DNA from: an uncultured Clostridiaceae bacterium | GTDB taxonomy: Bacteria > Bacillota > Clostridia > Lachnospirales > Lachnospiraceae | Direction: 5' to 3' | NCBI GenBank assembly: GCA_947177415.1 | Contig: CAMWUK010000001.1 | Coordinates: 1 to 64,000, forward strand | Length of the DNA stretch: 64,000 bases | Translations under genes and position numbers: made by a program | In this document: piece by piece, positions 1 through 64,000 of the stretch | Position numbering within the stretch: the first letter of the stretch is position 1 | Layout of the letters: each line of letters starts with the position of its first letter | The notes under the pieces: generated by a model | The model's database searches: none | The model's input: the letters and a program-made list of their open reading frames with translations, nothing else | Told to the model about the DNA's origin: nothing

Positions 1-208
1 TGGAATTGCCAGTTACATCTTTATTTTCCTGATTCATGGAATTGCCAGTTACATCTTTATTTTCCTGATTCATGGAATTGCCAGTTACATCCTTATTTCC
101 CTGATTCGCAGAATTGTCAGTTACATTTCCGCTGCACCCTGTCAGCCATATAACTGACAGTCCTGCCGCACAGATGAATCCAATCGTTTTTTTCCACATT
201 TTTTTCAT
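1..208 (-). CDS. Lipoprotein, N-terminal part (runs off left edge), with tandem 12-aa repeats (NQENKDVTGNSM)
   Basis: Manual reverse translation: MKKMWKKTIGFICAAGLSVIWLTGCSGNVTDNSANQGNKDVTGNSMNQENKDVTGNS...; lipobox LTGC; open to the window edge. Not in ORF track because no stop is in the window. Confidence 0.75.
   Translation of the reverse strand, partial: MKKMWKKTIGFICAAGLSVIWLTGCSGNVTDNSANQGNKDVTGNSMNQENKDVTGNSMNQENKDVTGNS
2..109. repeat. Three tandem 36-bp units (ggaattgccagttacatctttattttcctgattcat), third degenerate
   Basis: Units start at 2, 38 and 74; in-frame 12-aa repeats of the lipoprotein. Confidence 0.9.
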
Positions 209-370
209 GCTTTTACCTCGCTTTGATTTTATTTGGCTGCCATGCCATAAGAATATCAAAAAACTTCTCTAAAAATCTTCAAAAGACCGCACCAATATTA
301 AAGATTATTTAGAAGATTTTTCGATAATTGTTTGATATACTATTAACAAAACATACAAGGAGATGGTAAA

Positions 371-1066
371 TTGAAAATCCTTTTAATTGAAGATGACCAG
401 AATCTCTGCAACACAATCAAGGTGCAGCTTACAAAAGAAAATTATGTCATTGACGCCTGCACAAGCGGAGAAGACGGAATGATTTATGCGCTTAATCCGA
501 ATAACGGCTATACGCTTGCCATTATAGACAGAATGCTTCCGGTCATTGACGGATTGACAATCATTAAAGCCATGCGAAAAAAACAAATATCCATCCCTGT
601 AATCATCATTACAGGAATGTCCGAATTACATGATAAAATAGATGGGCTGGATAATGGGGCTGATGATTATCTGGTAAAACCCTTCCACATATCGGAATTA
701 TCTGCCCGCATCCGGGCATTAACACGCCGACCAGTGAGTATCTCAGAGAAAAGCTGCCTGCAATACCATGATTTATCCTTAAATCTTAACAAAAAGGAAT
801 TGTCATGTAATGAAAAAACGGTACCGCTCACCCCAAAAGAATTTCTTTTAATGTGTGCATTTTTAGAAAAACCTGACACAATCCATACCCGTGAGCAGCT
901 TATGCAGAAAGTATGGGAAACAGATGCCACCATAGAGCAGGGAAATGTTGATAATTATGTATATTTCCTGCGTAAACGTCTGCGGTCTTTGAACAGCGGC
1001 TGTTCTATAACGTCATCATACGGTTCAGGCTATTTATTGGAGGTTTGCCATGCTGAAAAAACTTAA
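371..1066 (+). CDS. OmpR/PhoB-family response regulator (TTG start)
   Basis: Receiver domain (IEDD, DRMLP, KPF) plus winged-helix C-terminus; AAGGAG upstream of TTG. Confidence 0.93.
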   Translation: MKILLIEDDQNLCNTIKVQLTKENYVIDACTSGEDGMIYALNPNNGYTLAIIDRMLPVIDGLTIIKAMRKKQISIPVIIITGMSELHDKIDGLDNGADDYLVKPFHISELSARIRALTRRPVSISEKSCLQYHDLSLNLNKKELSCNEKTVPLTPKEFLLMCAFLEKPDTIHTREQLMQKVWETDATIEQGNVDNYVYFLRKRLRSLNSGCSITSSYGSGYLLEVCHAEKT

Positions 1067-2339
1067 ACGAAAATTATATTTCCTTTTTGCCAGCAGCATC
1101 ATGTTTGTCTTTTCAATTGTAATTTTCCTGTTGGCACGCGAAAATATAGAAACCATGCAGAATGCAGAACTCAGCTTCATAAACAGACAGGCTACAAATC
1201 TTGTCCTGCTTTTTGAAAACTCTACAAATTATACAAAAAATTTAGAAATCTGCGAAAAAAGCTATGGTTATGTTTTCCGCTTATTTACGGAACAAAATAA
1301 ACTTCTCTACGAAAGCGCTGACATGAAAGATACAGCAGAAACAATAGACATTTTTTTAGAAACCCTAAAACACTTAGAATCCACCTATAACATTGAGTCC
1401 GGCTATAGCACGCAAAGCGGAACTCATACTTTCTCCTCTAAAAATGGCAAAGCATATTATGGCGTCCTTTGCTCGATTTATACTGATACTGGATATATAA
1501 ATCTTGCAATCGTGAAAGAAAAAAGCGGAATAACAGCTTTCCTGCCTGCCATTACACATTATTTTCTGATATGGCTCATGGTTCTTATTGCTGTCCTGTT
1601 TGTATCAATCCTGATTATCCGGCAGGCAATGAAACCTGCTGAAAAAACCATGCAGAGCCAAAAGAATTTTATTGCTGCCGTATCCCATGAATTAAAGACA
1701 CCTATGGCAGTCATATTATCAACAGCAGATGCCATTGAAGCTTCTCCAGACTGTACTATAGACGTTAAAAACCATGCTGTCCTCATTGGAACTGAGATAT
1801 CCCGCATGACAAGGCTGATCCAAGACTTACTCCTGCTATCTTCTATTGATGCAGGTAACTGGATATCCCAAAAATCAGAAATAAACGTGGATACTTTACT
1901 TATCAGCCTATATGATAAGTTTGTAAATATCTGTAACCAGAAATCAATCGACTTACAGATAAAGATGCCAGAAGAATGTTTCCCTTCTCTTATCTCTGAT
2001 GAAGACCGTTTAAACCAGATTATCAGCATTTTGCTGGACAACGCAATTTCTTATTCGCCAGAGCAATCCGTTATTTTAATGGATGCCTCTATCCAAAAGA
2101 ATTATCTGGCCATAAGCATCATAGACCACGGCATTGGAATAAGTGAAGAAGACAAGGAGCATATATTTGACCGCTTTTACCGATGTGATAAATCCCGCAC
2201 AAAAAAAGAACACTACGGATTAGGCCTCAGTGTTGCAAATGAACTGGTTTCACTACTTGCTGGCAGGATATATTTAAGCGATACACCCGGTGGTGGATGC
2301 ACATTCACTATTACCATACCCTGGAGCATTGCGGAATAG
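1050..2339 (+). CDS. Sensor histidine kinase
   Basis: Two TM segments, H-box AVSHELKTPMAVI, N/G boxes (DNAISYSPE, DHGIGISEEDKEHIFDRFYR, GLGLSVA). Confidence 0.95.
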   Translation: MLKKLKRKLYFLFASSIMFVFSIVIFLLARENIETMQNAELSFINRQATNLVLLFENSTNYTKNLEICEKSYGYVFRLFTEQNKLLYESADMKDTAETIDIFLETLKHLESTYNIESGYSTQSGTHTFSSKNGKAYYGVLCSIYTDTGYINLAIVKEKSGITAFLPAITHYFLIWLMVLIAVLFVSILIIRQAMKPAEKTMQSQKNFIAAVSHELKTPMAVILSTADAIEASPDCTIDVKNHAVLIGTEISRMTRLIQDLLLLSSIDAGNWISQKSEINVDTLLISLYDKFVNICNQKSIDLQIKMPEECFPSLISDEDRLNQIISILLDNAISYSPEQSVILMDASIQKNYLAISIIDHGIGISEEDKEHIFDRFYRCDKSRTKKEHYGLGLSVANELVSLLAGRIYLSDTPGGGCTFTITIPWSIAE

Positions 2340-2357
2340 TTGTTTGGATAACAACCT

Positions 2358-2379
2358 GTTCTTTCCCTAAAGAAAGAAC
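2358..2379 (+). terminator. Hairpin GTTCTTTC/GAAAGAAC after the two-component operon
   Basis: Perfect 8-bp inverted repeat after HK stop. Confidence 0.4.
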
Positions 2380-2480
2380 AAAACAAATAAAAATAAGGAG
2401 CAACTTATTTCACAAAATCACTCCTTAATCAATTCCACTTATTCCATTTTCACTGTTTCTGCCATATGCACCACATCTTA

Positions 2481-2795
2481 TCACCCTATCCGGACCGTTC
2501 CATTCATCAGAATGTCAGCCCGTTCCTCCGGTGTCATTTCCCTGCTCATTAAAATCTGAAAAAACAACTGCATCCTTTCATCAGATTCAACGGTATAGTA
2601 TTCATGTGAATTGCGGTGGATCACATCAAATACATTATCCAGCTTAATAAAATCCCCACTGGCATGGCCATGTCCGGCAAGCTGTTCCAGTGCTTTATCC
2701 ATGTTATGCAGCTCATCCTCCACCTCTATCAGTAATGCCATATCCTTTCTTTCCAAAACATATTCCTCCCCTGTAGAATAATTGTTTTCTCCCAT
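2481..2795 (-). CDS. Hypothetical protein with MTPEERA tail
   Basis: ORF; C-terminal MSREMTPEERADIL shared with next gene. Confidence 0.6.
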   Translation of the reverse strand: MGENNYSTGEEYVLERKDMALLIEVEDELHNMDKALEQLAGHGHASGDFIKLDNVFDVIHRNSHEYYTVESDERMQLFFQILMSREMTPEERADILMNGTVRIG

Positions 2796-2822
2796 TTTTG
2801 ACTGTAACTGTATAATTCCCGC

Positions 2823-3386
2823 TCATACCTCAACAGCCCCTGCCAGCTTTTCCGCACGTTCTTCCGGTGTCATCCCCGGATTATCCAGAATATCTGTCAG
2901 ACATTCATACATTTCATCCTCCCCGCGCATCCTGACCTCAGCACAGGCACCATCCTCTATCACATCACACACCCGGTCCAGTACACCCAGTATCCCGCCG
3001 TCCCTGCCATGTATCTCCCACTCCCCAAGCAGGAGTTTATTCAGTTTCCTTATAGCATCATACAGATAAATCAGATGTGTCATATCCTTAACAGAGAGAA
3101 CAGAGCCATTCGCCCTTATCTTACGTTCTGAGGCTACCTGCACGCCATCTTCAAAGCCCAGACGGTATGCCTCGTCCCCATACAAGATATTGTACTTTGT
3201 CCATTCATCTTCCAGTTTATCATATAGTTTCCAACACCTCTTTGACATGCCGGAACCTTTTGAAAATGCTTTCGACGCCTCGTGAAGTGTTTTCATCTGC
3301 TGCTGAAATTTCTCACTGCCACGCAGCCTTGCCTCCAGAACTTCCCCGGTACGGGCAAGAATAAATTCATCTGTTACAAAATCCAC
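2823..3386 (-). CDS. Hypothetical protein with MTPEERA tail
   Basis: ORF; ILDNPGMTPEERAEKL resembles neighbour. Confidence 0.65.
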   Translation of the reverse strand: MDFVTDEFILARTGEVLEARLRGSEKFQQQMKTLHEASKAFSKGSGMSKRCWKLYDKLEDEWTKYNILYGDEAYRLGFEDGVQVASERKIRANGSVLSVKDMTHLIYLYDAIRKLNKLLLGEWEIHGRDGGILGVLDRVCDVIEDGACAEVRMRGEDEMYECLTDILDNPGMTPEERAEKLAGAVEV

Positions 3387-3404
3387 GGTTTCCTCCCCTT
3401 TCTG

Positions 3405-4466
3405 CTATTGGTAAAAATAATTCAGGTCTATGAGATTTTCTTTTGCCACTTTTTCCAACGCCTCCCCACTAATCTCATACATTGTGTATCTCCGTGGCTG
3501 CGGCTCATTATATCCAGTAATTATCATATAAAATTTACCATCGGCAAAGACCAGCGTCTGCCCATGTGCATCGTAATTCCTACAGACAAGGGCTTTAATT
3601 CCCATATGATTGCACATATACTGCACCGCATAGCGGCTTGCATAACAGTCCCCTTTTCCCTTGATAAAAATGTCAAACCAGTTGTTATTGTATAATTCAT
3701 AATCAGAGGTTGTACTGATATACCATGCTGCTTTTTCTGCTTTTTCCTTTTCTGTCATGGAAGGGGTAATATACTGTTTCTCAAAGTCCGTAAATACTGT
3801 ATCTATGTAAATATTCAGTTCTGAATATGCCCTCACTGCTGCCGTCAGTTTTCTTCCATCCTCCAGAATGGCGGTCACTGTTGCCGTCACACACGGTTCA
3901 ACATAGGCAGGCTCCCAATCCATCTGCAACAGCCCATAATCTGTAATACTGAAATAATCCGCTCCTTCCCCGGTTATCTTCCAGTCCCTTACTTCTTTCT
4001 TTGTGCCGGACACCCGGAAACGAAATTCCCTCATATGGCTTTTGTCATATTTTATGTAATCCTTATATGTTTCAGAAAGATAATACAATGTTACATCTTT
4101 ACTGTTTAATGTCGGATTATCTGCTGTAGCTTTTTCCTTTTTCTTTGCCTTAACTGTTATTTTACACTTATACTGCTTTTTCTTATAAGTGGCTGTAACC
4201 ACTGCTGTGCCCTTTTTCTTTGCTTTGAGGGTAACTGTATTTCCTTTTTTCTTAGCAATGGAAACGACAGATTTTTTACTGGTTTTCCATTTCACTTTTG
4301 CTTTAGCAGACACACCTTTTAATTTCAACTTGTAAGTCTGCCCTGCTGTCATTGTCTTTTTATTTGCCGCCAGTTTTGGCTTTGTTTTCGCCTCTGTCTC
4401 CATGCCGGGTATCAGTAATGTCAGTACCAGAGCAAAGAGAATTATAATAGTATTTTTTCTTCTCAT
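3405..4466 (-). CDS. Secreted Big_2-type Ig-like + transglutaminase-like domain protein
   Basis: Signal peptide; Ig-like KLKGVSAKAKVKWKTSKKSVVSI...; TGase-like GDCYASRYAVQYMCNHMG and DAHGQTLV. Confidence 0.8.
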   Translation of the reverse strand: MRRKNTIIILFALVLTLLIPGMETEAKTKPKLAANKKTMTAGQTYKLKLKGVSAKAKVKWKTSKKSVVSIAKKKGNTVTLKAKKKGTAVVTATYKKKQYKCKITVKAKKKEKATADNPTLNSKDVTLYYLSETYKDYIKYDKSHMREFRFRVSGTKKEVRDWKITGEGADYFSITDYGLLQMDWEPAYVEPCVTATVTAILEDGRKLTAAVRAYSELNIYIDTVFTDFEKQYITPSMTEKEKAEKAAWYISTTSDYELYNNNWFDIFIKGKGDCYASRYAVQYMCNHMGIKALVCRNYDAHGQTLVFADGKFYMIITGYNEPQPRRYTMYEISGEALEKVAKENLIDLNYFYQ

Positions 4467-4688
4467 AATATCTGCCTCCTTGTAAACTGTATATGATATT
4501 CTAAAAATAGCATGCTTATCTTTATTTACTATAATTATACCGCGCTCTATTTAATAAGTCAGCCTGTTTTTGAAAAACTTTTCATGTCCATTTCTGTCTC
4601 TAAAACTCCCATACTGCCGTCATTTTAACTGAAAAAAGACAGAAAAACCCCCTTTTGAAGTTCCTGCCTTTTTATCAAAATTATCTTT

Positions 4689-5573
4689 TTACCCTAATGA
4701 TTTCAGCCCTGCCCTGTATGCCGCCATCTCCTCCTCACTGTGGTGGTCCATCACATATTGCAGCTCTGAAATGGCGCTTTCCCTTTCTTTTGGGAGATAA
4801 ACAGATAATGGATAAAAATTTGAGGAAGAATTGGCAAACAAATGTGTCCTGATCTGCAAATTCTGAATAAACACCTGTAACTCCTGCAATCTCTCTTTCT
4901 CCCCTGCCGGGACAAAACTGCCCGTCCCTGCCATATCATAAAGTTTGGTATTGGGAAATAATGTCAGTGCATCCACAGAAATAAAGTATGGATTCAGCTT
5001 GCTAAACAATCTGGCGCTGTTTACTGCATTGCGGGTTCCGCCTCCCTTTCCTGCCAGCCCGGTCATATATACAAAATAATATTCCATGCCTGCCTCATCC
5101 AGTTTTCGGCACTGCTTTAGAATATCATCTGCCGTGTAACCTTTTCCGGCAAGGGCAAGGGTGTCATCATCCCCGCTTTCTGTCCCGATACTCAGGCCAT
5201 TCACTCCCATTGCCCGCAGTTTCCGGAGCTGCCATACCTCCTTATTCTGAATATCACGGATACTGGCAAACATGGCAATGGACTGGCATTTAATCAGGTA
5301 ATCCCTCACTGTCAGCACATAAGGCTTTAACCGTTCATAGGACAGCGCAAAGGGATTTGCCCCTGTCAGGAACAGCCGCCTTGCATGGGGCTGGTAATCC
5401 TTGATTTCCTGCAAATCTTCCTCAAACTGTTCCAATGAAACCATCCGAAAGGGCTCATTCTCATACAGATTGCAAAAATTACATTTCCCATAGGTACATC
5501 CCGCCGTCAGCTCAATAATACAGGAATCCGCCTCATAATGCGGCCTCCATGTCCGTCCACTAAAGTTCATCAT
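4689..5573 (-). CDS. Radical SAM protein (start trimmed to MMNFSGRTWRPHYEAD)
   Basis: GCTYGKCNFCNLY cluster motif; GLSIGTESGDD; GGGGAAG upstream of trimmed start. Confidence 0.8.
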   Translation of the reverse strand: MMNFSGRTWRPHYEADSCIIELTAGCTYGKCNFCNLYENEPFRMVSLEQFEEDLQEIKDYQPHARRLFLTGANPFALSYERLKPYVLTVRDYLIKCQSIAMFASIRDIQNKEVWQLRKLRAMGVNGLSIGTESGDDDTLALAGKGYTADDILKQCRKLDEAGMEYYFVYMTGLAGKGGGTRNAVNSARLFSKLNPYFISVDALTLFPNTKLYDMAGTGSFVPAGEKERLQELQVFIQNLQIRTHLFANSSSNFYPLSVYLPKERESAISELQYVMDHHSEEEMAAYRAGLKSLG

Positions 5574-5583
5574 TCTTCCCCCT

Positions 5584-6480
5584 TTACAAATGCCGAAGAT
5601 TTTTACGGTAATTCTCCAGCTCTTTCTCATCCACACTGCCCGTAATCTCGTCCAGAACAGCCAGCAGCTTTGCTTTATCCTTTGGGAGAACCCCATATAA
5701 CTGTACCGCATTGGAGGCTCCCATTGCCGCAAATTCCGTCTCTATGGCAAGGTTTTCAACCAGTGTTTTCATTTCCATGTACTTTTCTTTTTCGCCCTCC
5801 GGCTGCCAGTTCCCTTTCCTGATCTCCTGATACAATCCAGAGTCCTTATAAATTGTCAGCATATTGGCACCAACCAGTTTTGGGTGCAACTGGTTACATA
5901 CCTCTGCGGTCACTTTTGCCCCCTCTGCTCCCCTGCCTTTCCCTGATATGCCCACCAGATAGAAAAATTTATAGGATATGCCTGCCTTATCCAAACGCCC
6001 GCACTGCACCAGAATATCATTTTGCCCATATCCCTTATTCATAAACTGCAACGCCTCCTCATCTGCCGTTTCCATGCCTATCGTCAGTCCGTCAAACCCT
6101 GCACTTTTTAACCGCTGCAATTCTTCATCGGATTTCAGCCCAATATCGGTAATCCTTGCAAAAGAGCCAATGCTTTCACAAGATGGAAAATACCTCTTTA
6201 CCAAAGCAGAAATTTCCATCAGCAAATCGAATTTCAAAACAAACGGATTCGCTCCGGTCAGAAATACACGCCGGCATTCCCATCCCCACATCCGGTTCCT
6301 CTTTGCCGCCTCCTGCAAATCCTCCTCGATGTCCTCTAATGGAGACATCCGAAAAGAAAAAGGCAGGTCATTGTATAATGTGCAGAATTTACATTTATGA
6401 TGGGTGCATCCCGCTGTCGCCTCCAGCAGTAACGAGCCTGCCTCATAAGGCGGCCTCCAGATCGTTCCTGTATAGTGCAT
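5584..6480 (-). CDS. Radical SAM protein, paralogue of the adjacent gene
   Basis: GCTHHKCKFCTLY; GLTIGMETADEEAL. Confidence 0.85.
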   Translation of the reverse strand: MHYTGTIWRPPYEAGSLLLEATAGCTHHKCKFCTLYNDLPFSFRMSPLEDIEEDLQEAAKRNRMWGWECRRVFLTGANPFVLKFDLLMEISALVKRYFPSCESIGSFARITDIGLKSDEELQRLKSAGFDGLTIGMETADEEALQFMNKGYGQNDILVQCGRLDKAGISYKFFYLVGISGKGRGAEGAKVTAEVCNQLHPKLVGANMLTIYKDSGLYQEIRKGNWQPEGEKEKYMEMKTLVENLAIETEFAAMGASNAVQLYGVLPKDKAKLLAVLDEITGSVDEKELENYRKNLRHL

Positions 6481-6641
6481 AATCTTTCCTCCTCTGAAAA
6501 ATATTCTGCTATAAGGTTACACAAACCGGGGAGGATTCCACAAGTCCTGTCTTTTCTTAGTGATAGTACCTTTTTTCGTACTTAGTAGCAAAAAAGTCAG
6601 TTCTTGTTTTTTTATACGGTGTATCCTATACTAATGGTGAG

Positions 6642-7019
6642 GTGAGAAGAATGGCAGACAACAAATTCAGTGAAGAAAAACAGCTTGCCCGCTGTGAGCC
6701 AATGAGCAGGCTCCAGTCCTATATTGCGGGCAAATGGAAAATCCTGATATTATGGTATATATCTTTTTACAAAGTACAACGGTTTGGAGAACTGATGCGG
6801 CGGTTAGACGGCATTACGCAATCCACCCTGACAAAACAGCTCCGTGAACTGGAAAAGGACGGATTTATCCATAGAAAGATATATGAGGAAATACCGCCTA
6901 AAGTGGAGTACACCCTGACGGAGTTAGGACAGAGTTTCCTTCCTGTACTGGAAACCATGTTTGAGTGGAGTGAGAAATACCTCTGCCCGGATTATGTAAA
7001 TCCATATAATAAAGAATAG
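6642..7019 (+). CDS. HxlR-family transcriptional regulator
   Basis: GKWKILILWYI...RFGELMRRLDGITQSTLTKQLRELEKDG...PPKVEYTLTELG. Confidence 0.93.
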   Translation: MRRMADNKFSEEKQLARCEPMSRLQSYIAGKWKILILWYISFYKVQRFGELMRRLDGITQSTLTKQLRELEKDGFIHRKIYEEIPPKVEYTLTELGQSFLPVLETMFEWSEKYLCPDYVNPYNKE

Positions 7020-7072
7020 GCTGAAACTTTATTCTCAAGGTATGTCCTTTCCTTAGAAAAATTTCAGCCTAT
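7016..7072. terminator. Convergent terminator hairpin (ATAGGCTGAAA/TTTCAGCCTAT)
   Basis: Perfect 11-bp arms between convergent genes. Confidence 0.7.
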
Positions 7073-7092
7073 CCGTATTTTTTCGTTTTAAC

Positions 7093-7605
7093 TTATTTGT
7101 ACTGCACTAACTCATCCATTGGTATTCTCGTCTGGCTGTGCCTGTCTTTGTCTGCCTCTGGTTCTGCTGAATATCCTAATGCAAGGATATTTATCGGCTC
7201 CAAATTTTCTGGCAGACCTAACCCCTGTTTCAATACATCCGGCTTAAAATAACAAATCCATACGCTGCCAAGTCCCAGCTCCGTGGCCATAAGCATCATG
7301 TGGTCAGTCAGAATGGAGGCATCAATATCTGTCGTTACCATGCCGTCAAACGGGCGTGTCCATGCCTTGCTTTTATCTGCACATACCACAACCGCTACCG
7401 GGGCACTATAAATATTTGCCGATTCTGAAACTGCCGACAGCCCCTCCCTGCTCCTCACGACAATCAGCCGTACCGGCTGCATATTTGCCGCTGTTGGCGC
7501 TACATGGGCAGTCTCTAAAATCTTTTGCAGCTTTTCTTCTTCCACTGCCTGCCCTGTATAGGCACGGACAGAAGAACGTGCCTTTGCTGTATCTAATACT
7601 GACAT
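7093..7605 (-). CDS. Nitroreductase family protein
   Basis: ARSSVRAYTGQAVEEEKLQKILETAHVAPTAANMQPVRLIVV; LGLGSVWICYF. Confidence 0.88.
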   Translation of the reverse strand: MSVLDTAKARSSVRAYTGQAVEEEKLQKILETAHVAPTAANMQPVRLIVVRSREGLSAVSESANIYSAPVAVVVCADKSKAWTRPFDGMVTTDIDASILTDHMMLMATELGLGSVWICYFKPDVLKQGLGLPENLEPINILALGYSAEPEADKDRHSQTRIPMDELVQYK

Positions 7606-7747
7606 TTTCGTATCCTTCCTTTCCTTCTTGAAAATTTGACCGGTCATAGTATAATTATATCAGGAACAGATAAATAGACAAGAATGCACTTTTTAGGTAT
7701 ATACTTCCCAAAAAGTAAGTAAGGTGCGATTGTAAAGGAGAGAAAAC

Positions 7748-8095
7748 ATGACAGAACAATGCAACGGATTTACCTGCCCCGTGGAGGCAACAATCTCCCT
7801 GATCGGAGGCAAATACAAGGCAGTCATATTGTGGCATCTGATGAACAATACCCTACGGTACAGCGAATTGCACCGCAAAATGCCAAAGGCAACAGATAAA
7901 ATGCTTGCCCAACAATTAAGAGAACTGGAAAAGGACGGCCTGATCAACCGTGTGGTTTATCCTGTCGTGCCGCCAAAGACTGAATACAGCCTCACGGAAT
8001 ATGGGAAAACACTTGCCCCCATACTGGATGCCCTGTGCGACTGGGGCGAAAACTATTTATCCGAAACACAAAACTGTAAGGAGAACTGCCAATGA
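7748..8095 (+). CDS. HxlR-family transcriptional regulator
   Basis: CPVEATISLIGGKYKAVILWHLMNNTLRYSELHRKMPKATDKMLAQQLRELEKDG. Confidence 0.93.
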   Translation: MTEQCNGFTCPVEATISLIGGKYKAVILWHLMNNTLRYSELHRKMPKATDKMLAQQLRELEKDGLINRVVYPVVPPKTEYSLTEYGKTLAPILDALCDWGENYLSETQNCKENCQ

Positions 8096-8292
8096 AATAC
8101 TTCCATTCCAGTCAATACCCGATTGAATTTGTTCTGTCCGAAAATATAAACAAAGATTTTTCTTCCCACAACCATGCAAACCATTCCATCATTTCCCTCT
8201 GCATAAAGGGCAGTGTTCCCGCCACACTGGAAAATAAATTCCTAAAATTAAAGGAAAATGGCAAGCAGATGGAATATTCCATATCTAACTGA
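8092..8292 (+). pseudogene. Truncated N-terminal (cupin-like) fragment of an AraC-type regulator
   Basis: MKYFHSSQYPIEFVLSENINKDFSSHNHANHSIISLCIKG... stops at 66 aa; no HTH domain follows. Confidence 0.5.
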
Positions 8293-8410
8293 TTTTTAAA
8301 TAAGCCGTATCGACACAATACCACTTAATTTAAGTAGAAAGCTTTATGACCCTATGATATAATTTATAAGAAAAATAAGAAGAACTATTTAGGATTAGGA
8401 GGTCTTTAGA

Positions 8411-10048
8411 ATGACTCAACTTTACAAATATGTTAATGAAATTCCAAAACCATTATTAGATGATTTTGTTCATGGAAAAGTTATTCCATTTGTAGGAGCA
8501 GGATTTTCTAAAAATGCAGATATTCCTGAAGGAGTATCAATGCCCGAATGGAATGAACTTGGCAAAGCGATTGCTAGTGAAATACCTAATTATGAGTATG
8601 AAAATAATGCACTTGATACGTTGTCATATTACGAAGCTTTATTTTCCCGTCCAAATTTAATCGAGCTACTAATGAGAGAATTGAAAGTAGGTAAGGTTCA
8701 GCCAGGAGCTACATACAGTGCATTTTGTGAAGTATTTACGGATATAGTGTGTACTACTAACTTTGATTTTTTACTTGAAGACACCTATAGAAATTTGCAA
8801 CATCCTATTTCCATTATTGCAACTGAAGATAGACTTCCAATTGCAACCGAAGGAGAAACTAAACTTATTAAATTGCACGGGGATTTTAATCATCCAGATA
8901 GAATGGTTATTACAGAACACGATTATGATGTATATATTGATAATAACCCTATATTAGCCACTTATATCTCCAACTTATTTATAACAAAAACAATGCTTTT
9001 AATCGGATATAGCCTTGATGACTATGATTTTCGTAACCTTTGGCAAGTGATAAATAGCCGTTTGGGAAAGATGGCACGTCCAGCATATTGCATTATGGTT
9101 GGTGCTTCCTCCGAAAAGATTGCCCGCTATCAAAGAAGGAATATAAAAGTAATTAATCTTAAAGGAAAGGTAAATGACTACAAAACCATCTTAAAAGACT
9201 TTTTTATTGAGTTAAAAGAATATATTCTTAATGAAAAAATGAAGTCTGCCAAAAGCACAGATGAGAAGATAAATGAACAGTTATTACTTCCATCAGATAG
9301 CAATCACTTATGTTTTATATCCTGTTCGATGTCACGTATTTCTCAACTTAAGACCATACTATATCCTTTATTACAAGAAATGGGAATTACACCAATAAGA
9401 ATCGACGATATGCTAATGCCTGATGACAACTGGATGGATATAGCAAGAATGACTATACGAAAATCGAATATGGCGATAGTGGATATTTCTGATTACAACC
9501 CCAATGTAATGTACGAGCTTGGCATAATTCAAAGTGAAAAGGAACAAACTTCTATTATAACTATAGCAGAAAAAGGTTCCACTATTCCATTTTCTATCGC
9601 CAATTATCGTATTTTGTTTTATACATTTGATTGGATTAATGAACAAGAACAATCGTATGTTTTTCAGAAAAATTTCAAAGAATTATGCAGTAATGCCATT
9701 ACCAATAATGATATTTCTAATAATCCTTTTCAAGAAGCGTACAGATTATTTCGGAAAAATGAATTTTCTGCTTGTATAATCTCTGCTTGTTCTGAATTAG
9801 AAATACTATTTCAAAAACATTATGATGGGACAATTACAAGAACATCATTGCCTGTTATGCTAAAAAACTTAGTCGCTAAAGGCATATTTAGCAATTCAAC
9901 ATACAAGGAAATAATGGAGCACTGGACACTTAGGAACAAAATTATTCATAGTGGATATAAGGCAAGCAAGGAAGAAGCCAATAAAATTTTGGAATTTGTT
10001 GCAGCTCTTAATCAAATGGATATTGCTGCTGTAGATAGTAATCTTTAA
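8411..10048 (+). CDS. SIR2-like + TIR/deoxyribosyltransferase-like + HEPN-like C-terminal protein; defence candidate
   Basis: SIR2: GAGFSKNA, CTTNFDFLLED, KLHGDF, IGYSLDDYDF; middle: MAIVDISDYNPNVMYELGII; C-term: LRNKIIHSG (Rx4H). AGGAGG upstream of ATG. Confidence 0.85.
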   Translation: MTQLYKYVNEIPKPLLDDFVHGKVIPFVGAGFSKNADIPEGVSMPEWNELGKAIASEIPNYEYENNALDTLSYYEALFSRPNLIELLMRELKVGKVQPGATYSAFCEVFTDIVCTTNFDFLLEDTYRNLQHPISIIATEDRLPIATEGETKLIKLHGDFNHPDRMVITEHDYDVYIDNNPILATYISNLFITKTMLLIGYSLDDYDFRNLWQVINSRLGKMARPAYCIMVGASSEKIARYQRRNIKVINLKGKVNDYKTILKDFFIELKEYILNEKMKSAKSTDEKINEQLLLPSDSNHLCFISCSMSRISQLKTILYPLLQEMGITPIRIDDMLMPDDNWMDIARMTIRKSNMAIVDISDYNPNVMYELGIIQSEKEQTSIITIAEKGSTIPFSIANYRILFYTFDWINEQEQSYVFQKNFKELCSNAITNNDISNNPFQEAYRLFRKNEFSACIISACSELEILFQKHYDGTITRTSLPVMLKNLVAKGIFSNSTYKEIMEHWTLRNKIIHSGYKASKEEANKILEFVAALNQMDIAAVDSNL

Positions 10049-10083
10049 ATTCAATATTGTATGCATATAATATTGAATTTAAA
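10044..10083 (+). terminator. Perfect 15-bp inverted repeat, 10-nt loop, over the stop of the SIR2 gene
   Basis: TTTAAATTCAATATT / AATATTGAATTTAAA. Confidence 0.75.
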
Positions 10084-10231
10084 GATGTGATAATTTACGA
10101 TGCAATATGCTGTGGATTAATTTTAGATAAGTAAGAATGTAATGTCTTACCAATCATTAAATTGGGTTATCCAAATTCGCTTGTTAAGGACGTTCCCTTT
10201 GACTATACCGTAATTTCATACAGAGCCGATC

Positions 10232-10265
10232 TCGTCCCCTGCACCTCCTTATGTGCAGGGGACGA
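10232..10265. terminator. Perfect 13-bp inverted repeat TCGTCCCCTGCAC / GTGCAGGGGACGA
   Basis: GC-rich hairpin before 3' end of minus-strand MBL gene. Confidence 0.6.
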
Positions 10266-10277
10266 AAAGCCCATTTC

Positions 10278-10916
10278 TTATTTTACCCACTGTTTGTTGG
10301 GCATTGGTTTACCATGTCCAAAATATATGGTTCTATTGCCAAGCCTGCTGATTTTTCTTGCACTGTCTAACATTTCATTTTTATCATGGAACAGCATTGA
10401 TACAGTCGGATAAAACATATTCATCAGTGCATCCCCCACTATGAAACCTTTATTCTCCACATCAATACCAATCGAACCATCCGTATGTCCAGGCAGGGCA
10501 ATAATACTGGCATTGACTCCATAGCCTGATAAACTGTCCCCATCTTTCAAAAATATATCCGGCTTAAATTCCTGCAAAGTACGCACTGAAAAGTCTTTGA
10601 GGGAAGCCCACAAAACAATTTTCCCCAAAAAAGTTTCTGCGGAAAGTCCTTGATTTGCATTGGACTGAATCAGATTGCAGTCCTTTTCACTCATCCCAAT
10701 GGGAATACCTAAGGCATTTGATATTTGTGCCGCATTCTCTGCATGGTCAAAATGTGCATGTGTCAAAACAATGAGTTTAACATGATACTGTCTGCACGCC
10801 TCCATCACCCGTTTTGCAAACTCCTTCTTACCTGTATCAACTAATATCCCATCAACTCCATTTTCGACAATATAACAATTACCGTTTCCGCACTTTATCC
10901 TGTGAATTTCACTCAT
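10278..10916 (-). CDS. MBL-fold metallo-hydrolase
   Basis: LTHAHFDHAENA, LPGHTDGSIGI, VGDALMN. Confidence 0.92.
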   Translation of the reverse strand: MSEIHRIKCGNGNCYIVENGVDGILVDTGKKEFAKRVMEACRQYHVKLIVLTHAHFDHAENAAQISNALGIPIGMSEKDCNLIQSNANQGLSAETFLGKIVLWASLKDFSVRTLQEFKPDIFLKDGDSLSGYGVNASIIALPGHTDGSIGIDVENKGFIVGDALMNMFYPTVSMLFHDKNEMLDSARKISRLGNRTIYFGHGKPMPNKQWVK

Positions 10917-10949
10917 GCTACCTCTCCTTCCAAATCCCCTTCATGTACC

Positions 10950-11309
10950 TCATAATATTGAATCCCTGTAAAAAGCAATCTTATCATCCAGATTGCTTAG
11001 ATATTCTGCCCATTTCTTCTGCTGCTCTAACACATACTCCCTGTGCTTTTCAAGCATTTTCAGACGTTCCGGCATAGTGGCGTTTCCCTCATACCGCAGC
11101 CTTGAATATTCCTTAATATCCTTTAGCAGCATACCAGTGTCTTTCAGGCGTTTGATAAATTTTATCCATTCAATATCGCTTTCATCATAACAGCGTCTGC
11201 CAGCATCATCCCGTCTTACCCGGATCAACCCTTTTTTCTCATAATACCGCAAGGTATATTCACTAATCCCAGCTGCTTTTGCCATCTCTCCAATCCTCAT
11301 AAAAACCAC
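10950..11309 (-). CDS. MerR-family transcriptional regulator
   Basis: MRIGEMAKAAGISEYTLRYYEKKGLIRVRRDDAGRRCYDESDIEWIKFIKRLKDTGM. Confidence 0.95.
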   Translation of the reverse strand: MVFMRIGEMAKAAGISEYTLRYYEKKGLIRVRRDDAGRRCYDESDIEWIKFIKRLKDTGMLLKDIKEYSRLRYEGNATMPERLKMLEKHREYVLEQQKKWAEYLSNLDDKIAFYRDSIL

Positions 11310-11386
11310 TCCTGAAAAAGTTCTTGACTTACACTATACTCTAAGTAATATGCTCTTATTGTAATCAAAAAAGGAGGCAAAATCAA

Positions 11387-11770
11387 ATGGAAAACACAAG
11401 GTTTACACAGGGCATGGAACAGTTAAAGGCGATTGACGGCAAAGGAGGCGAGAATGTCATAAAGTCCCTTGAGGACATAGCACCCGATTTAGGAAAATTC
11501 ATTGTTGAGTTTGCTTTTGGCGATATTTACACAAGGGAAGGACTGACAACAAAAGAACGGGAAATGATAACCCTGTCCAGCCTGCTTACTGCCGGAGGGT
11601 GCGAGCCACAGTTAGAGGTACACATCAATGGTGCATTGAATGTAGGAATATCTCCCGAAAAAGTGATAGAAACATTTTTGCAGTGTATTCCATACACAGG
11701 ATTTCCAAAAGTGTTAAATGCTGTATTTGTGGCCAAAAAAGTGTTTGCAGAGAGAGGACTTATCCAATAG
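11387..11770 (+). CDS. Carboxymuconolactone decarboxylase family protein
   Basis: TTKEREMITLSSLLTAGGCEPQLEVHINGALNVGISPEKVIETFLQCIPYTGFP. Confidence 0.9.
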   Translation: MENTRFTQGMEQLKAIDGKGGENVIKSLEDIAPDLGKFIVEFAFGDIYTREGLTTKEREMITLSSLLTAGGCEPQLEVHINGALNVGISPEKVIETFLQCIPYTGFPKVLNAVFVAKKVFAERGLIQ

Positions 11771-11847
11771 TAAGACAACAATATCCTAATAGTTGTCATC
11801 CTGTTCAGAATGAGGAAAAAGGACATTACAATCCTTTTTCCTCTCTA

Positions 11848-12660
11848 CTATCTTTCATCCAAAGCCAGCAACCGGGATATATTTTCTCCTAATGCCATTT
11901 CCACCGTCCTCTTATCTGAAGCTACAAATTCAATAAGCTGTCTGTATAGATACGGTTCTCCGTAAGGTGCATCTGAACTGTATAAACATCTTTCTGGCAA
12001 TTCTGTCAATGCAATTTTAGTTGCAAGGGAAGAAAACGCTGCTGAAAGGTCTAAGTAAACATTGTTATGCCCTTTTGCAAATCTTATCACATCCATCCAG
12101 TTTGTGCCGCCCAAGTGACCGAAAATAACAGGAATATCGGGATATTTTTCACACAAAGACATCAATATCTTTATCCCATCCATTGTGACCGGATGGAAGG
12201 TATGTATCCATACGGGATAAATCTTTGTATTTCTTAATGCCTGAAAAAGAATATCCAACTGTTTCATCTGCTGTTCACTGCCGGGAGTGAACTCCCCGAC
12301 TCCATATAGTGAATTGGCAGTTACTAACATATCAATCCATTCTTCTGTTTCTCTCAATTCCATGCCTAACGGAACAGAACCAAAACCTAAAAAACGGTTG
12401 GGATATTCCTTCACAGATTTAACAACTTCTAAAATGTTATTTTTCATACGAGTGATATTATCTTCCCTACTATTGGAGCCAGCTAAAATTTTATTCAGGG
12501 ATTCCATTTCCATTTCTAACTCATTTAAGGTACTGGCCCTTTCCGGATGTGGCGCAGTACAAAACAATACCGTTTTATCCACCCCTGCCATATCCATTTT
12601 ATCTAGCTGCATTTTCACAGGGAACATAATATGTTCGTGGCTGTCTATAATCATTTCCAT
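11848..12660 (-). CDS. Amidohydrolase family (TIM-barrel) protein
   Basis: IIDSHEHIMFP; PVIFGHLGGTNW; YSSDAPYGEP. Confidence 0.85.
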   Translation of the reverse strand: MEMIIDSHEHIMFPVKMQLDKMDMAGVDKTVLFCTAPHPERASTLNELEMEMESLNKILAGSNSREDNITRMKNNILEVVKSVKEYPNRFLGFGSVPLGMELRETEEWIDMLVTANSLYGVGEFTPGSEQQMKQLDILFQALRNTKIYPVWIHTFHPVTMDGIKILMSLCEKYPDIPVIFGHLGGTNWMDVIRFAKGHNNVYLDLSAAFSSLATKIALTELPERCLYSSDAPYGEPYLYRQLIEFVASDKRTVEMALGENISRLLALDER

Positions 12661-12755
12661 ATCCTCCTTGACAATTTTGTTATAATGAAAGTAGCATTAA
12701 AAAATGCCAAATTCAAGAACGCACTTTTTTGATATAAAGTTTCCTTTTTGAAACC

Positions 12756-13109
12756 GTGCGTGGAAAGGAGCAATACATGGCAAAAACGCAGGCGGTAAAT
12801 GAGCAGTGTCCGATTGAGTTGGGGTTAAATATTCTAAGTGGAAAATGGAAATTAAAAATATTATGGCACATTTCCAAAGGGACAGTCCGTTTTAATGAAT
12901 TGCAAAGGCTTTTAGGAAATATCACAACTAAAACCCTGACACAGCAACTCCGGGAATTGGAAGAACAAAGGATTGTCCTGAGAAATGTTTTTCCAGAAGT
13001 TCCTCCGAGGGTCGAATATTCATTGAGCGAAATAGGTATTACCCTTAAACCGATCTTAGGTGAATTGTGCAAATGGGGAAAAATTTACCAAGAATATCAA
13101 AGACAATAA
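12756..13109 (+). CDS. HxlR-family transcriptional regulator
   Basis: CPIELGLNILSGKWKLKILWHISKGTVRFNELQRLLGNITTKTLTQQLRELEEQ. Confidence 0.93.
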   Translation: MRGKEQYMAKTQAVNEQCPIELGLNILSGKWKLKILWHISKGTVRFNELQRLLGNITTKTLTQQLRELEEQRIVLRNVFPEVPPRVEYSLSEIGITLKPILGELCKWGKIYQEYQRQ

Positions 13110-13142
13110 TCATATGAAAAAAAATCAAACCGCCGCTATGGT

Positions 13143-13652
13143 TTATTCCATATGCGACGGTTCTTTTGACCTACAGAACGAAAACTGATTTATAACCAAT
13201 GCAATCACAATACCAACCGTGGTATCTATAATCCTTGCCATCCCAAAATCCAAAGGATTCCCATCACTTCCATGTGTCACGGTAATGCAAAGGAAAACAA
13301 CACACATAAGGAAAGTTCCCTTTTCCTGTTTTATCAGGACAGAAAAATTGATAATAGGAATAAGCAGAACGGATAATAAAAGGCATCGTAACACTTCATA
13401 TGGGACACAAAAGATATTCCTCTCAAAAACCAAAACAAACATCCCGCATATTCCACCGATCACTGTTGCCACCTCACGGTTAAATGCCTCACGGAAACTA
13501 TCCTCAGAAGTACGCTGAACGCACAGCACAGCAGCGATGGCAGCATAAAATGCCGTATCTGATTTTCTTACTATACCCGTCAGCAAACATAGGAATACTG
13601 CCACAACTGTTTTTAATGTGCGCCCACCAACTTTCAGACCGCTAATTTTCAT
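13143..13652 (-). CDS. Aromatic-acid-exporter/FUSC-like membrane protein
   Basis: Hydrophobic; VGGRTLKTVVAVFLCLLTGIVRKSDTAFYAAIAAVLCVQRT...GFRE-like FREAFNREVATVIGG. Confidence 0.7.
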   Translation of the reverse strand: MKISGLKVGGRTLKTVVAVFLCLLTGIVRKSDTAFYAAIAAVLCVQRTSEDSFREAFNREVATVIGGICGMFVLVFERNIFCVPYEVLRCLLLSVLLIPIINFSVLIKQEKGTFLMCVVFLCITVTHGSDGNPLDFGMARIIDTTVGIVIALVINQFSFCRSKEPSHME

Positions 13653-14145
13653 ATATGCCTTTCAGGGTATACTGCTCTAAGATATGCCCATCCATCTGAT
13701 GGTAAAGCTCATTCAACAGAAAGCCCGGTTCCAAATCAAGCATTTTATCCAAAGCATATACATGAAGTTCATATATGTGTGGTTTATCGGGTGGTGTCAT
13801 CCCGCCATAATAGGAAGAAAGCTCTACGGATTGTTCACCGCCCTGTATGCTTGTCCAGCTATTCCGTCCCTGCACAAAATCATCTGCCGTCTGGCTCTCA
13901 TTCTCTTTGATTTCAAAACGTGTTATATTTGCCGCCAGCCAGTGTATCCATGCAAATCCCCCTGTCACTGGATAAGCATCCTTATCCTCTAAGACAATGG
14001 CAAGCGATACTGTTTCCTTTGGTGCATTTTCCACTGTAAAAGGCAAAGAATAAGTAGGGATACCGTTTTCATTAAACTGTGTCCCATGCCCGCCATACTG
14101 AGGCCCAATTACCCCGCCTATAATACCACTGCTTGTAACATTCAT
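13642..14145 (-). CDS. YbhB/YbcL (PEBP) family protein
   Basis: ETVSLAIVLEDKDAYPVTGGFAWIHWLAANI; GMTPPDKPHIYELHVYALD. Confidence 0.9.
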   Translation of the reverse strand: MNVTSSGIIGGVIGPQYGGHGTQFNENGIPTYSLPFTVENAPKETVSLAIVLEDKDAYPVTGGFAWIHWLAANITRFEIKENESQTADDFVQGRNSWTSIQGGEQSVELSSYYGGMTPPDKPHIYELHVYALDKMLDLEPGFLLNELYHQMDGHILEQYTLKGIYEN

Positions 14146-14228
14146 CTTCAATAACCTCCCATTCGATTTTCTGATAATATTATAAACAGCGGTTCCCAAA
14201 CAGTAAATTACCCACTTTTTCGTGGGTA

Positions 14229-14594
14229 CTAATCCGGGACTACCCCTTTTTCCTGCAATATGTGTTCCATACCATTTGCCTTCAGATAATCAATCCCTAT
14301 ATGCTGCATGATCCTTAATGCCTCCAGTATTTCCATGCCCATATCGTTTGTGAGGGAATATTCTACATGAAGTGGGTATCCCTCATAAGATTTCTTTTCA
14401 ACAAATCCATATTCCGTTAATTCTTTTAGCTGCTCTAACAGCATTTTTTGTGTAATACCGTCTATATCACGTTCCAGTTTCGCTAAAGATGTAGCTCCAA
14501 GACGCAGCCGCCATAGAATAATGGGTTTCCATTTCCCCTTAATCATGTCATGTACCAGTTCCAAAGGGCATGTATATTCTGTGCGTATTTTCAT
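14229..14594 (-). CDS. HxlR-family transcriptional regulator
   Basis: CPLELVHDMIKGKWKPIILWRLRLGATSLAKLERDIDGITQKMLLEQLKELTEYG. Confidence 0.93.
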   Translation of the reverse strand: MKIRTEYTCPLELVHDMIKGKWKPIILWRLRLGATSLAKLERDIDGITQKMLLEQLKELTEYGFVEKKSYEGYPLHVEYSLTNDMGMEILEALRIMQHIGIDYLKANGMEHILQEKGVVPD

Positions 14595-14675
14595 AAAATA
14601 ACACTCCTCGCTTTCTCAGATACTAAAAAAAGGAACTTCTTTCAATACACGAGAAGTTCTCCTTTTTATTCCATA

Positions 14676-15680
14676 TTAAGATGTTACATCAAAACCCGTC
14701 CTCATAATGTTGCTGTTAGACATATCCTTTAATTGTCCGTTTTCAAACCCAATACTCAAATACAAATCCTCAATACTATTTACATCTTCCTTGGTAATTT
14801 GTTTTATATATTCTTCAAAAACATTGTATGCTACTCCCTTAAACTCTGACGGAATTTTGGACGATTCCTTAACACTTTTCTTGAATACATCTAAAATATT
14901 ATTTCCGTCTCTGTCTATAAGACCGTCTTTTGTTTGAATAAAATCCCGAATATCCAAGTTTGTGTATTCTCTTAACGTACTTGCTGCCATATATTTTGTC
15001 AATACATTTTTATCTATATTTGTACTTCCAATACTGTTTAGAATATGAAAAAATAACTCTTTTGAATTTCCATTTTCATTTAGCAGTGTTGCCATTTGTG
15101 ACATGATAGATTTATCAGCATTTCCTTCGACAGTAAGTTGATATGTATATGGATTGATAATAAAGGTAAAACTACCATTTACAAAAGAAGCCTGACTAAT
15201 TCCGTTATTTGTAAAAATATTATTGATTTGCTTATTCACGCATTGACGATTGTAGCTTTTTTTCTCACTGTCTGTTTCTGCATGAGGCGCCCCGTTCAAC
15301 CGTGGGTCAGTCATATTACTGCAATATCCAAACGCACTCATACTAAGCTCATTTTGATACATTGCGTTGCGTTCAGCAACAGTATATTTTCCATAATACC
15401 CTGCCAAACTATATTTTTGAGCTAAAGCATTTTGTAATTCCTCATAGCTTGAATATTTTGCACGATTATCCGCTCCTAAATCGTAATAAATATCCTCTAA
15501 TTTAACATACGCCTTATATAGTTCGCTATCTTTATTGCTATTATTTCCCTCAATTCTGTCCTCAACGCTCTCATATTTTTCTACCCACCCTGCTTTTTGG
15601 GGTTCAGATGTTGTATATCTTCCCTTGACATTGTAATAATTATAATAATGTGACCTTGCTTCAATTTCCACTGTTATCAC
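14676..15680 (-). CDS. Uncharacterised protein (DUF4885-like from memory)
   Basis: Long ORF; GYCSNMTDPRLNG...; family guess unverified. Confidence 0.6.
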   Translation of the reverse strand: MITVEIEARSHYYNYYNVKGRYTTSEPQKAGWVEKYESVEDRIEGNNSNKDSELYKAYVKLEDIYYDLGADNRAKYSSYEELQNALAQKYSLAGYYGKYTVAERNAMYQNELSMSAFGYCSNMTDPRLNGAPHAETDSEKKSYNRQCVNKQINNIFTNNGISQASFVNGSFTFIINPYTYQLTVEGNADKSIMSQMATLLNENGNSKELFFHILNSIGSTNIDKNVLTKYMAASTLREYTNLDIRDFIQTKDGLIDRDGNNILDVFKKSVKESSKIPSEFKGVAYNVFEEYIKQITKEDVNSIEDLYLSIGFENGQLKDMSNSNIMRTGFDVTS

Positions 15681-15716
15681 TCCTCAAAACCGTTTTTATT
15701 TCTTTCAAAATACATA

Positions 15717-16277
15717 TCATGCCCTCGCATCAAAGCCGCCCTGCACTTCCATCCCAGCAACACCAGCATTTATTTCCTGTCTTGCCGCACGAAACGCATC
15801 ATAGTAGGCCGCTTTCAAAGCCCCGTGTACTTCCGTCTCTGCTTTCGATTCCTTCTCATGCCAGCCCACACCTGCAGTATACGTCAATATCTCATCACCA
15901 TTCCCATCATACACATGGACTGAGGAACCTGTCCCTTCGGACTGAAACTTAGCCTCATACGGCTCGCCAAACAAGATACGCAGCCACCGCTCGTCAGCTT
16001 CCTTGATTTTCTTCATATCAGCCATATTGCCAGAACTCATAGCCTGATTAAGTTTTCCCATCAATGCCGCCCTGTCTGGTGCTACTTTGGCAACTTCGCT
16101 TTTCCGCAAAGCAAGGAACTTATTTCCCATATATACATTCTGCGCTGCATCTTCTCTGGCATATTCTGTTATCTTTTCCCGTAAGGAATCCGACAACTTC
16201 CATTCCTTCTTGGATGATGTCTTACCTGCTGCCGTGCTATTCGTCTGATGGCTTTTTGCTATTCCTGTAATATCCAT
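15717..16277 (-). CDS. Uncharacterised small protein of the DUF cluster
   Basis: MDITGIAKSHQTNSTAAGKTSSKKEWKLSDSLREKI... Confidence 0.65.
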   Translation of the reverse strand: MDITGIAKSHQTNSTAAGKTSSKKEWKLSDSLREKITEYAREDAAQNVYMGNKFLALRKSEVAKVAPDRAALMGKLNQAMSSGNMADMKKIKEADERWLRILFGEPYEAKFQSEGTGSSVHVYDGNGDEILTYTAGVGWHEKESKAETEVHGALKAAYYDAFRAARQEINAGVAGMEVQGGFDARA

Positions 16278-16315
16278 TTCAATCTCCTCTCACTGCTCCC
16301 CTGAAAACCGGGCAT

Positions 16316-16981
16316 CTATGAACACAACACCCCTAAAAGGGATTTGTACCTTTCCGTTTCATTTTTTATATCTTCAACAGTGACACCATAATACAAATAT
16401 ATCTTTTTGAACAGTTTCCTTAACTGTTTCATGGTTTTCTTCTTCCCGCTGAATGAACCGTCAAGCACCTGCCAGACAGTTTCCACCCCTATCCACATAT
16501 GGTCATTCTCTGCCCATTTAATCTCATATATGTGAAAATCCATAGGAAAGATATCATCCGCAATTTCCTCTATCATCCTGTTCCGCTCATGAATCTGTTC
16601 CAAAAACACCTTTAAGGCCTCCACATCCTCCCTGTCCGGTGGCTCCAAGTTCATCAGCTCTCCCACCAAATCCGGGCGGTGGCGCATGATAAGGGATGCT
16701 TTTAAGCTATTTCTCTGTTCCAGATAATTATGAGACTGCTTAGAAACCTCCACCGCGCCATACTCCTGTTTCAGCCATTGCACGACTTCTTCCAACGTAT
16801 GGGGATTTGCAGTAATCCGCTTTTTTATCCTGTTTCTTTTTATTTTGCGGAAATAATTCTGTATGCGTGTTGTAAGTCTTACCTTACCGCCTTTTCCTGC
16901 AATAAAAATACTTGTAGGCCCATCAGCTCCACCTATAATAGATACGCTGCCTGCACTCTTGCCCATATCTACATCTCCCAT
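16316..16981 (-). CDS. Uncharacterised protein with N-terminal SVSIIGGADGPTSIFIAGK segment
   Basis: ORF; GGADGPTSIF motif. Confidence 0.65.
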   Translation of the reverse strand: MGDVDMGKSAGSVSIIGGADGPTSIFIAGKGGKVRLTTRIQNYFRKIKRNRIKKRITANPHTLEEVVQWLKQEYGAVEVSKQSHNYLEQRNSLKASLIMRHRPDLVGELMNLEPPDREDVEALKVFLEQIHERNRMIEEIADDIFPMDFHIYEIKWAENDHMWIGVETVWQVLDGSFSGKKKTMKQLRKLFKKIYLYYGVTVEDIKNETERYKSLLGVLCS

Positions 16982-17344
16982 TCCAAAGTTAAACTCAACT
17001 CCCCAATTCCCCTATTTATGCTTTCATATCAAAAGATGGTTTCTCCTCCAGATAATTCGGCAGTTCCTCCATCTCTGTCCCTTGACCATTCTTTAGAGAA
17101 CGATACTCATTAAAATAAATTCCATAAAATTCCCTTTCTTTTTCCCGTTCAGCCGGAGTCCTCTCACAAGCCCATCCATACCCTGATCCAAGATAGGTCA
17201 GCACCTTTGTACCTTGATAATAAATGTCGGCGCCATATCCCCCTCCTCAGACCGTCCGAAAACCTCGATTTCCAGTGGTCTTTAGTCTATTTTTTGCATC
17301 AAAAATGCCAGATATTTTTCATGCGAAATTAATATCTGCCCCCA

Positions 17345-19183
17345 ACAACTGAATAAAGTATATATTCTGTTGGATTAATGGCTTTCTGTCGCCATCAGTT
17401 CCATCATTTTTTCAAATCCCAACAGGTTTTTCGACCGTTTGATATTGTATCCCAGACACATGAGCGCAAATTCCCCCGTTACTTTCCGTAATCCTTTCAA
17501 CAGAAAGTAATCAAATCCCATCGCCCGTTTTATTGTTCCAAAAGGATGTTCCGACAGGCACATCCTTTCCGCCGTTTTATTTCTGTCTGGCTTTAGGAAA
17601 AATCTAACAATCTTCTTCCTCTCAAAATGGTATTTACCTTTTGTGCTCCTTCTTGTTTCAGGCTCTTTCCCTTCTGCCTTCAGCCAGTTCCTGCAAGGTT
17701 TTTCGAGACTATCCTTCGTAAAGTCAATCTCTTTCCACTCATTCTTTCCTTTGTAGCATTTATTCCTATCCGGGCAATGCCGGCATGCGTTTTTATTTGC
17801 GTACCGGATATTTCCATTTTTCTTGATGCATTTTTGTCGGAGGATTTCTCCTTTCGGGCAGTATACCAGATTCCTTTCCGGATCTCTGACAAAGTACCCT
17901 TCTTTTGCCCTTTCCACCATCTCTTCCTGTGTACCATATACAGATTTTTCAGATGCTTCCTTTTCCGTCTCATCGCACGCTTTTCTCCGAACCTCTCTGA
18001 CCTCTATATTAGATATCACATCCTTATATGCTTCCGGTATAACTCCTCCATGAAGCACTTTCGCCAGTTCCTCCGGTTCAGTACTTTCCACATTGACACC
18101 TTCCGTTTCCTCATATACGATCTCAAGCTCATATCCATCTTTTCCCTCATCTGTAATTACATGAGGGATGATGCCATCTTCAAGACACTTTACCATGTCC
18201 TCTTCGCTTTCATATCCTCTGTCCGCTACGGTCTCAATGATTCCCTCCGACTCTTTTCTTACTTCCTCAAGCGTGGAATCCAAAAGCCCATGGTCTGTTA
18301 CCCGGTTCGTCATATGAAAGCTGCGGATCAGATGTGTATTGGAGTCAACTGCCGTCTGGGGATTATATGCTACAACAAAACCATTTTTGCTCTTCATCAA
18401 TTTTGCATCAGCATCCGTAAGGGACATCTGTGACTGGCCGCTTTCTTCCATAAGTTTCTGGTAGCCCTCATATTTTTCCAAACGTTCCCGGGCTTCCTTC
18501 AGTTTTTCTTCAATAAGTTCTTTTGTCAGTTTGTCCGGGAGATCCTCAAAATCTTCCTGCTCATCCGCTTCATCAAGTATTCTTAAATACTCCTCGATAT
18601 GACCATTTAGCCATTTGATACGGTCATCAAGTTTATTCTTTGTAAAGTTATTGCTTTTTGAATTACAGGCTGCAAATTTGCTTCCGTCAACCGAGGTAAA
18701 TCCCCATTCCACCGCACCTGAAATTCTTTTGTTGAACTCATGGAATATTTTCCTGATACTGTCTATGTTGTCCTTACGGAAGTCTGATATGGTCCTGAAA
18801 TCAGGCTCTGCCCCGCCAAGCATCCATTTTACTTCGACATTCACTTTACAGCTTTTGGCAAGTTTTCTGGATGACTTTATCCCGTTATCACTGCCATAGA
18901 TATAAAGCTTATACAGACCCTTGGGATCATATGGCGGGCGTCCCTCTGATGCCATTTCTTTTACGCCGTAATCAGCGAGATCCAAACTGTTTACAAAGGC
19001 ATCTATAAGCCTTGCGGTACTTTCCGGGTCAACCATGGAATCCCATGTTGTCATCATCATCTGATTCCTGTCAAATGTCTCAACATAGTGCATCAAAATC
19101 ACCTCAAATGCAGCATTTTCATGCTTTTATTCTACCACATCTGTGGGCTTATAGCCAGTATCATATATACTTTATTCAGTTGT
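17345..19183 (-). mobile_element. IS1182-like insertion sequence with perfect 21-bp terminal inverted repeats
   Basis: ACAACTGAATAAAGTATATAT at 17345-17365, reverse complement at 19163-19183, bracketing the transposase. Confidence 0.85.
17375..19102 (-). CDS. IS1182-family transposase
   Basis: DPESTARLIDAFVNSLDL; GRPPYDPKGLYKLYIYG; AADRGYESEEDM-like; C-terminal CxxC cluster NACRHCPDRNKCYKG. Confidence 0.9.
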   Translation of the reverse strand: MILMHYVETFDRNQMMMTTWDSMVDPESTARLIDAFVNSLDLADYGVKEMASEGRPPYDPKGLYKLYIYGSDNGIKSSRKLAKSCKVNVEVKWMLGGAEPDFRTISDFRKDNIDSIRKIFHEFNKRISGAVEWGFTSVDGSKFAACNSKSNNFTKNKLDDRIKWLNGHIEEYLRILDEADEQEDFEDLPDKLTKELIEEKLKEARERLEKYEGYQKLMEESGQSQMSLTDADAKLMKSKNGFVVAYNPQTAVDSNTHLIRSFHMTNRVTDHGLLDSTLEEVRKESEGIIETVADRGYESEEDMVKCLEDGIIPHVITDEGKDGYELEIVYEETEGVNVESTEPEELAKVLHGGVIPEAYKDVISNIEVREVRRKACDETEKEASEKSVYGTQEEMVERAKEGYFVRDPERNLVYCPKGEILRQKCIKKNGNIRYANKNACRHCPDRNKCYKGKNEWKEIDFTKDSLEKPCRNWLKAEGKEPETRRSTKGKYHFERKKIVRFFLKPDRNKTAERMCLSEHPFGTIKRAMGFDYFLLKGLRKVTGEFALMCLGYNIKRSKNLLGFEKMMELMATESH

Positions 19184-19248
19184 CAAGGTACGCATTTTAT
19201 ATATAAATCATTTACGTTTTTTGCAGATGCATTTACCAAGTTACTTTG

Positions 19249-19722
19249 TCATGTCATATCAGGTTTTCGGACAGTCTGCCCTGTCAGAATCGGACAGGTA
19301 AGTGTACCGCCACCTGTCAGAGCAAACTTCTTTTCAGCAAGATTACTGTTTCTCCCCTCCGCCGATTCCAGAAAGTCAAGCAATGTCAGTTCCCCGCTCC
19401 CGTGGCATTTTGGGTTGCTGCCCTGTCCTTTCAGTGTATTTTTAGCCTGCTGGTATAATGCCTTCCTGTTGGGCGACACATCAGACATATACTCTGCACA
19501 CAATTCCGTCCGCCGCCTATGGATATATTCCAATTCTGCCTTGTTTGTAGTATTCGCAGCCTTTCGTGCCAGTTCCTTAATCTCGTCAGTAAACTCTCCT
19601 TTTGATTTACTGCTTTTCCCGGAACTTGGAATTATAGACCAGTCAGGTCCTCCACTACTGCTTAATGACATATGGCATTTTGTATTGGCAGAATTTACTG
19701 TGTTTGAAACCGAAATTCCCAT
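19249..19722 (-). CDS. Uncharacterised small protein of the DUF cluster, possibly IS-truncated
   Basis: MGISVSNTVNSANTKCHMSLSSSGGPDWSI...; stop 66 bp from the IS end. Confidence 0.5.
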   Translation of the reverse strand: MGISVSNTVNSANTKCHMSLSSSGGPDWSIIPSSGKSSKSKGEFTDEIKELARKAANTTNKAELEYIHRRRTELCAEYMSDVSPNRKALYQQAKNTLKGQGSNPKCHGSGELTLLDFLESAEGRNSNLAEKKFALTGGGTLTCPILTGQTVRKPDMT

Positions 19723-19830
19723 GAGTCCACCTCACAATTTATTTTTCTTATCCGCCGCCCCTCTTTCGTTTAGAGCCGCCCCTGCTCCCTTGCAATAATT
19801 CCGATCAGACCGCAGTGGCAAAGTTTTATG

Positions 19831-19924
19831 CGCCTCTGCAAAAAATGATATGATACCTCTAAAGCAGACAGATTAAATATAAAATTCTGTTACTTTAGAG
19901 GTATCATATCACAAACGCCTCTGC
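19831..19924. mobile_element. MITE-like hairpin (19-bp perfect inverted repeats) flanked by 9-bp direct repeats CGCCTCTGC
   Basis: TGATATGATACCTCTAAAG 19846-19864 / CTTTAGAGGTATCATATCA 19893-19911; CGCCTCTGC at 19831 and 19916. Confidence 0.5.
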
Positions 19925-19941
19925 GAAATAAGGGGCAGATT

Positions 19942-20685
19942 TTATATCTGTAAATCCAATGAACTACCTGAAACAGACGACCTTTTCACAAGTTTTCCTC
20001 CTGACTTCACAAGTGAACTTTCGATAGACCCTCTTGTGATTCCATTTAATGCTCCTGACGGAATCTCTTTTCCTGGCTCCCACTTAGGATCTATAGCTTT
20101 CACTGCATCAACAAAGGCCTGTCTATATGCACGCTCATATTGACTTAATGTATTACCTGCTGCTAATCTGTCATTTTTACTTATCTGGGGATACATCTTA
20201 CGATACACATCACTCCGCTTTGTTGTTTCCCCATTAGCAACACCATTTTCCTGTAAAAATTCTTTCTTTGTAAGTTCAAACATCTCGTCCCTACTACTTT
20301 CGGGTATAGAAATAATCCTGTTTTTGCTCGCAATGTTCTTATCAGTTACAGTAAGACCTGATACACCAAACGCCTGATTGATATGATCTCCATCTGCATC
20401 ATAATATTGCATTCGATTTTTAATTCCTTGAATTGTAAAATATCCGCCACCGCGACCAGCAGTCATCATACTTTTCACAACTGTTTGATATTGCTTACTA
20501 TTTGTATCAATCCCTGCTGCCCTTAACTGTGCCTGTACGGAAGAACTTGACAGGTCTGACATTTTAACCATATTTCCGCCTGATGCCGCATTTTTTGCAA
20601 CGTTTGTTACTCCAAACATCTGCTCAAACAAATAACTGTAATCCATATTCATTGACATTACCTCCTCGATATAAACAAAAAACAT
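19942..20685 (-). CDS. Uncharacterised protein (DUF3879-like from memory)
   Basis: Paralogue of 20777-21448; shared EFLQENGVANGETTKRSDVYR and C-terminal KRSSVSGSSLDLQI. Confidence 0.7.
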   Translation of the reverse strand: MFFVYIEEVMSMNMDYSYLFEQMFGVTNVAKNAASGGNMVKMSDLSSSSVQAQLRAAGIDTNSKQYQTVVKSMMTAGRGGGYFTIQGIKNRMQYYDADGDHINQAFGVSGLTVTDKNIASKNRIISIPESSRDEMFELTKKEFLQENGVANGETTKRSDVYRKMYPQISKNDRLAAGNTLSQYERAYRQAFVDAVKAIDPKWEPGKEIPSGALNGITRGSIESSLVKSGGKLVKRSSVSGSSLDLQI

Positions 20686-20776
20686 TTCTTGCCATATAGT
20701 CTACAATTTCTACTGCTGCCACTCTTTTGAAACCGTTTTTATTTCTCCCAAACGATTCTATTAAGCTGAAAAAATT

Positions 20777-21448
20777 TTATATCTGTAAATCCAATGAACT
20801 GCCTGAAACAGACGACCTTTTCACAAGCGTATTGCCACTTTTAACAAGTGTACTTTCTACGGACTCCCTTGTAACGCTGTCTAATATTCTAGGATCAAAT
20901 GACTGTCCCGGCCGCCAGTTTGGATTAGCCGCCTTTACTGCCTCATACATTGCAGAACGATATTTCCCCTCATACTGTTGCAAAGTCCATGTACCCTTTG
21001 CACGATCCTCTTTCTTTACGCTTAATTGATATTCTCTGAATATTTGCGACCTTTTCGTTGTATCGCCATTGGAAATTCCGTTCTCCTGAATAAACTCTCT
21101 TTTAACATTGTCAAACATCTTTTGCCTTGCATCATCAGAAACATCAATCAACTGCTGCCACGTTGAACGATCTACAGAACCATCTTCTCCATGATACATC
21201 CCAGGAACCACAATTCCCCCTGGTCCGATAAAATCTCCGTCAGAATTATAATTACGCATTACATTTCGCATATGTGCTTCACGTCCGCCCAATAACTCGT
21301 ACAACATTTTTTGTTCAGGTGTCATCATAGCTTCTTCTGCTATGACTGCCTCCAGTTTTTTCTTTTCCACTTCCTTATATTGCTTGTTACCAGTGTTAAT
21401 TCCCGTATAACCAGAATTATTTGCATTAAAACTAATATTCATATCCAT
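20777..21448 (-). CDS. Uncharacterised protein (DUF3879-like from memory), paralogue of previous
   Basis: EFIQENGISNGDTTKRSQIFR; same C-terminal tail. Confidence 0.7.
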   Translation of the reverse strand: MDMNISFNANNSGYTGINTGNKQYKEVEKKKLEAVIAEEAMMTPEQKMLYELLGGREAHMRNVMRNYNSDGDFIGPGGIVVPGMYHGEDGSVDRSTWQQLIDVSDDARQKMFDNVKREFIQENGISNGDTTKRSQIFREYQLSVKKEDRAKGTWTLQQYEGKYRSAMYEAVKAANPNWRPGQSFDPRILDSVTRESVESTLVKSGNTLVKRSSVSGSSLDLQI

Positions 21449-21454
21449 TACCTC

Positions 21455-22393
21455 CTATTTTTCTAAAAAACTCTGAAATCTCTTTGACAACTCATCTAAC
21501 TGCATTTGCTCCTTGTTTGTTCCATTATAATTTTCAATCGGATCAGCAACAAAATAATTCCTAAATCCCGCCAGTGCTCTTTCAAAACTGCTCCGAAAGT
21601 TTTCTTTGCTGCTTACATCAAGGTTAGCAAACATCTTGTATACATCATTGTTCGATTCTTTATTTACTTCTACGCTGTCTTTCCCTGTTGTATTTGTTGC
21701 CACCGGAGTAATTCCCTTTTTGTAATTAGGTGTTCCATGTTCCGCATAAAATTTCTCTCTTTCAACTTTTACCTGCTTTGCAGCAAACTCAACCATGCTG
21801 TTTACTTTATTGATTTTTTCCTCTGCCTGTTTACCGTATGCATTTGTTATCTGTTCTGCCACTTCGTCAGATAATCCCATTTCTTTGCAAGCATAGGAAA
21901 GCTGAGAGACCTTAAGTCCAAGCTGTGCATAAGTTCCTGGCTCCAATGTGTAGCCTAATGCTTCATCGCCTGCCTGATAACTGCCATCTGCATTAGGCGT
22001 AGCCTTTACAAAGCCCTGCTGTTCCAAGTCCATAATCACACTTTGCAGTTTCTCACTCTGCTCTTTCGTCACGCTTGCACCGTAAAAGCTGACCATGCCA
22101 TTTGCACTGTTACCGTTAATAATCCTGTGCATTGATGGATTGCTTTTTCCTCTTTGCTGCCCATCTATCCTCTGTTTTATTAACTCTGATATTTTTTGAG
22201 CCTCTGGAGAGTCTTTTGAAATCTCAACAATCACACCTAAATCCCTTTTTTCAGAATCTGGTGTATTCTTGACTTCTTCTTGCAAATCACTTGTTGTTTT
22301 CGGATTGTACTGATAACCGTTTGCTGCTCCTACATTTGAAACATCCATACATTCATCCTCCTTGATATAAACCAAAAATCCATTTTCTGCCAC
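21455..22393 (-). CDS. Uncharacterised protein of the DUF cluster
   Basis: ORF; likely start at MDVSNVGAANGYQYN. Confidence 0.65.
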   Translation of the reverse strand: MAENGFLVYIKEDECMDVSNVGAANGYQYNPKTTSDLQEEVKNTPDSEKRDLGVIVEISKDSPEAQKISELIKQRIDGQQRGKSNPSMHRIINGNSANGMVSFYGASVTKEQSEKLQSVIMDLEQQGFVKATPNADGSYQAGDEALGYTLEPGTYAQLGLKVSQLSYACKEMGLSDEVAEQITNAYGKQAEEKINKVNSMVEFAAKQVKVEREKFYAEHGTPNYKKGITPVATNTTGKDSVEVNKESNNDVYKMFANLDVSSKENFRSSFERALAGFRNYFVADPIENYNGTNKEQMQLDELSKRFQSFLEK

Positions 22394-22523
22394 TCGTCTT
22401 ATCTTTTATATCGTCACATCCATTACAATTATTTATAGAAAATTGCATTATTTTATCTGTTTGCACTTTTAAGTCATTACAATATAGTCGGATTGCACAT
22501 ACAATCTACAGAGAGGTGACGAT

Positions 22524-22853
22524 ATGATAGATTATAAAATCATAGGTAGCAGAATCCGAAAAAAGCGGTTAGAGCACAACCTTTCCCAAGAACGGCTGGC
22601 AGAATTATGCGAAGTCGGCACTACCCATATATCCCATATAGAAACAGGCAACTGTATTCCAAGCCTGAAAGTATTCATCACAATTCTTAATTCATTGTCC
22701 TGCTCTGCGGATGAACTTTTATGTGATGAATTGCAAAATGCAGAACACTCTTACTGCAGCCAAATTGCAAGTCTGCTTGAAGATTGTACCAGCCACGAAC
22801 TAATGATTATTACAGATACCATACAAGCCTTAAAAACATCACTGCGAAAATAG
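22524..22853 (+). CDS. XRE-family HTH regulator
   Basis: IGSRIRKKRLEHNLSQERLAELCEVGTTHISHIETGNCIPSLKVFITILNSL. Confidence 0.95.
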   Translation: MIDYKIIGSRIRKKRLEHNLSQERLAELCEVGTTHISHIETGNCIPSLKVFITILNSLSCSADELLCDELQNAEHSYCSQIASLLEDCTSHELMIITDTIQALKTSLRK

Positions 22854-22912
22854 GTCATTAAAGTTTCAACACATACTGTTTTCACACAGTCTATAATCCG
22901 AACACAAACGAC

Positions 22913-22950
22913 AAACCGCTGTACATGGCATAAATCCATTACAGCGGTTT
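22913..22950. terminator. Bidirectional terminator AAACCGCTGTA/TACAGCGGTTT
   Basis: Perfect 11-bp arms between convergent genes. Confidence 0.75.
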
Positions 22951-22994
22951 TCACATCACAAATTATTCCATGTATTCTTCTCCAACAATCCCGA

Positions 22995-23774
22995 TTAAAT
23001 ATGTATTTGAAAATCTCCAAAATCAAATACGCCATTCCCCTGTTTTAACTTTCCTTCATCTGATAATTTGCTAAATCCATTTTCAATCCTGCCAATTATA
23101 TCAATAGGAATGTTCAACTGATGATGTCCCGGTAATACTCTGCTTATACTTAAATGCTGTATTTTCCTAACAGACTGTAAAAACAACTGCGGATCTGTAG
23201 TAGGATAAAATGCGTCAAGACAGCCCTGATATATTAAGTCGCCAGAAAACAAATATTTTCTATCCGGTTCATAAAAGCAACAATGCCCCGGTGAATGTCC
23301 GGGCGTATGGATAACCGTCAGCTTTCTATCCCCTAAATCCAGACAGTCCCCATCATATAAAATCTTCTGCGGTGTTCCACTGAAAATTTGATATTCCTCA
23401 ATGTTAAAATTTTTCGGAAAATCACATGGTTTACACATCAGATTACTTTTTACTGCCTGTAACGGGATTGGAAACTGAACCGATAACCAGTCTTTTTCCT
23501 TTTCATGCACTGCAATGTCCTTAAAATATTTATGCCCACCAATATGGTCCCAATGGATATGTGTAGTAATTACCATAACAGGTAGTGATGTTAAACTATC
23601 CACAATTCTCTTTATATTGTCAACTCCTAAGCCAGTATCAATCAAAACAGCTTTTTCCGTCCCACACAATAGATAGCAATGAGTTTCTTCCCAATGCTTA
23701 TATTCACTGATCGCAAACGTGTCACGGTCAATCGTTCCTATTGTAAACCAGTCTGTCATATTCACATCATGCAT
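22995..23774 (-). CDS. MBL-fold metallo-hydrolase
   Basis: VITTHIHWDHIGGHKYF; HTPGHSPGHCCFY; FSGDLIYQG. Confidence 0.93.
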   Translation of the reverse strand: MHDVNMTDWFTIGTIDRDTFAISEYKHWEETHCYLLCGTEKAVLIDTGLGVDNIKRIVDSLTSLPVMVITTHIHWDHIGGHKYFKDIAVHEKEKDWLSVQFPIPLQAVKSNLMCKPCDFPKNFNIEEYQIFSGTPQKILYDGDCLDLGDRKLTVIHTPGHSPGHCCFYEPDRKYLFSGDLIYQGCLDAFYPTTDPQLFLQSVRKIQHLSISRVLPGHHQLNIPIDIIGRIENGFSKLSDEGKLKQGNGVFDFGDFQIHI

Positions 23775-23816
23775 TTACCTTCCATCCTCCGTTCACTAAA
23801 ATACATTGTATTTATG

Positions 23817-25004
23817 TCATATTTCCCATTTCCATTCTTCATAATATTTTCGATGGGTTTCTTCACACCACTTCTCATAAATTTTAGCAGTCTTAGCAAC
23901 TTGAAAAACAGAATAAGCCCCTCCTGCCCATTCATTTCTATCCTCCTCTTGTATATAAAATTGATACTCCTCCTGAATTTCTTCATCAGTAAAATCTACA
24001 AAATGTTCCTCAAAATAAATCTCAAATTCTTCTCTATCCTCTTTATCCTTGAATATCAGTATTTGATTTCTGTTTGCCTCCCGACTAGAGATGTTACATT
24101 TTCCATGAGTAAAAATTTTCAAAAGTTTTCCTTCGATTTTGCTCAAGTCATAATAAGTATACCAATAATCCATTTTGAATTTCGGCACCGTTTCTTTTGC
24201 CTCAGGCAAATATCTCCTATACTCATCAAAGCTCCACATATTTGTTTCATAAATGATAGTATTATGATAGAGAATATTTAATTTTGCCCAATAAAAAACT
24301 GGATGTGCATAAAATGCCGTAGCCGGAACCCATCCCTGCCGAAAATCATCCTCCAATTCCATACGAAACTCTGGAAAATCCATATGATATGCATACTTTT
24401 TATTTCCCCAGTCAAACTGCCACCGATCATATTCCTCCAGACGCATATTCAACCTCTGCATTATAGATAACTCTATTCCAAATCGCTTTTTCCAAAGGTG
24501 CTCTATACAAGAATATGGCGCCGCCTCACTTGTTCCTGCTTTCCTATCATTCAATCTTACATATATCTCGCCATGAATAACTTTCTTTTCGCCATCAACA
24601 AAATCCTTTTCAATGTAATATGGCGTATGATTTGTATTGAATACTGTCAATACATCAACTTCGTGTCCTTCTAATATAATTGTCTGTAAATCAATCTCTG
24701 GAACATACACAGAAAAGTGTTTTCCAGATAAAAATTGTGATAACTGATTTAATCTTAGTCTATGGGTATCCTTTTCCACTCCGACTACTTTCATTGTATA
24801 ATCTTCAATTCCATAAATTATATAGGCATCCCTATCCTCCTGATTATTAGCCATACAGATTATATCCAATAACAGTTCCGCCTTATTTGATGAATAGGCT
24901 TTCTTAAAATCCCAATAAGAACCTTCCCTGCCTAATTCTCTAAGTTTCTGCACAAGGATTATTAAATCCTCTGAATTATTATTCAACGACATTTTCTTTA
25001 TCAC
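23817..25004 (-). CDS. AlbA_2/Schlafen-like ATP-binding protein
   Basis: REGSYWDFKKAYSSNKAELLLDIICMANNQEDRDAYIIYGIED...VVGVEKD. Confidence 0.8.
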   Translation of the reverse strand: MIKKMSLNNNSEDLIILVQKLRELGREGSYWDFKKAYSSNKAELLLDIICMANNQEDRDAYIIYGIEDYTMKVVGVEKDTHRLRLNQLSQFLSGKHFSVYVPEIDLQTIILEGHEVDVLTVFNTNHTPYYIEKDFVDGEKKVIHGEIYVRLNDRKAGTSEAAPYSCIEHLWKKRFGIELSIMQRLNMRLEEYDRWQFDWGNKKYAYHMDFPEFRMELEDDFRQGWVPATAFYAHPVFYWAKLNILYHNTIIYETNMWSFDEYRRYLPEAKETVPKFKMDYWYTYYDLSKIEGKLLKIFTHGKCNISSREANRNQILIFKDKEDREEFEIYFEEHFVDFTDEEIQEEYQFYIQEEDRNEWAGGAYSVFQVAKTAKIYEKWCEETHRKYYEEWKWEI

Positions 25005-25193
25005 TCTTACACCTTTCTTATAAAATTAAACCATCAATACCGTCTTGCGAACTATTTATTTTATTATTTTTACATAGTTCATTTATGTTTGTATTCTATA
25101 ACAGCAAATGTTATAATTCAATATAAATAGTCGTACTATGCGAAATATATATATTTACTTATTTTATATAGTTCGTCAATTAAAGGAGAAATA

Positions 25194-26318
25194 ATGTTCA
25201 TTTATAATTTTGATACTGCAAACAAAAAAATAACTGAATATGATGATGAAAACGGTTCTTATTCTCAAAGTATCGAATTGAGTCAACCATTATTAGATTT
25301 TATCAACTTCGATTTTTCTCAATATGATTTATTAAGGAATGAAATACTTTTATTTATTCAAAAATTTGAGAGAAGATTTGATTGTGATGAAATCGAAACA
25401 GGCAGAATACTTGCAAATATTAAAAAATTCTTTCCGAATTTACATATATACGATATTGATGGTGGAGATGTGGTATGGTGGAAAGCGGAACTTATCTTTC
25501 ACTTAACATCACAATACAATCGTTTTTTTGCTCCTTGTGATTATAGCGAGTATACAATTCAAGATAATAATGATTTCGACTATTTAAGCTTACAAAAAGA
25601 AATAATAAGCATAGTTGAAAAAATATTTGATATAGACTATGGAGATTTTATTACAGGTTTTACTCCTTTATGCCGAATGAACCACTATTATAACAGACCA
25701 CTTCATTTTAATGAAAAAGCTGTTATATTACCAAGCGAAAAAGAAAAATTTACAAACCGTTATGAGTTATTCGCAATACCTTTTATTGACCCTGAAGAAA
25801 AAAATGAAACATCTATGGCTGAATATAATCTAAAAGAACCGCAAAGACAAAAATACACCAAGAATAACCTGAATGTACTTAATGGATATGAATTTATGAC
25901 ATTAAGAGAGGCTTTTGACTGTGAAATTTTCAAAATGGCCCAAACGGGAATTTATTTAAAACGTTGTGAGTATTGTGGCAAATACTTTATATTCAATCCG
26001 AATAAACCAGCAAGATACTGTAACACAAAACTTTCCAATATAAATATGACCTGCCAACAAGTTGCCTCTCAAGAGAAATATAATAAAAATATTTCTCCAA
26101 TACAGAAAGCGTACACAAATGCACTGAAAAGCAGAAACAAGTTTATTCCTTCAAAGAAAAGTGGATTGAGAACCCCGGAACAATCCCTAGAATATGAAAG
26201 ATGGAAAACTAAAAATTCTAAAATAAAAAAAGAATATCAACAAAAATATGATAATGCTAAAACACCTGCACAAAGAGAAAAAATAGTAGAGGAATTTAAA
26301 AGTAAATTAGGTTCTTAG
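25194..26318 (+). CDS. Zinc-ribbon/CGNR-like C-terminal protein (DUF6076-like)
   Basis: YLKRCEYCGKYFIFNPNKPARYCNTKLSNINMTCQQ; AT-rich gene. Confidence 0.6.
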   Translation: MFIYNFDTANKKITEYDDENGSYSQSIELSQPLLDFINFDFSQYDLLRNEILLFIQKFERRFDCDEIETGRILANIKKFFPNLHIYDIDGGDVVWWKAELIFHLTSQYNRFFAPCDYSEYTIQDNNDFDYLSLQKEIISIVEKIFDIDYGDFITGFTPLCRMNHYYNRPLHFNEKAVILPSEKEKFTNRYELFAIPFIDPEEKNETSMAEYNLKEPQRQKYTKNNLNVLNGYEFMTLREAFDCEIFKMAQTGIYLKRCEYCGKYFIFNPNKPARYCNTKLSNINMTCQQVASQEKYNKNISPIQKAYTNALKSRNKFIPSKKSGLRTPEQSLEYERWKTKNSKIKKEYQQKYDNAKTPAQREKIVEEFKSKLGS

Positions 26319-26347
26319 TTTACTTAATCTGCATTGTACCAGTAAAG

Positions 26348-26384
26348 AAAAAATGAGAGGTATGCGTTACACATACCCCTCACA
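26348..26384 (-). terminator. Terminator at the end of the conjugative operon
   Basis: Minus strand GAGGGGTATG...CATACCTCTC followed by T-run. Confidence 0.6.
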
Positions 26385-26395
26385 CACGGCATTTC

Positions 26396-27052
26396 CTATC
26401 TGCTTTTTTGCACTTCTTGCGTTACCGTCCGCCCTGCTGCCTCAGCCATTTGTTCCGCACCATGCTCCCTCTGATACTGCTCAAACAGTTCTGCACCATA
26501 TTTCACCTGCGGTTCTGCTACGGCAATACACGGTAATGGAGTTTCCGCCTGTCTGCCCTTTCCCTGCTGCCCACGGCATTCCTCCACTGCTTTCTCCAGA
26601 CTCTCCACTCTGTCGATTGCCCTGTCCACTTTATCTTTTACGGCAACCAGCTTTTTCCTCATACCGGTTATCTGCGTTATTTTATAAAGAGCTTTCTGCC
26701 CTTTCCGCTTTACCGCATCCACAATCTTTCCTGCCCTCTCACAGATTTTCTGTTTCACTTCGTTTATCTGCTGTTTGAGTGAATCGCACTGTTTCTGTAA
26801 AGTATCCGCTGCTTTCTGCAGGCCGTCTTTCACATGCTTTGATATGGTGTCCTCTTTCATGGACACAAGCTCCTGCCGCACGTTTTTTATTTCTTCTGTC
26901 ATAGATGATAACTGTCGTTCCAGCGTTCCCACATACCCACACAACTGTTTTACCTGTTCTGCCTGTGCGCTCATCTGGTTATTTGTGAGTAATTCCAAAA
27001 GTTCCACAATACGGTTATCACTGCTGATCGTCTGTCCTTCTGCCAATTCCAT
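26396..27052 (-). CDS. Coiled-coil hypothetical protein of the conjugative element
   Basis: Heptad-rich ORF (QVKQLCGYVGTLERQLSSMTEEIKNVRQEL). Confidence 0.65.
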   Translation of the reverse strand: MELAEGQTISSDNRIVELLELLTNNQMSAQAEQVKQLCGYVGTLERQLSSMTEEIKNVRQELVSMKEDTISKHVKDGLQKAADTLQKQCDSLKQQINEVKQKICERAGKIVDAVKRKGQKALYKITQITGMRKKLVAVKDKVDRAIDRVESLEKAVEECRGQQGKGRQAETPLPCIAVAEPQVKYGAELFEQYQREHGAEQMAEAAGRTVTQEVQKSR

Positions 27053-27125
27053 CCTCTCCTTTCACTGCACCGGAACCGGGGAAACAGACGCTCCCCGGCT
27101 CCGGCAAACCATTTCCTAACCGGTA

Positions 27126-27788
27126 CTATCTGGTTGGCAGCTCCATATCCGGGAAATCCTGTGCCGGCATAAACCCGTCTGCCTGCTCCAACACATTCTC
27201 CTGCACTTCCGCCATTGCCTTTTCGTAAGCATCCGTCAGAAGGTTATTTACTTTCTCACGGAACTCTCCCGTTACCGGATAACAGATGTCCCGGTACACA
27301 CTCCGGTTATTTTCGTCTATCTGCTTTGTCTTATAGGAAGGCATGGAAACAAACAGGCCGTTCTTCCCCATGACAAGGCTGATATTGCTGACGGCAAAGC
27401 AGTCATCCAGATAAATGCGGGCAAGCCCACGGATACTGCTGTTTTCCTTTTCAAAAGGTGTGACCGCCACGGTAAAGGGCAGCTCCATGTCCTGCTCATC
27501 CCCCACAAGGTATTTTTTCTGTCCCGTCTGCTGCAGGTTCTCCAGTGCAAGAAGGATATTTCCCTCAAGCTCCCCACGGAACTCCTTTGTGGTCGGATAG
27601 CATATATCCTTTTTCTCACTCTCCCCGCTTTTTGCATAATGCGGCATGGAAATATACAGCTTGTTATCCCTGCTTGCCAGAATCGTGATATTGCTGACCT
27701 TGAAACTGTCCCCAAACACCACGGACGCATAACCCTTTACATTGCTGTTCTGTGTCTTTACTTCCCCTACGGTAATCTCATACTTCAT
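27126..27788 (-). CDS. Tandem SpoVG-like domain protein
   Basis: Two copies of V[SK]NI...L[YF][IV]SMP...DICYP[TV]T.EFR. Confidence 0.8.
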   Translation of the reverse strand: MKYEITVGEVKTQNSNVKGYASVVFGDSFKVSNITILASRDNKLYISMPHYAKSGESEKKDICYPTTKEFRGELEGNILLALENLQQTGQKKYLVGDEQDMELPFTVAVTPFEKENSSIRGLARIYLDDCFAVSNISLVMGKNGLFVSMPSYKTKQIDENNRSVYRDICYPVTGEFREKVNNLLTDAYEKAMAEVQENVLEQADGFMPAQDFPDMELPTR

Positions 27789-27854
27789 ACTTTCCTCGCT
27801 TTCTGTACGCCTCCTGCATACTCTTAAATCAATTTCATGGTTTACGGGTTACAT

Positions 27855-28463
27855 TCATTCGCTGTCGGCATTCCCCCTTTCACTGCCATAGTCCTTAACC
27901 GGGACACATTTGCAGACAAATCTTCTTGTCCCGTGGTCAGCACAGGTAAACAGGGTAAGCATCTCTGTACCGCTTTCTTCCGTTACCCATTCATCATAGG
28001 GATTTACCACCCGCATTTCTTCCACCGTATAACTGTGCGTCGTGCCTGCTTTCGTGGTTATCTTTACCTCCGTCCCTGTCCTGACACTGCTAAGGTTGGT
28101 AAAAAAAGTCCCCCGCCTGCTGCCGTTATGCCCGGCAAGGACACAATTCCCTTTGTCACACAAAGGTGCGCTGCTCTCCATGTGTCCGATCCCCTCATTT
28201 AACTGCACCGCGCCTGTCCCCTCAAATACCGGGTATTTTATTTTCAGGTCCGGTATCTCAACAATCCCGATGGCACCCTCCGCCAGATATGGGGAAGCCT
28301 TCTTTTTACGGTTGCCGGTTTCTTCACTCTCCTCATCTTCTTCCTCCTCAAACTGATTGATATACTGGTCTGCCCTCTGCTGCTCCCGCATCCGCAGAAA
28401 AAAAGGGACAGCCGCAATGGCTATCCCAATCAGAATTAACATGACTGTTTTTTTACTTCTCAA
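27855..28463 (-). CDS. Sortase
   Basis: N-terminal [24 protein letters not shown] (TLxTC-type). Confidence 0.9.
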
Positions 28464-31400
28464 CGGTTTTCCTCCCTTTTTGTCCCATACTCATATGACG
28501 GTTCCGCCACATGGCTGATCTCCGGTTCCTGTTCTTCCTCTTTTGGTGTCTGGTTTTCCATATCCAGCAGATTGTTTAACTCAAACTGCCTTGCCAGCTT
28601 TGTTTTCAATTCTTCTTCATACTGGAATGGCTTATCATATTCTAACTTTGCCTGTTCCATATCAAGGCGGTATTTCTCCAGCCTTTCCTCAAGAAAACCA
28701 ATGTTTCCCTGAATCCCGTTAAAGAGATTTTCCAGCTTTGTCATGCAGCCGACCGGGGAGGTTGACATATCTGCCTTATACTCTGTATTTCCCCGCAGTA
28801 CCAGATAATCCGCCCCCATAAAGTTCTTTTCCACAAGGACAGAAAAACCTTTGTACTCTGCCAGTTCGGTTGTTGTCCCCGTCTTGCATTTACCGGCAGC
28901 AGACAGAAAGGCAGTGCCGCCGTCCACCCTCTCTGTAAACGTCATCCCGCCTACTTTAATGGAAAACTCTGCCCCGGCAATCAGTCTTTTGTCACGTTCC
29001 CTGACATCCTCATGGACACATTTTAACTTTTCTTCTGCTGCTGCAATCAGTTTCGGGAATTTCACCATAAAACTGTCCTGCATGGCATAATGCTGGCTGT
29101 CATAAGTTGCCCTTAACATTTTGAGCCGCTGCACATCATTATCAATCTCCATCTTTTCTTTTATCATCGGGTTGCCTGTCGCCACCGCTTTTATCTCTGC
29201 ATAGGAAAGGGTTGCCTCATCTATATCCTCGCAGGTCCTTGAAACAGATTTTCCTGTCATTACCTGCGAAATAAAACGCTGCTTGTTCTCGACCAGCGCC
29301 CAACTGTAAGCGTCAAAGGTTCCTTTGGTCACATAACGGTACACGGCAACCTCATCATTTTCATTGCCCTGCCGCAGTCCCCTTCCCTCGCGCTGTTCTA
29401 TACTTGAGGGTTTCCACGGGCAGTCGCAGTGGTGCATGGCAACAAGGTGTGTCTGCACATTTACGCCGGTACCGCATTTGTCAGTAGAGCCAATCAGCAC
29501 TTTTTTTGTGCCGGAACGCATTTCACGGAACAGGGCATCCCTCTGTGCGTCAGTTTTGCAGTCATGTATAAATGCAATTTCCTCCGCAGGGATGCCCTGT
29601 TTTACCAGTTCCGTTTTGATATAGTTATAAACATCAAATGTCCCTGTCTCATGCCACGGTGTCGTCAGCATTTCCTCCGACCACGCCCGTTTCGGTGTGC
29701 CGATATCAGAAAAAATAAGCTGTGTGCCAATCTTTCCCTCGTTCTCCGCCTTATGGTATTCATACAGCACATTTTCCACCACTTTGTTTAACTTGCCGTC
29801 CGCGCTTTCCGGCGCATCCGGGGTTAAAAGCCTTGCATCTGTTCCTAACAGCCTTGCCTCATGGGTGATTTTAAGAAAATTATCGACCTTCGGATCGACC
29901 CTCCCATTACGGATTGCCTCCGCCCTCTGGACAAAAGTTTCCATTACCTGTTTCACATACCAGTCCGGCTCACTCTCCACAATGATATATTTCCCATCCC
30001 GCAGCTCCGGGGTGTCAAGTTCAAGCATGTCCCTTGTCTGGATATCCGCTGTCTCCCGAAAGATATTCATTAACTCCGGCAGGTTGGTAAACTTGTTAAA
30101 CCTTGTCTTAAAGCGGAACCCGCTCCCCTCCACAGTCAGTTCCAGCGCCGTTGTCTGCTCCCCGAAGTTTGCCGCCCAACTGTCAAAGTGGTAAATCCCA
30201 AGCTGCTCCAATGTGTCCTTCTGAAGGAACTGCTGCATGACATACATTTCCACCATCGTATTGCTGATCGGCGTCCCCGTGGCGAACACAACGCCCCTGC
30301 CGCCATTTATCTCATTGATATACTGGCATTTCAGGTACATGTCCATTGCCCTCTGGCTGCCGCTGCCGGTTATCCCCGACACGTTCATCTTTGAAAATAC
30401 GGCAAGATTCTTGAATGCGTGCGCCTCGTCCACCATGATGGAATCAATGCCAAGTTCCTCAAAGGTAATGAGGTCATCTTTCCGTATCTCATCCGCCATT
30501 TTCTGGAGCTGCTCCTCCATCCGCGCTTTCTGTGCCTCCATCTGCTTGATGGTCCAACGTTCCTGATTGCGTTCTTTCATTTCCGCAATGGCAAAATTTA
30601 TATCATCTATCTGGCGGTTTAACAGCATTTCCCTCCGTTCCTTTGATACCGGAATTCTCTCAAATTGGGAGTGCGACATGATAATGCAGTCATAATCCCC
30701 GGTGGCAATGCGGGAGATAAACTGTTTCCTTCTCTTTTTCTCAAAATCCCTCTCCGTTGCCACTAAAATATTTGCAGAGGGATAAAGACGTAAAAATTCA
30801 CTGGCCGTCTGCCCGATCAGAGGCTTTGGCACGACCATTGCCGTCTTGTTTGCAAGCCCAAGGCGTTTCTGTTCCATACATGCCGCCATCATTTCAAAAG
30901 ATTTCCCCGCCCCGACACAGTGGGCAAGCAGCGTATTACCGCCCATGAGTATCCTTGCCACCGCATTTTTCTGGTGCTGCTTTAACTTTATATCCGGGTT
31001 CATGCCCGGAAACTGTAAATGGCTGCCATCATACTCACGCAGCCTGACATTGTTAAAAGTTTCATTATAATATCTGATATATTTATTTCTCCGCTCCGGC
31101 TCTGCAAATATCCAGCTGCGGAATGCCTCCTTTAACTGGTTCTGCTTCTCCCTTGCAAGCATGGTTTCTTTCTGGTTCGTTTCATAATGGTATTTTCCCT
31201 GTCCATCCTCAATGCGGTCCCTGACCGTTACCGTGCGGAGGTTTAAGGTATTCTCAAAAATCGTGTAGGCATCCATCCTTGACGTCCCATAGGTTTTTGT
31301 TGCCGCCACGGAAGTTTTGTCAAGGGATTTATTCTCCACAAACCACTCCATCTGGAATTTATTTAACTGCACCTGTATCCCGGAAGTGCCATAGGCATAT

Positions 31401-34400
31401 CTCCTTGCCTGCGCCCGTTCCGGCGTGTGCAGGGTTTCATAAAGGAATCTCTCATAATCCTCCGGCTCAATCCATGTCGTGCCGATCCGCACGTCAATCT
31501 CCCCGGCATCCAGATCCTGCGGCTGTACCTGCTCCAACGCTGCCACGTTGTCCCCGAACAGTTCAGGGTGTTCCCCTGCTGCTGCCTTTGCCACACGCAG
31601 CTTGTCCCTGACATTTCCGGACAAATATTCATCCGCTGTTTCCCATCCCTGGTTTCCGTCATGCGGAAGATATTTCTGCGGGTTTAAGAAAATAATGCCT
31701 TTCAGTTCTTCCACCAGCTTTGCCCTCTTTAGTTCCCTTCCGGCATCTTCTGAAAGAATAATATCTCCCGAAGTGTCTGCCTGTTCTTCCCTGAGTTTTT
31801 CCACCTGCCCGCTGATGTCCGGCTCATAAATCTCCAGCATATACGGAAGGTTGACACCGTTATATTCACATACGGAAAGGTTGAGCGCCTCCACCGCTGT
31901 CTCCGCATGGTCCGTTTCCCTCCTTGCCCGGATCGTCTGCTTTGTGAACATATCCGCTTTCGTGACAGTGCCTTTTTCCTCGTCCACCATTTCCAGTGAA
32001 CATAAAAGAGGGTAATCCTCGTCGTCCCGAAAGGCCCTTGAATTACCCTGTGAAGTGATATAACCATATTTTTTTATATACCTGTCATAAACAGCATTTA
32101 ATTCTCCCTGCGCTGCCTTTAGTTCCTCCTCACTGCAGCCGTTTAACTGAATGTCTATCAGGCGTCTGGTGCATTTCCGTATCCCATCCATTCCCTTTAT
32201 CCTGTCAAGCACGGTATTCCCCACCTCCTGCCGGTACATTCTGGAATCTTTCCGGTAATACAGTGTCCCGTCCACAAACGTGTAGGTGTAATTCTTCACG
32301 TCCGGATCAGCCGGGATGCTCTCCTCCGGTTCCTCCTCCTGTAAAACTTCATAATCCGGTATCTGTACGGAAAGGTGGCTTACTGCCTGCTGCAATGCCC
32401 CGTACAGGTCAAAATCTTCCTCCTCATTGACGCACACCGTATAACTGGAATCACTGCCATACCTGCCGGTATCATATTCCATATGCCCTAACATCATTTC
32501 CGGATGTTCCACGAAATACGAGTTGACCGATACCCCGTTTTCCGTCATGCCAAGATGAACCCAGCCCGGCTCCACTGATATTTTCCGCTCCCTTTTCTGG
32601 AAGAATAAAATATCACTGGTAACCTCCGTCCCTGCCTCTGCCTTGAAAGCACTGTTCGGCAGCCTGACCGCACCGACCAGCTCTGCACGCTCCGCCAGAT
32701 ATTTCCGGACACTGTTATTTTTCTTGTCCATTGTCCCTTTTGTGGTAATCACGGCAACAATGCCGCCCGGCCTTACCTTGTCAATGGACTTTGCCACAAA
32801 GTAATCGTGTATCTTGAAATTCTCCGCATTGTACTTCCTGTCATAAACCTTAAAGTCCCCAAAAGGCACGTTACCGACTACCACATCAAAAAAGTTATCC
32901 GTAAAGTCCGTTTCCTCAAATCCCTTTACCTGTATATCCGCCTGTGGGTACAAAAGTTTTGCAATCCTGCCGCTGATACTGTCCTTTTCCACACCAAAAA
33001 GCCTGCTGCCCCGCAACTGCTCCGGCATGGTCCCAAAAAAATGGCCTGTCCCCATTGACGGCTCCAGCACATTCCCGCCCTGAAACCCGAACTGCACCAG
33101 TGCATTTCCCACGGCAGCGGCTATCTCCGGCGGCGTGTAAAAAGCTGTCGTGACCGTTGCCCTCGCCTCCCGGTATTCCTCCGGGGTAAGAAGCTCTTTC
33201 AGTTCTGCATATTCTTTATGCCAGCTTTCGCTTTTTTCATCAAATGCCTGTGAAGTGCCGCCCCACCCGGCATACCTTGCAAGGATTTCCTGCTCCTCCG
33301 GTGTGGCGTTCCTGCCCTCTGCCTCCACCTGTTTTAAGGTTCTGACTGCCTCCACATTCCACTTATAGCGCGCCTTTTGCCCGCCGATCTCCTGATTGTG
33401 GATGTCAATGACATAGTTATGGGACTGTCCTGCCTTTTCGTTTCCGGTATCTGCTGCCACTGGACTCTGATCTTTTTCTCCAATACCGGCAGGCTCTGAA
33501 AACGGATTTTCTTCTGCCTGCTCCTGTAATCCCTGCCCCTTCTCCCGTTCTGCCTGTTCAAAACGCACGGCATCCGGTATCCCCATCTGATCTGCCTCGT
33601 CAGGAATGGCAAAATCATCAAAAGGCTCCTCCTCCGGTTCTGCTGTCTGGTACGGTTCTTCCTCCCCATCGTCAATCCCTGTTTCCTTGTAATCAAAAAG
33701 AGAAGCCTGTCTGAAAACGGCTTCCCTCTCTGTACCGAATGAATTTAAGTCATCCAGCTCTTTATTTAATTCTTCCTGTGTTTCTAATGAAACTGGTTTA
33801 TCAGGTCGTGACGGATGATTTCCTCTGCCTCCATCATCCCCTGTTTCCTGATGCGGAACATCTCCATTGTGGAATTTGGATTCTCCGGCCTGTGTTTTTC
33901 CAGATACTTCTCCATGAGGCTTTCCAGCATCCTGTTTGCCTCCTCCTCCACTTCTTTCAGTTTCGTGTAGAGGTTCCCGAACCTTACCAGGCTCCGGTAT
34001 CTCTGCGGGTAATTTTCCTCCAGATACTCCCTCGCCATGATTCCGAACTTCCCTAATGTCCCTGTTTCTGTCTGCCCTGCTGCCTTGATGTCCGGGTACA
34101 GCATCCCGTCCTCCCCTTCGTGGTAGCTGATTGCCAGTGTTTCCATAACGCACCTTCCTTTCCTTCTCAATACTCATGATTTCGCGGTTCATATTCCGAA
34201 GAACAGTACAGGATACGTCACTTACCAGAGTACCAAGTACGCTAATGCAGCCCTCATCTTTCACATTAACTATTGCACCTAAGTCCAGTTCTCCGCTACT
34301 TAAGTCAAATCCGCATCTTGTCCCCACCGCATAGAAAATGCTGTTAAATATCAATTTCTGTGCGGCAGGCTCTGGCGTTTCATTCTCTCCGCCGGTTATC

Positions 34401-34912
34401 TCACGTCCTGCAAGCATGGCGGCCTCGGCAAATCGCTTACCGAAGTCCTCTTTTAGAATACCGCGCACTTCCTGCTTTGTAAAGGCTTTTAACTGTTCTA
34501 ACTGGCTTTTTCTGTCTGTTTTTGGTTCTTCAGAGGTCTCTCCCCGTTTCCAGAGTGCCGACAGCAAATCCGGCAGGTTCTCCCCCTCCAAATCCCATGT
34601 CAGCTTAACATTCCTGCCCCCGGTGTCGCCAATGTCAAACACATAGCGCAGCTCCGGCTTTAATGCCCTTGACGGAAAGATGGCAATGCCCCTGCTGCCC
34701 CGTTTGACATAGCGGTGTACTTTTTTCCATGTGTCATAGTCTGCAACCAGCGTGGCAGACGGATTCTGCGCATACACCATAAGCACGTTGTCAAACTCAT
34801 ACCGGTATATCTGCCCTGCCAGACGGCAGACCGCTTTCCAGTCTGCCTCCGTCCGTGTTACCCTTGAAATAACATCCTGATAAATCTGGCGGGCCATATA
34901 TTCTACGCCCAT
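28460..34912 (-). CDS. 2150-aa ArdC-like / DNA methylase / SNF2-type helicase fusion
   Basis: N-term [86 protein letters not shown]. Confidence 0.93.
33784..34146 (-). CDS. tnpV: TnpV-family-like protein nested in a different frame of the 2150-aa gene
   Basis: [20 protein letters not shown]...[50 protein letters not shown]...[24 protein letters not shown] 6 nt before ATG. Confidence 0.7.
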
Positions 34913-34924
34913 ACGCTGCTCCCC

Positions 34925-35800
34925 CTATCTGCTTTCCGCCTTTGCTGGGAGGTAGGAAACGTCCCTAAAATCCTCCGCATCCAAGACAATCTCTGAATGT
35001 TTATACAGCTCCATTGCCTTGTCAATGGCATCCCCTAATGTTTCCGCCGGAATGATTTCAACCCTTGATAATACCTCACGGATTTCAATAGGAAAACTGT
35101 TTCCTTTCTGCTCATAAGGCTCACAAAACTCTGCCCGTAGTGCCGCAAAATCAATATCCGACGGTCTGGCAGAAAGATACTCTCCACGATCCCATTGAAT
35201 CCCCGTCTCTGCATTATCCTTTGTATGCTCCCCCGCATGAGGATAACGCTCATAATACGCCACTCCCACCGCTACCATGAAAGCTCCCGACGCCATGTTC
35301 ATCATCAGAAAATTTTTTTTACTATAACACTCTATAACTTTGTAATCCGTCCCGTTAAAGTTGTGCAGGACTTCCCCCGACTGAAACTCATGCTCCCTCT
35401 GCTTATAATGGAACATGAAACCTTTTGCTGCCCCATTCACATCAAGATTGTATTCCTCCAATGCCCACATGCATTCCCTGCTGCTTTCTTTCCTGTCAAA
35501 CCGGAACTCTTTATCGTCATTGTAACTGCCGTGGAGGAAACACTGCAATTCATCACTGCCGCTACAGAATTTCGCATAATAGCTTTTATTTGCCGTAATA
35601 TACCTCTCTGCCCATCCGGTTCCTGCCCCGGACAGTTTTGTGTCAAACAGCTCTTTCAATGCCTGTGCCGACTCCTCCCTTGATAAACATGACACAAAGA
35701 GATACGCCTCTTTGTACTCTTTCAATGTCATCAGCATATTTTTTTCGTTGCCTTTGGTGTTCTCTATCACAAGAACCATATCCTGTATTTTCATATACAT
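34925..35800 (-). CDS. Conserved ICE hypothetical protein
   Basis: Paralogue of 35871-36746; TLGDAIDKAMELYKHSEI tail. Confidence 0.75.
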   Translation of the reverse strand: MYMKIQDMVLVIENTKGNEKNMLMTLKEYKEAYLFVSCLSREESAQALKELFDTKLSGAGTGWAERYITANKSYYAKFCSGSDELQCFLHGSYNDDKEFRFDRKESSRECMWALEEYNLDVNGAAKGFMFHYKQREHEFQSGEVLHNFNGTDYKVIECYSKKNFLMMNMASGAFMVAVGVAYYERYPHAGEHTKDNAETGIQWDRGEYLSARPSDIDFAALRAEFCEPYEQKGNSFPIEIREVLSRVEIIPAETLGDAIDKAMELYKHSEIVLDAEDFRDVSYLPAKAESR

Positions 35801-35870
35801 CTCCTTTTCAAAAAATGCCGGAGCCTTCCAATGCAGCCCGGCAAAAATAGATATTCATTCTTTTCCTGTA

Positions 35871-36746
35871 TTACCTCCTCATATCATTCAATGTCGGGTG
35901 CCTTGTCATCTGTTGTGTTTGCCCGCTATTGTCAATCTGAGATTTTTGATATATTTCCATTGCCCGGTCAATCGCCTCCCCAAGACTTCCGTCCGGCATA
36001 TCCCCGGCTTTTGAAATTGCGTCCTGTATCTTTTCCTCCGTACTTTTCTCCACCGGTTCCATTCCTCTCTCCCCGTATTCTTCCTTTAGTGCCTTGAAGT
36101 CAAGTTGTGACGGAACCGGGTTGAGGTAAACCGCCTGTTTCCATTTTATCCCCGTCTCCCTGTTTTCCTTTGAGGCTCTCCCGGCATAAGGATAACGGTC
36201 ATAACATTTCACATCCACTGCCACCAGAAGTTTTCCTGTTTTCTGGTTTAACAGCAGAAGGTTATTCTGGCTGTAGCATTCCAGCACCCGGTAATCCGCC
36301 CTGTCAAAATCCTGTAAAACCTTGCCTTGCTCAAATAAGCTTTCCTGTTCCTCATACCGGAAGGAATCCCCCATAGAAACCCCGTTACGGTCAATATTGT
36401 GTTCCCCTAATACTCTGAGGCACTCATCACTGCACCTGTCAGCATCAAGATACCATTCCGGCCAGCTATTGAAATGCCCGTGGAGAAAATCCTTCAGGTC
36501 CTGCTCATCATGGCAGAACCGCACATCATAACCATAATCCTTTCCGTGGTCAATCTTTGCCCACGCCTCCTTATCCTCCCTCTGCGTCAGTATTTTCTCT
36601 ATATGCCTTGCTGCCTGGTCCATTGTCTGGCACCAGTAGTACAGAACCCTTTCCCTGTACTCCCCGAATGTCATAAGCATATTGGTTTCTGCGTCTTTAC
36701 GGTGGGCTATGACAAAAAGCATGTCATTTAACCTCATGCAGCTCAC
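35871..36746 (-). CDS. Conserved ICE hypothetical protein, tandem paralogue
   Basis: NMLMTFGEYRERV; SLGEAIDRAMEIYQKSQI. Confidence 0.75.
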   Translation of the reverse strand: MSCMRLNDMLFVIAHRKDAETNMLMTFGEYRERVLYYWCQTMDQAARHIEKILTQREDKEAWAKIDHGKDYGYDVRFCHDEQDLKDFLHGHFNSWPEWYLDADRCSDECLRVLGEHNIDRNGVSMGDSFRYEEQESLFEQGKVLQDFDRADYRVLECYSQNNLLLLNQKTGKLLVAVDVKCYDRYPYAGRASKENRETGIKWKQAVYLNPVPSQLDFKALKEEYGERGMEPVEKSTEEKIQDAISKAGDMPDGSLGEAIDRAMEIYQKSQIDNSGQTQQMTRHPTLNDMRR

Positions 36747-36772
36747 TCTCCTTTCAAAAAATGCCGGACCGT

Positions 36773-38704
36773 CTAATACGGCCTGGCATAAAATACAACA
36801 TTATTTGTCCGTAACGGATCAATCACTACACCCCTTGACGGATTAGCAGCGTGAACCATCTTTCCATCCCCCACATAGATTGCCACATGGGAGATATTAC
36901 GGAACTCCCCATTTTCCTCGTAAGAATAAAATATCAAATCCCCCGGTTTCAAATCCTTTTTATTGATTATCATGGCATTTTTATAACAGTATTCTCCCTG
37001 TGCCGCTGCTGTCGCCGGAAGGTCGATACCCACCTCCTTATACAATCTCTGCACAAGGGAACTGCAATCATAATACCCCTCCTGATACCGCTTGTCCTGG
37101 CTGTACCGGCAGCCGATCTTTGTCATGGCAAGGTCAGCAACCGCCTGTCCCCCGGTACCTGCCAGCAGACTATCCTGCATTTCATCACTCATCATGGATT
37201 TTAGCCAGTCAACCTGCTCCTCTGTAAGTTTATCCAAAGCAATATAGTCCTCATAGGTCAGATTGTGTACTAATGTTCCAGACACAACAACCTCCACGGT
37301 ATTTTCGTTTCCCTCTGCCAGAAACGCCTCCACTTTCCGCTTGCCCCAGGCCTGCGCTGCTGCATGGTTGTCAAAATAAATGTCAAAATCCGTACCATAC
37401 CGGGCAAAATTTCCCGTATCCTCCACTTTGTAGGTTTTTCCATTCATTATAATCTTTGTCCCCATCGGCACTTTTGGGCTGTGTGCATCAACCGCCAGCG
37501 TATGGTCCGCCTTTGGGACTGTGCCGGAGGCAGTATGCCCGCCTGCCCATTTCCCACAGCAGAGGGAACAGTTACAGTAGCCAGTGGTAACTACTTCTCC
37601 TAACGAGGCCCCTGCCGGAATCTGCGTCGCACTGCTTGAACTGTCATAATAATTCATTTCATCGAAAACTTCCTTGAGGTGTTTCTTCCCCTCGTCATCC
37701 ATGACATAGGCTGCCTGTCCGGTCCCGTACTTTACCATATAAACCATAAGGGTATCGTTAAAGTTGGAAAGCGGCACGCCGTCCTCACTGTTCTGGTATG
37801 TGACAACATATCCCTTTTCCTCCAGTGAGGCAATCTGGCTGTTAAAATCCCGGTAATACTCGCTTAACACAGTCCGTGGATTGTCATATCCTGTGTCCGG
37901 CAGCGGAAAGAAGATGGCAAGCGGTGAATTATAAATAACCGCCAGTATGGCAACCACAATAATTCCCGCAACGGCAATCACAAAAAATACAACAAGCAGT
38001 ACAGGAGCAAGCACCACCGCCGCCTGCTTCGCAAGCAGCAGGGCAGCCGCTTTTGCCGCTGACTTTGTGGAAGTAATCAGGTCCTTTTGTTCTTCCCTCT
38101 CTGTACGGAATGCCTCAAGGAACGTATCAATCATATGCCCCTTGACGGCACCATTGACTGAACCTTTCCCGCGCTTTTTACCGGGACTGTCTTTTTTTCC
38201 ATTTCTTTTCTTCCCATTCCGGTCTCTTTTCTTATTACCGGCATTTTTCCCTGAACGGCCAGAATTTTCAGCCTGCCTGGTATCTTTCTGTATCTGCTTT
38301 TTTCTATGCTCCGCTTTCCTTTCCCTTTCCTTCTCCTTATTCTCTGCTTTTTTCCTGCGGTACAGCTTTCCCGCCCCGGAAGTGATACCCATTACCGGGG
38401 CTGCTGCCGTTGCTGCCAGATCAAGGCTTTCCTTTATTTCCTCGCCGCCCTCAACCTGCCGTGCCCCGGCTCTTGCCCCTGCTGCCGCCAGTGTTTTCAA
38501 ACTCTGGTTACGGACCTTGACCGACTTTCCGGACTCTGCAAGCCTTTCCCTGATACCTGAATACGGCTTTCTTCTTTTTACGGTTACAGAAGTATTTTCC
38601 GCTTTTTTTCTTACCGCCGCTTTTTTACCTGTATGCAGATGCAGTCTGGGCTTTTTCTTTGTATGGATTACCATCGGCCTGTCATCTATTTTTCTGATTT
38701 TCAA
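36773..38704 (-). CDS. T4SS-associated cell-wall hydrolase, 3D domain + NlpC/P60
   Basis: TM segment; TGYCNCSLCCGKWAGG...VEDTGNFARYGTDFDIYF; YYDCSSLVQRLYKEVG...ISHVAIYVGDGKMVHA. Confidence 0.92.
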   Translation of the reverse strand: MKIRKIDDRPMVIHTKKKPRLHLHTGKKAAVRKKAENTSVTVKRRKPYSGIRERLAESGKSVKVRNQSLKTLAAAGARAGARQVEGGEEIKESLDLAATAAAPVMGITSGAGKLYRRKKAENKEKERERKAEHRKKQIQKDTRQAENSGRSGKNAGNKKRDRNGKKRNGKKDSPGKKRGKGSVNGAVKGHMIDTFLEAFRTEREEQKDLITSTKSAAKAAALLLAKQAAVVLAPVLLVVFFVIAVAGIIVVAILAVIYNSPLAIFFPLPDTGYDNPRTVLSEYYRDFNSQIASLEEKGYVVTYQNSEDGVPLSNFNDTLMVYMVKYGTGQAAYVMDDEGKKHLKEVFDEMNYYDSSSSATQIPAGASLGEVVTTGYCNCSLCCGKWAGGHTASGTVPKADHTLAVDAHSPKVPMGTKIIMNGKTYKVEDTGNFARYGTDFDIYFDNHAAAQAWGKRKVEAFLAEGNENTVEVVVSGTLVHNLTYEDYIALDKLTEEQVDWLKSMMSDEMQDSLLAGTGGQAVADLAMTKIGCRYSQDKRYQEGYYDCSSLVQRLYKEVGIDLPATAAAQGEYCYKNAMIINKKDLKPGDLIFYSYEENGEFRNISHVAIYVGDGKMVHAANPSRGVVIDPLRTNNVVFYARPY

Positions 38705-38755
38705 TTTTCCTCACGCCTTTCCAAAAGAAAACCGGGGATTTCTCCCCGGCAAAAC

Positions 38756-41494
38756 CTAACCATATATCATCCAGTCACTTCCTGCTGTTTCTGCTGCCTG
38801 CTCCGGCTCCGGGAAGTTAAAACCACTATTCTTTTTATGACGCTTTGGCTCATATATTTTTGTGGGGGCTGTCTCCTCTGAAAACAAGGCCATGCTGTCC
38901 GGCTGACTGCTGCTTTCCGCAAAAACATTTTCTGCCATATCCCATCCCGGCACTTTCATTTCCGGCATGAAATTCCCCACTGGTTCTGTCTGCGGTGCTG
39001 CCACTTCCGGCACAGCCCACTCCGGCAAAAAATCATCTGCCGGCTCTGTTTCCTGTACCTCTGACTGCTGCATAAATCCGTCTGCCATTTCTGCCCCGCT
39101 GCCAAAACCGCTGCCCTGTTTCTTCTGCAATGCCCCCTCTGCAATCTTCTCATGGAGGTTCGTGTTATAAAGACGGTACAAATCCGTGTCCTTGCTGATC
39201 CTGTTATCAAAAGGAATGACAACGCTCCCGCATTTTAGCAGCCCTGTACCACTGGAAGAATTGCTTACGAAACGCAGCTGCGCATCCGACACGCCTATGG
39301 TCTCCGCCAGTTTTGCACTGTCCACATTGGACTGTTTCAGCAGCACCACAAATTCACTGTTGGATAACAGTGTGGTGGCAATATAATTCTGTAATAAATC
39401 CGACACGTTCTGGCTGATACCCGTGCATAACCCGCCCTGCTTTCTGACCTTTTTCCAAAGCTGCTGCAGATACTTTGCACTGTACTCACTGCCAAGCAGC
39501 ACATGGCACTCGTCGATATACAGCCATGTTGCCCTGCCCCGCTTTGCGTTGTCCATTATCCTCTGCTGGATCGCCTCCATCATCACAAGCATTGCCACCG
39601 GTGCAAGCTGGCTCCCCAAATCCTGAATGCCGTACACCGTGAAACGGTTGTCCACGTCCACATTTGTATGGTGGTTGAAAATATTGAGCGAACCCTCCAC
39701 AAACAGCTCAAGGGAAAGTGCCAGCTCCTGCGCCTCCATCTCCTGCTGCGCTTTCAGTATCCTGTAAAAATCCGACATGACCGGGACCCTCTGCTGTTTC
39801 CATGCCGCCATATAAAGCCCACGGACACAGCGGTCAATGATGGAATGGTGTTTCTGGTTCAGGGCATTGCCTAACAACTGGTCGCAGAGGGAAAGCATAA
39901 ATTCCGACTTGTCAGCGATTACTTCCCGCAGCCCTTTCTCATTGATGTGCGCCATATCCGCCTCCAGCGGGTTGACAAAGTTCCTTGTATAAGCGGATAA
40001 ATTTACCACCGCGCCGCCATAGGTCGCCGCAATGTCAAAATATTCGTTCATCGGGTCTATGACTATCACATCATCATCGGTATTTAGGAACACGCTGCCC
40101 ATTTCCTGCTTTGCAAAAAAGGACTTGCCGGAACCCGGCACGCCAAAGATAAACCCGTTCCCGTTTATCAGTTTTTTCCGGTTCCCCACGTTAATGTTTT
40201 TGCTTATCTGGTTAATGCCGTAATAGTTGCCGCCGGCATCATTTAATTCCTGCACATTAAAGGGCAGTAATGCCGCAAGGGATTGTGTGAGCATGGTACG
40301 CATGGTCTCCACCTGCCTTACCCCGATAGGGAGTGCTGTATTTAATGCCTCCCGCTGTTTCAGGTAGTGGGTGTCTATGGTTACGGAGTTGCTCTTTCCA
40401 ATGCTTTCCACCGTTTCCGTGACACTCTCCAGCTCCTCCCTGCTTTCCGCCACAAGGATAATGCTGACCGCCGTATAAAATAAGCACTGGTCGTTTTCTC
40501 TCACGTCGTCCATGATTTCCTCAATGTCTTTTTTCTCCATGCGCTTTGCATAGGAGATTTCAGAGGAAAAGTCATTGTTTTTATTCCTTACCCGCTGCTG
40601 CTTGATAATGTCGCTCTCAATGCCGAGGTATTTTTTCTGCAGCTCTTTTGTCGTCATATCCTTTGGCACCGGCACCACGTCAATGCTCACAATGGAGTGG
40701 ACGGGTAAGGAAGTGATTACATTTAAGAACCTGTCGGAAAGGCTGCTCGGATATTTTTTGATGAACAGCGCCCTCACAAACTTTCCCTCATCCTCGATAT
40801 GCTCTGGGAAGTATTTCAGCATCCCATTACATAAATCGTTGCGGAAGTCTGCGCCCACCTTTTTTGCGTGCCTGATGTCAAAATCAAAACCATCCTCCCT
40901 GCCAAGATGGTAAAAGTCATGCAATACCTTTAACCTCTCATTGCCGGAAAGCGGCTCTATCTCAGTACCCAGCTCCCCAAACGCTTTGTGGAGGACAGCC
41001 TCCAGCGTGGCAAACTGCGCCTTTGCCTCCTCAAAATTTTTCCTCTCTACGGTCAGTGTCAGATACCGTTCCTGCTCTATCCCCTGCCTGCCCTCACGGA
41101 TTTTGTCCTCTATGATGTCATTGTAGATTTTACGGAACCGGTCAAACCCATCCTGCCGATACGAAAGCAGCACCATCTCCCTCAAATCCGCCATGTCCTT
41201 ATTCTTGTTGTTGACCGTGATTTTGAAATTACAGTCCAGTGAATTAAGGAACTTGCAGTACCTCTCAAAAATGCTTTCCTGCTCCTCCTCATTTGCCGTT
41301 GTATAGTTAATGTCCGTAAACCGGTAACATTTGGAATATTTATTCATGGACGCATTCCGTCCCCTGCCCACCTCAAAAATACCGTTTTCCGCCACCGATA
41401 CTATTTCAATCGTTTCCTGTATGGATTTTGGGGTTCTGTAAAGGGGTACATCCGCCTTTTTAAGTTCCTTAAATCCATCTGAAAAAATTCCCAT
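38756..41494 (-). CDS. virB4: VirB4-like conjugation ATPase
   Basis: FIFGVPGSGKSFFAKQEMG; VIDPMNEYFDIA; WLYIDECHVLL; GGLCTGISQNVSDLL. Confidence 0.94.
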   Translation of the reverse strand: MGIFSDGFKELKKADVPLYRTPKSIQETIEIVSVAENGIFEVGRGRNASMNKYSKCYRFTDINYTTANEEEQESIFERYCKFLNSLDCNFKITVNNKNKDMADLREMVLLSYRQDGFDRFRKIYNDIIEDKIREGRQGIEQERYLTLTVERKNFEEAKAQFATLEAVLHKAFGELGTEIEPLSGNERLKVLHDFYHLGREDGFDFDIRHAKKVGADFRNDLCNGMLKYFPEHIEDEGKFVRALFIKKYPSSLSDRFLNVITSLPVHSIVSIDVVPVPKDMTTKELQKKYLGIESDIIKQQRVRNKNNDFSSEISYAKRMEKKDIEEIMDDVRENDQCLFYTAVSIILVAESREELESVTETVESIGKSNSVTIDTHYLKQREALNTALPIGVRQVETMRTMLTQSLAALLPFNVQELNDAGGNYYGINQISKNINVGNRKKLINGNGFIFGVPGSGKSFFAKQEMGSVFLNTDDDVIVIDPMNEYFDIAATYGGAVVNLSAYTRNFVNPLEADMAHINEKGLREVIADKSEFMLSLCDQLLGNALNQKHHSIIDRCVRGLYMAAWKQQRVPVMSDFYRILKAQQEMEAQELALSLELFVEGSLNIFNHHTNVDVDNRFTVYGIQDLGSQLAPVAMLVMMEAIQQRIMDNAKRGRATWLYIDECHVLLGSEYSAKYLQQLWKKVRKQGGLCTGISQNVSDLLQNYIATTLLSNSEFVVLLKQSNVDSAKLAETIGVSDAQLRFVSNSSSGTGLLKCGSVVIPFDNRISKDTDLYRLYNTNLHEKIAEGALQKKQGSGFGSGAEMADGFMQQSEVQETEPADDFLPEWAVPEVAAPQTEPVGNFMPEMKVPGWDMAENVFAESSSQPDSMALFSEETAPTKIYEPKRHKKNSGFNFPEPEQAAETAGSDWMIYG

Positions 41495-41566
41495 GTTGCA
41501 CCTCCATATATAATGAGAGCCGGCTGAAAACTCCCTGCCGGCTCCCCATCTGTACTGTTTTCTTTC

Positions 41567-42550
41567 TTACTGGTTCCTCTCCGGACAGAATGACGCACAC
41601 CTGCCGGTCTCAATATCCGCAATACATTTCAGTATCGGGTAAGCCTGCTGCGGCACCACCGCATTCCCAAGTGAAAACATACGGCTGCCCCACAGCGGAT
41701 GCGCCTCTGCAATGCGGCTTACCCCTTCCGGCTCCCGTTCCCACTGCCTGTGTCCGTCCATCCAATGGGGAAGCCCATCAGCCATTCCACCCAGTCCGGG
41801 TTGATTTTGTGCTGTTTCATGGACAGGTCCACGACTTCCGTAAACAGCTCCTTCTGTTCCTCCGTCTCCGGTTCGTGAAACTCCGTTCCCGTCTGCTCCA
41901 TCACTTCCGGGGTGCAGAACACTTTCATCTGCAGGTTTGGCTGCCAAAGCGTCCCCGTTGAGTTGAGTTTCTTTAACGTCCCCGTTTTTTTCATCCTGCC
42001 AATGAGGGCAGTGGAAACATCCATCTTCCCAATGGAAGCCACCGGCGTCGGCCAGGTGTCCGGCAATGAATACCCGTTTCCTCTCATGCCACGCGCCGAC
42101 GGCGAGAGCAGGTAGTACGAAGGCCCGGACTTCATAGCCTGCTCCTTCCAGATCAGAAACCGTCTTTTCGAGCCCCATGTTGAGGAACCCAGCAACATTT
42201 TCTCCAAGCACCCAAGCGGGGGAGAGCTCTTTGATGACTCTAAGCATTTCCGGCCAGAGGTAACGGTCATCTTCAAAGCCCCTTCGCTTCCCGGCAAAGG
42301 AAAACGGCTGACAGGGGAATCCCCCTGAGATAAGTGTGACATTGTGTTCGTTTGTTCTCGCATAAAACTCCTCCTTGTTCAAATCCCTGATGTCCTTAAA
42401 TCTCGGCACATCTTTCCAATGTTTTTGTAATATCTCATTCTGAAAATCAGCCCATTCGCACTGTGCAACGGTGCGGAACCCTGCCGCCTCCGCCGCAAGG
42501 TCAAGCCCGCCAATGCCGGTAAACAGGCTGATGTGTGTTAAATCCTGCAT
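41567..42550 (-). CDS. dcm: DNA cytosine-5 methyltransferase
   Basis: [60 protein letters not shown]. Confidence 0.94.
41719..42363 (-). CDS. 214-codon ORF nested in an alternate frame of dcm (putative overprinted gene)
   Basis: Perfect AAGGAGG 6 nt before [47 protein letters not shown]...[19 protein letters not shown]-type motif. Confidence 0.55.
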
Positions 42551-42625
42551 ATATCTCCTTTCCCAATAAAAAAAGACATTCTCCCCATACAGCGGAAAAT
42601 GCCCTGACTGTTGATTATTCTTTTT

Positions 42626-43126
42626 TTACCGTCCGTACTTATACCAGACGGCTAAAGCCATAAAAACAATAAGAAATAAAACTGTTAAGATAAGCATACG
42701 GATCATCTTTTTTCGGACCGTGGCAAAGTCGCCTTTGCCACTGCTGCCCCCTTTCTTTCCCCTGCTGCTTTTCCCTGCTGTCTTATTTTTTGTTTCTTCC
42801 TCCTGCCGTAACTTCTGTACTGCCTGCTCCCCCTCCGTGGAAGCATACGTTAAGGCCTGGTTCGCAAAGGCAAAGTGCAGCTTTAATTTCATCATTTCCA
42901 TGAATGTCATGCCATGATAGGAATAGAAACCCGTCATGGCGATGGGCGCAACCACCGGGATAGCAATATAGGTGCTGACTGTCAGCCCCACATGCTGATA
43001 CAAAAGCAGCACAATCCCGCCGCCCACGGCCACGGATAAGACGGAATACACAAGCTGCCTTGCGGAAAGCCCCAACACCACGGACTCCTTGTAGTTGTCA
43101 ATGTTTTTGTTGATTTCTATAACCAC
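42626..43126 (-). CDS. PrgI-family protein
   Basis: MVIEINKNIDNYKESVVLGLSARQLVYSVLSVAVGGGIVLLLY; two TM helices, between VirB4 and VirB6-like genes. Confidence 0.85.
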   Translation of the reverse strand: MVIEINKNIDNYKESVVLGLSARQLVYSVLSVAVGGGIVLLLYQHVGLTVSTYIAIPVVAPIAMTGFYSYHGMTFMEMMKLKLHFAFANQALTYASTEGEQAVQKLRQEEETKNKTAGKSSRGKKGGSSGKGDFATVRKKMIRMLILTVLFLIVFMALAVWYKYGR

Positions 43127-43128
43127 TG

Positions 43129-43761
43129 CTATCTTCCCCTCCCTTCCTTTTCCGGTTCCTTACATTCTGTTTCCTTCTCCCTTTCCGTATCCACAAACTC
43201 CTGCCCATCCACGGATGTGATATTGACATACTCGCCAAGGATACAGAGAGCCTCATCATAGCTGCCGGAAGAACAGATACGCCCCTTCATTTCCTCCGCC
43301 TGCGCTTTCAGCCCATGCTCCCTTAACGTCTGTGCGGCAATCCCCGCCAGATTAAAGATGTTGCCATTTTCCCCGATCAGGGCACAGTCCGGCTTTTCCA
43401 CGGATTCCTTTCTGAAACCTCCCAGACGGTTCGGCACATAGTCAGACAGCCATGTGCCGCCAAATGTCTCATGTGTCTGTAACCGCCATATGGCGAATTT
43501 CCCCATATCCAGCTTTACATCCTCAAAAGGATATAAAATACAGGCCAGCCCGTCATGCTCAAACACGGACACTTCCTGAAACTCTGTCCCATCCAGCAGA
43601 ATGCCCGCCTCTGTGAGCATCTGGTTGATTCCGTCCACCCACTCTTTCGGCTCCCCTCCGCAGCCAAGCAGGACAAGCCCCTCCTTATCCCCCATGCAGC
43701 GTAAATCTTCCGTCGTAACATTCCTGATATTCAAAAATTTGTCCCCCTTTCCTTTTTGCAA
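43129..43761 (-). CDS. Conserved ICE hypothetical protein
   Basis: ORF within T4SS operon. Confidence 0.65.
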   Translation of the reverse strand: MQKGKGDKFLNIRNVTTEDLRCMGDKEGLVLLGCGGEPKEWVDGINQMLTEAGILLDGTEFQEVSVFEHDGLACILYPFEDVKLDMGKFAIWRLQTHETFGGTWLSDYVPNRLGGFRKESVEKPDCALIGENGNIFNLAGIAAQTLREHGLKAQAEEMKGRICSSGSYDEALCILGEYVNITSVDGQEFVDTEREKETECKEPEKEGRGR

Positions 43762-43788
43762 ATATCACTTTTTCTGCCAGCCCTCTCT

Positions 43789-44202
43789 TTATCTGCCTTT
43801 TTCCTGCTGTTTTTCCTGTTGTTTTTCCCGTGTTATACCCATAACCGTCCGTTCAAAATTCTCCATACCTTCCGGTGCTACCTCACGCAGCTTTTCCGGG
43901 TCGAACAGATACAACGGATAAGAACAGAAACCACTATTTCCCATCAAACCTGTAAACTCCCCAAGCCCGTGTTTCTCAATGAACCCCTCCAGTTCCGGGC
44001 AGTTATTGGTATCAACATATCCGCAGTAATCCGGGCATGGCGCACTGATATTTACCGTCAAATCCGCAAAGGGTTCCGGATATTCCCCATCCACTTCAAC
44101 CAGTCCGATATAAATCCTGTTATTATCCATATAGGAACTGATTTCCAGTTCCAGCTTTACCTTCCCCGAAAAACGGCTTTCCATTTCCAACTGTTTATTC
44201 AT
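43789..44202 (-). CDS. Conserved ICE hypothetical protein
   Basis: ORF MNKQLEMESRFSGKVKLELEISSYMDNNRIYIGLVEVDGEYPEPFADLTVNI. Confidence 0.65.
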   Translation of the reverse strand: MNKQLEMESRFSGKVKLELEISSYMDNNRIYIGLVEVDGEYPEPFADLTVNISAPCPDYCGYVDTNNCPELEGFIEKHGLGEFTGLMGNSGFCSYPLYLFDPEKLREVAPEGMENFERTVMGITREKQQEKQQEKGR

Positions 44203-44213
44203 TCACATACCTC

Positions 44214-45056
44214 CTATAGTCCCAACGCCTTACTGGTAAGGCTCTGGGCTCCTTTTACACTTCCCACGGTCAGCGCAATCGTAAATGTCATCTCACACAG
44301 ATAAATAAGGGTTTTCGCCCAATCAGAATAATCCCCCGTAAAGGACGGCAGCCCCGCATTGATAAAGGCATTGCAGACGATAATCGCCAGTGCCATTGTA
44401 ACCGCCTCAAACGCCACCGACAGGAAATACTTGCTGTAAGTGACGGCTGTGTGTGCCACCATCCGGTTGCCACTCATGGTAGAGTAGGCAATCGAACCGA
44501 TTGGCACGATGATTAGCAGTTTCAGAAAGCGGAAATATACCGTGTAAAGCAGGAAGAAACCGCAGATTATCACTATCAGCGACAGCAATGCCGCCAGTAT
44601 CAGCATAATCAGGCTCTCCCCAAACCCTAAGTTTTCAATAACCTCCGCCTGTTCCTTTGCGATTTTCAGTTCCGTGTTGTTCCCTGCACTGAGCAGCCCC
44701 ACCAGATTGCCGATGGAAGTAAAAAAGGCTTTCATGATCGTTACATTGTTTGCCACCATATACTCCGCCAGCCCAAGCCGGATCAGGATACGCAGGATTA
44801 CCTCAAACCTCATTTCCTCCCTTATATCAATACTTTCCGAGCAGAACCCTATCACAAAGAACAGCACCACAAGGGAAGAACCGACAGCCACAAATATAGG
44901 CTCAATGCCGGCTATGACATTCCACGGCCCGCCTCCCTTAAATGCGTCGGGGGACTGCCCCAAAAGGTCAAATATAAGGGAAATCTGGTTATTCCAGAAC
45001 CCGAACACCGCCTCCAGAAGGGCAAGGATTTTATCCCCCAGCTTAAAAATGTCCAT
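44214..45056 (-). CDS. VirB6/TrbL-like membrane protein
   Basis: Polytopic ~280 aa next to Maff2-like gene. Confidence 0.8.
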   Translation of the reverse strand: MDIFKLGDKILALLEAVFGFWNNQISLIFDLLGQSPDAFKGGGPWNVIAGIEPIFVAVGSSLVVLFFVIGFCSESIDIREEMRFEVILRILIRLGLAEYMVANNVTIMKAFFTSIGNLVGLLSAGNNTELKIAKEQAEVIENLGFGESLIMLILAALLSLIVIICGFFLLYTVYFRFLKLLIIVPIGSIAYSTMSGNRMVAHTAVTYSKYFLSVAFEAVTMALAIIVCNAFINAGLPSFTGDYSDWAKTLIYLCEMTFTIALTVGSVKGAQSLTSKALGL

Positions 45057-45082
45057 TTCAAGTCACCTCATTTCCGCTTTTC

Positions 45083-45436
45083 CTAAAATCCCAAGAATGT
45101 CAGCACAGAGGAAATCCCTGCCATCATAGCTCCCGCAACGATCCCTTTCAGTGCGGAGTTCATGGTAGAGGAATCCTGCTGCTGGTATGCCTGTGCAAAT
45201 TCCATGACATTTTTTGCAAGGATAATGACGCCCACTGCCCCGATCACTGCAATCACTAACGTCTTTAAGTTGTCAAGCGGCTTTGTGACGGCACTGGTAT
45301 CTCCGCCCGCCGCAAAAGCCGTCACTGTCATTTGTGACATGGCATACACCGCCCCGGCAAAAGCCGGAACCAGAACCTTTTTGCAGAAACCGGCAATATT
45401 GTTTTGTTTTTTCTTACTTGTGTTGTTTCTCATCAT
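45083..45436 (-). CDS. Maff2/VirB2-like small membrane protein
   Basis: Two TM; TKPLDNLKTLVIAVIGAVGVIILAKNVMEFAQAYQQQDSSTMNSALKGIVAGAMMAG. Confidence 0.82.
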   Translation of the reverse strand: MMRNNTSKKKQNNIAGFCKKVLVPAFAGAVYAMSQMTVTAFAAGGDTSAVTKPLDNLKTLVIAVIGAVGVIILAKNVMEFAQAYQQQDSSTMNSALKGIVAGAMMAGISSVLTFLGF

Positions 45437-45462
45437 TGCTATCTCCTTTTCTTCAAAAATAA

Positions 45463-45513
45463 CGGAGATAAAAATATGGACAGACTTCTTCCATCCACGG
45501 CTTTTTATCTCCG
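45463..45513 (-). promoter_or_regulatory. 5'-leader hairpin CGGAGATAAAAA/TTTTTATCTCCG before the Maff2-like gene
   Basis: Perfect 12-bp arms, 27-nt loop, just upstream of the ribosome-binding site. Confidence 0.5.
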
Positions 45514-45639
45514 CTGATGAAACAAGTCCATCCACATCTGCTCTTTATATCCATCGGGAATACTCCCGTTACTTAAGTGAAACCGGGCTTTCCCCGGTAC
45601 GTTAATGCCTTAACCGCCCCCTTTCATACTATTTTTCTT

Positions 45640-47943
45640 TTATTCGTATCTTCTGCGTATCTCCATCATCCGTACCACCGAAGTTTCCGGATAGAAGTAT
45701 GACAGTATCACATCCTTTGGCACACGGACAGCCATTGCCCGCTTTAATTCCTCTTTCTGCTCCACGGTAAATTTCCAGTGGAACATACGGTAGGAAATGG
45801 AATCTGCTGCCTGGTCCTCCCTGCCTGCAGGCTGCTGTTGTTTTCTCCTTTCTGATACCGTCTCCGGCTTTCCGTCATTGCCTGCCACAACCGGCTCCTC
45901 CGTTCCTTCATTTCCTATTACAAAGGATTCCGGTATTCCTGCATCGAAAACCTCTGGAACATCTGACACCCCTGAACCTCCTGCTGCAAATGGTTCTCCT
46001 GTTTCATCTTCCGTATCAAAGGCATATTCCAGCTCCGGCTCCATATCCTCATTCAGCCGGTCCCGCTGCTCCTGCTCATCCAAATCCATAAAGCGTTTTT
46101 CCACTTCCATCTGCCCTAACAGCATGAAATCCTCATAAGGGATTGTGTCAATATAAACCGGCTCCCCCTTTGCTTTCAGTCCCTCATAGTAGGCAAGTGA
46201 CTTCTCATTCAGTATGGTAAATCCCGGTTCCACACTTTCCCCCTCCGCTGCCGGCTCATGCTCATAAGGCACGCCTTCCCCGTCTGCGGTTTGGGAAAAT
46301 ATTGGGTGTCCAAAAGGATTATATTTATTGTCCAGTATCGGATCGAACCCACGGATAAAGATAAGGCACTTTTTATTGTCCATCTTCCTGACTTCATCGG
46401 GTGTCATAATCTCCCTGCCCAGGACATCATAATTCCTTGAGGAACTTCCCTGCCGACCTCTGGTTTCCCCACTTGATTTTTTATCAATGGTCGCCTTGCC
46501 AAGCAGCTTTGAGATATACTCATGGGTGCTCTGTTCGTTTCCGCCGAGATAAACCAAACTGTCACAATTCCCCGGTATCGTTTCCCAAGTATCCTTAAAC
46601 AGTGCCTTTATCTGTGCAAGGTTCTGAATGATAATCACACTGGAAATCTCACGGCTGCGCATGGTGGATAACAGCGAGCAGTAATCATCCGGCAATGCCA
46701 CATTGCTGAACTCATCCAGCATAAAAGTGACATGCACCGGCAGCCTGCCCCCGCAGTTAAAATCCGCCTGATAGTACAGTTCCTGAAATATCTGCGTGTA
46801 GAGCATTCCGATGATATAGTTATAGGATTTATCCGAATCCGGTATCACACAGAATAATGCGGTTTTCGTCTTTCCATCCCCATTGACGCCAATGCCAAGC
46901 TCCGCAAGGTTTAACTCATCCCTTGACAGCATACGGAGGACCTGCTTATTCTCCAGAGTTGCCAGACGGGAGTTGGCACTGATAATAATGGAACGGACTG
47001 TATCGCCCGCACCACGCATACACTTGTTGTATTGCTTGACCGCCGGGTGGTTATCTTTCAAAGGGCTTGTCGCCTCCAGAAACTTCATTCTGGTATCCAG
47101 CATGGACGGCTTGCCCTTTTCCGTGACTTCTGCCTCCTCCATGAGTTTCAGCACAGAGGCAAAATTCCGTTTTGACGGCTTTTCTTCCAGCCACACATAA
47201 TAGAAAAGTGCCTGCAGGAACAGCCCTTCCGCTTTCTCCCAGAACGGATCGGAGGGGTTGGAGCCTTTCGGGGTGGTGTTGCTCATAATGTTCGTTATCA
47301 GCTTTACCACATCCGTTTCCTCACGGATATAGGCAAAGGGATTGTAACAGTCCGACTTTCCCATTTCCAGAAGGTTAATGACTTTCACGTTGTAACCGTT
47401 ATTTTTCAGCATTTCCCCTTCGCTCCGCAGCAGTTCCCCTTTCGGATCGGTTAAAATAAAGGAAGTGTTTAACTGCATTAAATTGGGCTTTACCTCATAG
47501 AACGTCTTTCCTGCACCGGAACCACCAATAATAAGGACATTGTTATTGAGTTTGGTGTGCCTTGTATCAAGGCTCATACGGACATTCTGGCTCAGTATGC
47601 GGTTCCTGTTCTCATCCTTGTCTGCCAGAAAGCGGTTGACCTGCTTTATATCTGCCAGCTTTGAAGTTCCGTATTCCTTCCCCGGCATGAAATTCCTCTG
47701 GCTTGTATAATACATGACCACGATTACCGCATATACCAGCAGTGCATAGCCGATCATGCGGAAGGTAAATTCATTATAATAATCGTGAAGGGGATAGGAA
47801 CATACAATGGAAAACCTCTCCAGGAACTCATTAAACTCTATCCCCTCCCGCCATGCCCCTGCCACCAGATACCCAAGAAAGGCAGAGGCAATGGCACCAA
47901 TTACAATCATTATGATATTTGGTTTCTTCTTTGTTGTCTGCAT
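45640..47943 (-). CDS. virD4: VirD4/TraG type IV coupling protein
   Basis: VLIIGGSGAGKTFYEVKPNLMQ; LTDPKGELLRSEGEML; FMLDEFSNVALPDDY. Confidence 0.94.
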   Translation of the reverse strand: MQTTKKKPNIIMIVIGAIASAFLGYLVAGAWREGIEFNEFLERFSIVCSYPLHDYYNEFTFRMIGYALLVYAVIVVMYYTSQRNFMPGKEYGTSKLADIKQVNRFLADKDENRNRILSQNVRMSLDTRHTKLNNNVLIIGGSGAGKTFYEVKPNLMQLNTSFILTDPKGELLRSEGEMLKNNGYNVKVINLLEMGKSDCYNPFAYIREETDVVKLITNIMSNTTPKGSNPSDPFWEKAEGLFLQALFYYVWLEEKPSKRNFASVLKLMEEAEVTEKGKPSMLDTRMKFLEATSPLKDNHPAVKQYNKCMRGAGDTVRSIIISANSRLATLENKQVLRMLSRDELNLAELGIGVNGDGKTKTALFCVIPDSDKSYNYIIGMLYTQIFQELYYQADFNCGGRLPVHVTFMLDEFSNVALPDDYCSLLSTMRSREISSVIIIQNLAQIKALFKDTWETIPGNCDSLVYLGGNEQSTHEYISKLLGKATIDKKSSGETRGRQGSSSRNYDVLGREIMTPDEVRKMDNKKCLIFIRGFDPILDNKYNPFGHPIFSQTADGEGVPYEHEPAAEGESVEPGFTILNEKSLAYYEGLKAKGEPVYIDTIPYEDFMLLGQMEVEKRFMDLDEQEQRDRLNEDMEPELEYAFDTEDETGEPFAAGGSGVSDVPEVFDAGIPESFVIGNEGTEEPVVAGNDGKPETVSERRKQQQPAGREDQAADSISYRMFHWKFTVEQKEELKRAMAVRVPKDVILSYFYPETSVVRMMEIRRRYE

Positions 47944-47945
47944 TG

Positions 47946-49058
47946 CTAACGCCTCCTGACTCTTTCCGTTGTTTTTGCCGGCTGCGGCTTTGCTGCCCTG
48001 TAATGCTGCCTTACTGCTGCCTCCACCCTGTCATAATGCCCGCTGTAAAGTTCTTCCCCTTTTATGGTACGGAGTACCCGGTTGTCTGCGGAGTAAATCT
48101 TATATTCCCTGTTCTTGTCCAGATAGGTGAGCAGCGTCTTTCCATTATGGATTTCCATAATATCTGCCTTGTTTATCCAGATATACCCCTCATTCTGCCC
48201 ATACATGCCCGGCACCCTTGTCTTTACGGCACGGTCATTTTCCTGTGCAATCAGCTTTTTTGTGATGGTAATGTCAAGCAGTGAAGTGTTTTTCGACGCT
48301 GCTATCTGCCTCATGCGGTTGCTTAGTTCCTGATACCTGCTGATCCTCCGGTCAAACGCCTCCCGTTCCATGATGACACGGTAATTGCCCGCATCATCTG
48401 CCCTGTCAAGAACACCGATCTTCGCAAGCTGCCCGATCACTTTTTCCGCCTCGTCTGCCCCCACCTGCAGGTCTGCCTTTACCGCCTCCACGCTGACCAG
48501 CTTTTTCTCCACTGCATAATGGCCGACTTTCTGTATCAGCCCGTCAATGGCGCTGTCTGCCCGGACTGTCTCATCCGCATGGAGTTTCCGTGGGGATTTT
48601 CCGTTTTTTTCATTCTCCAGATACTGTAATATCTGTTTCAGCTTTTCCTCATTGCCGCTTTTTAAGTATTCATCCATATTGAATACCCTGCCGTCCTGTA
48701 ACTTCTGCGACATCATCCGTATCCTCGGCGCTGCCTCGGAATGAAACATCACTTCCGTAATACCGTCATTCCTGTTGGCATCCGGCATTTCCGAATACAG
48801 AATCCCGTATCTTTTCGCCAGTTTACGGAACTTCTTCAAATCCTCATCCGCAAAGGAAAGCACCTGTATGTCGCCGCCTTTTGCCAGCAGCCCCTTCAGG
48901 TTTGTCTTTCCCATTTCCTTCTCATGCTCTAACATTGCCACAATCAAATCCAGCGCTTTCTGCATGGAATGGATTCCGGCACTCCCCATTTTCATGGCTA
49001 TCTCTATCCCGTCATAAGTGACACGGATAATCTGTACTGCGTCTGCTATCTCTGACAT
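47946..49058 (-). CDS. PcfB/DUF3801-like protein
   Basis: VTYDGIEIAMKMGSAGIHSMQKALDLIVAMLEHEKEMGKTNLKGLLAKGGDIQVLSF. Confidence 0.75.
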   Translation of the reverse strand: MSEIADAVQIIRVTYDGIEIAMKMGSAGIHSMQKALDLIVAMLEHEKEMGKTNLKGLLAKGGDIQVLSFADEDLKKFRKLAKRYGILYSEMPDANRNDGITEVMFHSEAAPRIRMMSQKLQDGRVFNMDEYLKSGNEEKLKQILQYLENEKNGKSPRKLHADETVRADSAIDGLIQKVGHYAVEKKLVSVEAVKADLQVGADEAEKVIGQLAKIGVLDRADDAGNYRVIMEREAFDRRISRYQELSNRMRQIAASKNTSLLDITITKKLIAQENDRAVKTRVPGMYGQNEGYIWINKADIMEIHNGKTLLTYLDKNREYKIYSADNRVLRTIKGEELYSGHYDRVEAAVRQHYRAAKPQPAKTTERVRRR

Positions 49059-49090
49059 TTTTTACCTCCAATCGTATTAAATATTTTCCT

Positions 49091-50440
49091 TTACTGGTAG
49101 GCCCTTTCCGCCACCACAATCTCAATAGCCTGTGCCATTTCCTCCGCACTGAAACCGCTGTCAATCAGGTCGTTTATTTCCTGCTCAACAAGCCCTGCCT
49201 GTATCGCCATCCTGACCTGTTCCATCTGTGCAGGGTTTAACCCTTTGCCTGTCAGCTGCTTTATCAGCCCTGAACCCTGCCTGCCCCTGCCGAAAATCTT
49301 TTCCGCAAACGCCCTGATCCCCTCCGGCTTTCTGCGTACCGTCCTCTCTACCGGGATAAGGTGCTTTTCCCCATTTTTGCCCCTTATGGCAACAAGGAAA
49401 TCATTATTTTCCATATCCCCGTCACCGCTGTTTTCCGGGCCTGTTCCCTGCTGCTCCGGTATTTTCTGCCCTATGCCGGCAGCCTGCTGTCTCCCCGCCG
49501 GCTGCTGTTCCCCGGCAGTATTCCGTGCTGCCATTGTCTGTCCCGCTGCTGTCTGCCGCCCTGCTGCCCCTGACACTGCCATTTCTTCCATTTCTTTTAA
49601 CCTCTGACCCATCCCGTCTTTCTCTTTCTGGACTGCCTCAAGGTCTGCTATCAGTTGGCTTTTTTCCTCAAGAAGTGTCTGGTTCTGCTGATAGAAACGG
49701 TCCCGTTCCTCTAAGATGGAACGCTTTTCACTGTCATAGCCTGCTTTATCCTGCTCCAGTTCCCTGACCTGCTTTTCCAGGCTTTCCGCTTTTGTGCGTA
49801 ATTCCGCATTCTCTGACGCCTGCCTGTTATTGATTTCCTGCTGAGCCTCCAGCTCCTTTTCCCTCTGCCTTAGTTCTTCCGTCATGGAAGTAATCTTCTC
49901 CTGTGATAATTCTGTTTCCGGGCTCTCTTTTTCCCGTGCCGCCCCTGCCTCACGGTTTGCCTGATATACCAGTTTCAATGCCTGCTCCATGTCATAGGCG
50001 GTCAGGTTTTTAGAACCCACGTCTGACAGCTGCGCCACCGTCACGCCTTTGTCATAATAATTTGCCAGTAACTGCATCTGGTAGGGATTGAAACCTCCCC
50101 CTGCCAGCAGCCGCAGCAAATCCCCGTCACTGTCTGCCCGCATGATGGAAGAAAACTTCCTGCAGCGGTCCATCTGCCATCCCGCCTCCGCATACAGGGC
50201 AACCAGTTCTTTTGGGTAGCCAAGCTCCAAATCCTCCTTTGCAAGTTTCAACGCATCATCCTTACAGCCCTTTTCCTTAAACTCCATAATGGCGGATGCA
50301 ACCTGCGCATTCTCTGGTTTCCTTGTTTCCATATCCTGCCTCTCTTTCCTGTTTTTTTCACATACACTAATATTCCTTTGGGATTCCGCATGGGTAAACC
50401 TTCCCTCATCTCCTTGCTCCTCCGGATCGTTCCATGCCAC
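49091..50440 (-). CDS. Coiled-coil hypothetical protein of the element
   Basis: Long heptad region; helical repeats GGGFNPYQMQLLANYYDKGVT. Confidence 0.65.
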   Translation of the reverse strand: MAWNDPEEQGDEGRFTHAESQRNISVCEKNRKERQDMETRKPENAQVASAIMEFKEKGCKDDALKLAKEDLELGYPKELVALYAEAGWQMDRCRKFSSIMRADSDGDLLRLLAGGGFNPYQMQLLANYYDKGVTVAQLSDVGSKNLTAYDMEQALKLVYQANREAGAAREKESPETELSQEKITSMTEELRQREKELEAQQEINNRQASENAELRTKAESLEKQVRELEQDKAGYDSEKRSILEERDRFYQQNQTLLEEKSQLIADLEAVQKEKDGMGQRLKEMEEMAVSGAAGRQTAAGQTMAARNTAGEQQPAGRQQAAGIGQKIPEQQGTGPENSGDGDMENNDFLVAIRGKNGEKHLIPVERTVRRKPEGIRAFAEKIFGRGRQGSGLIKQLTGKGLNPAQMEQVRMAIQAGLVEQEINDLIDSGFSAEEMAQAIEIVVAERAYQ

Positions 50441-50774
50441 GCTCCTCCCTGCCTTTCCCCTCCAGCATTTCCAGATATGGTTTCATATCCTCCACTGCCT
50501 GTTTTACCAGAGGGTGTTCCCGGTATGCCGGGATTAAGTCAATCATATCCTGTGCAATCCCCCTGCCCTGATATAACGGCCATTTTGTGCCGGAATAATC
50601 AGGAATGCTTTCATCCTGCAGCACAAAACCGATCCCCGGTCCATATGGCTTGTTCCCCGCACAAATCCACATATACACATCCACTGCCTCCGGCAGCGTC
50701 AGGTTTTCATGCAGTTCCCCAAGCCTATCTGGGAACTCCATGCACTCCGCCGCAAAAAAAGTTATTTCTGCCAT
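50406..50774 (-). CDS. Conserved ICE hypothetical protein (YodL-like)
   Basis: GPGIGFVLQDESIPDYSGTKWPLYQGRGIAQDMIDLIPAYREHPLV. Confidence 0.6.
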   Translation of the reverse strand: MAEITFFAAECMEFPDRLGELHENLTLPEAVDVYMWICAGNKPYGPGIGFVLQDESIPDYSGTKWPLYQGRGIAQDMIDLIPAYREHPLVKQAVEDMKPYLEMLEGKGREERGMERSGGARR

Positions 50775-50844
50775 CTGCCATTACCTCCATCCATACATTT
50801 TCTACTTACCTGTCCAGCATATAAAAATAACAGCCCGCAATAAG

Positions 50845-52293
50845 TCATTCCTGACTCCGGCTGTCCCTGCTGATTTCCTGTTCTGTTTTTTCCACCTGTC
50901 TGTTTCGTGTCCTTTCCAGGCTTTCCGTAAATTCCCGTATCATTTCCCCTGACATTTTTAACCTACGGCTGATTTCCCTCTGCCTCTGGTAAATGCCGCT
51001 GCCCTTATCCTTATATTTTTTGCGGAGTATTTCTGTTTCTTCCAGTGAATACCCCTCACTCCGCAACTGCTCCTCCAATGCCTGATAACGCAGGTGTTCC
51101 TTTTCAAAAAAGTCATCCCCTGCCTGATAACTCTTTTCTGCCGGGGCTAATTCCGACATCTTATCTGCCAGAGAAAACAGCGGCTCCATTTGCTTTTTCT
51201 CCCGGTACAATTCCCGCCTCTCCTTCCGGCACTCTGCCGCCTTTTCCTTCAGATTGTCCCGGACTGCTGCCAGTTCCGTTAGGGAATGGATTCCATTCTT
51301 TACAAGGAACAGATACTTCTCATGGACTTCCTGCATTTTGCGGATTTCCTCACGGTACTCCCACGCCCTGCTGTAAGGCAGCCTTTCCAGATGGCGCAGG
51401 CGGCATATCTTCGCATAATAGGTTTTCTGTATGCCGGTCAGCTTTGTCCTGCGTAAGAACTCATCCTTTGGCAGTTCAATGGTATGAGGGTTTTGCCCAC
51501 GGTCTCTTTTTGCATAGGTTTCCATGTTTTCAGAGTGGATTCTCTCCCGTATTCTTTCCTCCGTATAGTTATCCCCCATAGATTTGCACCGGCAGAACCG
51601 CTGCATCCCCTTAGGCCTGACCGCCAGATATTTATTCTGCTTAATGTCATAGCCCTTTTCCACCATAAGGTCAAGAAACCCTTCGAAGGAATCTGCCTGC
51701 ATGACACAGGCATCCACATCCCTCTGTATCATTTCCCGCCAGATGAATTTCCCGTCCCGGAACTCATTCCAGTCCTTATACCTCTCATTGCGTTTCCTGC
51801 CGTGTTCCTCTATATCTATGGTGGAAAGCCCGTATTCCTCACAAAGGCGGTTCGTGATGGGCTGTATCTTTTTTGCCCAGTCCCCCTTTTCGTAACGGTA
51901 CTTCCTTCCATTCAGGTAATTCACGCTGTTGAATATGATATGCCCGTGGACATGGGCGGTGTTGTCATGGACGGCAAGGACAGCCTCATACTCCTGCCCC
52001 AGATATTCATCCACAAACCTGCGTATAATCTCAAAAGCGGTGTCCGGGCTTACCTCCCCTTCCTCAAAAGAAATGATGAGGTGGTAGCCCTGCCTCTTGT
52101 CCGTCTTTCCATACTTCTGTTTCGTTGCCGCCATCTGTCCATATGCTTTCCCCGGCTGGCAGTTAATCCCCGTTACCAGCCTGCCGTCCTGCGTTTTCTC
52201 CCTGTCAAGGATATAGGAAACCGCCTGTTCCAGATGTTTCCCCGAAAACTTCACGCCGCTGTCATTTATGGTCAGAATTTTAGTGATAGCCAA
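50845..52293 (-). CDS. Relaxase/mobilization nuclease, MobP-type (TTG start)
   Basis: AITKILTINDSGVKFSGKHLEQAVSYIL; HDNTAHVHGHIIFNSVNYLNG. Confidence 0.9.
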   Translation of the reverse strand: MAITKILTINDSGVKFSGKHLEQAVSYILDREKTQDGRLVTGINCQPGKAYGQMAATKQKYGKTDKRQGYHLIISFEEGEVSPDTAFEIIRRFVDEYLGQEYEAVLAVHDNTAHVHGHIIFNSVNYLNGRKYRYEKGDWAKKIQPITNRLCEEYGLSTIDIEEHGRKRNERYKDWNEFRDGKFIWREMIQRDVDACVMQADSFEGFLDLMVEKGYDIKQNKYLAVRPKGMQRFCRCKSMGDNYTEERIRERIHSENMETYAKRDRGQNPHTIELPKDEFLRRTKLTGIQKTYYAKICRLRHLERLPYSRAWEYREEIRKMQEVHEKYLFLVKNGIHSLTELAAVRDNLKEKAAECRKERRELYREKKQMEPLFSLADKMSELAPAEKSYQAGDDFFEKEHLRYQALEEQLRSEGYSLEETEILRKKYKDKGSGIYQRQREISRRLKMSGEMIREFTESLERTRNRQVEKTEQEISRDSRSQE

Positions 52294-52603
52294 GAGCCGC
52301 CACCACCCTTTCCATTTCCTCATTCAGTTTCCGCATATAGGCAACCAGACGGATTTTGTCTGACTCCCGGTACAGTCCCGAATTATTGTTATGGACAATC
52401 TCATTGATATTGACGCCGATCCGGTTCACTTCATTGATAAGGGCTTTCAACCCCTGCCTCACTTCCGGGTAATCGTTCGGCTTCTGCGTTATCAGCAGAC
52501 GGAAATAATCGGATTCCTTCATTCCCGCCTCTTTCGCCTTATCAGAGAAAATCCCCGCATCATGGGCAGTCAGACGGAAATGCTTTACAACCTCCTTTGC
52601 CAT
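52280..52603 (-). CDS. mobC: MobC-like relaxosome protein
   Basis: VKHFRLTAHDAGIFSDKAKEAGMKESDYFRLLIT...EVNRIGVNINEIVHNNNSG. Confidence 0.9.
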   Translation of the reverse strand: MAKEVVKHFRLTAHDAGIFSDKAKEAGMKESDYFRLLITQKPNDYPEVRQGLKALINEVNRIGVNINEIVHNNNSGLYRESDKIRLVAYMRKLNEEMERVVAALGYH

Positions 52604-53284
52604 CTACCTCATCCTTTCCCTTTCCTGCCTGCGCTGCATAAATTCCTGTACGCTTTCTTTTTCCCCTGCGCTCCTTTCCGCTCTGCCCTGGCTGTATATC
52701 TTCATTTTTTCCCGCACTCCTTCCGGTATCTCCCCCAATGCAAGAGTAATTACTTCCATTGCACACTCCACTGCAATCTGCTCATACTTTGTCTGTTTAT
52801 ACAGCCCGTCCAGCACTTCCTCCTGCTGTTTCAGAATGCCGTGTGCGTCACTGAACCGGTTATAGTCCTCCTGGCAGTCCGGATTTTTCATGCCGTCCTC
52901 CATCTCGTCTATCAGTTCCAGATTCCACTCACATACATCGTGTATGGCATCATCTATGGAATATGGCCGGTACTCCGGGGATTCCTCCCCCATATCTTTT
53001 ACCACCAGTTCCTGATTACGGACAGCCAGTGTCATATTATGCTCTTTCAGATAGTCCAGAATGATTCCCGCCTCACTCTGTCCCATGCTTACCCCTGATC
53101 CTGCCAGATGTAGCCACATAACAAGCTCACCGGGCATATTTACTTCAAGCACTTCCGTTCCCATGCTCCCTGCACCTCCTGTTTTCATTTCCTTACCTGT
53201 CTGTTTTTTATCCTGCTGCAAATCCTCCCTGCCCCCGAAACCTTTGGCTCCCTTGCACTCCCAAAGGTTTCGCCAGATACGCAT
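52604..53284 (-). CDS. Conserved ICE hypothetical protein (DUF6017/DUF6100-type guess)
   Basis: ORF upstream of mobC; likely internal start. Confidence 0.6.
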   Translation of the reverse strand: MRIWRNLWECKGAKGFGGREDLQQDKKQTGKEMKTGGAGSMGTEVLEVNMPGELVMWLHLAGSGVSMGQSEAGIILDYLKEHNMTLAVRNQELVVKDMGEESPEYRPYSIDDAIHDVCEWNLELIDEMEDGMKNPDCQEDYNRFSDAHGILKQQEEVLDGLYKQTKYEQIAVECAMEVITLALGEIPEGVREKMKIYSQGRAERSAGEKESVQEFMQRRQERERMR

Positions 53285-53347
53285 TTTGTGTCACAAAATG
53301 CAAGCCTGCCAATGGCCCGGCTTTCTGGTCAGGGGAGTAACCCCTGA
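53281..53347. other. oriT: Candidate oriT: two hairpins upstream of the mob operon
   Basis: GCATTTTGTG-T-CACAAAATGC (53281-53301) and TCAGGGG-AGTAA-CCCCTGA (53329-53347). Confidence 0.5.
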
Positions 53348-53389
53348 AACCCCCAATAAAATACGGTAAATATCATATAATAGGAAAAT

Positions 53390-53578
53390 CTACACCATTC
53401 CTACACCGCTTTGGGCATTTTCTACACCATTCCTACATCATTTTCCTGCTTTCCTACACCATTTCTACACCATCAAAAAAAGGCTGTCCGAAAAGCCTAC
53501 ACCATTCCTACACCATTTTTTGCATTTTCTACACCGTTCCTACACCAAAAATCCCGAAACCTACACCATTTCTACATC
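53390..53578. repeat. Six-unit phased iteron array CTACACCATTCCTACACC
   Basis: 18-bp units at 53390, 53422, 53454, 53497, 53529, 53561; each has two CTACA(C/T)C half-sites 11 bp apart. Confidence 0.85.
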
Positions 53579-54537
53579 ACTCTGGCAGTCTCACGGGCTT
53601 TCTCCTGCTCTTTTGCTTTTTTCATCTCCACATTCCACTGGTTGAAGTCCTTATACGGTTCCGGGGGAGTGAAAATGTCCACCAGATAACCCTTGTCCCC
53701 GTACTTTCTCCACAATGCCTCTGCTGCTTTCCGCCCCGGCCCGTCATTGTCAAGGCAGAACACGATTTTTTCCGTTTCCGGGTGTTCCGCAAGGAATGTT
53801 TCCAGCGGGGCATCCGCCAGCATCCCAAGCGCTACCATGCTTGCCCTGTCCTCCGGGAACATCGTGATATAACTCATCAGGTCGATTGCTGCCTCAAACA
53901 CAAATACTTCTTTGCTGTCCCTGTAATGGAAGTGGAAACCGTACCGCTTGTCATTGCCTGCCACGTCACACTTGAAGCCTTTCCCATTCTTATCAAAGAC
54001 ACCCCGCATACTGGCAAACTTCGGCACGCCGTCCCTGTCCGTCCCCACAAAAACAATGTTGTGGTAATTCTTCGCCTCATATAAAATCCCTTTCCTCACA
54101 AAGAAGTCAATGACCGGCCGGGCAATCCCGCACTCATGCTCCAGATAACGGTACAGATAGGCATTGCTCCCTGCAAACTTCGGCAGTACAAACGGCTTTT
54201 TAGTTTCCTCTCTTTCCCTTGCCGGGGCAAGGTTCTGAATGTCCCTGACGCTTTCCTCCCTCCGGTATCCCGCAAAATCCAGCAGCCAGAACACCGCCTC
54301 TTTCACATCCAGCCCCGCAAACACCCGTAAGAAGTCAATCTGGCTGCCGCCGTTCTCCCCTTTGTCATACCGCCTTGAGAAACGGCACCAGTGGCTCCTG
54401 TTATAAATGCGGATGGAATCCATTTCTTTCAGTGTATGGTAGTTCCCGATCCTTTTTACGGTATAGCCCAAATGCTCCGCCACCCTGCACAAATCAACCT
54501 GTTTGGCAAGTGCCAGCTCATCCGCTGTAAACCTCAT
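53572..54537 (-). CDS. TOPRIM/DUF3991-type primase-like protein
   Basis: MRFTADELALAKQVDLCRVAEHLGYTVKRIG; FEAAIDLMSYITMF; KIVFCLDNDGPGRKAAE. Confidence 0.88.
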   Translation of the reverse strand: MRFTADELALAKQVDLCRVAEHLGYTVKRIGNYHTLKEMDSIRIYNRSHWCRFSRRYDKGENGGSQIDFLRVFAGLDVKEAVFWLLDFAGYRREESVRDIQNLAPAREREETKKPFVLPKFAGSNAYLYRYLEHECGIARPVIDFFVRKGILYEAKNYHNIVFVGTDRDGVPKFASMRGVFDKNGKGFKCDVAGNDKRYGFHFHYRDSKEVFVFEAAIDLMSYITMFPEDRASMVALGMLADAPLETFLAEHPETEKIVFCLDNDGPGRKAAEALWRKYGDKGYLVDIFTPPEPYKDFNQWNVEMKKAKEQEKARETARVM

Positions 54538-55076
54538 CTTCCTCCCCCTCTCTCTGCCACCTTTGCCGGGCTGTCCCATTCCAGCTGACGGTAATCAGTC
54601 TGGTATGCCATGCACGGGTTTTTTACCAGCCCTTTTTCGTGGAAACTGAAATACCGGCTGTTGTCCCCGCCGACAATCACATGGTCCACAAGAGGAATCC
54701 CCACCAGTTCACATACCTGCTGCATCCGGTGTGTCAGCCGCACATCTGTTTCTGATGGTAAAAGGTTTCCGGAAGTGTGGTTGTGGCAAAGGATTATTTC
54801 TGCCGCATTTGACAGGATACCTGATTTCAGCAGTTCCCTCGGATGTGCCATTGAATTATTTAAGGAACCGACACTGGCAAAATTACAGTTAATCGGTGTT
54901 CGGTCCGCCTTCAGGTTGATGACACACACCACCTCCCTGTCCATTTCACACAGTTCCTGCCCCACTAACCTAACCGCATCCTCTGCTGTATTGATTTCTG
55001 TCCCTGACAAAATGGGGACATCCCGGACCAACCGTACAGACACGACTTCCAGTGCAAAGTCATTCTCCTTTCCCAT
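54534..55076 (-). CDS. radC: RadC-like JAB-domain protein
   Basis: ILCHNHTSGNLLPSETDVRLTHRMQQVCELVGIPLVDHVIVGG. Confidence 0.92.
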   Translation of the reverse strand: MGKENDFALEVVSVRLVRDVPILSGTEINTAEDAVRLVGQELCEMDREVVCVINLKADRTPINCNFASVGSLNNSMAHPRELLKSGILSNAAEIILCHNHTSGNLLPSETDVRLTHRMQQVCELVGIPLVDHVIVGGDNSRYFSFHEKGLVKNPCMAYQTDYRQLEWDSPAKVAERGGGR

Positions 55077-55185
55077 CCTTTTCCTCCTCCCCGAAAGTTA
55101 CCTGAACAACCACGTTATCCGGCATGGATTCCAACAGTTTTACAAGCTCTTTTTCTGAAATATCCCTTGTCTGATCTTCTTCCAT
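55060..55185 (-). CDS. 41-aa small protein overlapping the radC start
   Basis: MEEDQTRDISEKELVKLLESMPDNVVVQVTFGEEEKDGKGE; GGAGCAGCAT upstream; absent from ORF track (<60 aa). Confidence 0.6.
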   Translation of the reverse strand: MEEDQTRDISEKELVKLLESMPDNVVVQVTFGEEEKDGKGE

Positions 55186-55194
55186 ATGCTGCTC

Positions 55195-56193
55195 CTATCT
55201 TGTCCTGTTTTCTTCCGGAACCAGCGGCAGCTCTGTTGTCTTGCCATCCAGCCTTTTTTCCGGGGATTCCGCAGCCAGCGTCACTTTCCTTGCATTTCTG
55301 TCATAATGGTAAACGCTGTTTGACAAACGCTCCTCCAGTCTTACGCTTCCCATATTCACTTCCTGTACCATTTCCAGCAGCGATGTCAAATCTCCCTCTG
55401 CCATTTGTGACGGGACAGCTACCACTTCATGGATAGACGAGGGCATAATATACAAATCATCCCCCAGCTTTTCCGCCAGTTCATGGAGGTTTTCCTCGTA
55501 CAGCATGGAGACTGCACCGTTAATCCTGCTTTCATTGCTGATAATCCACATATTGTCTGCGGGAGTTAGCTCCTTCCCAAACATATCCCTCATTTCCGGC
55601 GGTATGGATAACACTTCAAACATAACTTCCTGCATGGACATGATGCTGACTGGGTTCAATTCCCTTGTATTTTTACAGGCATGGCGGAACAGTTCCTCCT
55701 CCGTCATCCCGGCCATTTCCGCCACTTTGTCGGAAACAAGTACACTTCCAACTGTTTCCGGGGTGCGGTCAACTACCCACCGGTATATAACCGATAAATC
55801 CTGAAACTGTCTGTTTGGAACATCTGCCAGCAACTCCCGGTTCTGCTCCGTGTTGATAAGGCACATAATTACATTGTCCTTAAAATGTTCCATATCCATA
55901 ACCGCTTCCGGCTTCTGGCCCTTTACCATTTCCGCTGTCTGTGCGTACTGCCGTGCCACCTCACGGAATACAGTCTCCAAATCACCACAGTCCTGATAAT
56001 GCTCATACATCTCATTGATATAAATAGTCGGAAATACACGGGAATCATCCCCCAGCATCACAGTCAGCGCATCCAGTGTACGGTTTACCTTTTTTGCCGG
56101 GTAGATTTTAATTTCCGCATCCCTGTATTCCTCCGGCATATAACTTAAAAATTTTTCTTTCACTACTGCTTTGAATACTTCATAATCCATCAT
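55195..56193 (-). CDS. DUF5688-like ICE protein
   Basis: MMDYEVFKAVVKEKFLSYMPEEYRDAEIKIYPAKKVNRTLDAL...YINEMYEHYQDCGDLETV. Confidence 0.78.
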   Translation of the reverse strand: MMDYEVFKAVVKEKFLSYMPEEYRDAEIKIYPAKKVNRTLDALTVMLGDDSRVFPTIYINEMYEHYQDCGDLETVFREVARQYAQTAEMVKGQKPEAVMDMEHFKDNVIMCLINTEQNRELLADVPNRQFQDLSVIYRWVVDRTPETVGSVLVSDKVAEMAGMTEEELFRHACKNTRELNPVSIMSMQEVMFEVLSIPPEMRDMFGKELTPADNMWIISNESRINGAVSMLYEENLHELAEKLGDDLYIMPSSIHEVVAVPSQMAEGDLTSLLEMVQEVNMGSVRLEERLSNSVYHYDRNARKVTLAAESPEKRLDGKTTELPLVPEENRTR

Positions 56194-56265
56194 TACAAAA
56201 TCCTCCTAACAAAACAGGAGAGAAACCAATGCGGCCTCTCTCCCAAATCTCATATTAACAATCTG

Positions 56266-59200
56266 TTATGCTCTTTTTTTCTTACGTTTCCTTCCATACA
56301 GCACACCGCTGGCAATGCACACACCGCCTAATGCAGCAAACATCCACGGATGATAGTTTCCGCCCGTCTGCGGCAGCCTCGGCTTGTTCGGTTTATTTTT
56401 CAGTTTCAGTGTATAGACCACTGTCTCTGTTGCGCTGTCATCATACTGTAACAGAACCTCATGCGGGGTATCATCAAGGATATAACCCTCCGCAGCCTTT
56501 GTTTCCACGATATAATATGGTATATCTTCCCCAAAAGTGCCGTCTTTGTTATAAGTGCAGATGTCAAGCAGCCCTGTCTCCGCATAGCCTGTCTTGTCCG
56601 TTACCAGCGTGTCCAGTTTCTTCCCGTCCTTATTACGCAGTTCAAAGGTTACTCCCTTTAACGGCTTTCCGGTTTTGCTGCAGGTTTTGTAAAGTGCAAT
56701 CTTTCCTTTTACCCTTTCATCGGTCATGGCAACCTTTTGGATTTCCCCTGTTTCCTCCACGGTAAAATCCACTTCATTTGCAATCAGGTAACCGTATGGC
56801 GCTGCTGTCTCCCTCAAGGTGTAATCCCCTGCCGGGATTGCCTCCAGCCGGTACGGTTTCCCATCCGTTTTCCATGAGGCGTACACATTCCCATCGGAAT
56901 CAATGACCTCCAGTGTAGCCCCCGGCAGCTCTTTCCCTGTCGTAATATCCGTTTTCGACACCTCCACAATAATCGGTGTGTCTTTCATCTCCAGTTCCTT
57001 TGCCACAGTTGGTGTGGCAGCCATTTCCTGCGTATAGGAGAAATCTACGTCATACACCGTTTCATCCAGCAGATACCCCGCCGGGGACTCCACTTCTTTC
57101 ACATAGTACAGTCCAAGCGGCAAATCCGCCTCAAACACTGCCTTGCCGTTTTCATCAGTCACAGCCGTATCCACAAGGTCATCCGCTTTTACAAGGACCT
57201 CCCCTGCTGCACTCAAAATATCCTCTTTTGTATAAATGCCATAGGTGGCTCCGGCTACCGGGTAGGCGGTTACACCGTCCGTCTTAATCAGTGACAGCTC
57301 CGGTTTTACCCTCGCATTGACAAACTCTGCCTCCCCATAGATTATCTCTGTATGCTCATCCGCATAGGAAAGGGTAATCTCCTTTGGCTCCTCACAGATG
57401 GCAAAACCCTTTGGCGGCTGTACTTCCACCACCTGATATTTTCCAAGCGGAAGATTGTCAAGGGAAGCCTCCCCTTTCTCATCCGTGGTAAGCGTTGCGA
57501 CAATGGCCCCCTTGCTTGCCGGGACACCGCCTATAACCTCCAGAATGCGGTTGCCGTTTTCGTCTGTCTGGTGGTCCGGGGTATAAATATCCTCCACCGC
57601 AATGACATGGAACACTGCCCCTGCAAGCGGCTGTTCCTCATAATTGAAATCCACACTCCTGTTTTCATCGGTAAGCTCACTGAGGATACGGTCAATAATG
57701 GTGTCATATACAATGGAAGTTAATACCTCCCCTGATTTTTCAATGGTAATGCTGCCCTTGACAGGCTGGTTCTCAACCACTACCTCAATGACCGGATCGC
57801 CGTCTATATCTTCTGAAACCTTGAGTAACCCATCCGTGGTAACTTCCAAAGGGAAACTCTCCTCTGTAATGACATACCCCTCCGGCGCTGTAATCTCCTC
57901 CACCGCATAATTGCCGTATTTCAACTGCAAAGGCGTGGTTATAGTCCCTGTTTCATCCGTGGTAAATTCACTGATTTTTTTATCCCCTACCTTCTGCTCC
58001 ACATACTCATCCGTATCCGTATTTTTAATCTTAAAGGTCACACCGGGCAGCAGTACGGTATTCCCATTTTCAGCATCTTTTTTCACAATGCGGATGTATG
58101 CCTTAAACGGCCCGTCATTGAACACCCGCCACTGCTGCGGCTCTCTGGAATCCTCCGTAACTGTCACGGTAAAATCTTTGGTTTTATACAAATCCTTTGG
58201 CACCTTTGTTTCCCTTACCAGATATTTTCCGTAAGGCAGCTCCTTTGAAAGTGCATAGCCCTTTTCATCGGTCACAAGCACGTCATGGGTTTTTGCGTTG
58301 TCCCATCCGTTCTTATCAATATCCGACTGTAACTTTACAGTAAATTCTGCACCCTTGACATAATCCGTCTCCGTGCTTGCGCCATCGGTAGACACTTTGA
58401 TAATCTCAAATGCCTGCTTCTTTACTGTCTCCACAACCTTTGTATTGAGGGAAATGTCATGGTGGGTATCCTGCGCCTCACGGAAATTAACCGGGTAAAT
58501 GGTTTCATCTAACAGGTATCCCTCACTTGCCTCTATCTCACGGATATAATAATTGCCAAAGTACAGGTTCCCAAAGTTAAACTCTGCCTGCTCCCCTGTC
58601 TTTACCGTGGCAAGCAGTGCGTCCTTCTCTGCCGGGACGCCCGTTGACACAAAATCCGTCCCCTGTGTGCTTGTAATGTTGTCATTCCCCGCATAGGTTA
58701 CTGTACCTCTCCCATCCGGGTAGACAATGGTTTCCGCCGCATAAAGCCCATAAGTTGCCCCGGACAGTTTCGCATCCCCCTGTGGCTCTGCCCCGGTCTC
58801 CTTATCCTCCTTTTTCGCTGCCACATCACAGCGGATCGGTGTATTCTCTGCACTGAAATCGGAAATCTCCCCGTAATCCGGCGTCACTTCCCACACCTTG
58901 CCGTCATCACGGTAACCGTCCGGGATAACAACCTCCTTCACATAATATTTATCCTGCGTTTTCACAAACTTTTCAGAGGCAGCGGCATCCAGATCCTCAT
59001 CATAATAGAATACCGGCACTTCCTCTTGTCTGGACTCATCCACACACACACGCTTTGTGCATCCGGCATCGGTAAACACCGCAAACCCGGCACCCTTTAC
59101 AAAATTTCCTGATTCCGAGTCCGTCTTTACCACCATGACGCCCACCGTATCAGGGTACTCCTTAACTTCCATCTTTTTTCCCTGCTGTGTTACTTTCCCG

Positions 59201-61071
59201 TCACTGTCATAGAGGGTAAAATACTCCAGCCCCACGGGATAGACGGTCTCATCCCTCTGGTATCCCGACGCCTCCTTAACTTCTTTCAGGTAATAAGTGC
59301 TCTGTGTCAGCGTCTCTTTCCCAGACAGTGCCTGACCGTCTGTATTTGTTCTTCCAAGTTTGCACAGCAAATCCGTACACTCTGCATCTTCATACAGATA
59401 ATAGGTTGCCCCCGGTACCGGCCTGCCATTGTATACGTTTGTCTTATGGAGTTCAAACCTGCCCTCCTTAAATTTGGAAACCACTTTGACGCTTGCCGTC
59501 ACGGTTCCCGGCTCAAACTCCTCCAGAAAGGTAATCTTCTGCTGTGACACCACTGTAGGCGTCCATTTCCTCCCGCCTTTTTCCTTAGACTTTGCGGTTG
59601 CCGTCAGCTTGATTGTGCTGTCCGCCGCAACAATCTTGTCCATTGCCTCCCCATTGCAGTACAGGTAAAAGTTGGAAGAAGGCTTGTCTGCGTCTGTCTG
59701 TGCCACGCAGATGTCATACTTCTTCAAATCGGAATCGTCCTCAATGTCACTGGCATCCGTTTTCAGCTCACCAACGGTCAAACCGTTCGGCTGTCCTGTG
59801 ATTTTATAGGAAACATCGGTAATGCTCCCTGTTTTGCTACGGACAAACTTCTCTTTTGAACGGTACAGCCCATCCCCCATGTCCTGCCATTCCGTCTTTT
59901 TCGGGGAGATTGTATAAGTGATGGACTTTGTCACGCCGGTTGCCTCGTCATACTCGTCCTCATCATAATTTTTTGCATCCGCTACAAGGGCAGCTATTTT
60001 ATTATAAACGCTGCTGCCGTTGTTGTAATAGCTTAACTTCACTTCCCCATTCAGCACATGGATTGACGCACCGGTAATGAAGTAATCGGCTGAGGCTGAA
60101 CCTGCGGAATACTTGCTGTTGTGGCAGGTCTCATTTAACTTTCTCGCACCGTTTACCATGCAGTAAGTGATTTCCGGCTTAATGCTGCTCTTGGAACTGG
60201 AGGCTCCCACGGTTCCATTCGTGGTGTTCTTGTTCAGGTTCAGGCAGTAAACCAGATGGTTGTGGTAATCCCCGGACTCAGAAATATATTTAATGCCCAT
60301 ACTGTGACCGCAGTATTTCGCATAGCCACTGCATGACACTTTCATGCTGTCCTTGTTTGAAGGATTTGCCGCTGCCTTTAACACCGGGGCAGAAGCCATC
60401 TGGATCATCATGGTATCCCCTGCACTGAAGGTTTCCATCTCTCCCTCTGACAATAGGCTCTGTCCACCAGCCTCCCCATAAGCGGGTTCCTCCTGTTCCA
60501 GCGCACCATCTGATGGGGAAACCTGCCTGCTCTCCTCTCCGGGGGCAGGTTCTTCCTCCCCGCTGTTTTCTTCCCCTGTTTCTGACTGTCCGCTGCCGGA
60601 TTCCCTGCTTTCCTCCACCGCTGTCTCCGGCTCACGCACGGATATGGTCCTACAGATAAGATAAGGAGTTTTACCACTTACCGGTTCTGCCTTGTAATAA
60701 GTGGCATAATCCCCTTCCTTATCCCCATCAAAAGAACCCTGCTTTGCATAATAGCTTACCTTGACGGCCTTATCATCGTAGGAAATCCCATCAAAGGACT
60801 GTTCCACATCAAACCCATAGCCGACAGCCACAATAATGTCCTCTGCCGCTGCAATCTCTGCCGGCTCCAAATCCGGCCTGTCCGTTTCGTTATAAAGCAC
60901 CGGCTCCTGATCCACTTCTGCCTGGCTGTCCCCATCACTGCCCGCCGCCACATCTGCATCCGGTCCGGTTGCATTGGCATAAGCGGCAGTGGGAAGTACA
61001 GCCCCCACAGCCAGGACAAGAGCCATTACCAGCGCCATAACCCTTCTCAATCTCTTTTTTGTCATATACAT
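56266..61071 (-). CDS. Large SpaA/Cna-B repeat pilin-like adhesin, sortase substrate
   Basis: Signal peptide (MTKKRLRRVMALVMALVLAVGAVLPTAAYA); ~9 Cna-B-like repeats; LPQTGG + TM + RKRKKKRA. Confidence 0.93.
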   Translation of the reverse strand: MYMTKKRLRRVMALVMALVLAVGAVLPTAAYANATGPDADVAAGSDGDSQAEVDQEPVLYNETDRPDLEPAEIAAAEDIIVAVGYGFDVEQSFDGISYDDKAVKVSYYAKQGSFDGDKEGDYATYYKAEPVSGKTPYLICRTISVREPETAVEESRESGSGQSETGEENSGEEEPAPGEESRQVSPSDGALEQEEPAYGEAGGQSLLSEGEMETFSAGDTMMIQMASAPVLKAAANPSNKDSMKVSCSGYAKYCGHSMGIKYISESGDYHNHLVYCLNLNKNTTNGTVGASSSKSSIKPEITYCMVNGARKLNETCHNSKYSAGSASADYFITGASIHVLNGEVKLSYYNNGSSVYNKIAALVADAKNYDEDEYDEATGVTKSITYTISPKKTEWQDMGDGLYRSKEKFVRSKTGSITDVSYKITGQPNGLTVGELKTDASDIEDDSDLKKYDICVAQTDADKPSSNFYLYCNGEAMDKIVAADSTIKLTATAKSKEKGGRKWTPTVVSQQKITFLEEFEPGTVTASVKVVSKFKEGRFELHKTNVYNGRPVPGATYYLYEDAECTDLLCKLGRTNTDGQALSGKETLTQSTYYLKEVKEASGYQRDETVYPVGLEYFTLYDSDGKVTQQGKKMEVKEYPDTVGVMVVKTDSESGNFVKGAGFAVFTDAGCTKRVCVDESRQEEVPVFYYDEDLDAAASEKFVKTQDKYYVKEVVIPDGYRDDGKVWEVTPDYGEISDFSAENTPIRCDVAAKKEDKETGAEPQGDAKLSGATYGLYAAETIVYPDGRGTVTYAGNDNITSTQGTDFVSTGVPAEKDALLATVKTGEQAEFNFGNLYFGNYYIREIEASEGYLLDETIYPVNFREAQDTHHDISLNTKVVETVKKQAFEIIKVSTDGASTETDYVKGAEFTVKLQSDIDKNGWDNAKTHDVLVTDEKGYALSKELPYGKYLVRETKVPKDLYKTKDFTVTVTEDSREPQQWRVFNDGPFKAYIRIVKKDAENGNTVLLPGVTFKIKNTDTDEYVEQKVGDKKISEFTTDETGTITTPLQLKYGNYAVEEITAPEGYVITEESFPLEVTTDGLLKVSEDIDGDPVIEVVVENQPVKGSITIEKSGEVLTSIVYDTIIDRILSELTDENRSVDFNYEEQPLAGAVFHVIAVEDIYTPDHQTDENGNRILEVIGGVPASKGAIVATLTTDEKGEASLDNLPLGKYQVVEVQPPKGFAICEEPKEITLSYADEHTEIIYGEAEFVNARVKPELSLIKTDGVTAYPVAGATYGIYTKEDILSAAGEVLVKADDLVDTAVTDENGKAVFEADLPLGLYYVKEVESPAGYLLDETVYDVDFSYTQEMAATPTVAKELEMKDTPIIVEVSKTDITTGKELPGATLEVIDSDGNVYASWKTDGKPYRLEAIPAGDYTLRETAAPYGYLIANEVDFTVEETGEIQKVAMTDERVKGKIALYKTCSKTGKPLKGVTFELRNKDGKKLDTLVTDKTGYAETGLLDICTYNKDGTFGEDIPYYIVETKAAEGYILDDTPHEVLLQYDDSATETVVYTLKLKNKPNKPRLPQTGGNYHPWMFAALGGVCIASGVLYGRKRKKKRA

Positions 61072-61153
61072 CCTCCATTCATGTCTGATATTCTGTTTCC
61101 TGCGGATATTCCCTGCCAGCACATACACCGGGCATACCCCGGCATCTGTGCAG

Positions 61154-61226
61154 AAAAAAAGCACGCCTGTTTTCATTCAGCGTGCCTTTTCAACCCATAA
61201 AGCCGGTCCGCATACCGGGCTTTCCC
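61154..61226 (-). promoter_or_regulatory. Terminator-like hairpin plus second hairpin in the adhesin leader
   Basis: Minus strand GCACGC...GCGTGC followed by TTTTTTT (61154-61185); second AAAGCCCGGT/ACCGGCTTT hairpin ~61200-61226. Confidence 0.6.
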
Positions 61227-61297
61227 TTATTCCATTGTCATCCTGCCACGGATAAGGACAGGACCCCTGCTCTCACTTTCCATCATAATATTTTCTC

Positions 61298-61474
61298 CTA
61301 ACACCGCCCTGCATGGAATACCAGCAGCAGCACCTTCAACACACTTCCGGCTAAAAGCAGGGCAATCTCCAATACTGCCAGCGCCAGTTTCAGAATGTGT
61401 GCCAAAGTCCATGCCGCACCTTTGAAAATCCATCCCATGAAATGTGCAATACCCCTGATTCCCTGCTTTGCCAT
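61298..61474 (-). CDS. 58-aa hydrophobic membrane protein missed by the ORF track
   Basis: MAKQGIRGIAHFMGWIFKGAAWTLAHILKLALAVLEIALLLAGSVLKVLLLVFHAGRC; GGAGG 8 nt before ATG. Confidence 0.75.
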   Translation of the reverse strand: MAKQGIRGIAHFMGWIFKGAAWTLAHILKLALAVLEIALLLAGSVLKVLLLVFHAGRC

Positions 61475-61486
61475 AATAATTGCCTC

Positions 61487-61924
61487 CTAACTGTTTTCAC
61501 TCCAGCCCATTACCTTATCCATGATGTCCGGCATCCCGCTAATATCTGCAACCCCATCTTCCTCCATGTCCCCGGTCTCCATCTCCTCGCCGGGAAGAGG
61601 CGCCGGGGCTGCCTGCCCTGCCACGGCATTGCCCAGGACAATGTGGATAATCTCCTGCAGCAGCTCCCTCTTTATCTGTTCTTTCATGTCAGACAGCCGC
61701 ATTTCCAGATAGGCAGGCGTTACTTCTTCTGGCAGCCCATCCTCATTCCCATCCCCTGCCTCCAGCGCATTATAGTACATTTCCAGCGCATCCATGACCA
61801 CCTGGTTCTTTGATTTCCCGCCATTCAGCTTATTGTCCTCAAACTTTTTCAGCAACTGGACATGCTGCCTTTTTTTCATGGAAAAACGTATCGAAAACTG
61901 ACGGAACAATTCCCCATAAGCCAT
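61487..61924 (-). CDS. ParR-like RHH DNA-binding protein
   Basis: RFSMKKRQHVQLLKKFEDNKLNGGKSKNQVVMDALEMYY directly after a ParM-like gene. Confidence 0.7.
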   Translation of the reverse strand: MAYGELFRQFSIRFSMKKRQHVQLLKKFEDNKLNGGKSKNQVVMDALEMYYNALEAGDGNEDGLPEEVTPAYLEMRLSDMKEQIKRELLQEIIHIVLGNAVAGQAAPAPLPGEEMETGDMEEDGVADISGMPDIMDKVMGWSENS

Positions 61925-61935
61925 TCCAATCCCCC

Positions 61936-62862
61936 CTATCCGATCTTACGTTTCTGTGACTGTGCCAGATATGCATTCCCAAGCATTTCATATCCTTTTG
62001 CGTTTGCTTTCACATCCTCAATATACTGGATATTCTTCTGCGCCAGTCCGCCAAAGCGTTTCATCACTCCTGCACCGCCGCCCACAAAGATAATCTGCGT
62101 CAGGTCCATGTTATAGCCAAGCTCCCGGAGGTTGTGGTAAATCTTATTACAGTAATCACGGATTTCCTTGACAATAATCCCCTGATACTTCTCCGGCAGG
62201 TCTCCCCCGCCGTTTACCATGACTTTCTGAATATCATACTCGTCCACCTCTGCGTTTAGCTGCCTCACACACTCCTTGTTAATCTGCTGTATGCAGGTAA
62301 TAATCCCATGCGGCTGTGTCACGCACGCTGATTCATCCGGCAGATGGCTGATAATCGGCATAATGTCCACCGTCCATGAGCCAATATCCACCACAAGCTG
62401 TTTCTCCGGGAATTTATCAATCCGGTCAATCACTGCCGCATAGCATTGTGGGTAGACGCATACATTCTCAATGAAAATATGGTACTTCTCTTTCTCAAAG
62501 GTAAAGGTAACTTCCTTTTTCTTTGACAGGTAAGAAACAAAATCTTTCTTCTCGTCCCCGAACCTTGTCAGCGGAAGCCCCACCGCCAACAGCACATGGG
62601 CTGTCTTTCTGTTTCTGATCTTTAACTCCTTTGCCACTGCTGCCAGTGTCAGCATATAATAATTTTCATCTGTTACCTTTGTGTCTTTGACTTCAAGACG
62701 TTTGCTGCCAATCTTGTAATACTTCCCGCCAAACTCCAGTAGGTTCTCTGTAAATGCCGGCTCCGTGCTGATCTCCTTACAGCCCGATGTAAATACCTCA
62801 TGCACCGTTTTCATGCCAGACCAGCCGTGGTCAATCCCAATCACTTCAACTTTGTTATCCAT
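61936..62862 (-). CDS. ParM/StbA-like actin-family protein
   Basis: VIGIDHGWSGMKTVHEVF; VVDIGSWTVDIMPI; IIFVGGGAGVMKRF. Confidence 0.88.
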   Translation of the reverse strand: MDNKVEVIGIDHGWSGMKTVHEVFTSGCKEISTEPAFTENLLEFGGKYYKIGSKRLEVKDTKVTDENYYMLTLAAVAKELKIRNRKTAHVLLAVGLPLTRFGDEKKDFVSYLSKKKEVTFTFEKEKYHIFIENVCVYPQCYAAVIDRIDKFPEKQLVVDIGSWTVDIMPIISHLPDESACVTQPHGIITCIQQINKECVRQLNAEVDEYDIQKVMVNGGGDLPEKYQGIIVKEIRDYCNKIYHNLRELGYNMDLTQIIFVGGGAGVMKRFGGLAQKNIQYIEDVKANAKGYEMLGNAYLAQSQKRKIG

Positions 62863-62895
62863 TTTGAATGTCCTCCTTTTCATACAATCAGCTCC

Positions 62896-63291
62896 TTATC
62901 TTCTTTTTTCACTTTCTGTTTCCCTGTAACTGCCCTCCATATGTTCCATCTGTCTGACATACTCACGGATATCAATTAAATCCTCCAGGTCGTAGATTTT
63001 GGAACACATGGCATTCTCAATATTTTCCGGGGTACACTGCCCCGTCTCTGTCAGCCCTGCAATGACTTTCTGCCTAATTTCCTCCTGCACGTCATCCGGC
63101 ATGGCTGCCACATAATATGGCGGCAAATCAGTAACCACCGTTTCTTCTTCCTTTTCAAACCCGTAGTTCTTTTCAAAGTCACTGATAAATTTTTCCTTTA
63201 CCAGAAGTGCCTCTGTCCTGTTTTCTTCGCTGATTAACTCCATCAGCCCGTCTAGGAACTGAACCAGCTCTTTCCTTGAAAAGCCCATATG
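62896..63291 (-). CDS. Conserved ICE hypothetical protein
   Basis: Start trimmed to MGFSRKELVQFLDGL with GGGAGG upstream. Confidence 0.65.
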   Translation of the reverse strand, partial: HMGFSRKELVQFLDGLMELISEENRTEALLVKEKFISDFEKNYGFEKEEETVVTDLPPYYVAAMPDDVQEEIRQKVIAGLTETGQCTPENIENAMCSKIYDLEDLIDIREYVRQMEHMEGSYRETESEKRR

Positions 63292-63318
63292 CAATCCTCC
63301 CTTTATTTTCAAAAACAA

Positions 63319-63372
63319 AAGGACTAAATCCGCCATAGGAAATCTCTTTCCCATGTGGCAAATTTAGTCCTT
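63319..63372. promoter_or_regulatory. Long leader inverted repeat AAGGACTAAAT...ATTTAGTCCTT
   Basis: Perfect 11-bp outer arms, partially paired interior; third AAGGACTAAAT copy at 63543. Confidence 0.55.
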
Positions 63373-63586
63373 ATCTGCTCACTAAATAAACATTTGCAAT
63401 CTTGTAAAATGACAAACCTCCCCTCTTTAGCCACACAATCCCACTCCAAGCAGCTTACTTGAATGTACTGTGCAAAAATAGAAATATTTGGTTTCAACAG
63501 CGCTGCCTTATTCCAAAATCTCATTTACGAGTAATTAAAAATAAGGACTAAATCAGTCGCAACCCCTTGATTTTACTGGGTTTCTT

Positions 63587-64000
63587 CTAACTTGTCCTTA
63601 TTATATCAGATGCACCGATAAATACAATATCATACTGGCTAATGTCTAAATCATTTTCTTTTAATTCAGGCAAGTAAGACGTATTCATTTCTTCATGATT
63701 TTGGTCAATGACTTCATCAAAGTCTGTGGAATAGGAATCCTTTGTCTGAATCTGGTAGAGTGTTCCCCCTATTTTATTCTGTATCATTTTGGCAATGTAC
63801 TCCGTATTTCCATAAACATCTTCCCCATCAGTTACGACACTTGCCGAACTGATGGCATCCAGACCACCGCTTTGTTCCTCCTTTGAGGATGCTGTATTTT
63901 CTGAAAGTGAAAAATAAGCAATCAAAGCATTTCCTGCTCTCATAGTATTCTGATTTTCAATCTGACCTATTCTTGTCAGCCAATCCTCTACTGTTTCAGA
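63587..64000 (-). pseudogene. Truncated flavodoxin-domain protein (runs off right edge, cut within second domain)
   Basis: Frame open from right edge: SETVEDWLTRIGQIENQNTMRAGNALIAYFSLSENTAS...QYDIVFIGASDIIRTS*; expected core after VFIGA is replaced. Confidence 0.65.

Follow-up and report, generated by a model that had tools for sequence, protein, structure and literature searches.

SIR2, TIR and HEPN are among the effector domains encountered most often in bacterial immunity and are normally found in separate systems. For the SIR2 domains of ThsA (Thoeris) and DSR2, the destruction of NAD+ is established, and KomC of the Kongming system is labelled as a NADase in its own PDB entry. The available part of a review of shared defence domains presents SIR2 as the effector of the known SIR2 systems and contains no SIR2-TIR-HEPN fusion (PMC10952713). 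In the 2013 survey of HEPN proteins, DUF4145 domains are joined to TIR plus ATPase, to restriction enzymes and to AbiJ-NTD, with no Sir2 among the partners (PMC3710099). A SIR2-TIR-HEPN fusion is also undescribed in the literature searched, in which few subscription journals were covered, and none of the models of PADLOC 2023 and NCBIfam 2026 covers the whole architecture.

A gene of this type was found in the window, i.e. the whole stretch of 64,000 nucleotides that was analysed. It is preceded immediately 5′ of its ATG by an AGGAGG-like ribosome-binding site and is present as a single copy in the host genome (4.63 Mb, 250 contigs). The gene and its predicted domains are as follows:

8411 to 10048, + strand: complete gene (ORF call) with ATG start, encoding the SIR2-TIR-like-HEPN protein of 545 aa (AF2 model with pLDDT 88.8 and pTM 0.87)
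8411 to 9247, + strand: SIR2 NADase-type domain (Pfam SIR2_2), residues 1 to about 279, with N117 and H156
9299 to 9703, + strand: TIR/nucleoside-deoxyribosyltransferase (NDT)-fold domain (fold match, profiles), residues 297 to 431, with Glu369 in NVMYELG
9731 to 10045, + strand: helical HEPN domain, DUF4145/HepT-like (profiles, invariant residues), residues 441 to 545, with R508-N509-K-I-I-H513 and E464

The SIR2, TIR and HEPN motifs quoted in the initial annotation are all present in the ORF and go beyond chance, as judged from the SIR2_2 E-value, the family-wide invariant residues and the TIR fold score given below. The proposed SIR2 / TIR-NDT-like / HEPN architecture is upheld by sequence profiles, a confident fold prediction and conservation across the family. 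The fusion is not unique to this protein, as 55 other full-length relatives exist.

The N-terminal domain matches Pfam SIR2_2 (PF13289) with an E-value of 9.8e-28 and 97.5 bits, compared to a gathering score of 24.5, and carries the catalytic-type Asn and His, N117 and H156, which all 58 relatives compared have in common. The top PADLOC models are ThsA (3.5e-28) and Dsr2 (6e-26), both confined to the first ~270 residues; ThsA, KomC and DSR2 are also the sequence relatives of this part in the PDB, and SIR2 matches dominate the Foldseek search with the whole AF2 model. H156 is aligned to H146 of KomC, the residue mutated in PDB entry 9xvc (counted from the printed alignment). It is quite probable that the domain is an active NADase and, by homology, it is likely the NAD+-destroying effector of the protein. 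The protein as a whole is read here, with reasonable though limited confidence, as a horizontally mobile single-gene abortive-infection protein in which the predicted SIR2 activity destroys NAD+. SIR2 domains near those of the family were also found joined to an FHA domain (L079:7938-9305) or to NB-ARC and TPR repeats (L089:8022-10811) instead, and due to these fusions the SIR2 part can be regarded as a swappable effector.

The middle domain was analysed with a separate model of residues 293 to 545 (pLDDT 89.1). Its TIR part superimposes on the TRR-2 TIR domain (4w8g) with a Z-score of 14.9 and an rmsd of 2.4 Å over 122 residues and on the SfSTING (Cap12) TIR domain with a Z-score of 14.8 and an rmsd of 2.0 Å, which places it within the TIR fold; further matches are the SPARTA TIR, SARM1 and the N-glycosidase DNPH1. 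Sequence profiles point in the same direction. The PADLOC TIR effector model matches the protein itself (2.6e-4), Pfam TIR_2 matches nine family members, and the CAP12/Pycsar TIR and Nuc_deoxyrib_tr profiles match three each. In the PDB, the profile of the middle domain finds DNPH1/Rcl (0.005), TLR TIRs and TIR-STING. Glu369 aligns with the Glu of the YELG motif of Rcl/DNPH1 and is kept at this catalytic position in 51 of 55 rows, as read by eye and allowing for a two-residue deletion.

The retained Glu369, the strong fold match to the enzymatic TIRs SfSTING, SPARTA and SARM1 and to DNPH1, and the position of ThsA as the top SIR2 profile would all fit an all-in-one relay similar to Thoeris. 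In such a relay, an active TIR domain would make a NAD-derived signal or product that switches on a SIR2 domain, either within the same protomer or in an adjacent one, with the HEPN domain binding the signal or holding the oligomer. However, no SLOG-type ligand domain is seen, the Glu is missing in L054, L063 and L082 (and ambiguous in L068) although the SIR2 and HEPN motifs remain invariant in these proteins, and the surrounding motif is degenerate outside the Glu in most proteobacterial members. A relay of this kind is considered unlikely, and catalysis by the TIR domain as such is possible but somewhat doubtful. The nearest relatives of the middle domain outside the family are stand-alone TIR-like proteins of 258–311 aa from Firmicutes and phage proteins such as SM1 gp11. 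Stand-alone, uncharacterised TIR-like proteins with the pattern CFVIMPI...NPNVxYELG are present in many Lachnospiraceae (L105-L110).

For the C-terminal domain, DUF4145 was matched with an E-value of 0.0014 and 19.1 bits, which is below the Pfam gathering score of 23.1, whereas the relative L083 exceeds this score with 23.7 bits, and an E-value of 1.8e-7 is reached in a relative. Among the family members with E ≤ 0.01, DUF4145 was matched five times, RiboL-PSP HEPN eight times and HepT three times, and HEPN was matched as well. In the PDB, a search with the domain profile gave the HepT toxin (0.004) as well as weak matches to Csm6 and ApeA. The sequence R508-N-K-I-I-H513 agrees with the R-X4-6-H motif of HEPN domains, and none of R508, N509, H513 and E464 varies among the aligned full-length rows. 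The domain is all-helical in the confident models of both the whole protein and residues 293 to 545; the structural match list of the latter is filled by TIR chains, so that the lack of HEPN chains there is uninformative. The HEPN assignment of the initial annotation is supported by the motif and by the profile matches across the family, and the predicted HEPN domain still carries those residues of the motif that an RNase would need. Whether it acts as a catalytic RNase is evenly balanced.

Since R-N-x3-H and E464 vary as little as the SIR2 residues, and DUF4145 HEPNs, of which about 80% retain their catalytic motif, are joined to many conflict domains (PMC3710099), the HEPN domain might instead be the main toxin. 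The protein would then be an RNase suicide protein, with SIR2 and TIR as sensors of NAD(H) or nucleotides that license RNA cleavage. This is rather improbable, as conservation is highest in the SIR2 domain, which is of the kind found in known NADase effectors, in line with its effector role in the available part of the defence-domain review (PMC10952713).

The 55 other full-length relatives were collected from 84,980 scanned genomes, one viral contig and one plasmid. Together they span about a dozen phyla plus the phage contig, including Bacillota, Pseudomonadota, Bacteroidota, Acidobacteriota, Chloroflexota, Cyanobacteriota, Fibrobacterota and others among the bacteria, and Thermoplasmatota, Thorarchaeota and Methanobacteriota among the archaea. 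Two Nitrosopumilus proteins (L087, L088) were left out of the family, as the SIR2 part alone is in common. The closest relatives come from Lachnospiraceae and other Clostridia (71% and 58% full-length identity), and the full protein is encoded in 3 of 299 genomes of the taxonomic family of the host. In the phylum sample, no clear full-length copy was found besides that of the window genome; E. coli contains no copy, and the plasmids searched contain no relative of the window locus at the DNA level. In one relative (L027:2243-4246), an extra C-terminal response-regulator receiver domain is present (E-value 1.5e-11), hinting that its activity could be wired to a phosphorelay.

The phyla are intermixed in the family tree. 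The distance matrices of the three domains correlate with r values of 0.79–0.86, compared to a permutation maximum of 0.19, which speaks for an old three-domain architecture that is transferred as a whole. The SIR2 and HEPN motifs are under strong constraint across the family. Mean identity amounts to 0.50 for SIR2 and to 0.28 each for TIR and HEPN, and the greater divergence of the latter two is as expected of a sensing half. The faster-evolving TIR-HEPN half is likely to be the part that would sense, oligomerise and gate.

With regard to the surroundings of the gene, two further features were annotated in the window:

8092 to 8292, + strand: truncated AraC-type regulator gene, first ~49 aa only, directly 5′ of the SIR2-TIR-HEPN gene
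10041 to 10086, + strand: AT-rich palindrome across the stop codon, absent in relatives and not a classic terminator

The fragment at 8092 to 8292 corresponds to the first 49 residues of a complete AraC-type protein of ~248 aa. Since only these residues match and no further part of the gene is present anywhere in the window, the AraC gene reported as broken is indeed truncated, and it is a possible insertion scar of the SIR2-TIR-HEPN gene. The AT-richness noted earlier was also confirmed (G+C of 0.32 for the gene compared to 0.45 for the window). In contrast, the strong terminator ascribed to the gene could not be verified. The palindrome of 21–23 bp consists nearly entirely of AT (z -5.2) and lacks a T tract, and a search for a terminator-like site was negative, so a classic terminator was rejected at this position.

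Upstream of the truncated AraC gene, an HxlR regulator and then a nitroreductase are encoded, and downstream of the SIR2-TIR-HEPN gene a convergent metallo-hydrolase is followed by MerR and CMD genes. The locus looks like an insertion; an empty site was sought in the same genus and none was found, as only the upstream flank aligns (66%). Further downstream, the G+C content steps from ~0.38 to ~0.49 near 26–27 kb, and the region from 27000 to 63000, with minus-strand ORFs of 2150 and 1636 aa, resembles a large integrative element. For the region of 26–50 kb, the plasmid collection gave no near match.

No operon partner could be assigned: in an all-against-all comparison of 763 neighbour ORFs from 55 loci, no gene occurs in more than four loci. 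The gene is shared between a Cyanobium and a Ramlibacter genome (L046:1939-3591 and L048:7957-9610), i.e. between different phyla, as a common stretch of 1656 nt with 87.6% identity, which extends from 34 bp 5′ of the start codon to 17 bp past the last codon; otherwise, the two loci have nothing in common. A recent transfer would explain this, a mis-binned contig being less likely. Copies are also located on plasmids of Bradyrhizobium (split into pieces) and Agrobacterium, and on the viral contig the gene sits between the genes for the major head protein and the scaffolding protein. On the Agrobacterium plasmid pAt1 (L022:3242-5870), the gene has a dCTP deaminase gene as its immediate upstream neighbour and is followed by a VapC pair; a multiubiquitin-ThiF-DUF6527 set is located a few kb 5′ of it. 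As far as the compared sequences can tell, the SIR2-TIR-HEPN gene is horizontally mobile as a single gene.

Among the near neighbours of the relatives are genes for type III methylases (L049, L050) and for a type II restriction enzyme (L030). Others encode a TIR/PDC-S73 protein (L069), an Orf5/HEC-06-like protein (L031) and a HamB-like helicase that includes a caspase-like part (L064). For the 148 genes nearest to the family members, 194 PADLOC models were matched (E ≤ 1e-10), compared to nine for 128 control genes; the controls come from other genome positions of four Lachnospiraceae genomes only and are taxonomically narrow, and the count of matched models is crude and inflated by redundant methylase models. 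The plasmid and ICE-like settings, together with the window's own locus, which contains no defence genes and is not a defence island, would also be compatible with a protein for stress or addiction carried by a plasmid or element, or with a metabolic enzyme outside defence. Such a role is very unlikely given the patchy distribution within the host's taxonomic family, the restriction and defence genes adjoining the relatives, the phage-borne copy and the lack of a conserved antitoxin-like neighbour over the loci compared.

The defence reading is supported by the defence genes near relatives, the copy on a phage contig and the cross-phylum transfer as a single gene, as well as by the proximity of the SIR2 domain to the phage-defence NADases ThsA, DSR2 and KomC. 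A role of the protein against mobile genetic elements is hence highly probable. The abortive-infection protein proposed here would rest as a homo-oligomer without activity. Its fast-diverging TIR-like/HEPN half would sense a phage product or a nucleotide altered by the phage, and this would rearrange the oligomer, upon which the SIR2 domains would hydrolyse NAD+ and the infected cell would be halted before phage release. The HEPN pair could cleave RNA as a second blow or gate the activity via RNA binding, and the TIR part would mainly serve as an oligomerisation or ligand module, possibly acting as a NAD or nucleotide glycosidase via Glu369. A bolder version, to which little probability is given, would have three potentially active conflict enzymes in one polypeptide (SIR2 NADase, TIR NAD/nucleotide glycosidase and HEPN RNase), with TIR chemistry or the NAD+ state relayed in cis to SIR2 and HEPN. 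If true, this would be a self-contained immune protein for signalling plus double killing, present in bacteria and archaea. As the three domains are united in ~545 aa, and the SIR2 and HEPN residues do not vary between archaea and gut Clostridia, a coupling of NAD+ depletion and RNA cleavage can be tested directly within one molecule.

In comparison with the known systems, Thoeris ThsA is similar in its N-terminal SIR2 NADase domain, which gives the best profile, and in its size of ~500 aa. It differs in the C-terminal half, which contains SLOG in ThsA and TIR-like plus HEPN domains in the protein described here. The ThsA profile covers residues 16 to 256 only, the remainder consists of a TIR fold and helices, and no neighbour that could take the place of ThsB is conserved over the 55 loci, nor is any other; due to the missing SLOG and ThsB, an identity as ThsA was rejected. 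DSR2 and DSR1 are likewise single-gene proteins with an N-terminal SIR2 domain (profile E-value 6e-26, residues 5 to 273), but they comprise ~1000–1280 aa with a large C-terminal part. With 82.8 bits against an NCBIfam cut-off of 1400 and 291 of 1215 profile positions covered, an identity as DSR2 was rejected as well. Kongming KomC and the SIR2 of short-Ago systems (SPARSA) share the SIR2-type NADase with the same catalytic-type His, but belong to multi-gene systems, whereas SIR2-TIR-HEPN has no partner gene.

Cap12/TIR-STING, the TIR-APAZ protein of SPARTA and Swarozyc share the TIR or TIR-like fold with a Glu at the NDT/TIR catalytic position. TIR is the effector in these systems, whereas it follows SIR2 as the middle domain in the protein described here, which also lacks the STING part of TIR-STING and the DUF4062 part of Swarozyc; the latter assignment (PMC13174449) was discarded as no DUF4062 occurs among the Pfam matches at E ≤ 1. 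The stand-alone TIR-like proteins and SM1 gp11 resemble the middle domain, but have neither SIR2 nor HEPN. DUF4145-type HEPN proteins and HepT share the C-terminal helical domain with the invariant R-N-x3-H. Taken together, SIR2-TIR-HEPN is predicted to be a variant of SIR2-based single-gene defence, and defence annotation gains a compact, unnamed family that is probably a single-gene anti-phage suicide system.

Follow-up and report, generated by a model that had tools for sequence, protein, structure and literature searches.

Bacterial genes nested in another gene on the same strand are considered uncommon and are frequently dropped by automatic annotation (PMC12350097). The locus studied here, on the minus strand of a 64,000-nucleotide stretch of DNA from an uncultured Clostridiaceae bacterium (the window), raises the question of whether a giant methylase-helicase gene also encodes a second protein in another frame and, if so, how the two products are related.

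A TnpV-family gene lies within a DarB-like methylase-helicase gene

The enclosing open reading frame (28460-34912, minus strand) encodes 2150 amino acids, arranged as an ArdC-N-like part, a linker, a DarB-like N6-adenine methylase and an SNF2 helicase. Its ArdC-N-like N-terminal region (34148-34912, minus strand; residues 1-255) is indicated by an alignment and by a match to PF08401 (ArdC-N) on residues 8-79, which at 20.4 bits (E 6e-4) falls just below the cut-off of 22.6. The linker follows (33784-34147, minus strand; residues 256-377), and the methylase core lies at 32588-33190 on the same strand. Matches to the Pfam families Eco57I, SNF2 and Helicase_C indicate an adenine methylase and an SNF2-type helicase in one chain, and sequence searches revealed homology to DarB-like proteins of phages and plasmids, including P1 DarB. 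DarB-like methylase-helicases are thought to protect incoming DNA from restriction. Neighbouring genes encode a VirD4-type coupling protein, a MobA/VirD2-type relaxase, a TraG-type ATPase, an NlpC/P60 protein and Dcm, a neighbourhood that is, judging by gene content, that of a conjugative element. In its adenine methylase, SNF2 helicase and conjugative context, and tentatively in its ArdC-N-like header, the protein resembles the DarB-like polyvalent proteins described previously (PMC5512222); the text of that paper, however, mentions neither TnpV nor an overlapping gene. The genome from which the window comes contains three host genes of this kind. A tandem pair of similar 291-residue proteins is encoded immediately upstream of the one in the window (34925-35800 and 35871-36746, minus strand).

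The original prediction had placed a TnpV-like gene at 33784-34170 on the minus strand, in a different frame from the enclosing gene. On examination the gene, its nesting and its family resemblance all stood, while its 5' end had to be moved: the list of open reading frames gives 33784-34170 because of an upstream TTG, whereas the intended start is the ATG at 34146. The resulting 120-residue tnpV gene (33784-34146, minus strand; stop codon TAG at 33784-33786) lies wholly inside the 2150-residue frame, out of frame with it, over host residues 256-377. When the alternate frame was searched with the PF14198 (TnpV) profile, it scored 84.1 bits (E 8.6e-24), far above the Pfam gathering cut-off of 27, and the match was nearly full-length (profile positions 5-111 of 111), placing the product in the TnpV family; a search of NCBIfam with the nested protein gave no match. 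Known PF14198 members (Tn4451 family) have been described as separate genes, unlike this one, which sits out of frame within another gene.

AlphaFold modelling of the TnpV frame yielded two short strands and four helices, with a long helical hairpin (pLDDT 89). In the host frame, residues 258-378, matching the overlap, were modelled without secondary structure at a pLDDT of about 30, within an N-terminal model that is poor overall (mean pLDDT 46, only 15 sequences). The host-frame peptide is rich in G, R, S and P, with 13.5% glycine in the overlap vs 5.8% in the rest of the host and 10.7% arginine vs 5.4%, in keeping with the earlier description of the enclosing frame as a low-complexity linker.

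The nested gene has its own start signal

The nested gene has a translation signal of its own, comprising a Shine-Dalgarno-like site and an ATG. As originally proposed, an SD-like AAGGAAGG lies a few bases 5' of the ATG at 34146; the site, mapped as AAGGAAAGGAAGG at 34153-34165 (minus strand), has a duplex energy of -9.1 kcal/mol (row L062). A GAAAGGAG-type site is conserved before nested ATGs (median -8.2 kcal/mol), and an SD energy of -6 kcal/mol or lower was found at 93% of nested ATGs vs 11% of 4,902 out-of-frame control ATGs. The enrichment persisted when starts were picked blind to the SD (64% vs 8%, p 1e-12).

Both frames are kept open across divergent relatives

The two frames are open beyond chance across divergent relatives, in line with dual coding. 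Host genes were taken from open reading frames longer than 350 residues, and for all full-length ArdC-N matches with E <1e-40 the surrounding open frame spans 384 residues or more. Across 33 nested lineages less than 60% identical to one another, TnpV was reshuffled synonymously using the host's own codon usage; 256 host-frame stops were expected over TnpV and none was observed. The third frame was not depleted of stops (407 observed vs 322 expected), and the corresponding frame of 28 stand-alone TnpV genes contained 154, with 203 expected. At the level of single codons, a third-position T preceded AA, AG or GA codons in none of 1102 cases, as against 355 of 2252 in other contexts. In the reverse test the host peptides predicted 70 TnpV-frame stops, and again none was found. 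The log-probabilities of these tests are only indicative because the lineages were treated as independent; the zero counts hold regardless. The host frame over tnpV is stop-free in 83 nested homologues. Together, the stop statistics and the profile match rule out a chance open reading frame as the explanation of tnpV.

The nested frame also bears the mark of purifying selection, which the codon-position check suggested at the outset confirmed: between 61 pairs of close relatives, which share sequences and are therefore not independent, changes at TnpV codon positions 1, 2 and 3 numbered 541, 358 and 1278. Among the pairs listed, of these 61, TnpV identity exceeded host-peptide identity on the same DNA. 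Fourfold-site divergence was 0.20 in the overlap, vs 0.26 upstream and 0.32 downstream, which points to mild extra constraint. As read from these comparisons and the predicted structures, both frames are held open by selection, TnpV being the putatively structured, constrained product and the host frame a tolerant, predicted disordered linker.

The nested arrangement recurs in plasmids and across phyla

Relatives of the nested protein, sought in 84,980 species genomes and confirmed by tblastn, yielded 24 loci; at 20 of these the same host frame continues across TnpV, with the relation between the two frames unchanged, in relatives as low as 45% identical. So that hosts would not be chosen by their TnpV, we also searched whole genomes for hosts using the ArdC-N part alone and, separately, the methylase core alone. 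Wherever a TnpV was present downstream of ArdC-N in hosts found by ArdC-N, it lay within the host frame at an identical offset. A TnpV lies upstream of the methylase in the same open reading frame for 89 of 102 distinct methylase domains, every one of the 89 at offset +1; of the remaining 13, L024 is truncated within TnpV by the end of its contig. A methylase-only search of 300 genomes of the phylum gave 23 strong matches, of which 21 had the nested TnpV, one began at a contig edge and one was without. Five hosts lacking a first-pass profile match (L073, L183 and L185-L187) were initially candidates for hosts without TnpV, and were dropped as such when a divergent TnpV in the same frame was recognised by eye in each.

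The layout is found in plasmids of Listeria, Enterococcus, Virgibacillus, Anaerococcus and Selenomonas, and nested copies occur in both Bacillota and Actinomycetota, with a match at E 2e-5 in Microbacterium and a weak one in Arthrobacter. The nested frame keeps its place just upstream of the methylase even in those hosts from Actinomycetota and phages in which no ArdC-N was detected. Among the relatives examined, no nested TnpV was found in P1 darB, S. suis snf2, Vallitalea, Agrobacterium, Phocaeicola, several Rhodococcus, L191 or L192, and TnpV is therefore not indispensable. The original observation of a nested gene was correct but understated; by these comparisons, the nesting is an ancient and conserved feature of the DarB-like host family, which had not been foreseen.

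Nested and stand-alone TnpV genes interleave

Distances between ArdC-N regions and between nested TnpVs correlate (rho 0.67; Mantel test, value reached in 0 of 999 permutations), indicating that host and nested gene have for the most part been inherited jointly. Stand-alone TnpV genes distant from DarB-like genes are common, which means that TnpV can work without a DarB-like partner in cis. In a TnpV tree built from 114 columns, in which many forks are unresolved and no root was inferred, nested and stand-alone TnpVs interleave (8 changes); the supported clade that holds the window comprises 12 rows, 8 nested and 4 stand-alone, and stand-alone L009 and L021-L023 branch inside a mostly nested clade. 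Our first assumption, that the stand-alone state was ancestral, was dropped in view of this interleaving. From the unrooted tree we infer that stand-alone TnpVs near the window's lineage probably escaped from a nested host, because repeated capture into one position and one frame, with a stop-free partner frame, would be far less likely.

Stand-alone copies in L021, L022 and L023 lie directly upstream of an actin-like gene (ParM/StbA-type, by eye), and this recurring neighbourhood also contains a small gene ending in EENEFLDFSF or similar. In an S. suis record, a TnpV split over two frames (L200:8971-9304) comes just after the snf2 open reading frame.

A putative partner of the methylase-helicase

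The reading that we consider highly probable, from the sequence evidence taken together, is that this is a conserved dual-coding locus in which TnpV is made by internal initiation and may act as a small helical partner or regulator of the methylase-helicase, nearby stand-alone copies having escaped from such a host. We infer that both products are translated, internal initiation yielding TnpV. One mRNA would be translated straight through into the giant DarB-like polyvalent antirestriction protein and, separately, from the internal SD and ATG in the +1 frame, into TnpV. The small helical protein might then hold or escort the methylase-helicase, for example, until DNA transfer and, since both come from the same message, an element would acquire or lose both at once. 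Stand-alone copies close to the window's lineage would have left such a host.

As to function, a role as a small partner or regulator of the methylase-helicase is our tentative preference, held at somewhat below even chances; it is favoured on account of the hosts with no detected ArdC-N, in which the nested gene still goes with the methylase-helicase. An excision role, based on homology with lambda Xis, was postulated for TnpV of Tn4451 (PMC3158075), and the nested protein could likewise be an excision factor (Xis/RDF-like), the nesting being a compact packing of two unrelated functions of an integrative and conjugative element (ICE). In favour of this, stand-alone TnpV genes in mobilisable elements or plasmids have recombinase, relaxase and regulator genes as neighbours. 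However, when the PDB was searched with the predicted TnpV fold, nothing matched at E <= 0.001 and the matches listed included no Xis; the nested gene also accompanies the DarB-like methylase on plasmids and in phages. These results make an excision role unlikely. A PDB sequence search with TnpV returned nothing convincing, and the best viral fold matches were weak (E 0.16 and 0.57). The 'transposon' label of TnpV is probably misleading, since the nested gene follows the DarB-like methylase-helicase. With the partner role, TnpV gains a testable partner.

Phage and Campylobacter counterparts

DarB-like genes of the phages Burkholderia DC1, Erwinia PEp14, Klebsiella SJM3 and Sinorhizobium PBC5 contain TnpV-like open reading frames immediately ahead of the methylase, with the offset unchanged (L208:3435-3758, L211:2402-2719, L212:2414-2740 and, for PBC5, L210:2928-3236). 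These copies match the TnpV profile weakly, with E 6e-6 for DC1 in a search of four sequences and 9e-7 for PEp14 against a profile that already included DC1. Homologues of the PEp14 frame recur in 21 phage records.

In PBC5 the annotated upstream orf33 continues in frame into the TnpV-like segment, with the methylase frame overlapping in the other frame, and the family phrog_938 ends in a TnpV-like stretch; both would suit programmed frameshifting, in which TnpV would be added to the C terminus of the upstream part instead of arising by internal initiation. Such a mechanism is improbable given the strong, conserved SD and ATG at nested starts and, in the window, a TnpV frame that is open for only 24 nt before the ATG, with no slippery heptamer there by eye. 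Either a natural frameshift variant or an error of sequencing could account for the run-in of PBC5 orf33.

DarB-like genes of Campylobacter plasmids carry, in the same frame and place, a nested 158-residue open reading frame of another family, unrelated-looking to TnpV, which in a Campylobacter jejuni plasmid (L207:3288-3764) has the SD AAGGAG. It is present in 212 plasmid records, including Helicobacter, and is 37% identical in Helicobacter suis. We see about even odds that a hidden nested gene is an ancient, standing component of a DarB-like antirestriction dyad in ICEs, plasmids and phages, with the linker before the methylase as its coding space, filled in some lineages, such as the Campylobacter and Helicobacter plasmids, by unrelated small proteins, and with the stand-alone TnpVs of transposons as escapees.

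Annotation and relation to known overlapping genes

RefSeq entries usually either leave TnpV unlisted or shorten the host. The Listeria, Enterococcus, Virgibacillus and Anaerococcus records annotate the SNF2/helicase protein alone; in those of Selenomonas and Arthrobacter TnpV is annotated and the host begins after it, though the open frame runs on upstream; and in the Microbacterium record the host is shortened in the same way, the nested gene being entered as a hypothetical protein. The RefSeq helicase starts after the nested gene in L196:2901-10142, L203:3179-8590 and L199:1876-7779, dropping the upstream open frame (with the ArdC-N, in L196).

In another reading, ArdC-N, TnpV and the methylase-helicase are three products and the through-frame is without meaning; in its favour, RefSeq gives Selenomonas and Arthrobacter a separate TnpV and a host that begins after it. 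This reading is very hard to reconcile with the complete avoidance of host-frame stops and with open frames that in both records continue upstream through TnpV, and we regard it as highly improbable. A recent insertion, in which a TnpV-bearing element landed in an snf2 gene and left the frame open by luck, has a precedent in integrative and mobilisable elements (IMEs) with TnpV that integrate in snf2 of S. suis ICEs (PMC9815147), but is scarcely credible and was rejected for the family as a whole, given the same position and frame without stops in 33 lineages less than 60% identical and in several phyla, the agreeing host and TnpV distances, and a TnpV that, in the S. suis locus examined, lies outside the snf2 frame and is split.

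We found no report in the literature of a TnpV nested in the DarB-like family, which is weak evidence of absence, most subscription journals having been outside the scope of the search; among the titles and abstracts listed for overlapping genes together with antirestriction or conjugative elements, there was no such report. Of the overlapping genes cited in PMC12350097, the closest parallels are comS, a same-strand, out-of-frame gene within the giant srfA gene of Bacillus subtilis, and olg1 and olg2 of Pseudomonas aeruginosa, long bacterial overlapping genes reported, in a title cited there, to be translated and under purifying selection. In contrast to comS, tnpV has 120 codons, belongs to a Pfam family and is conserved across phyla; in contrast to olg1 and olg2, its product falls in a widespread Pfam family and the enclosing frame is predicted to be unstructured over the overlap. 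The comS gene is much smaller than the 120-codon tnpV. What emerges is a Pfam-family protein of 120 codons encoded within a giant gene in several phyla and supported by evidence in both frames; databases systematically omit it or shorten the host.

A candidate second nested gene lies elsewhere in the window, where dcm (41567-42550, minus strand; PF00145, covered to residue 185) contains a 214-residue out-of-frame open reading frame (41719-42363, minus strand) that matches the PHROG DNA methyltransferase family phrog_1008 (E 7e-25).
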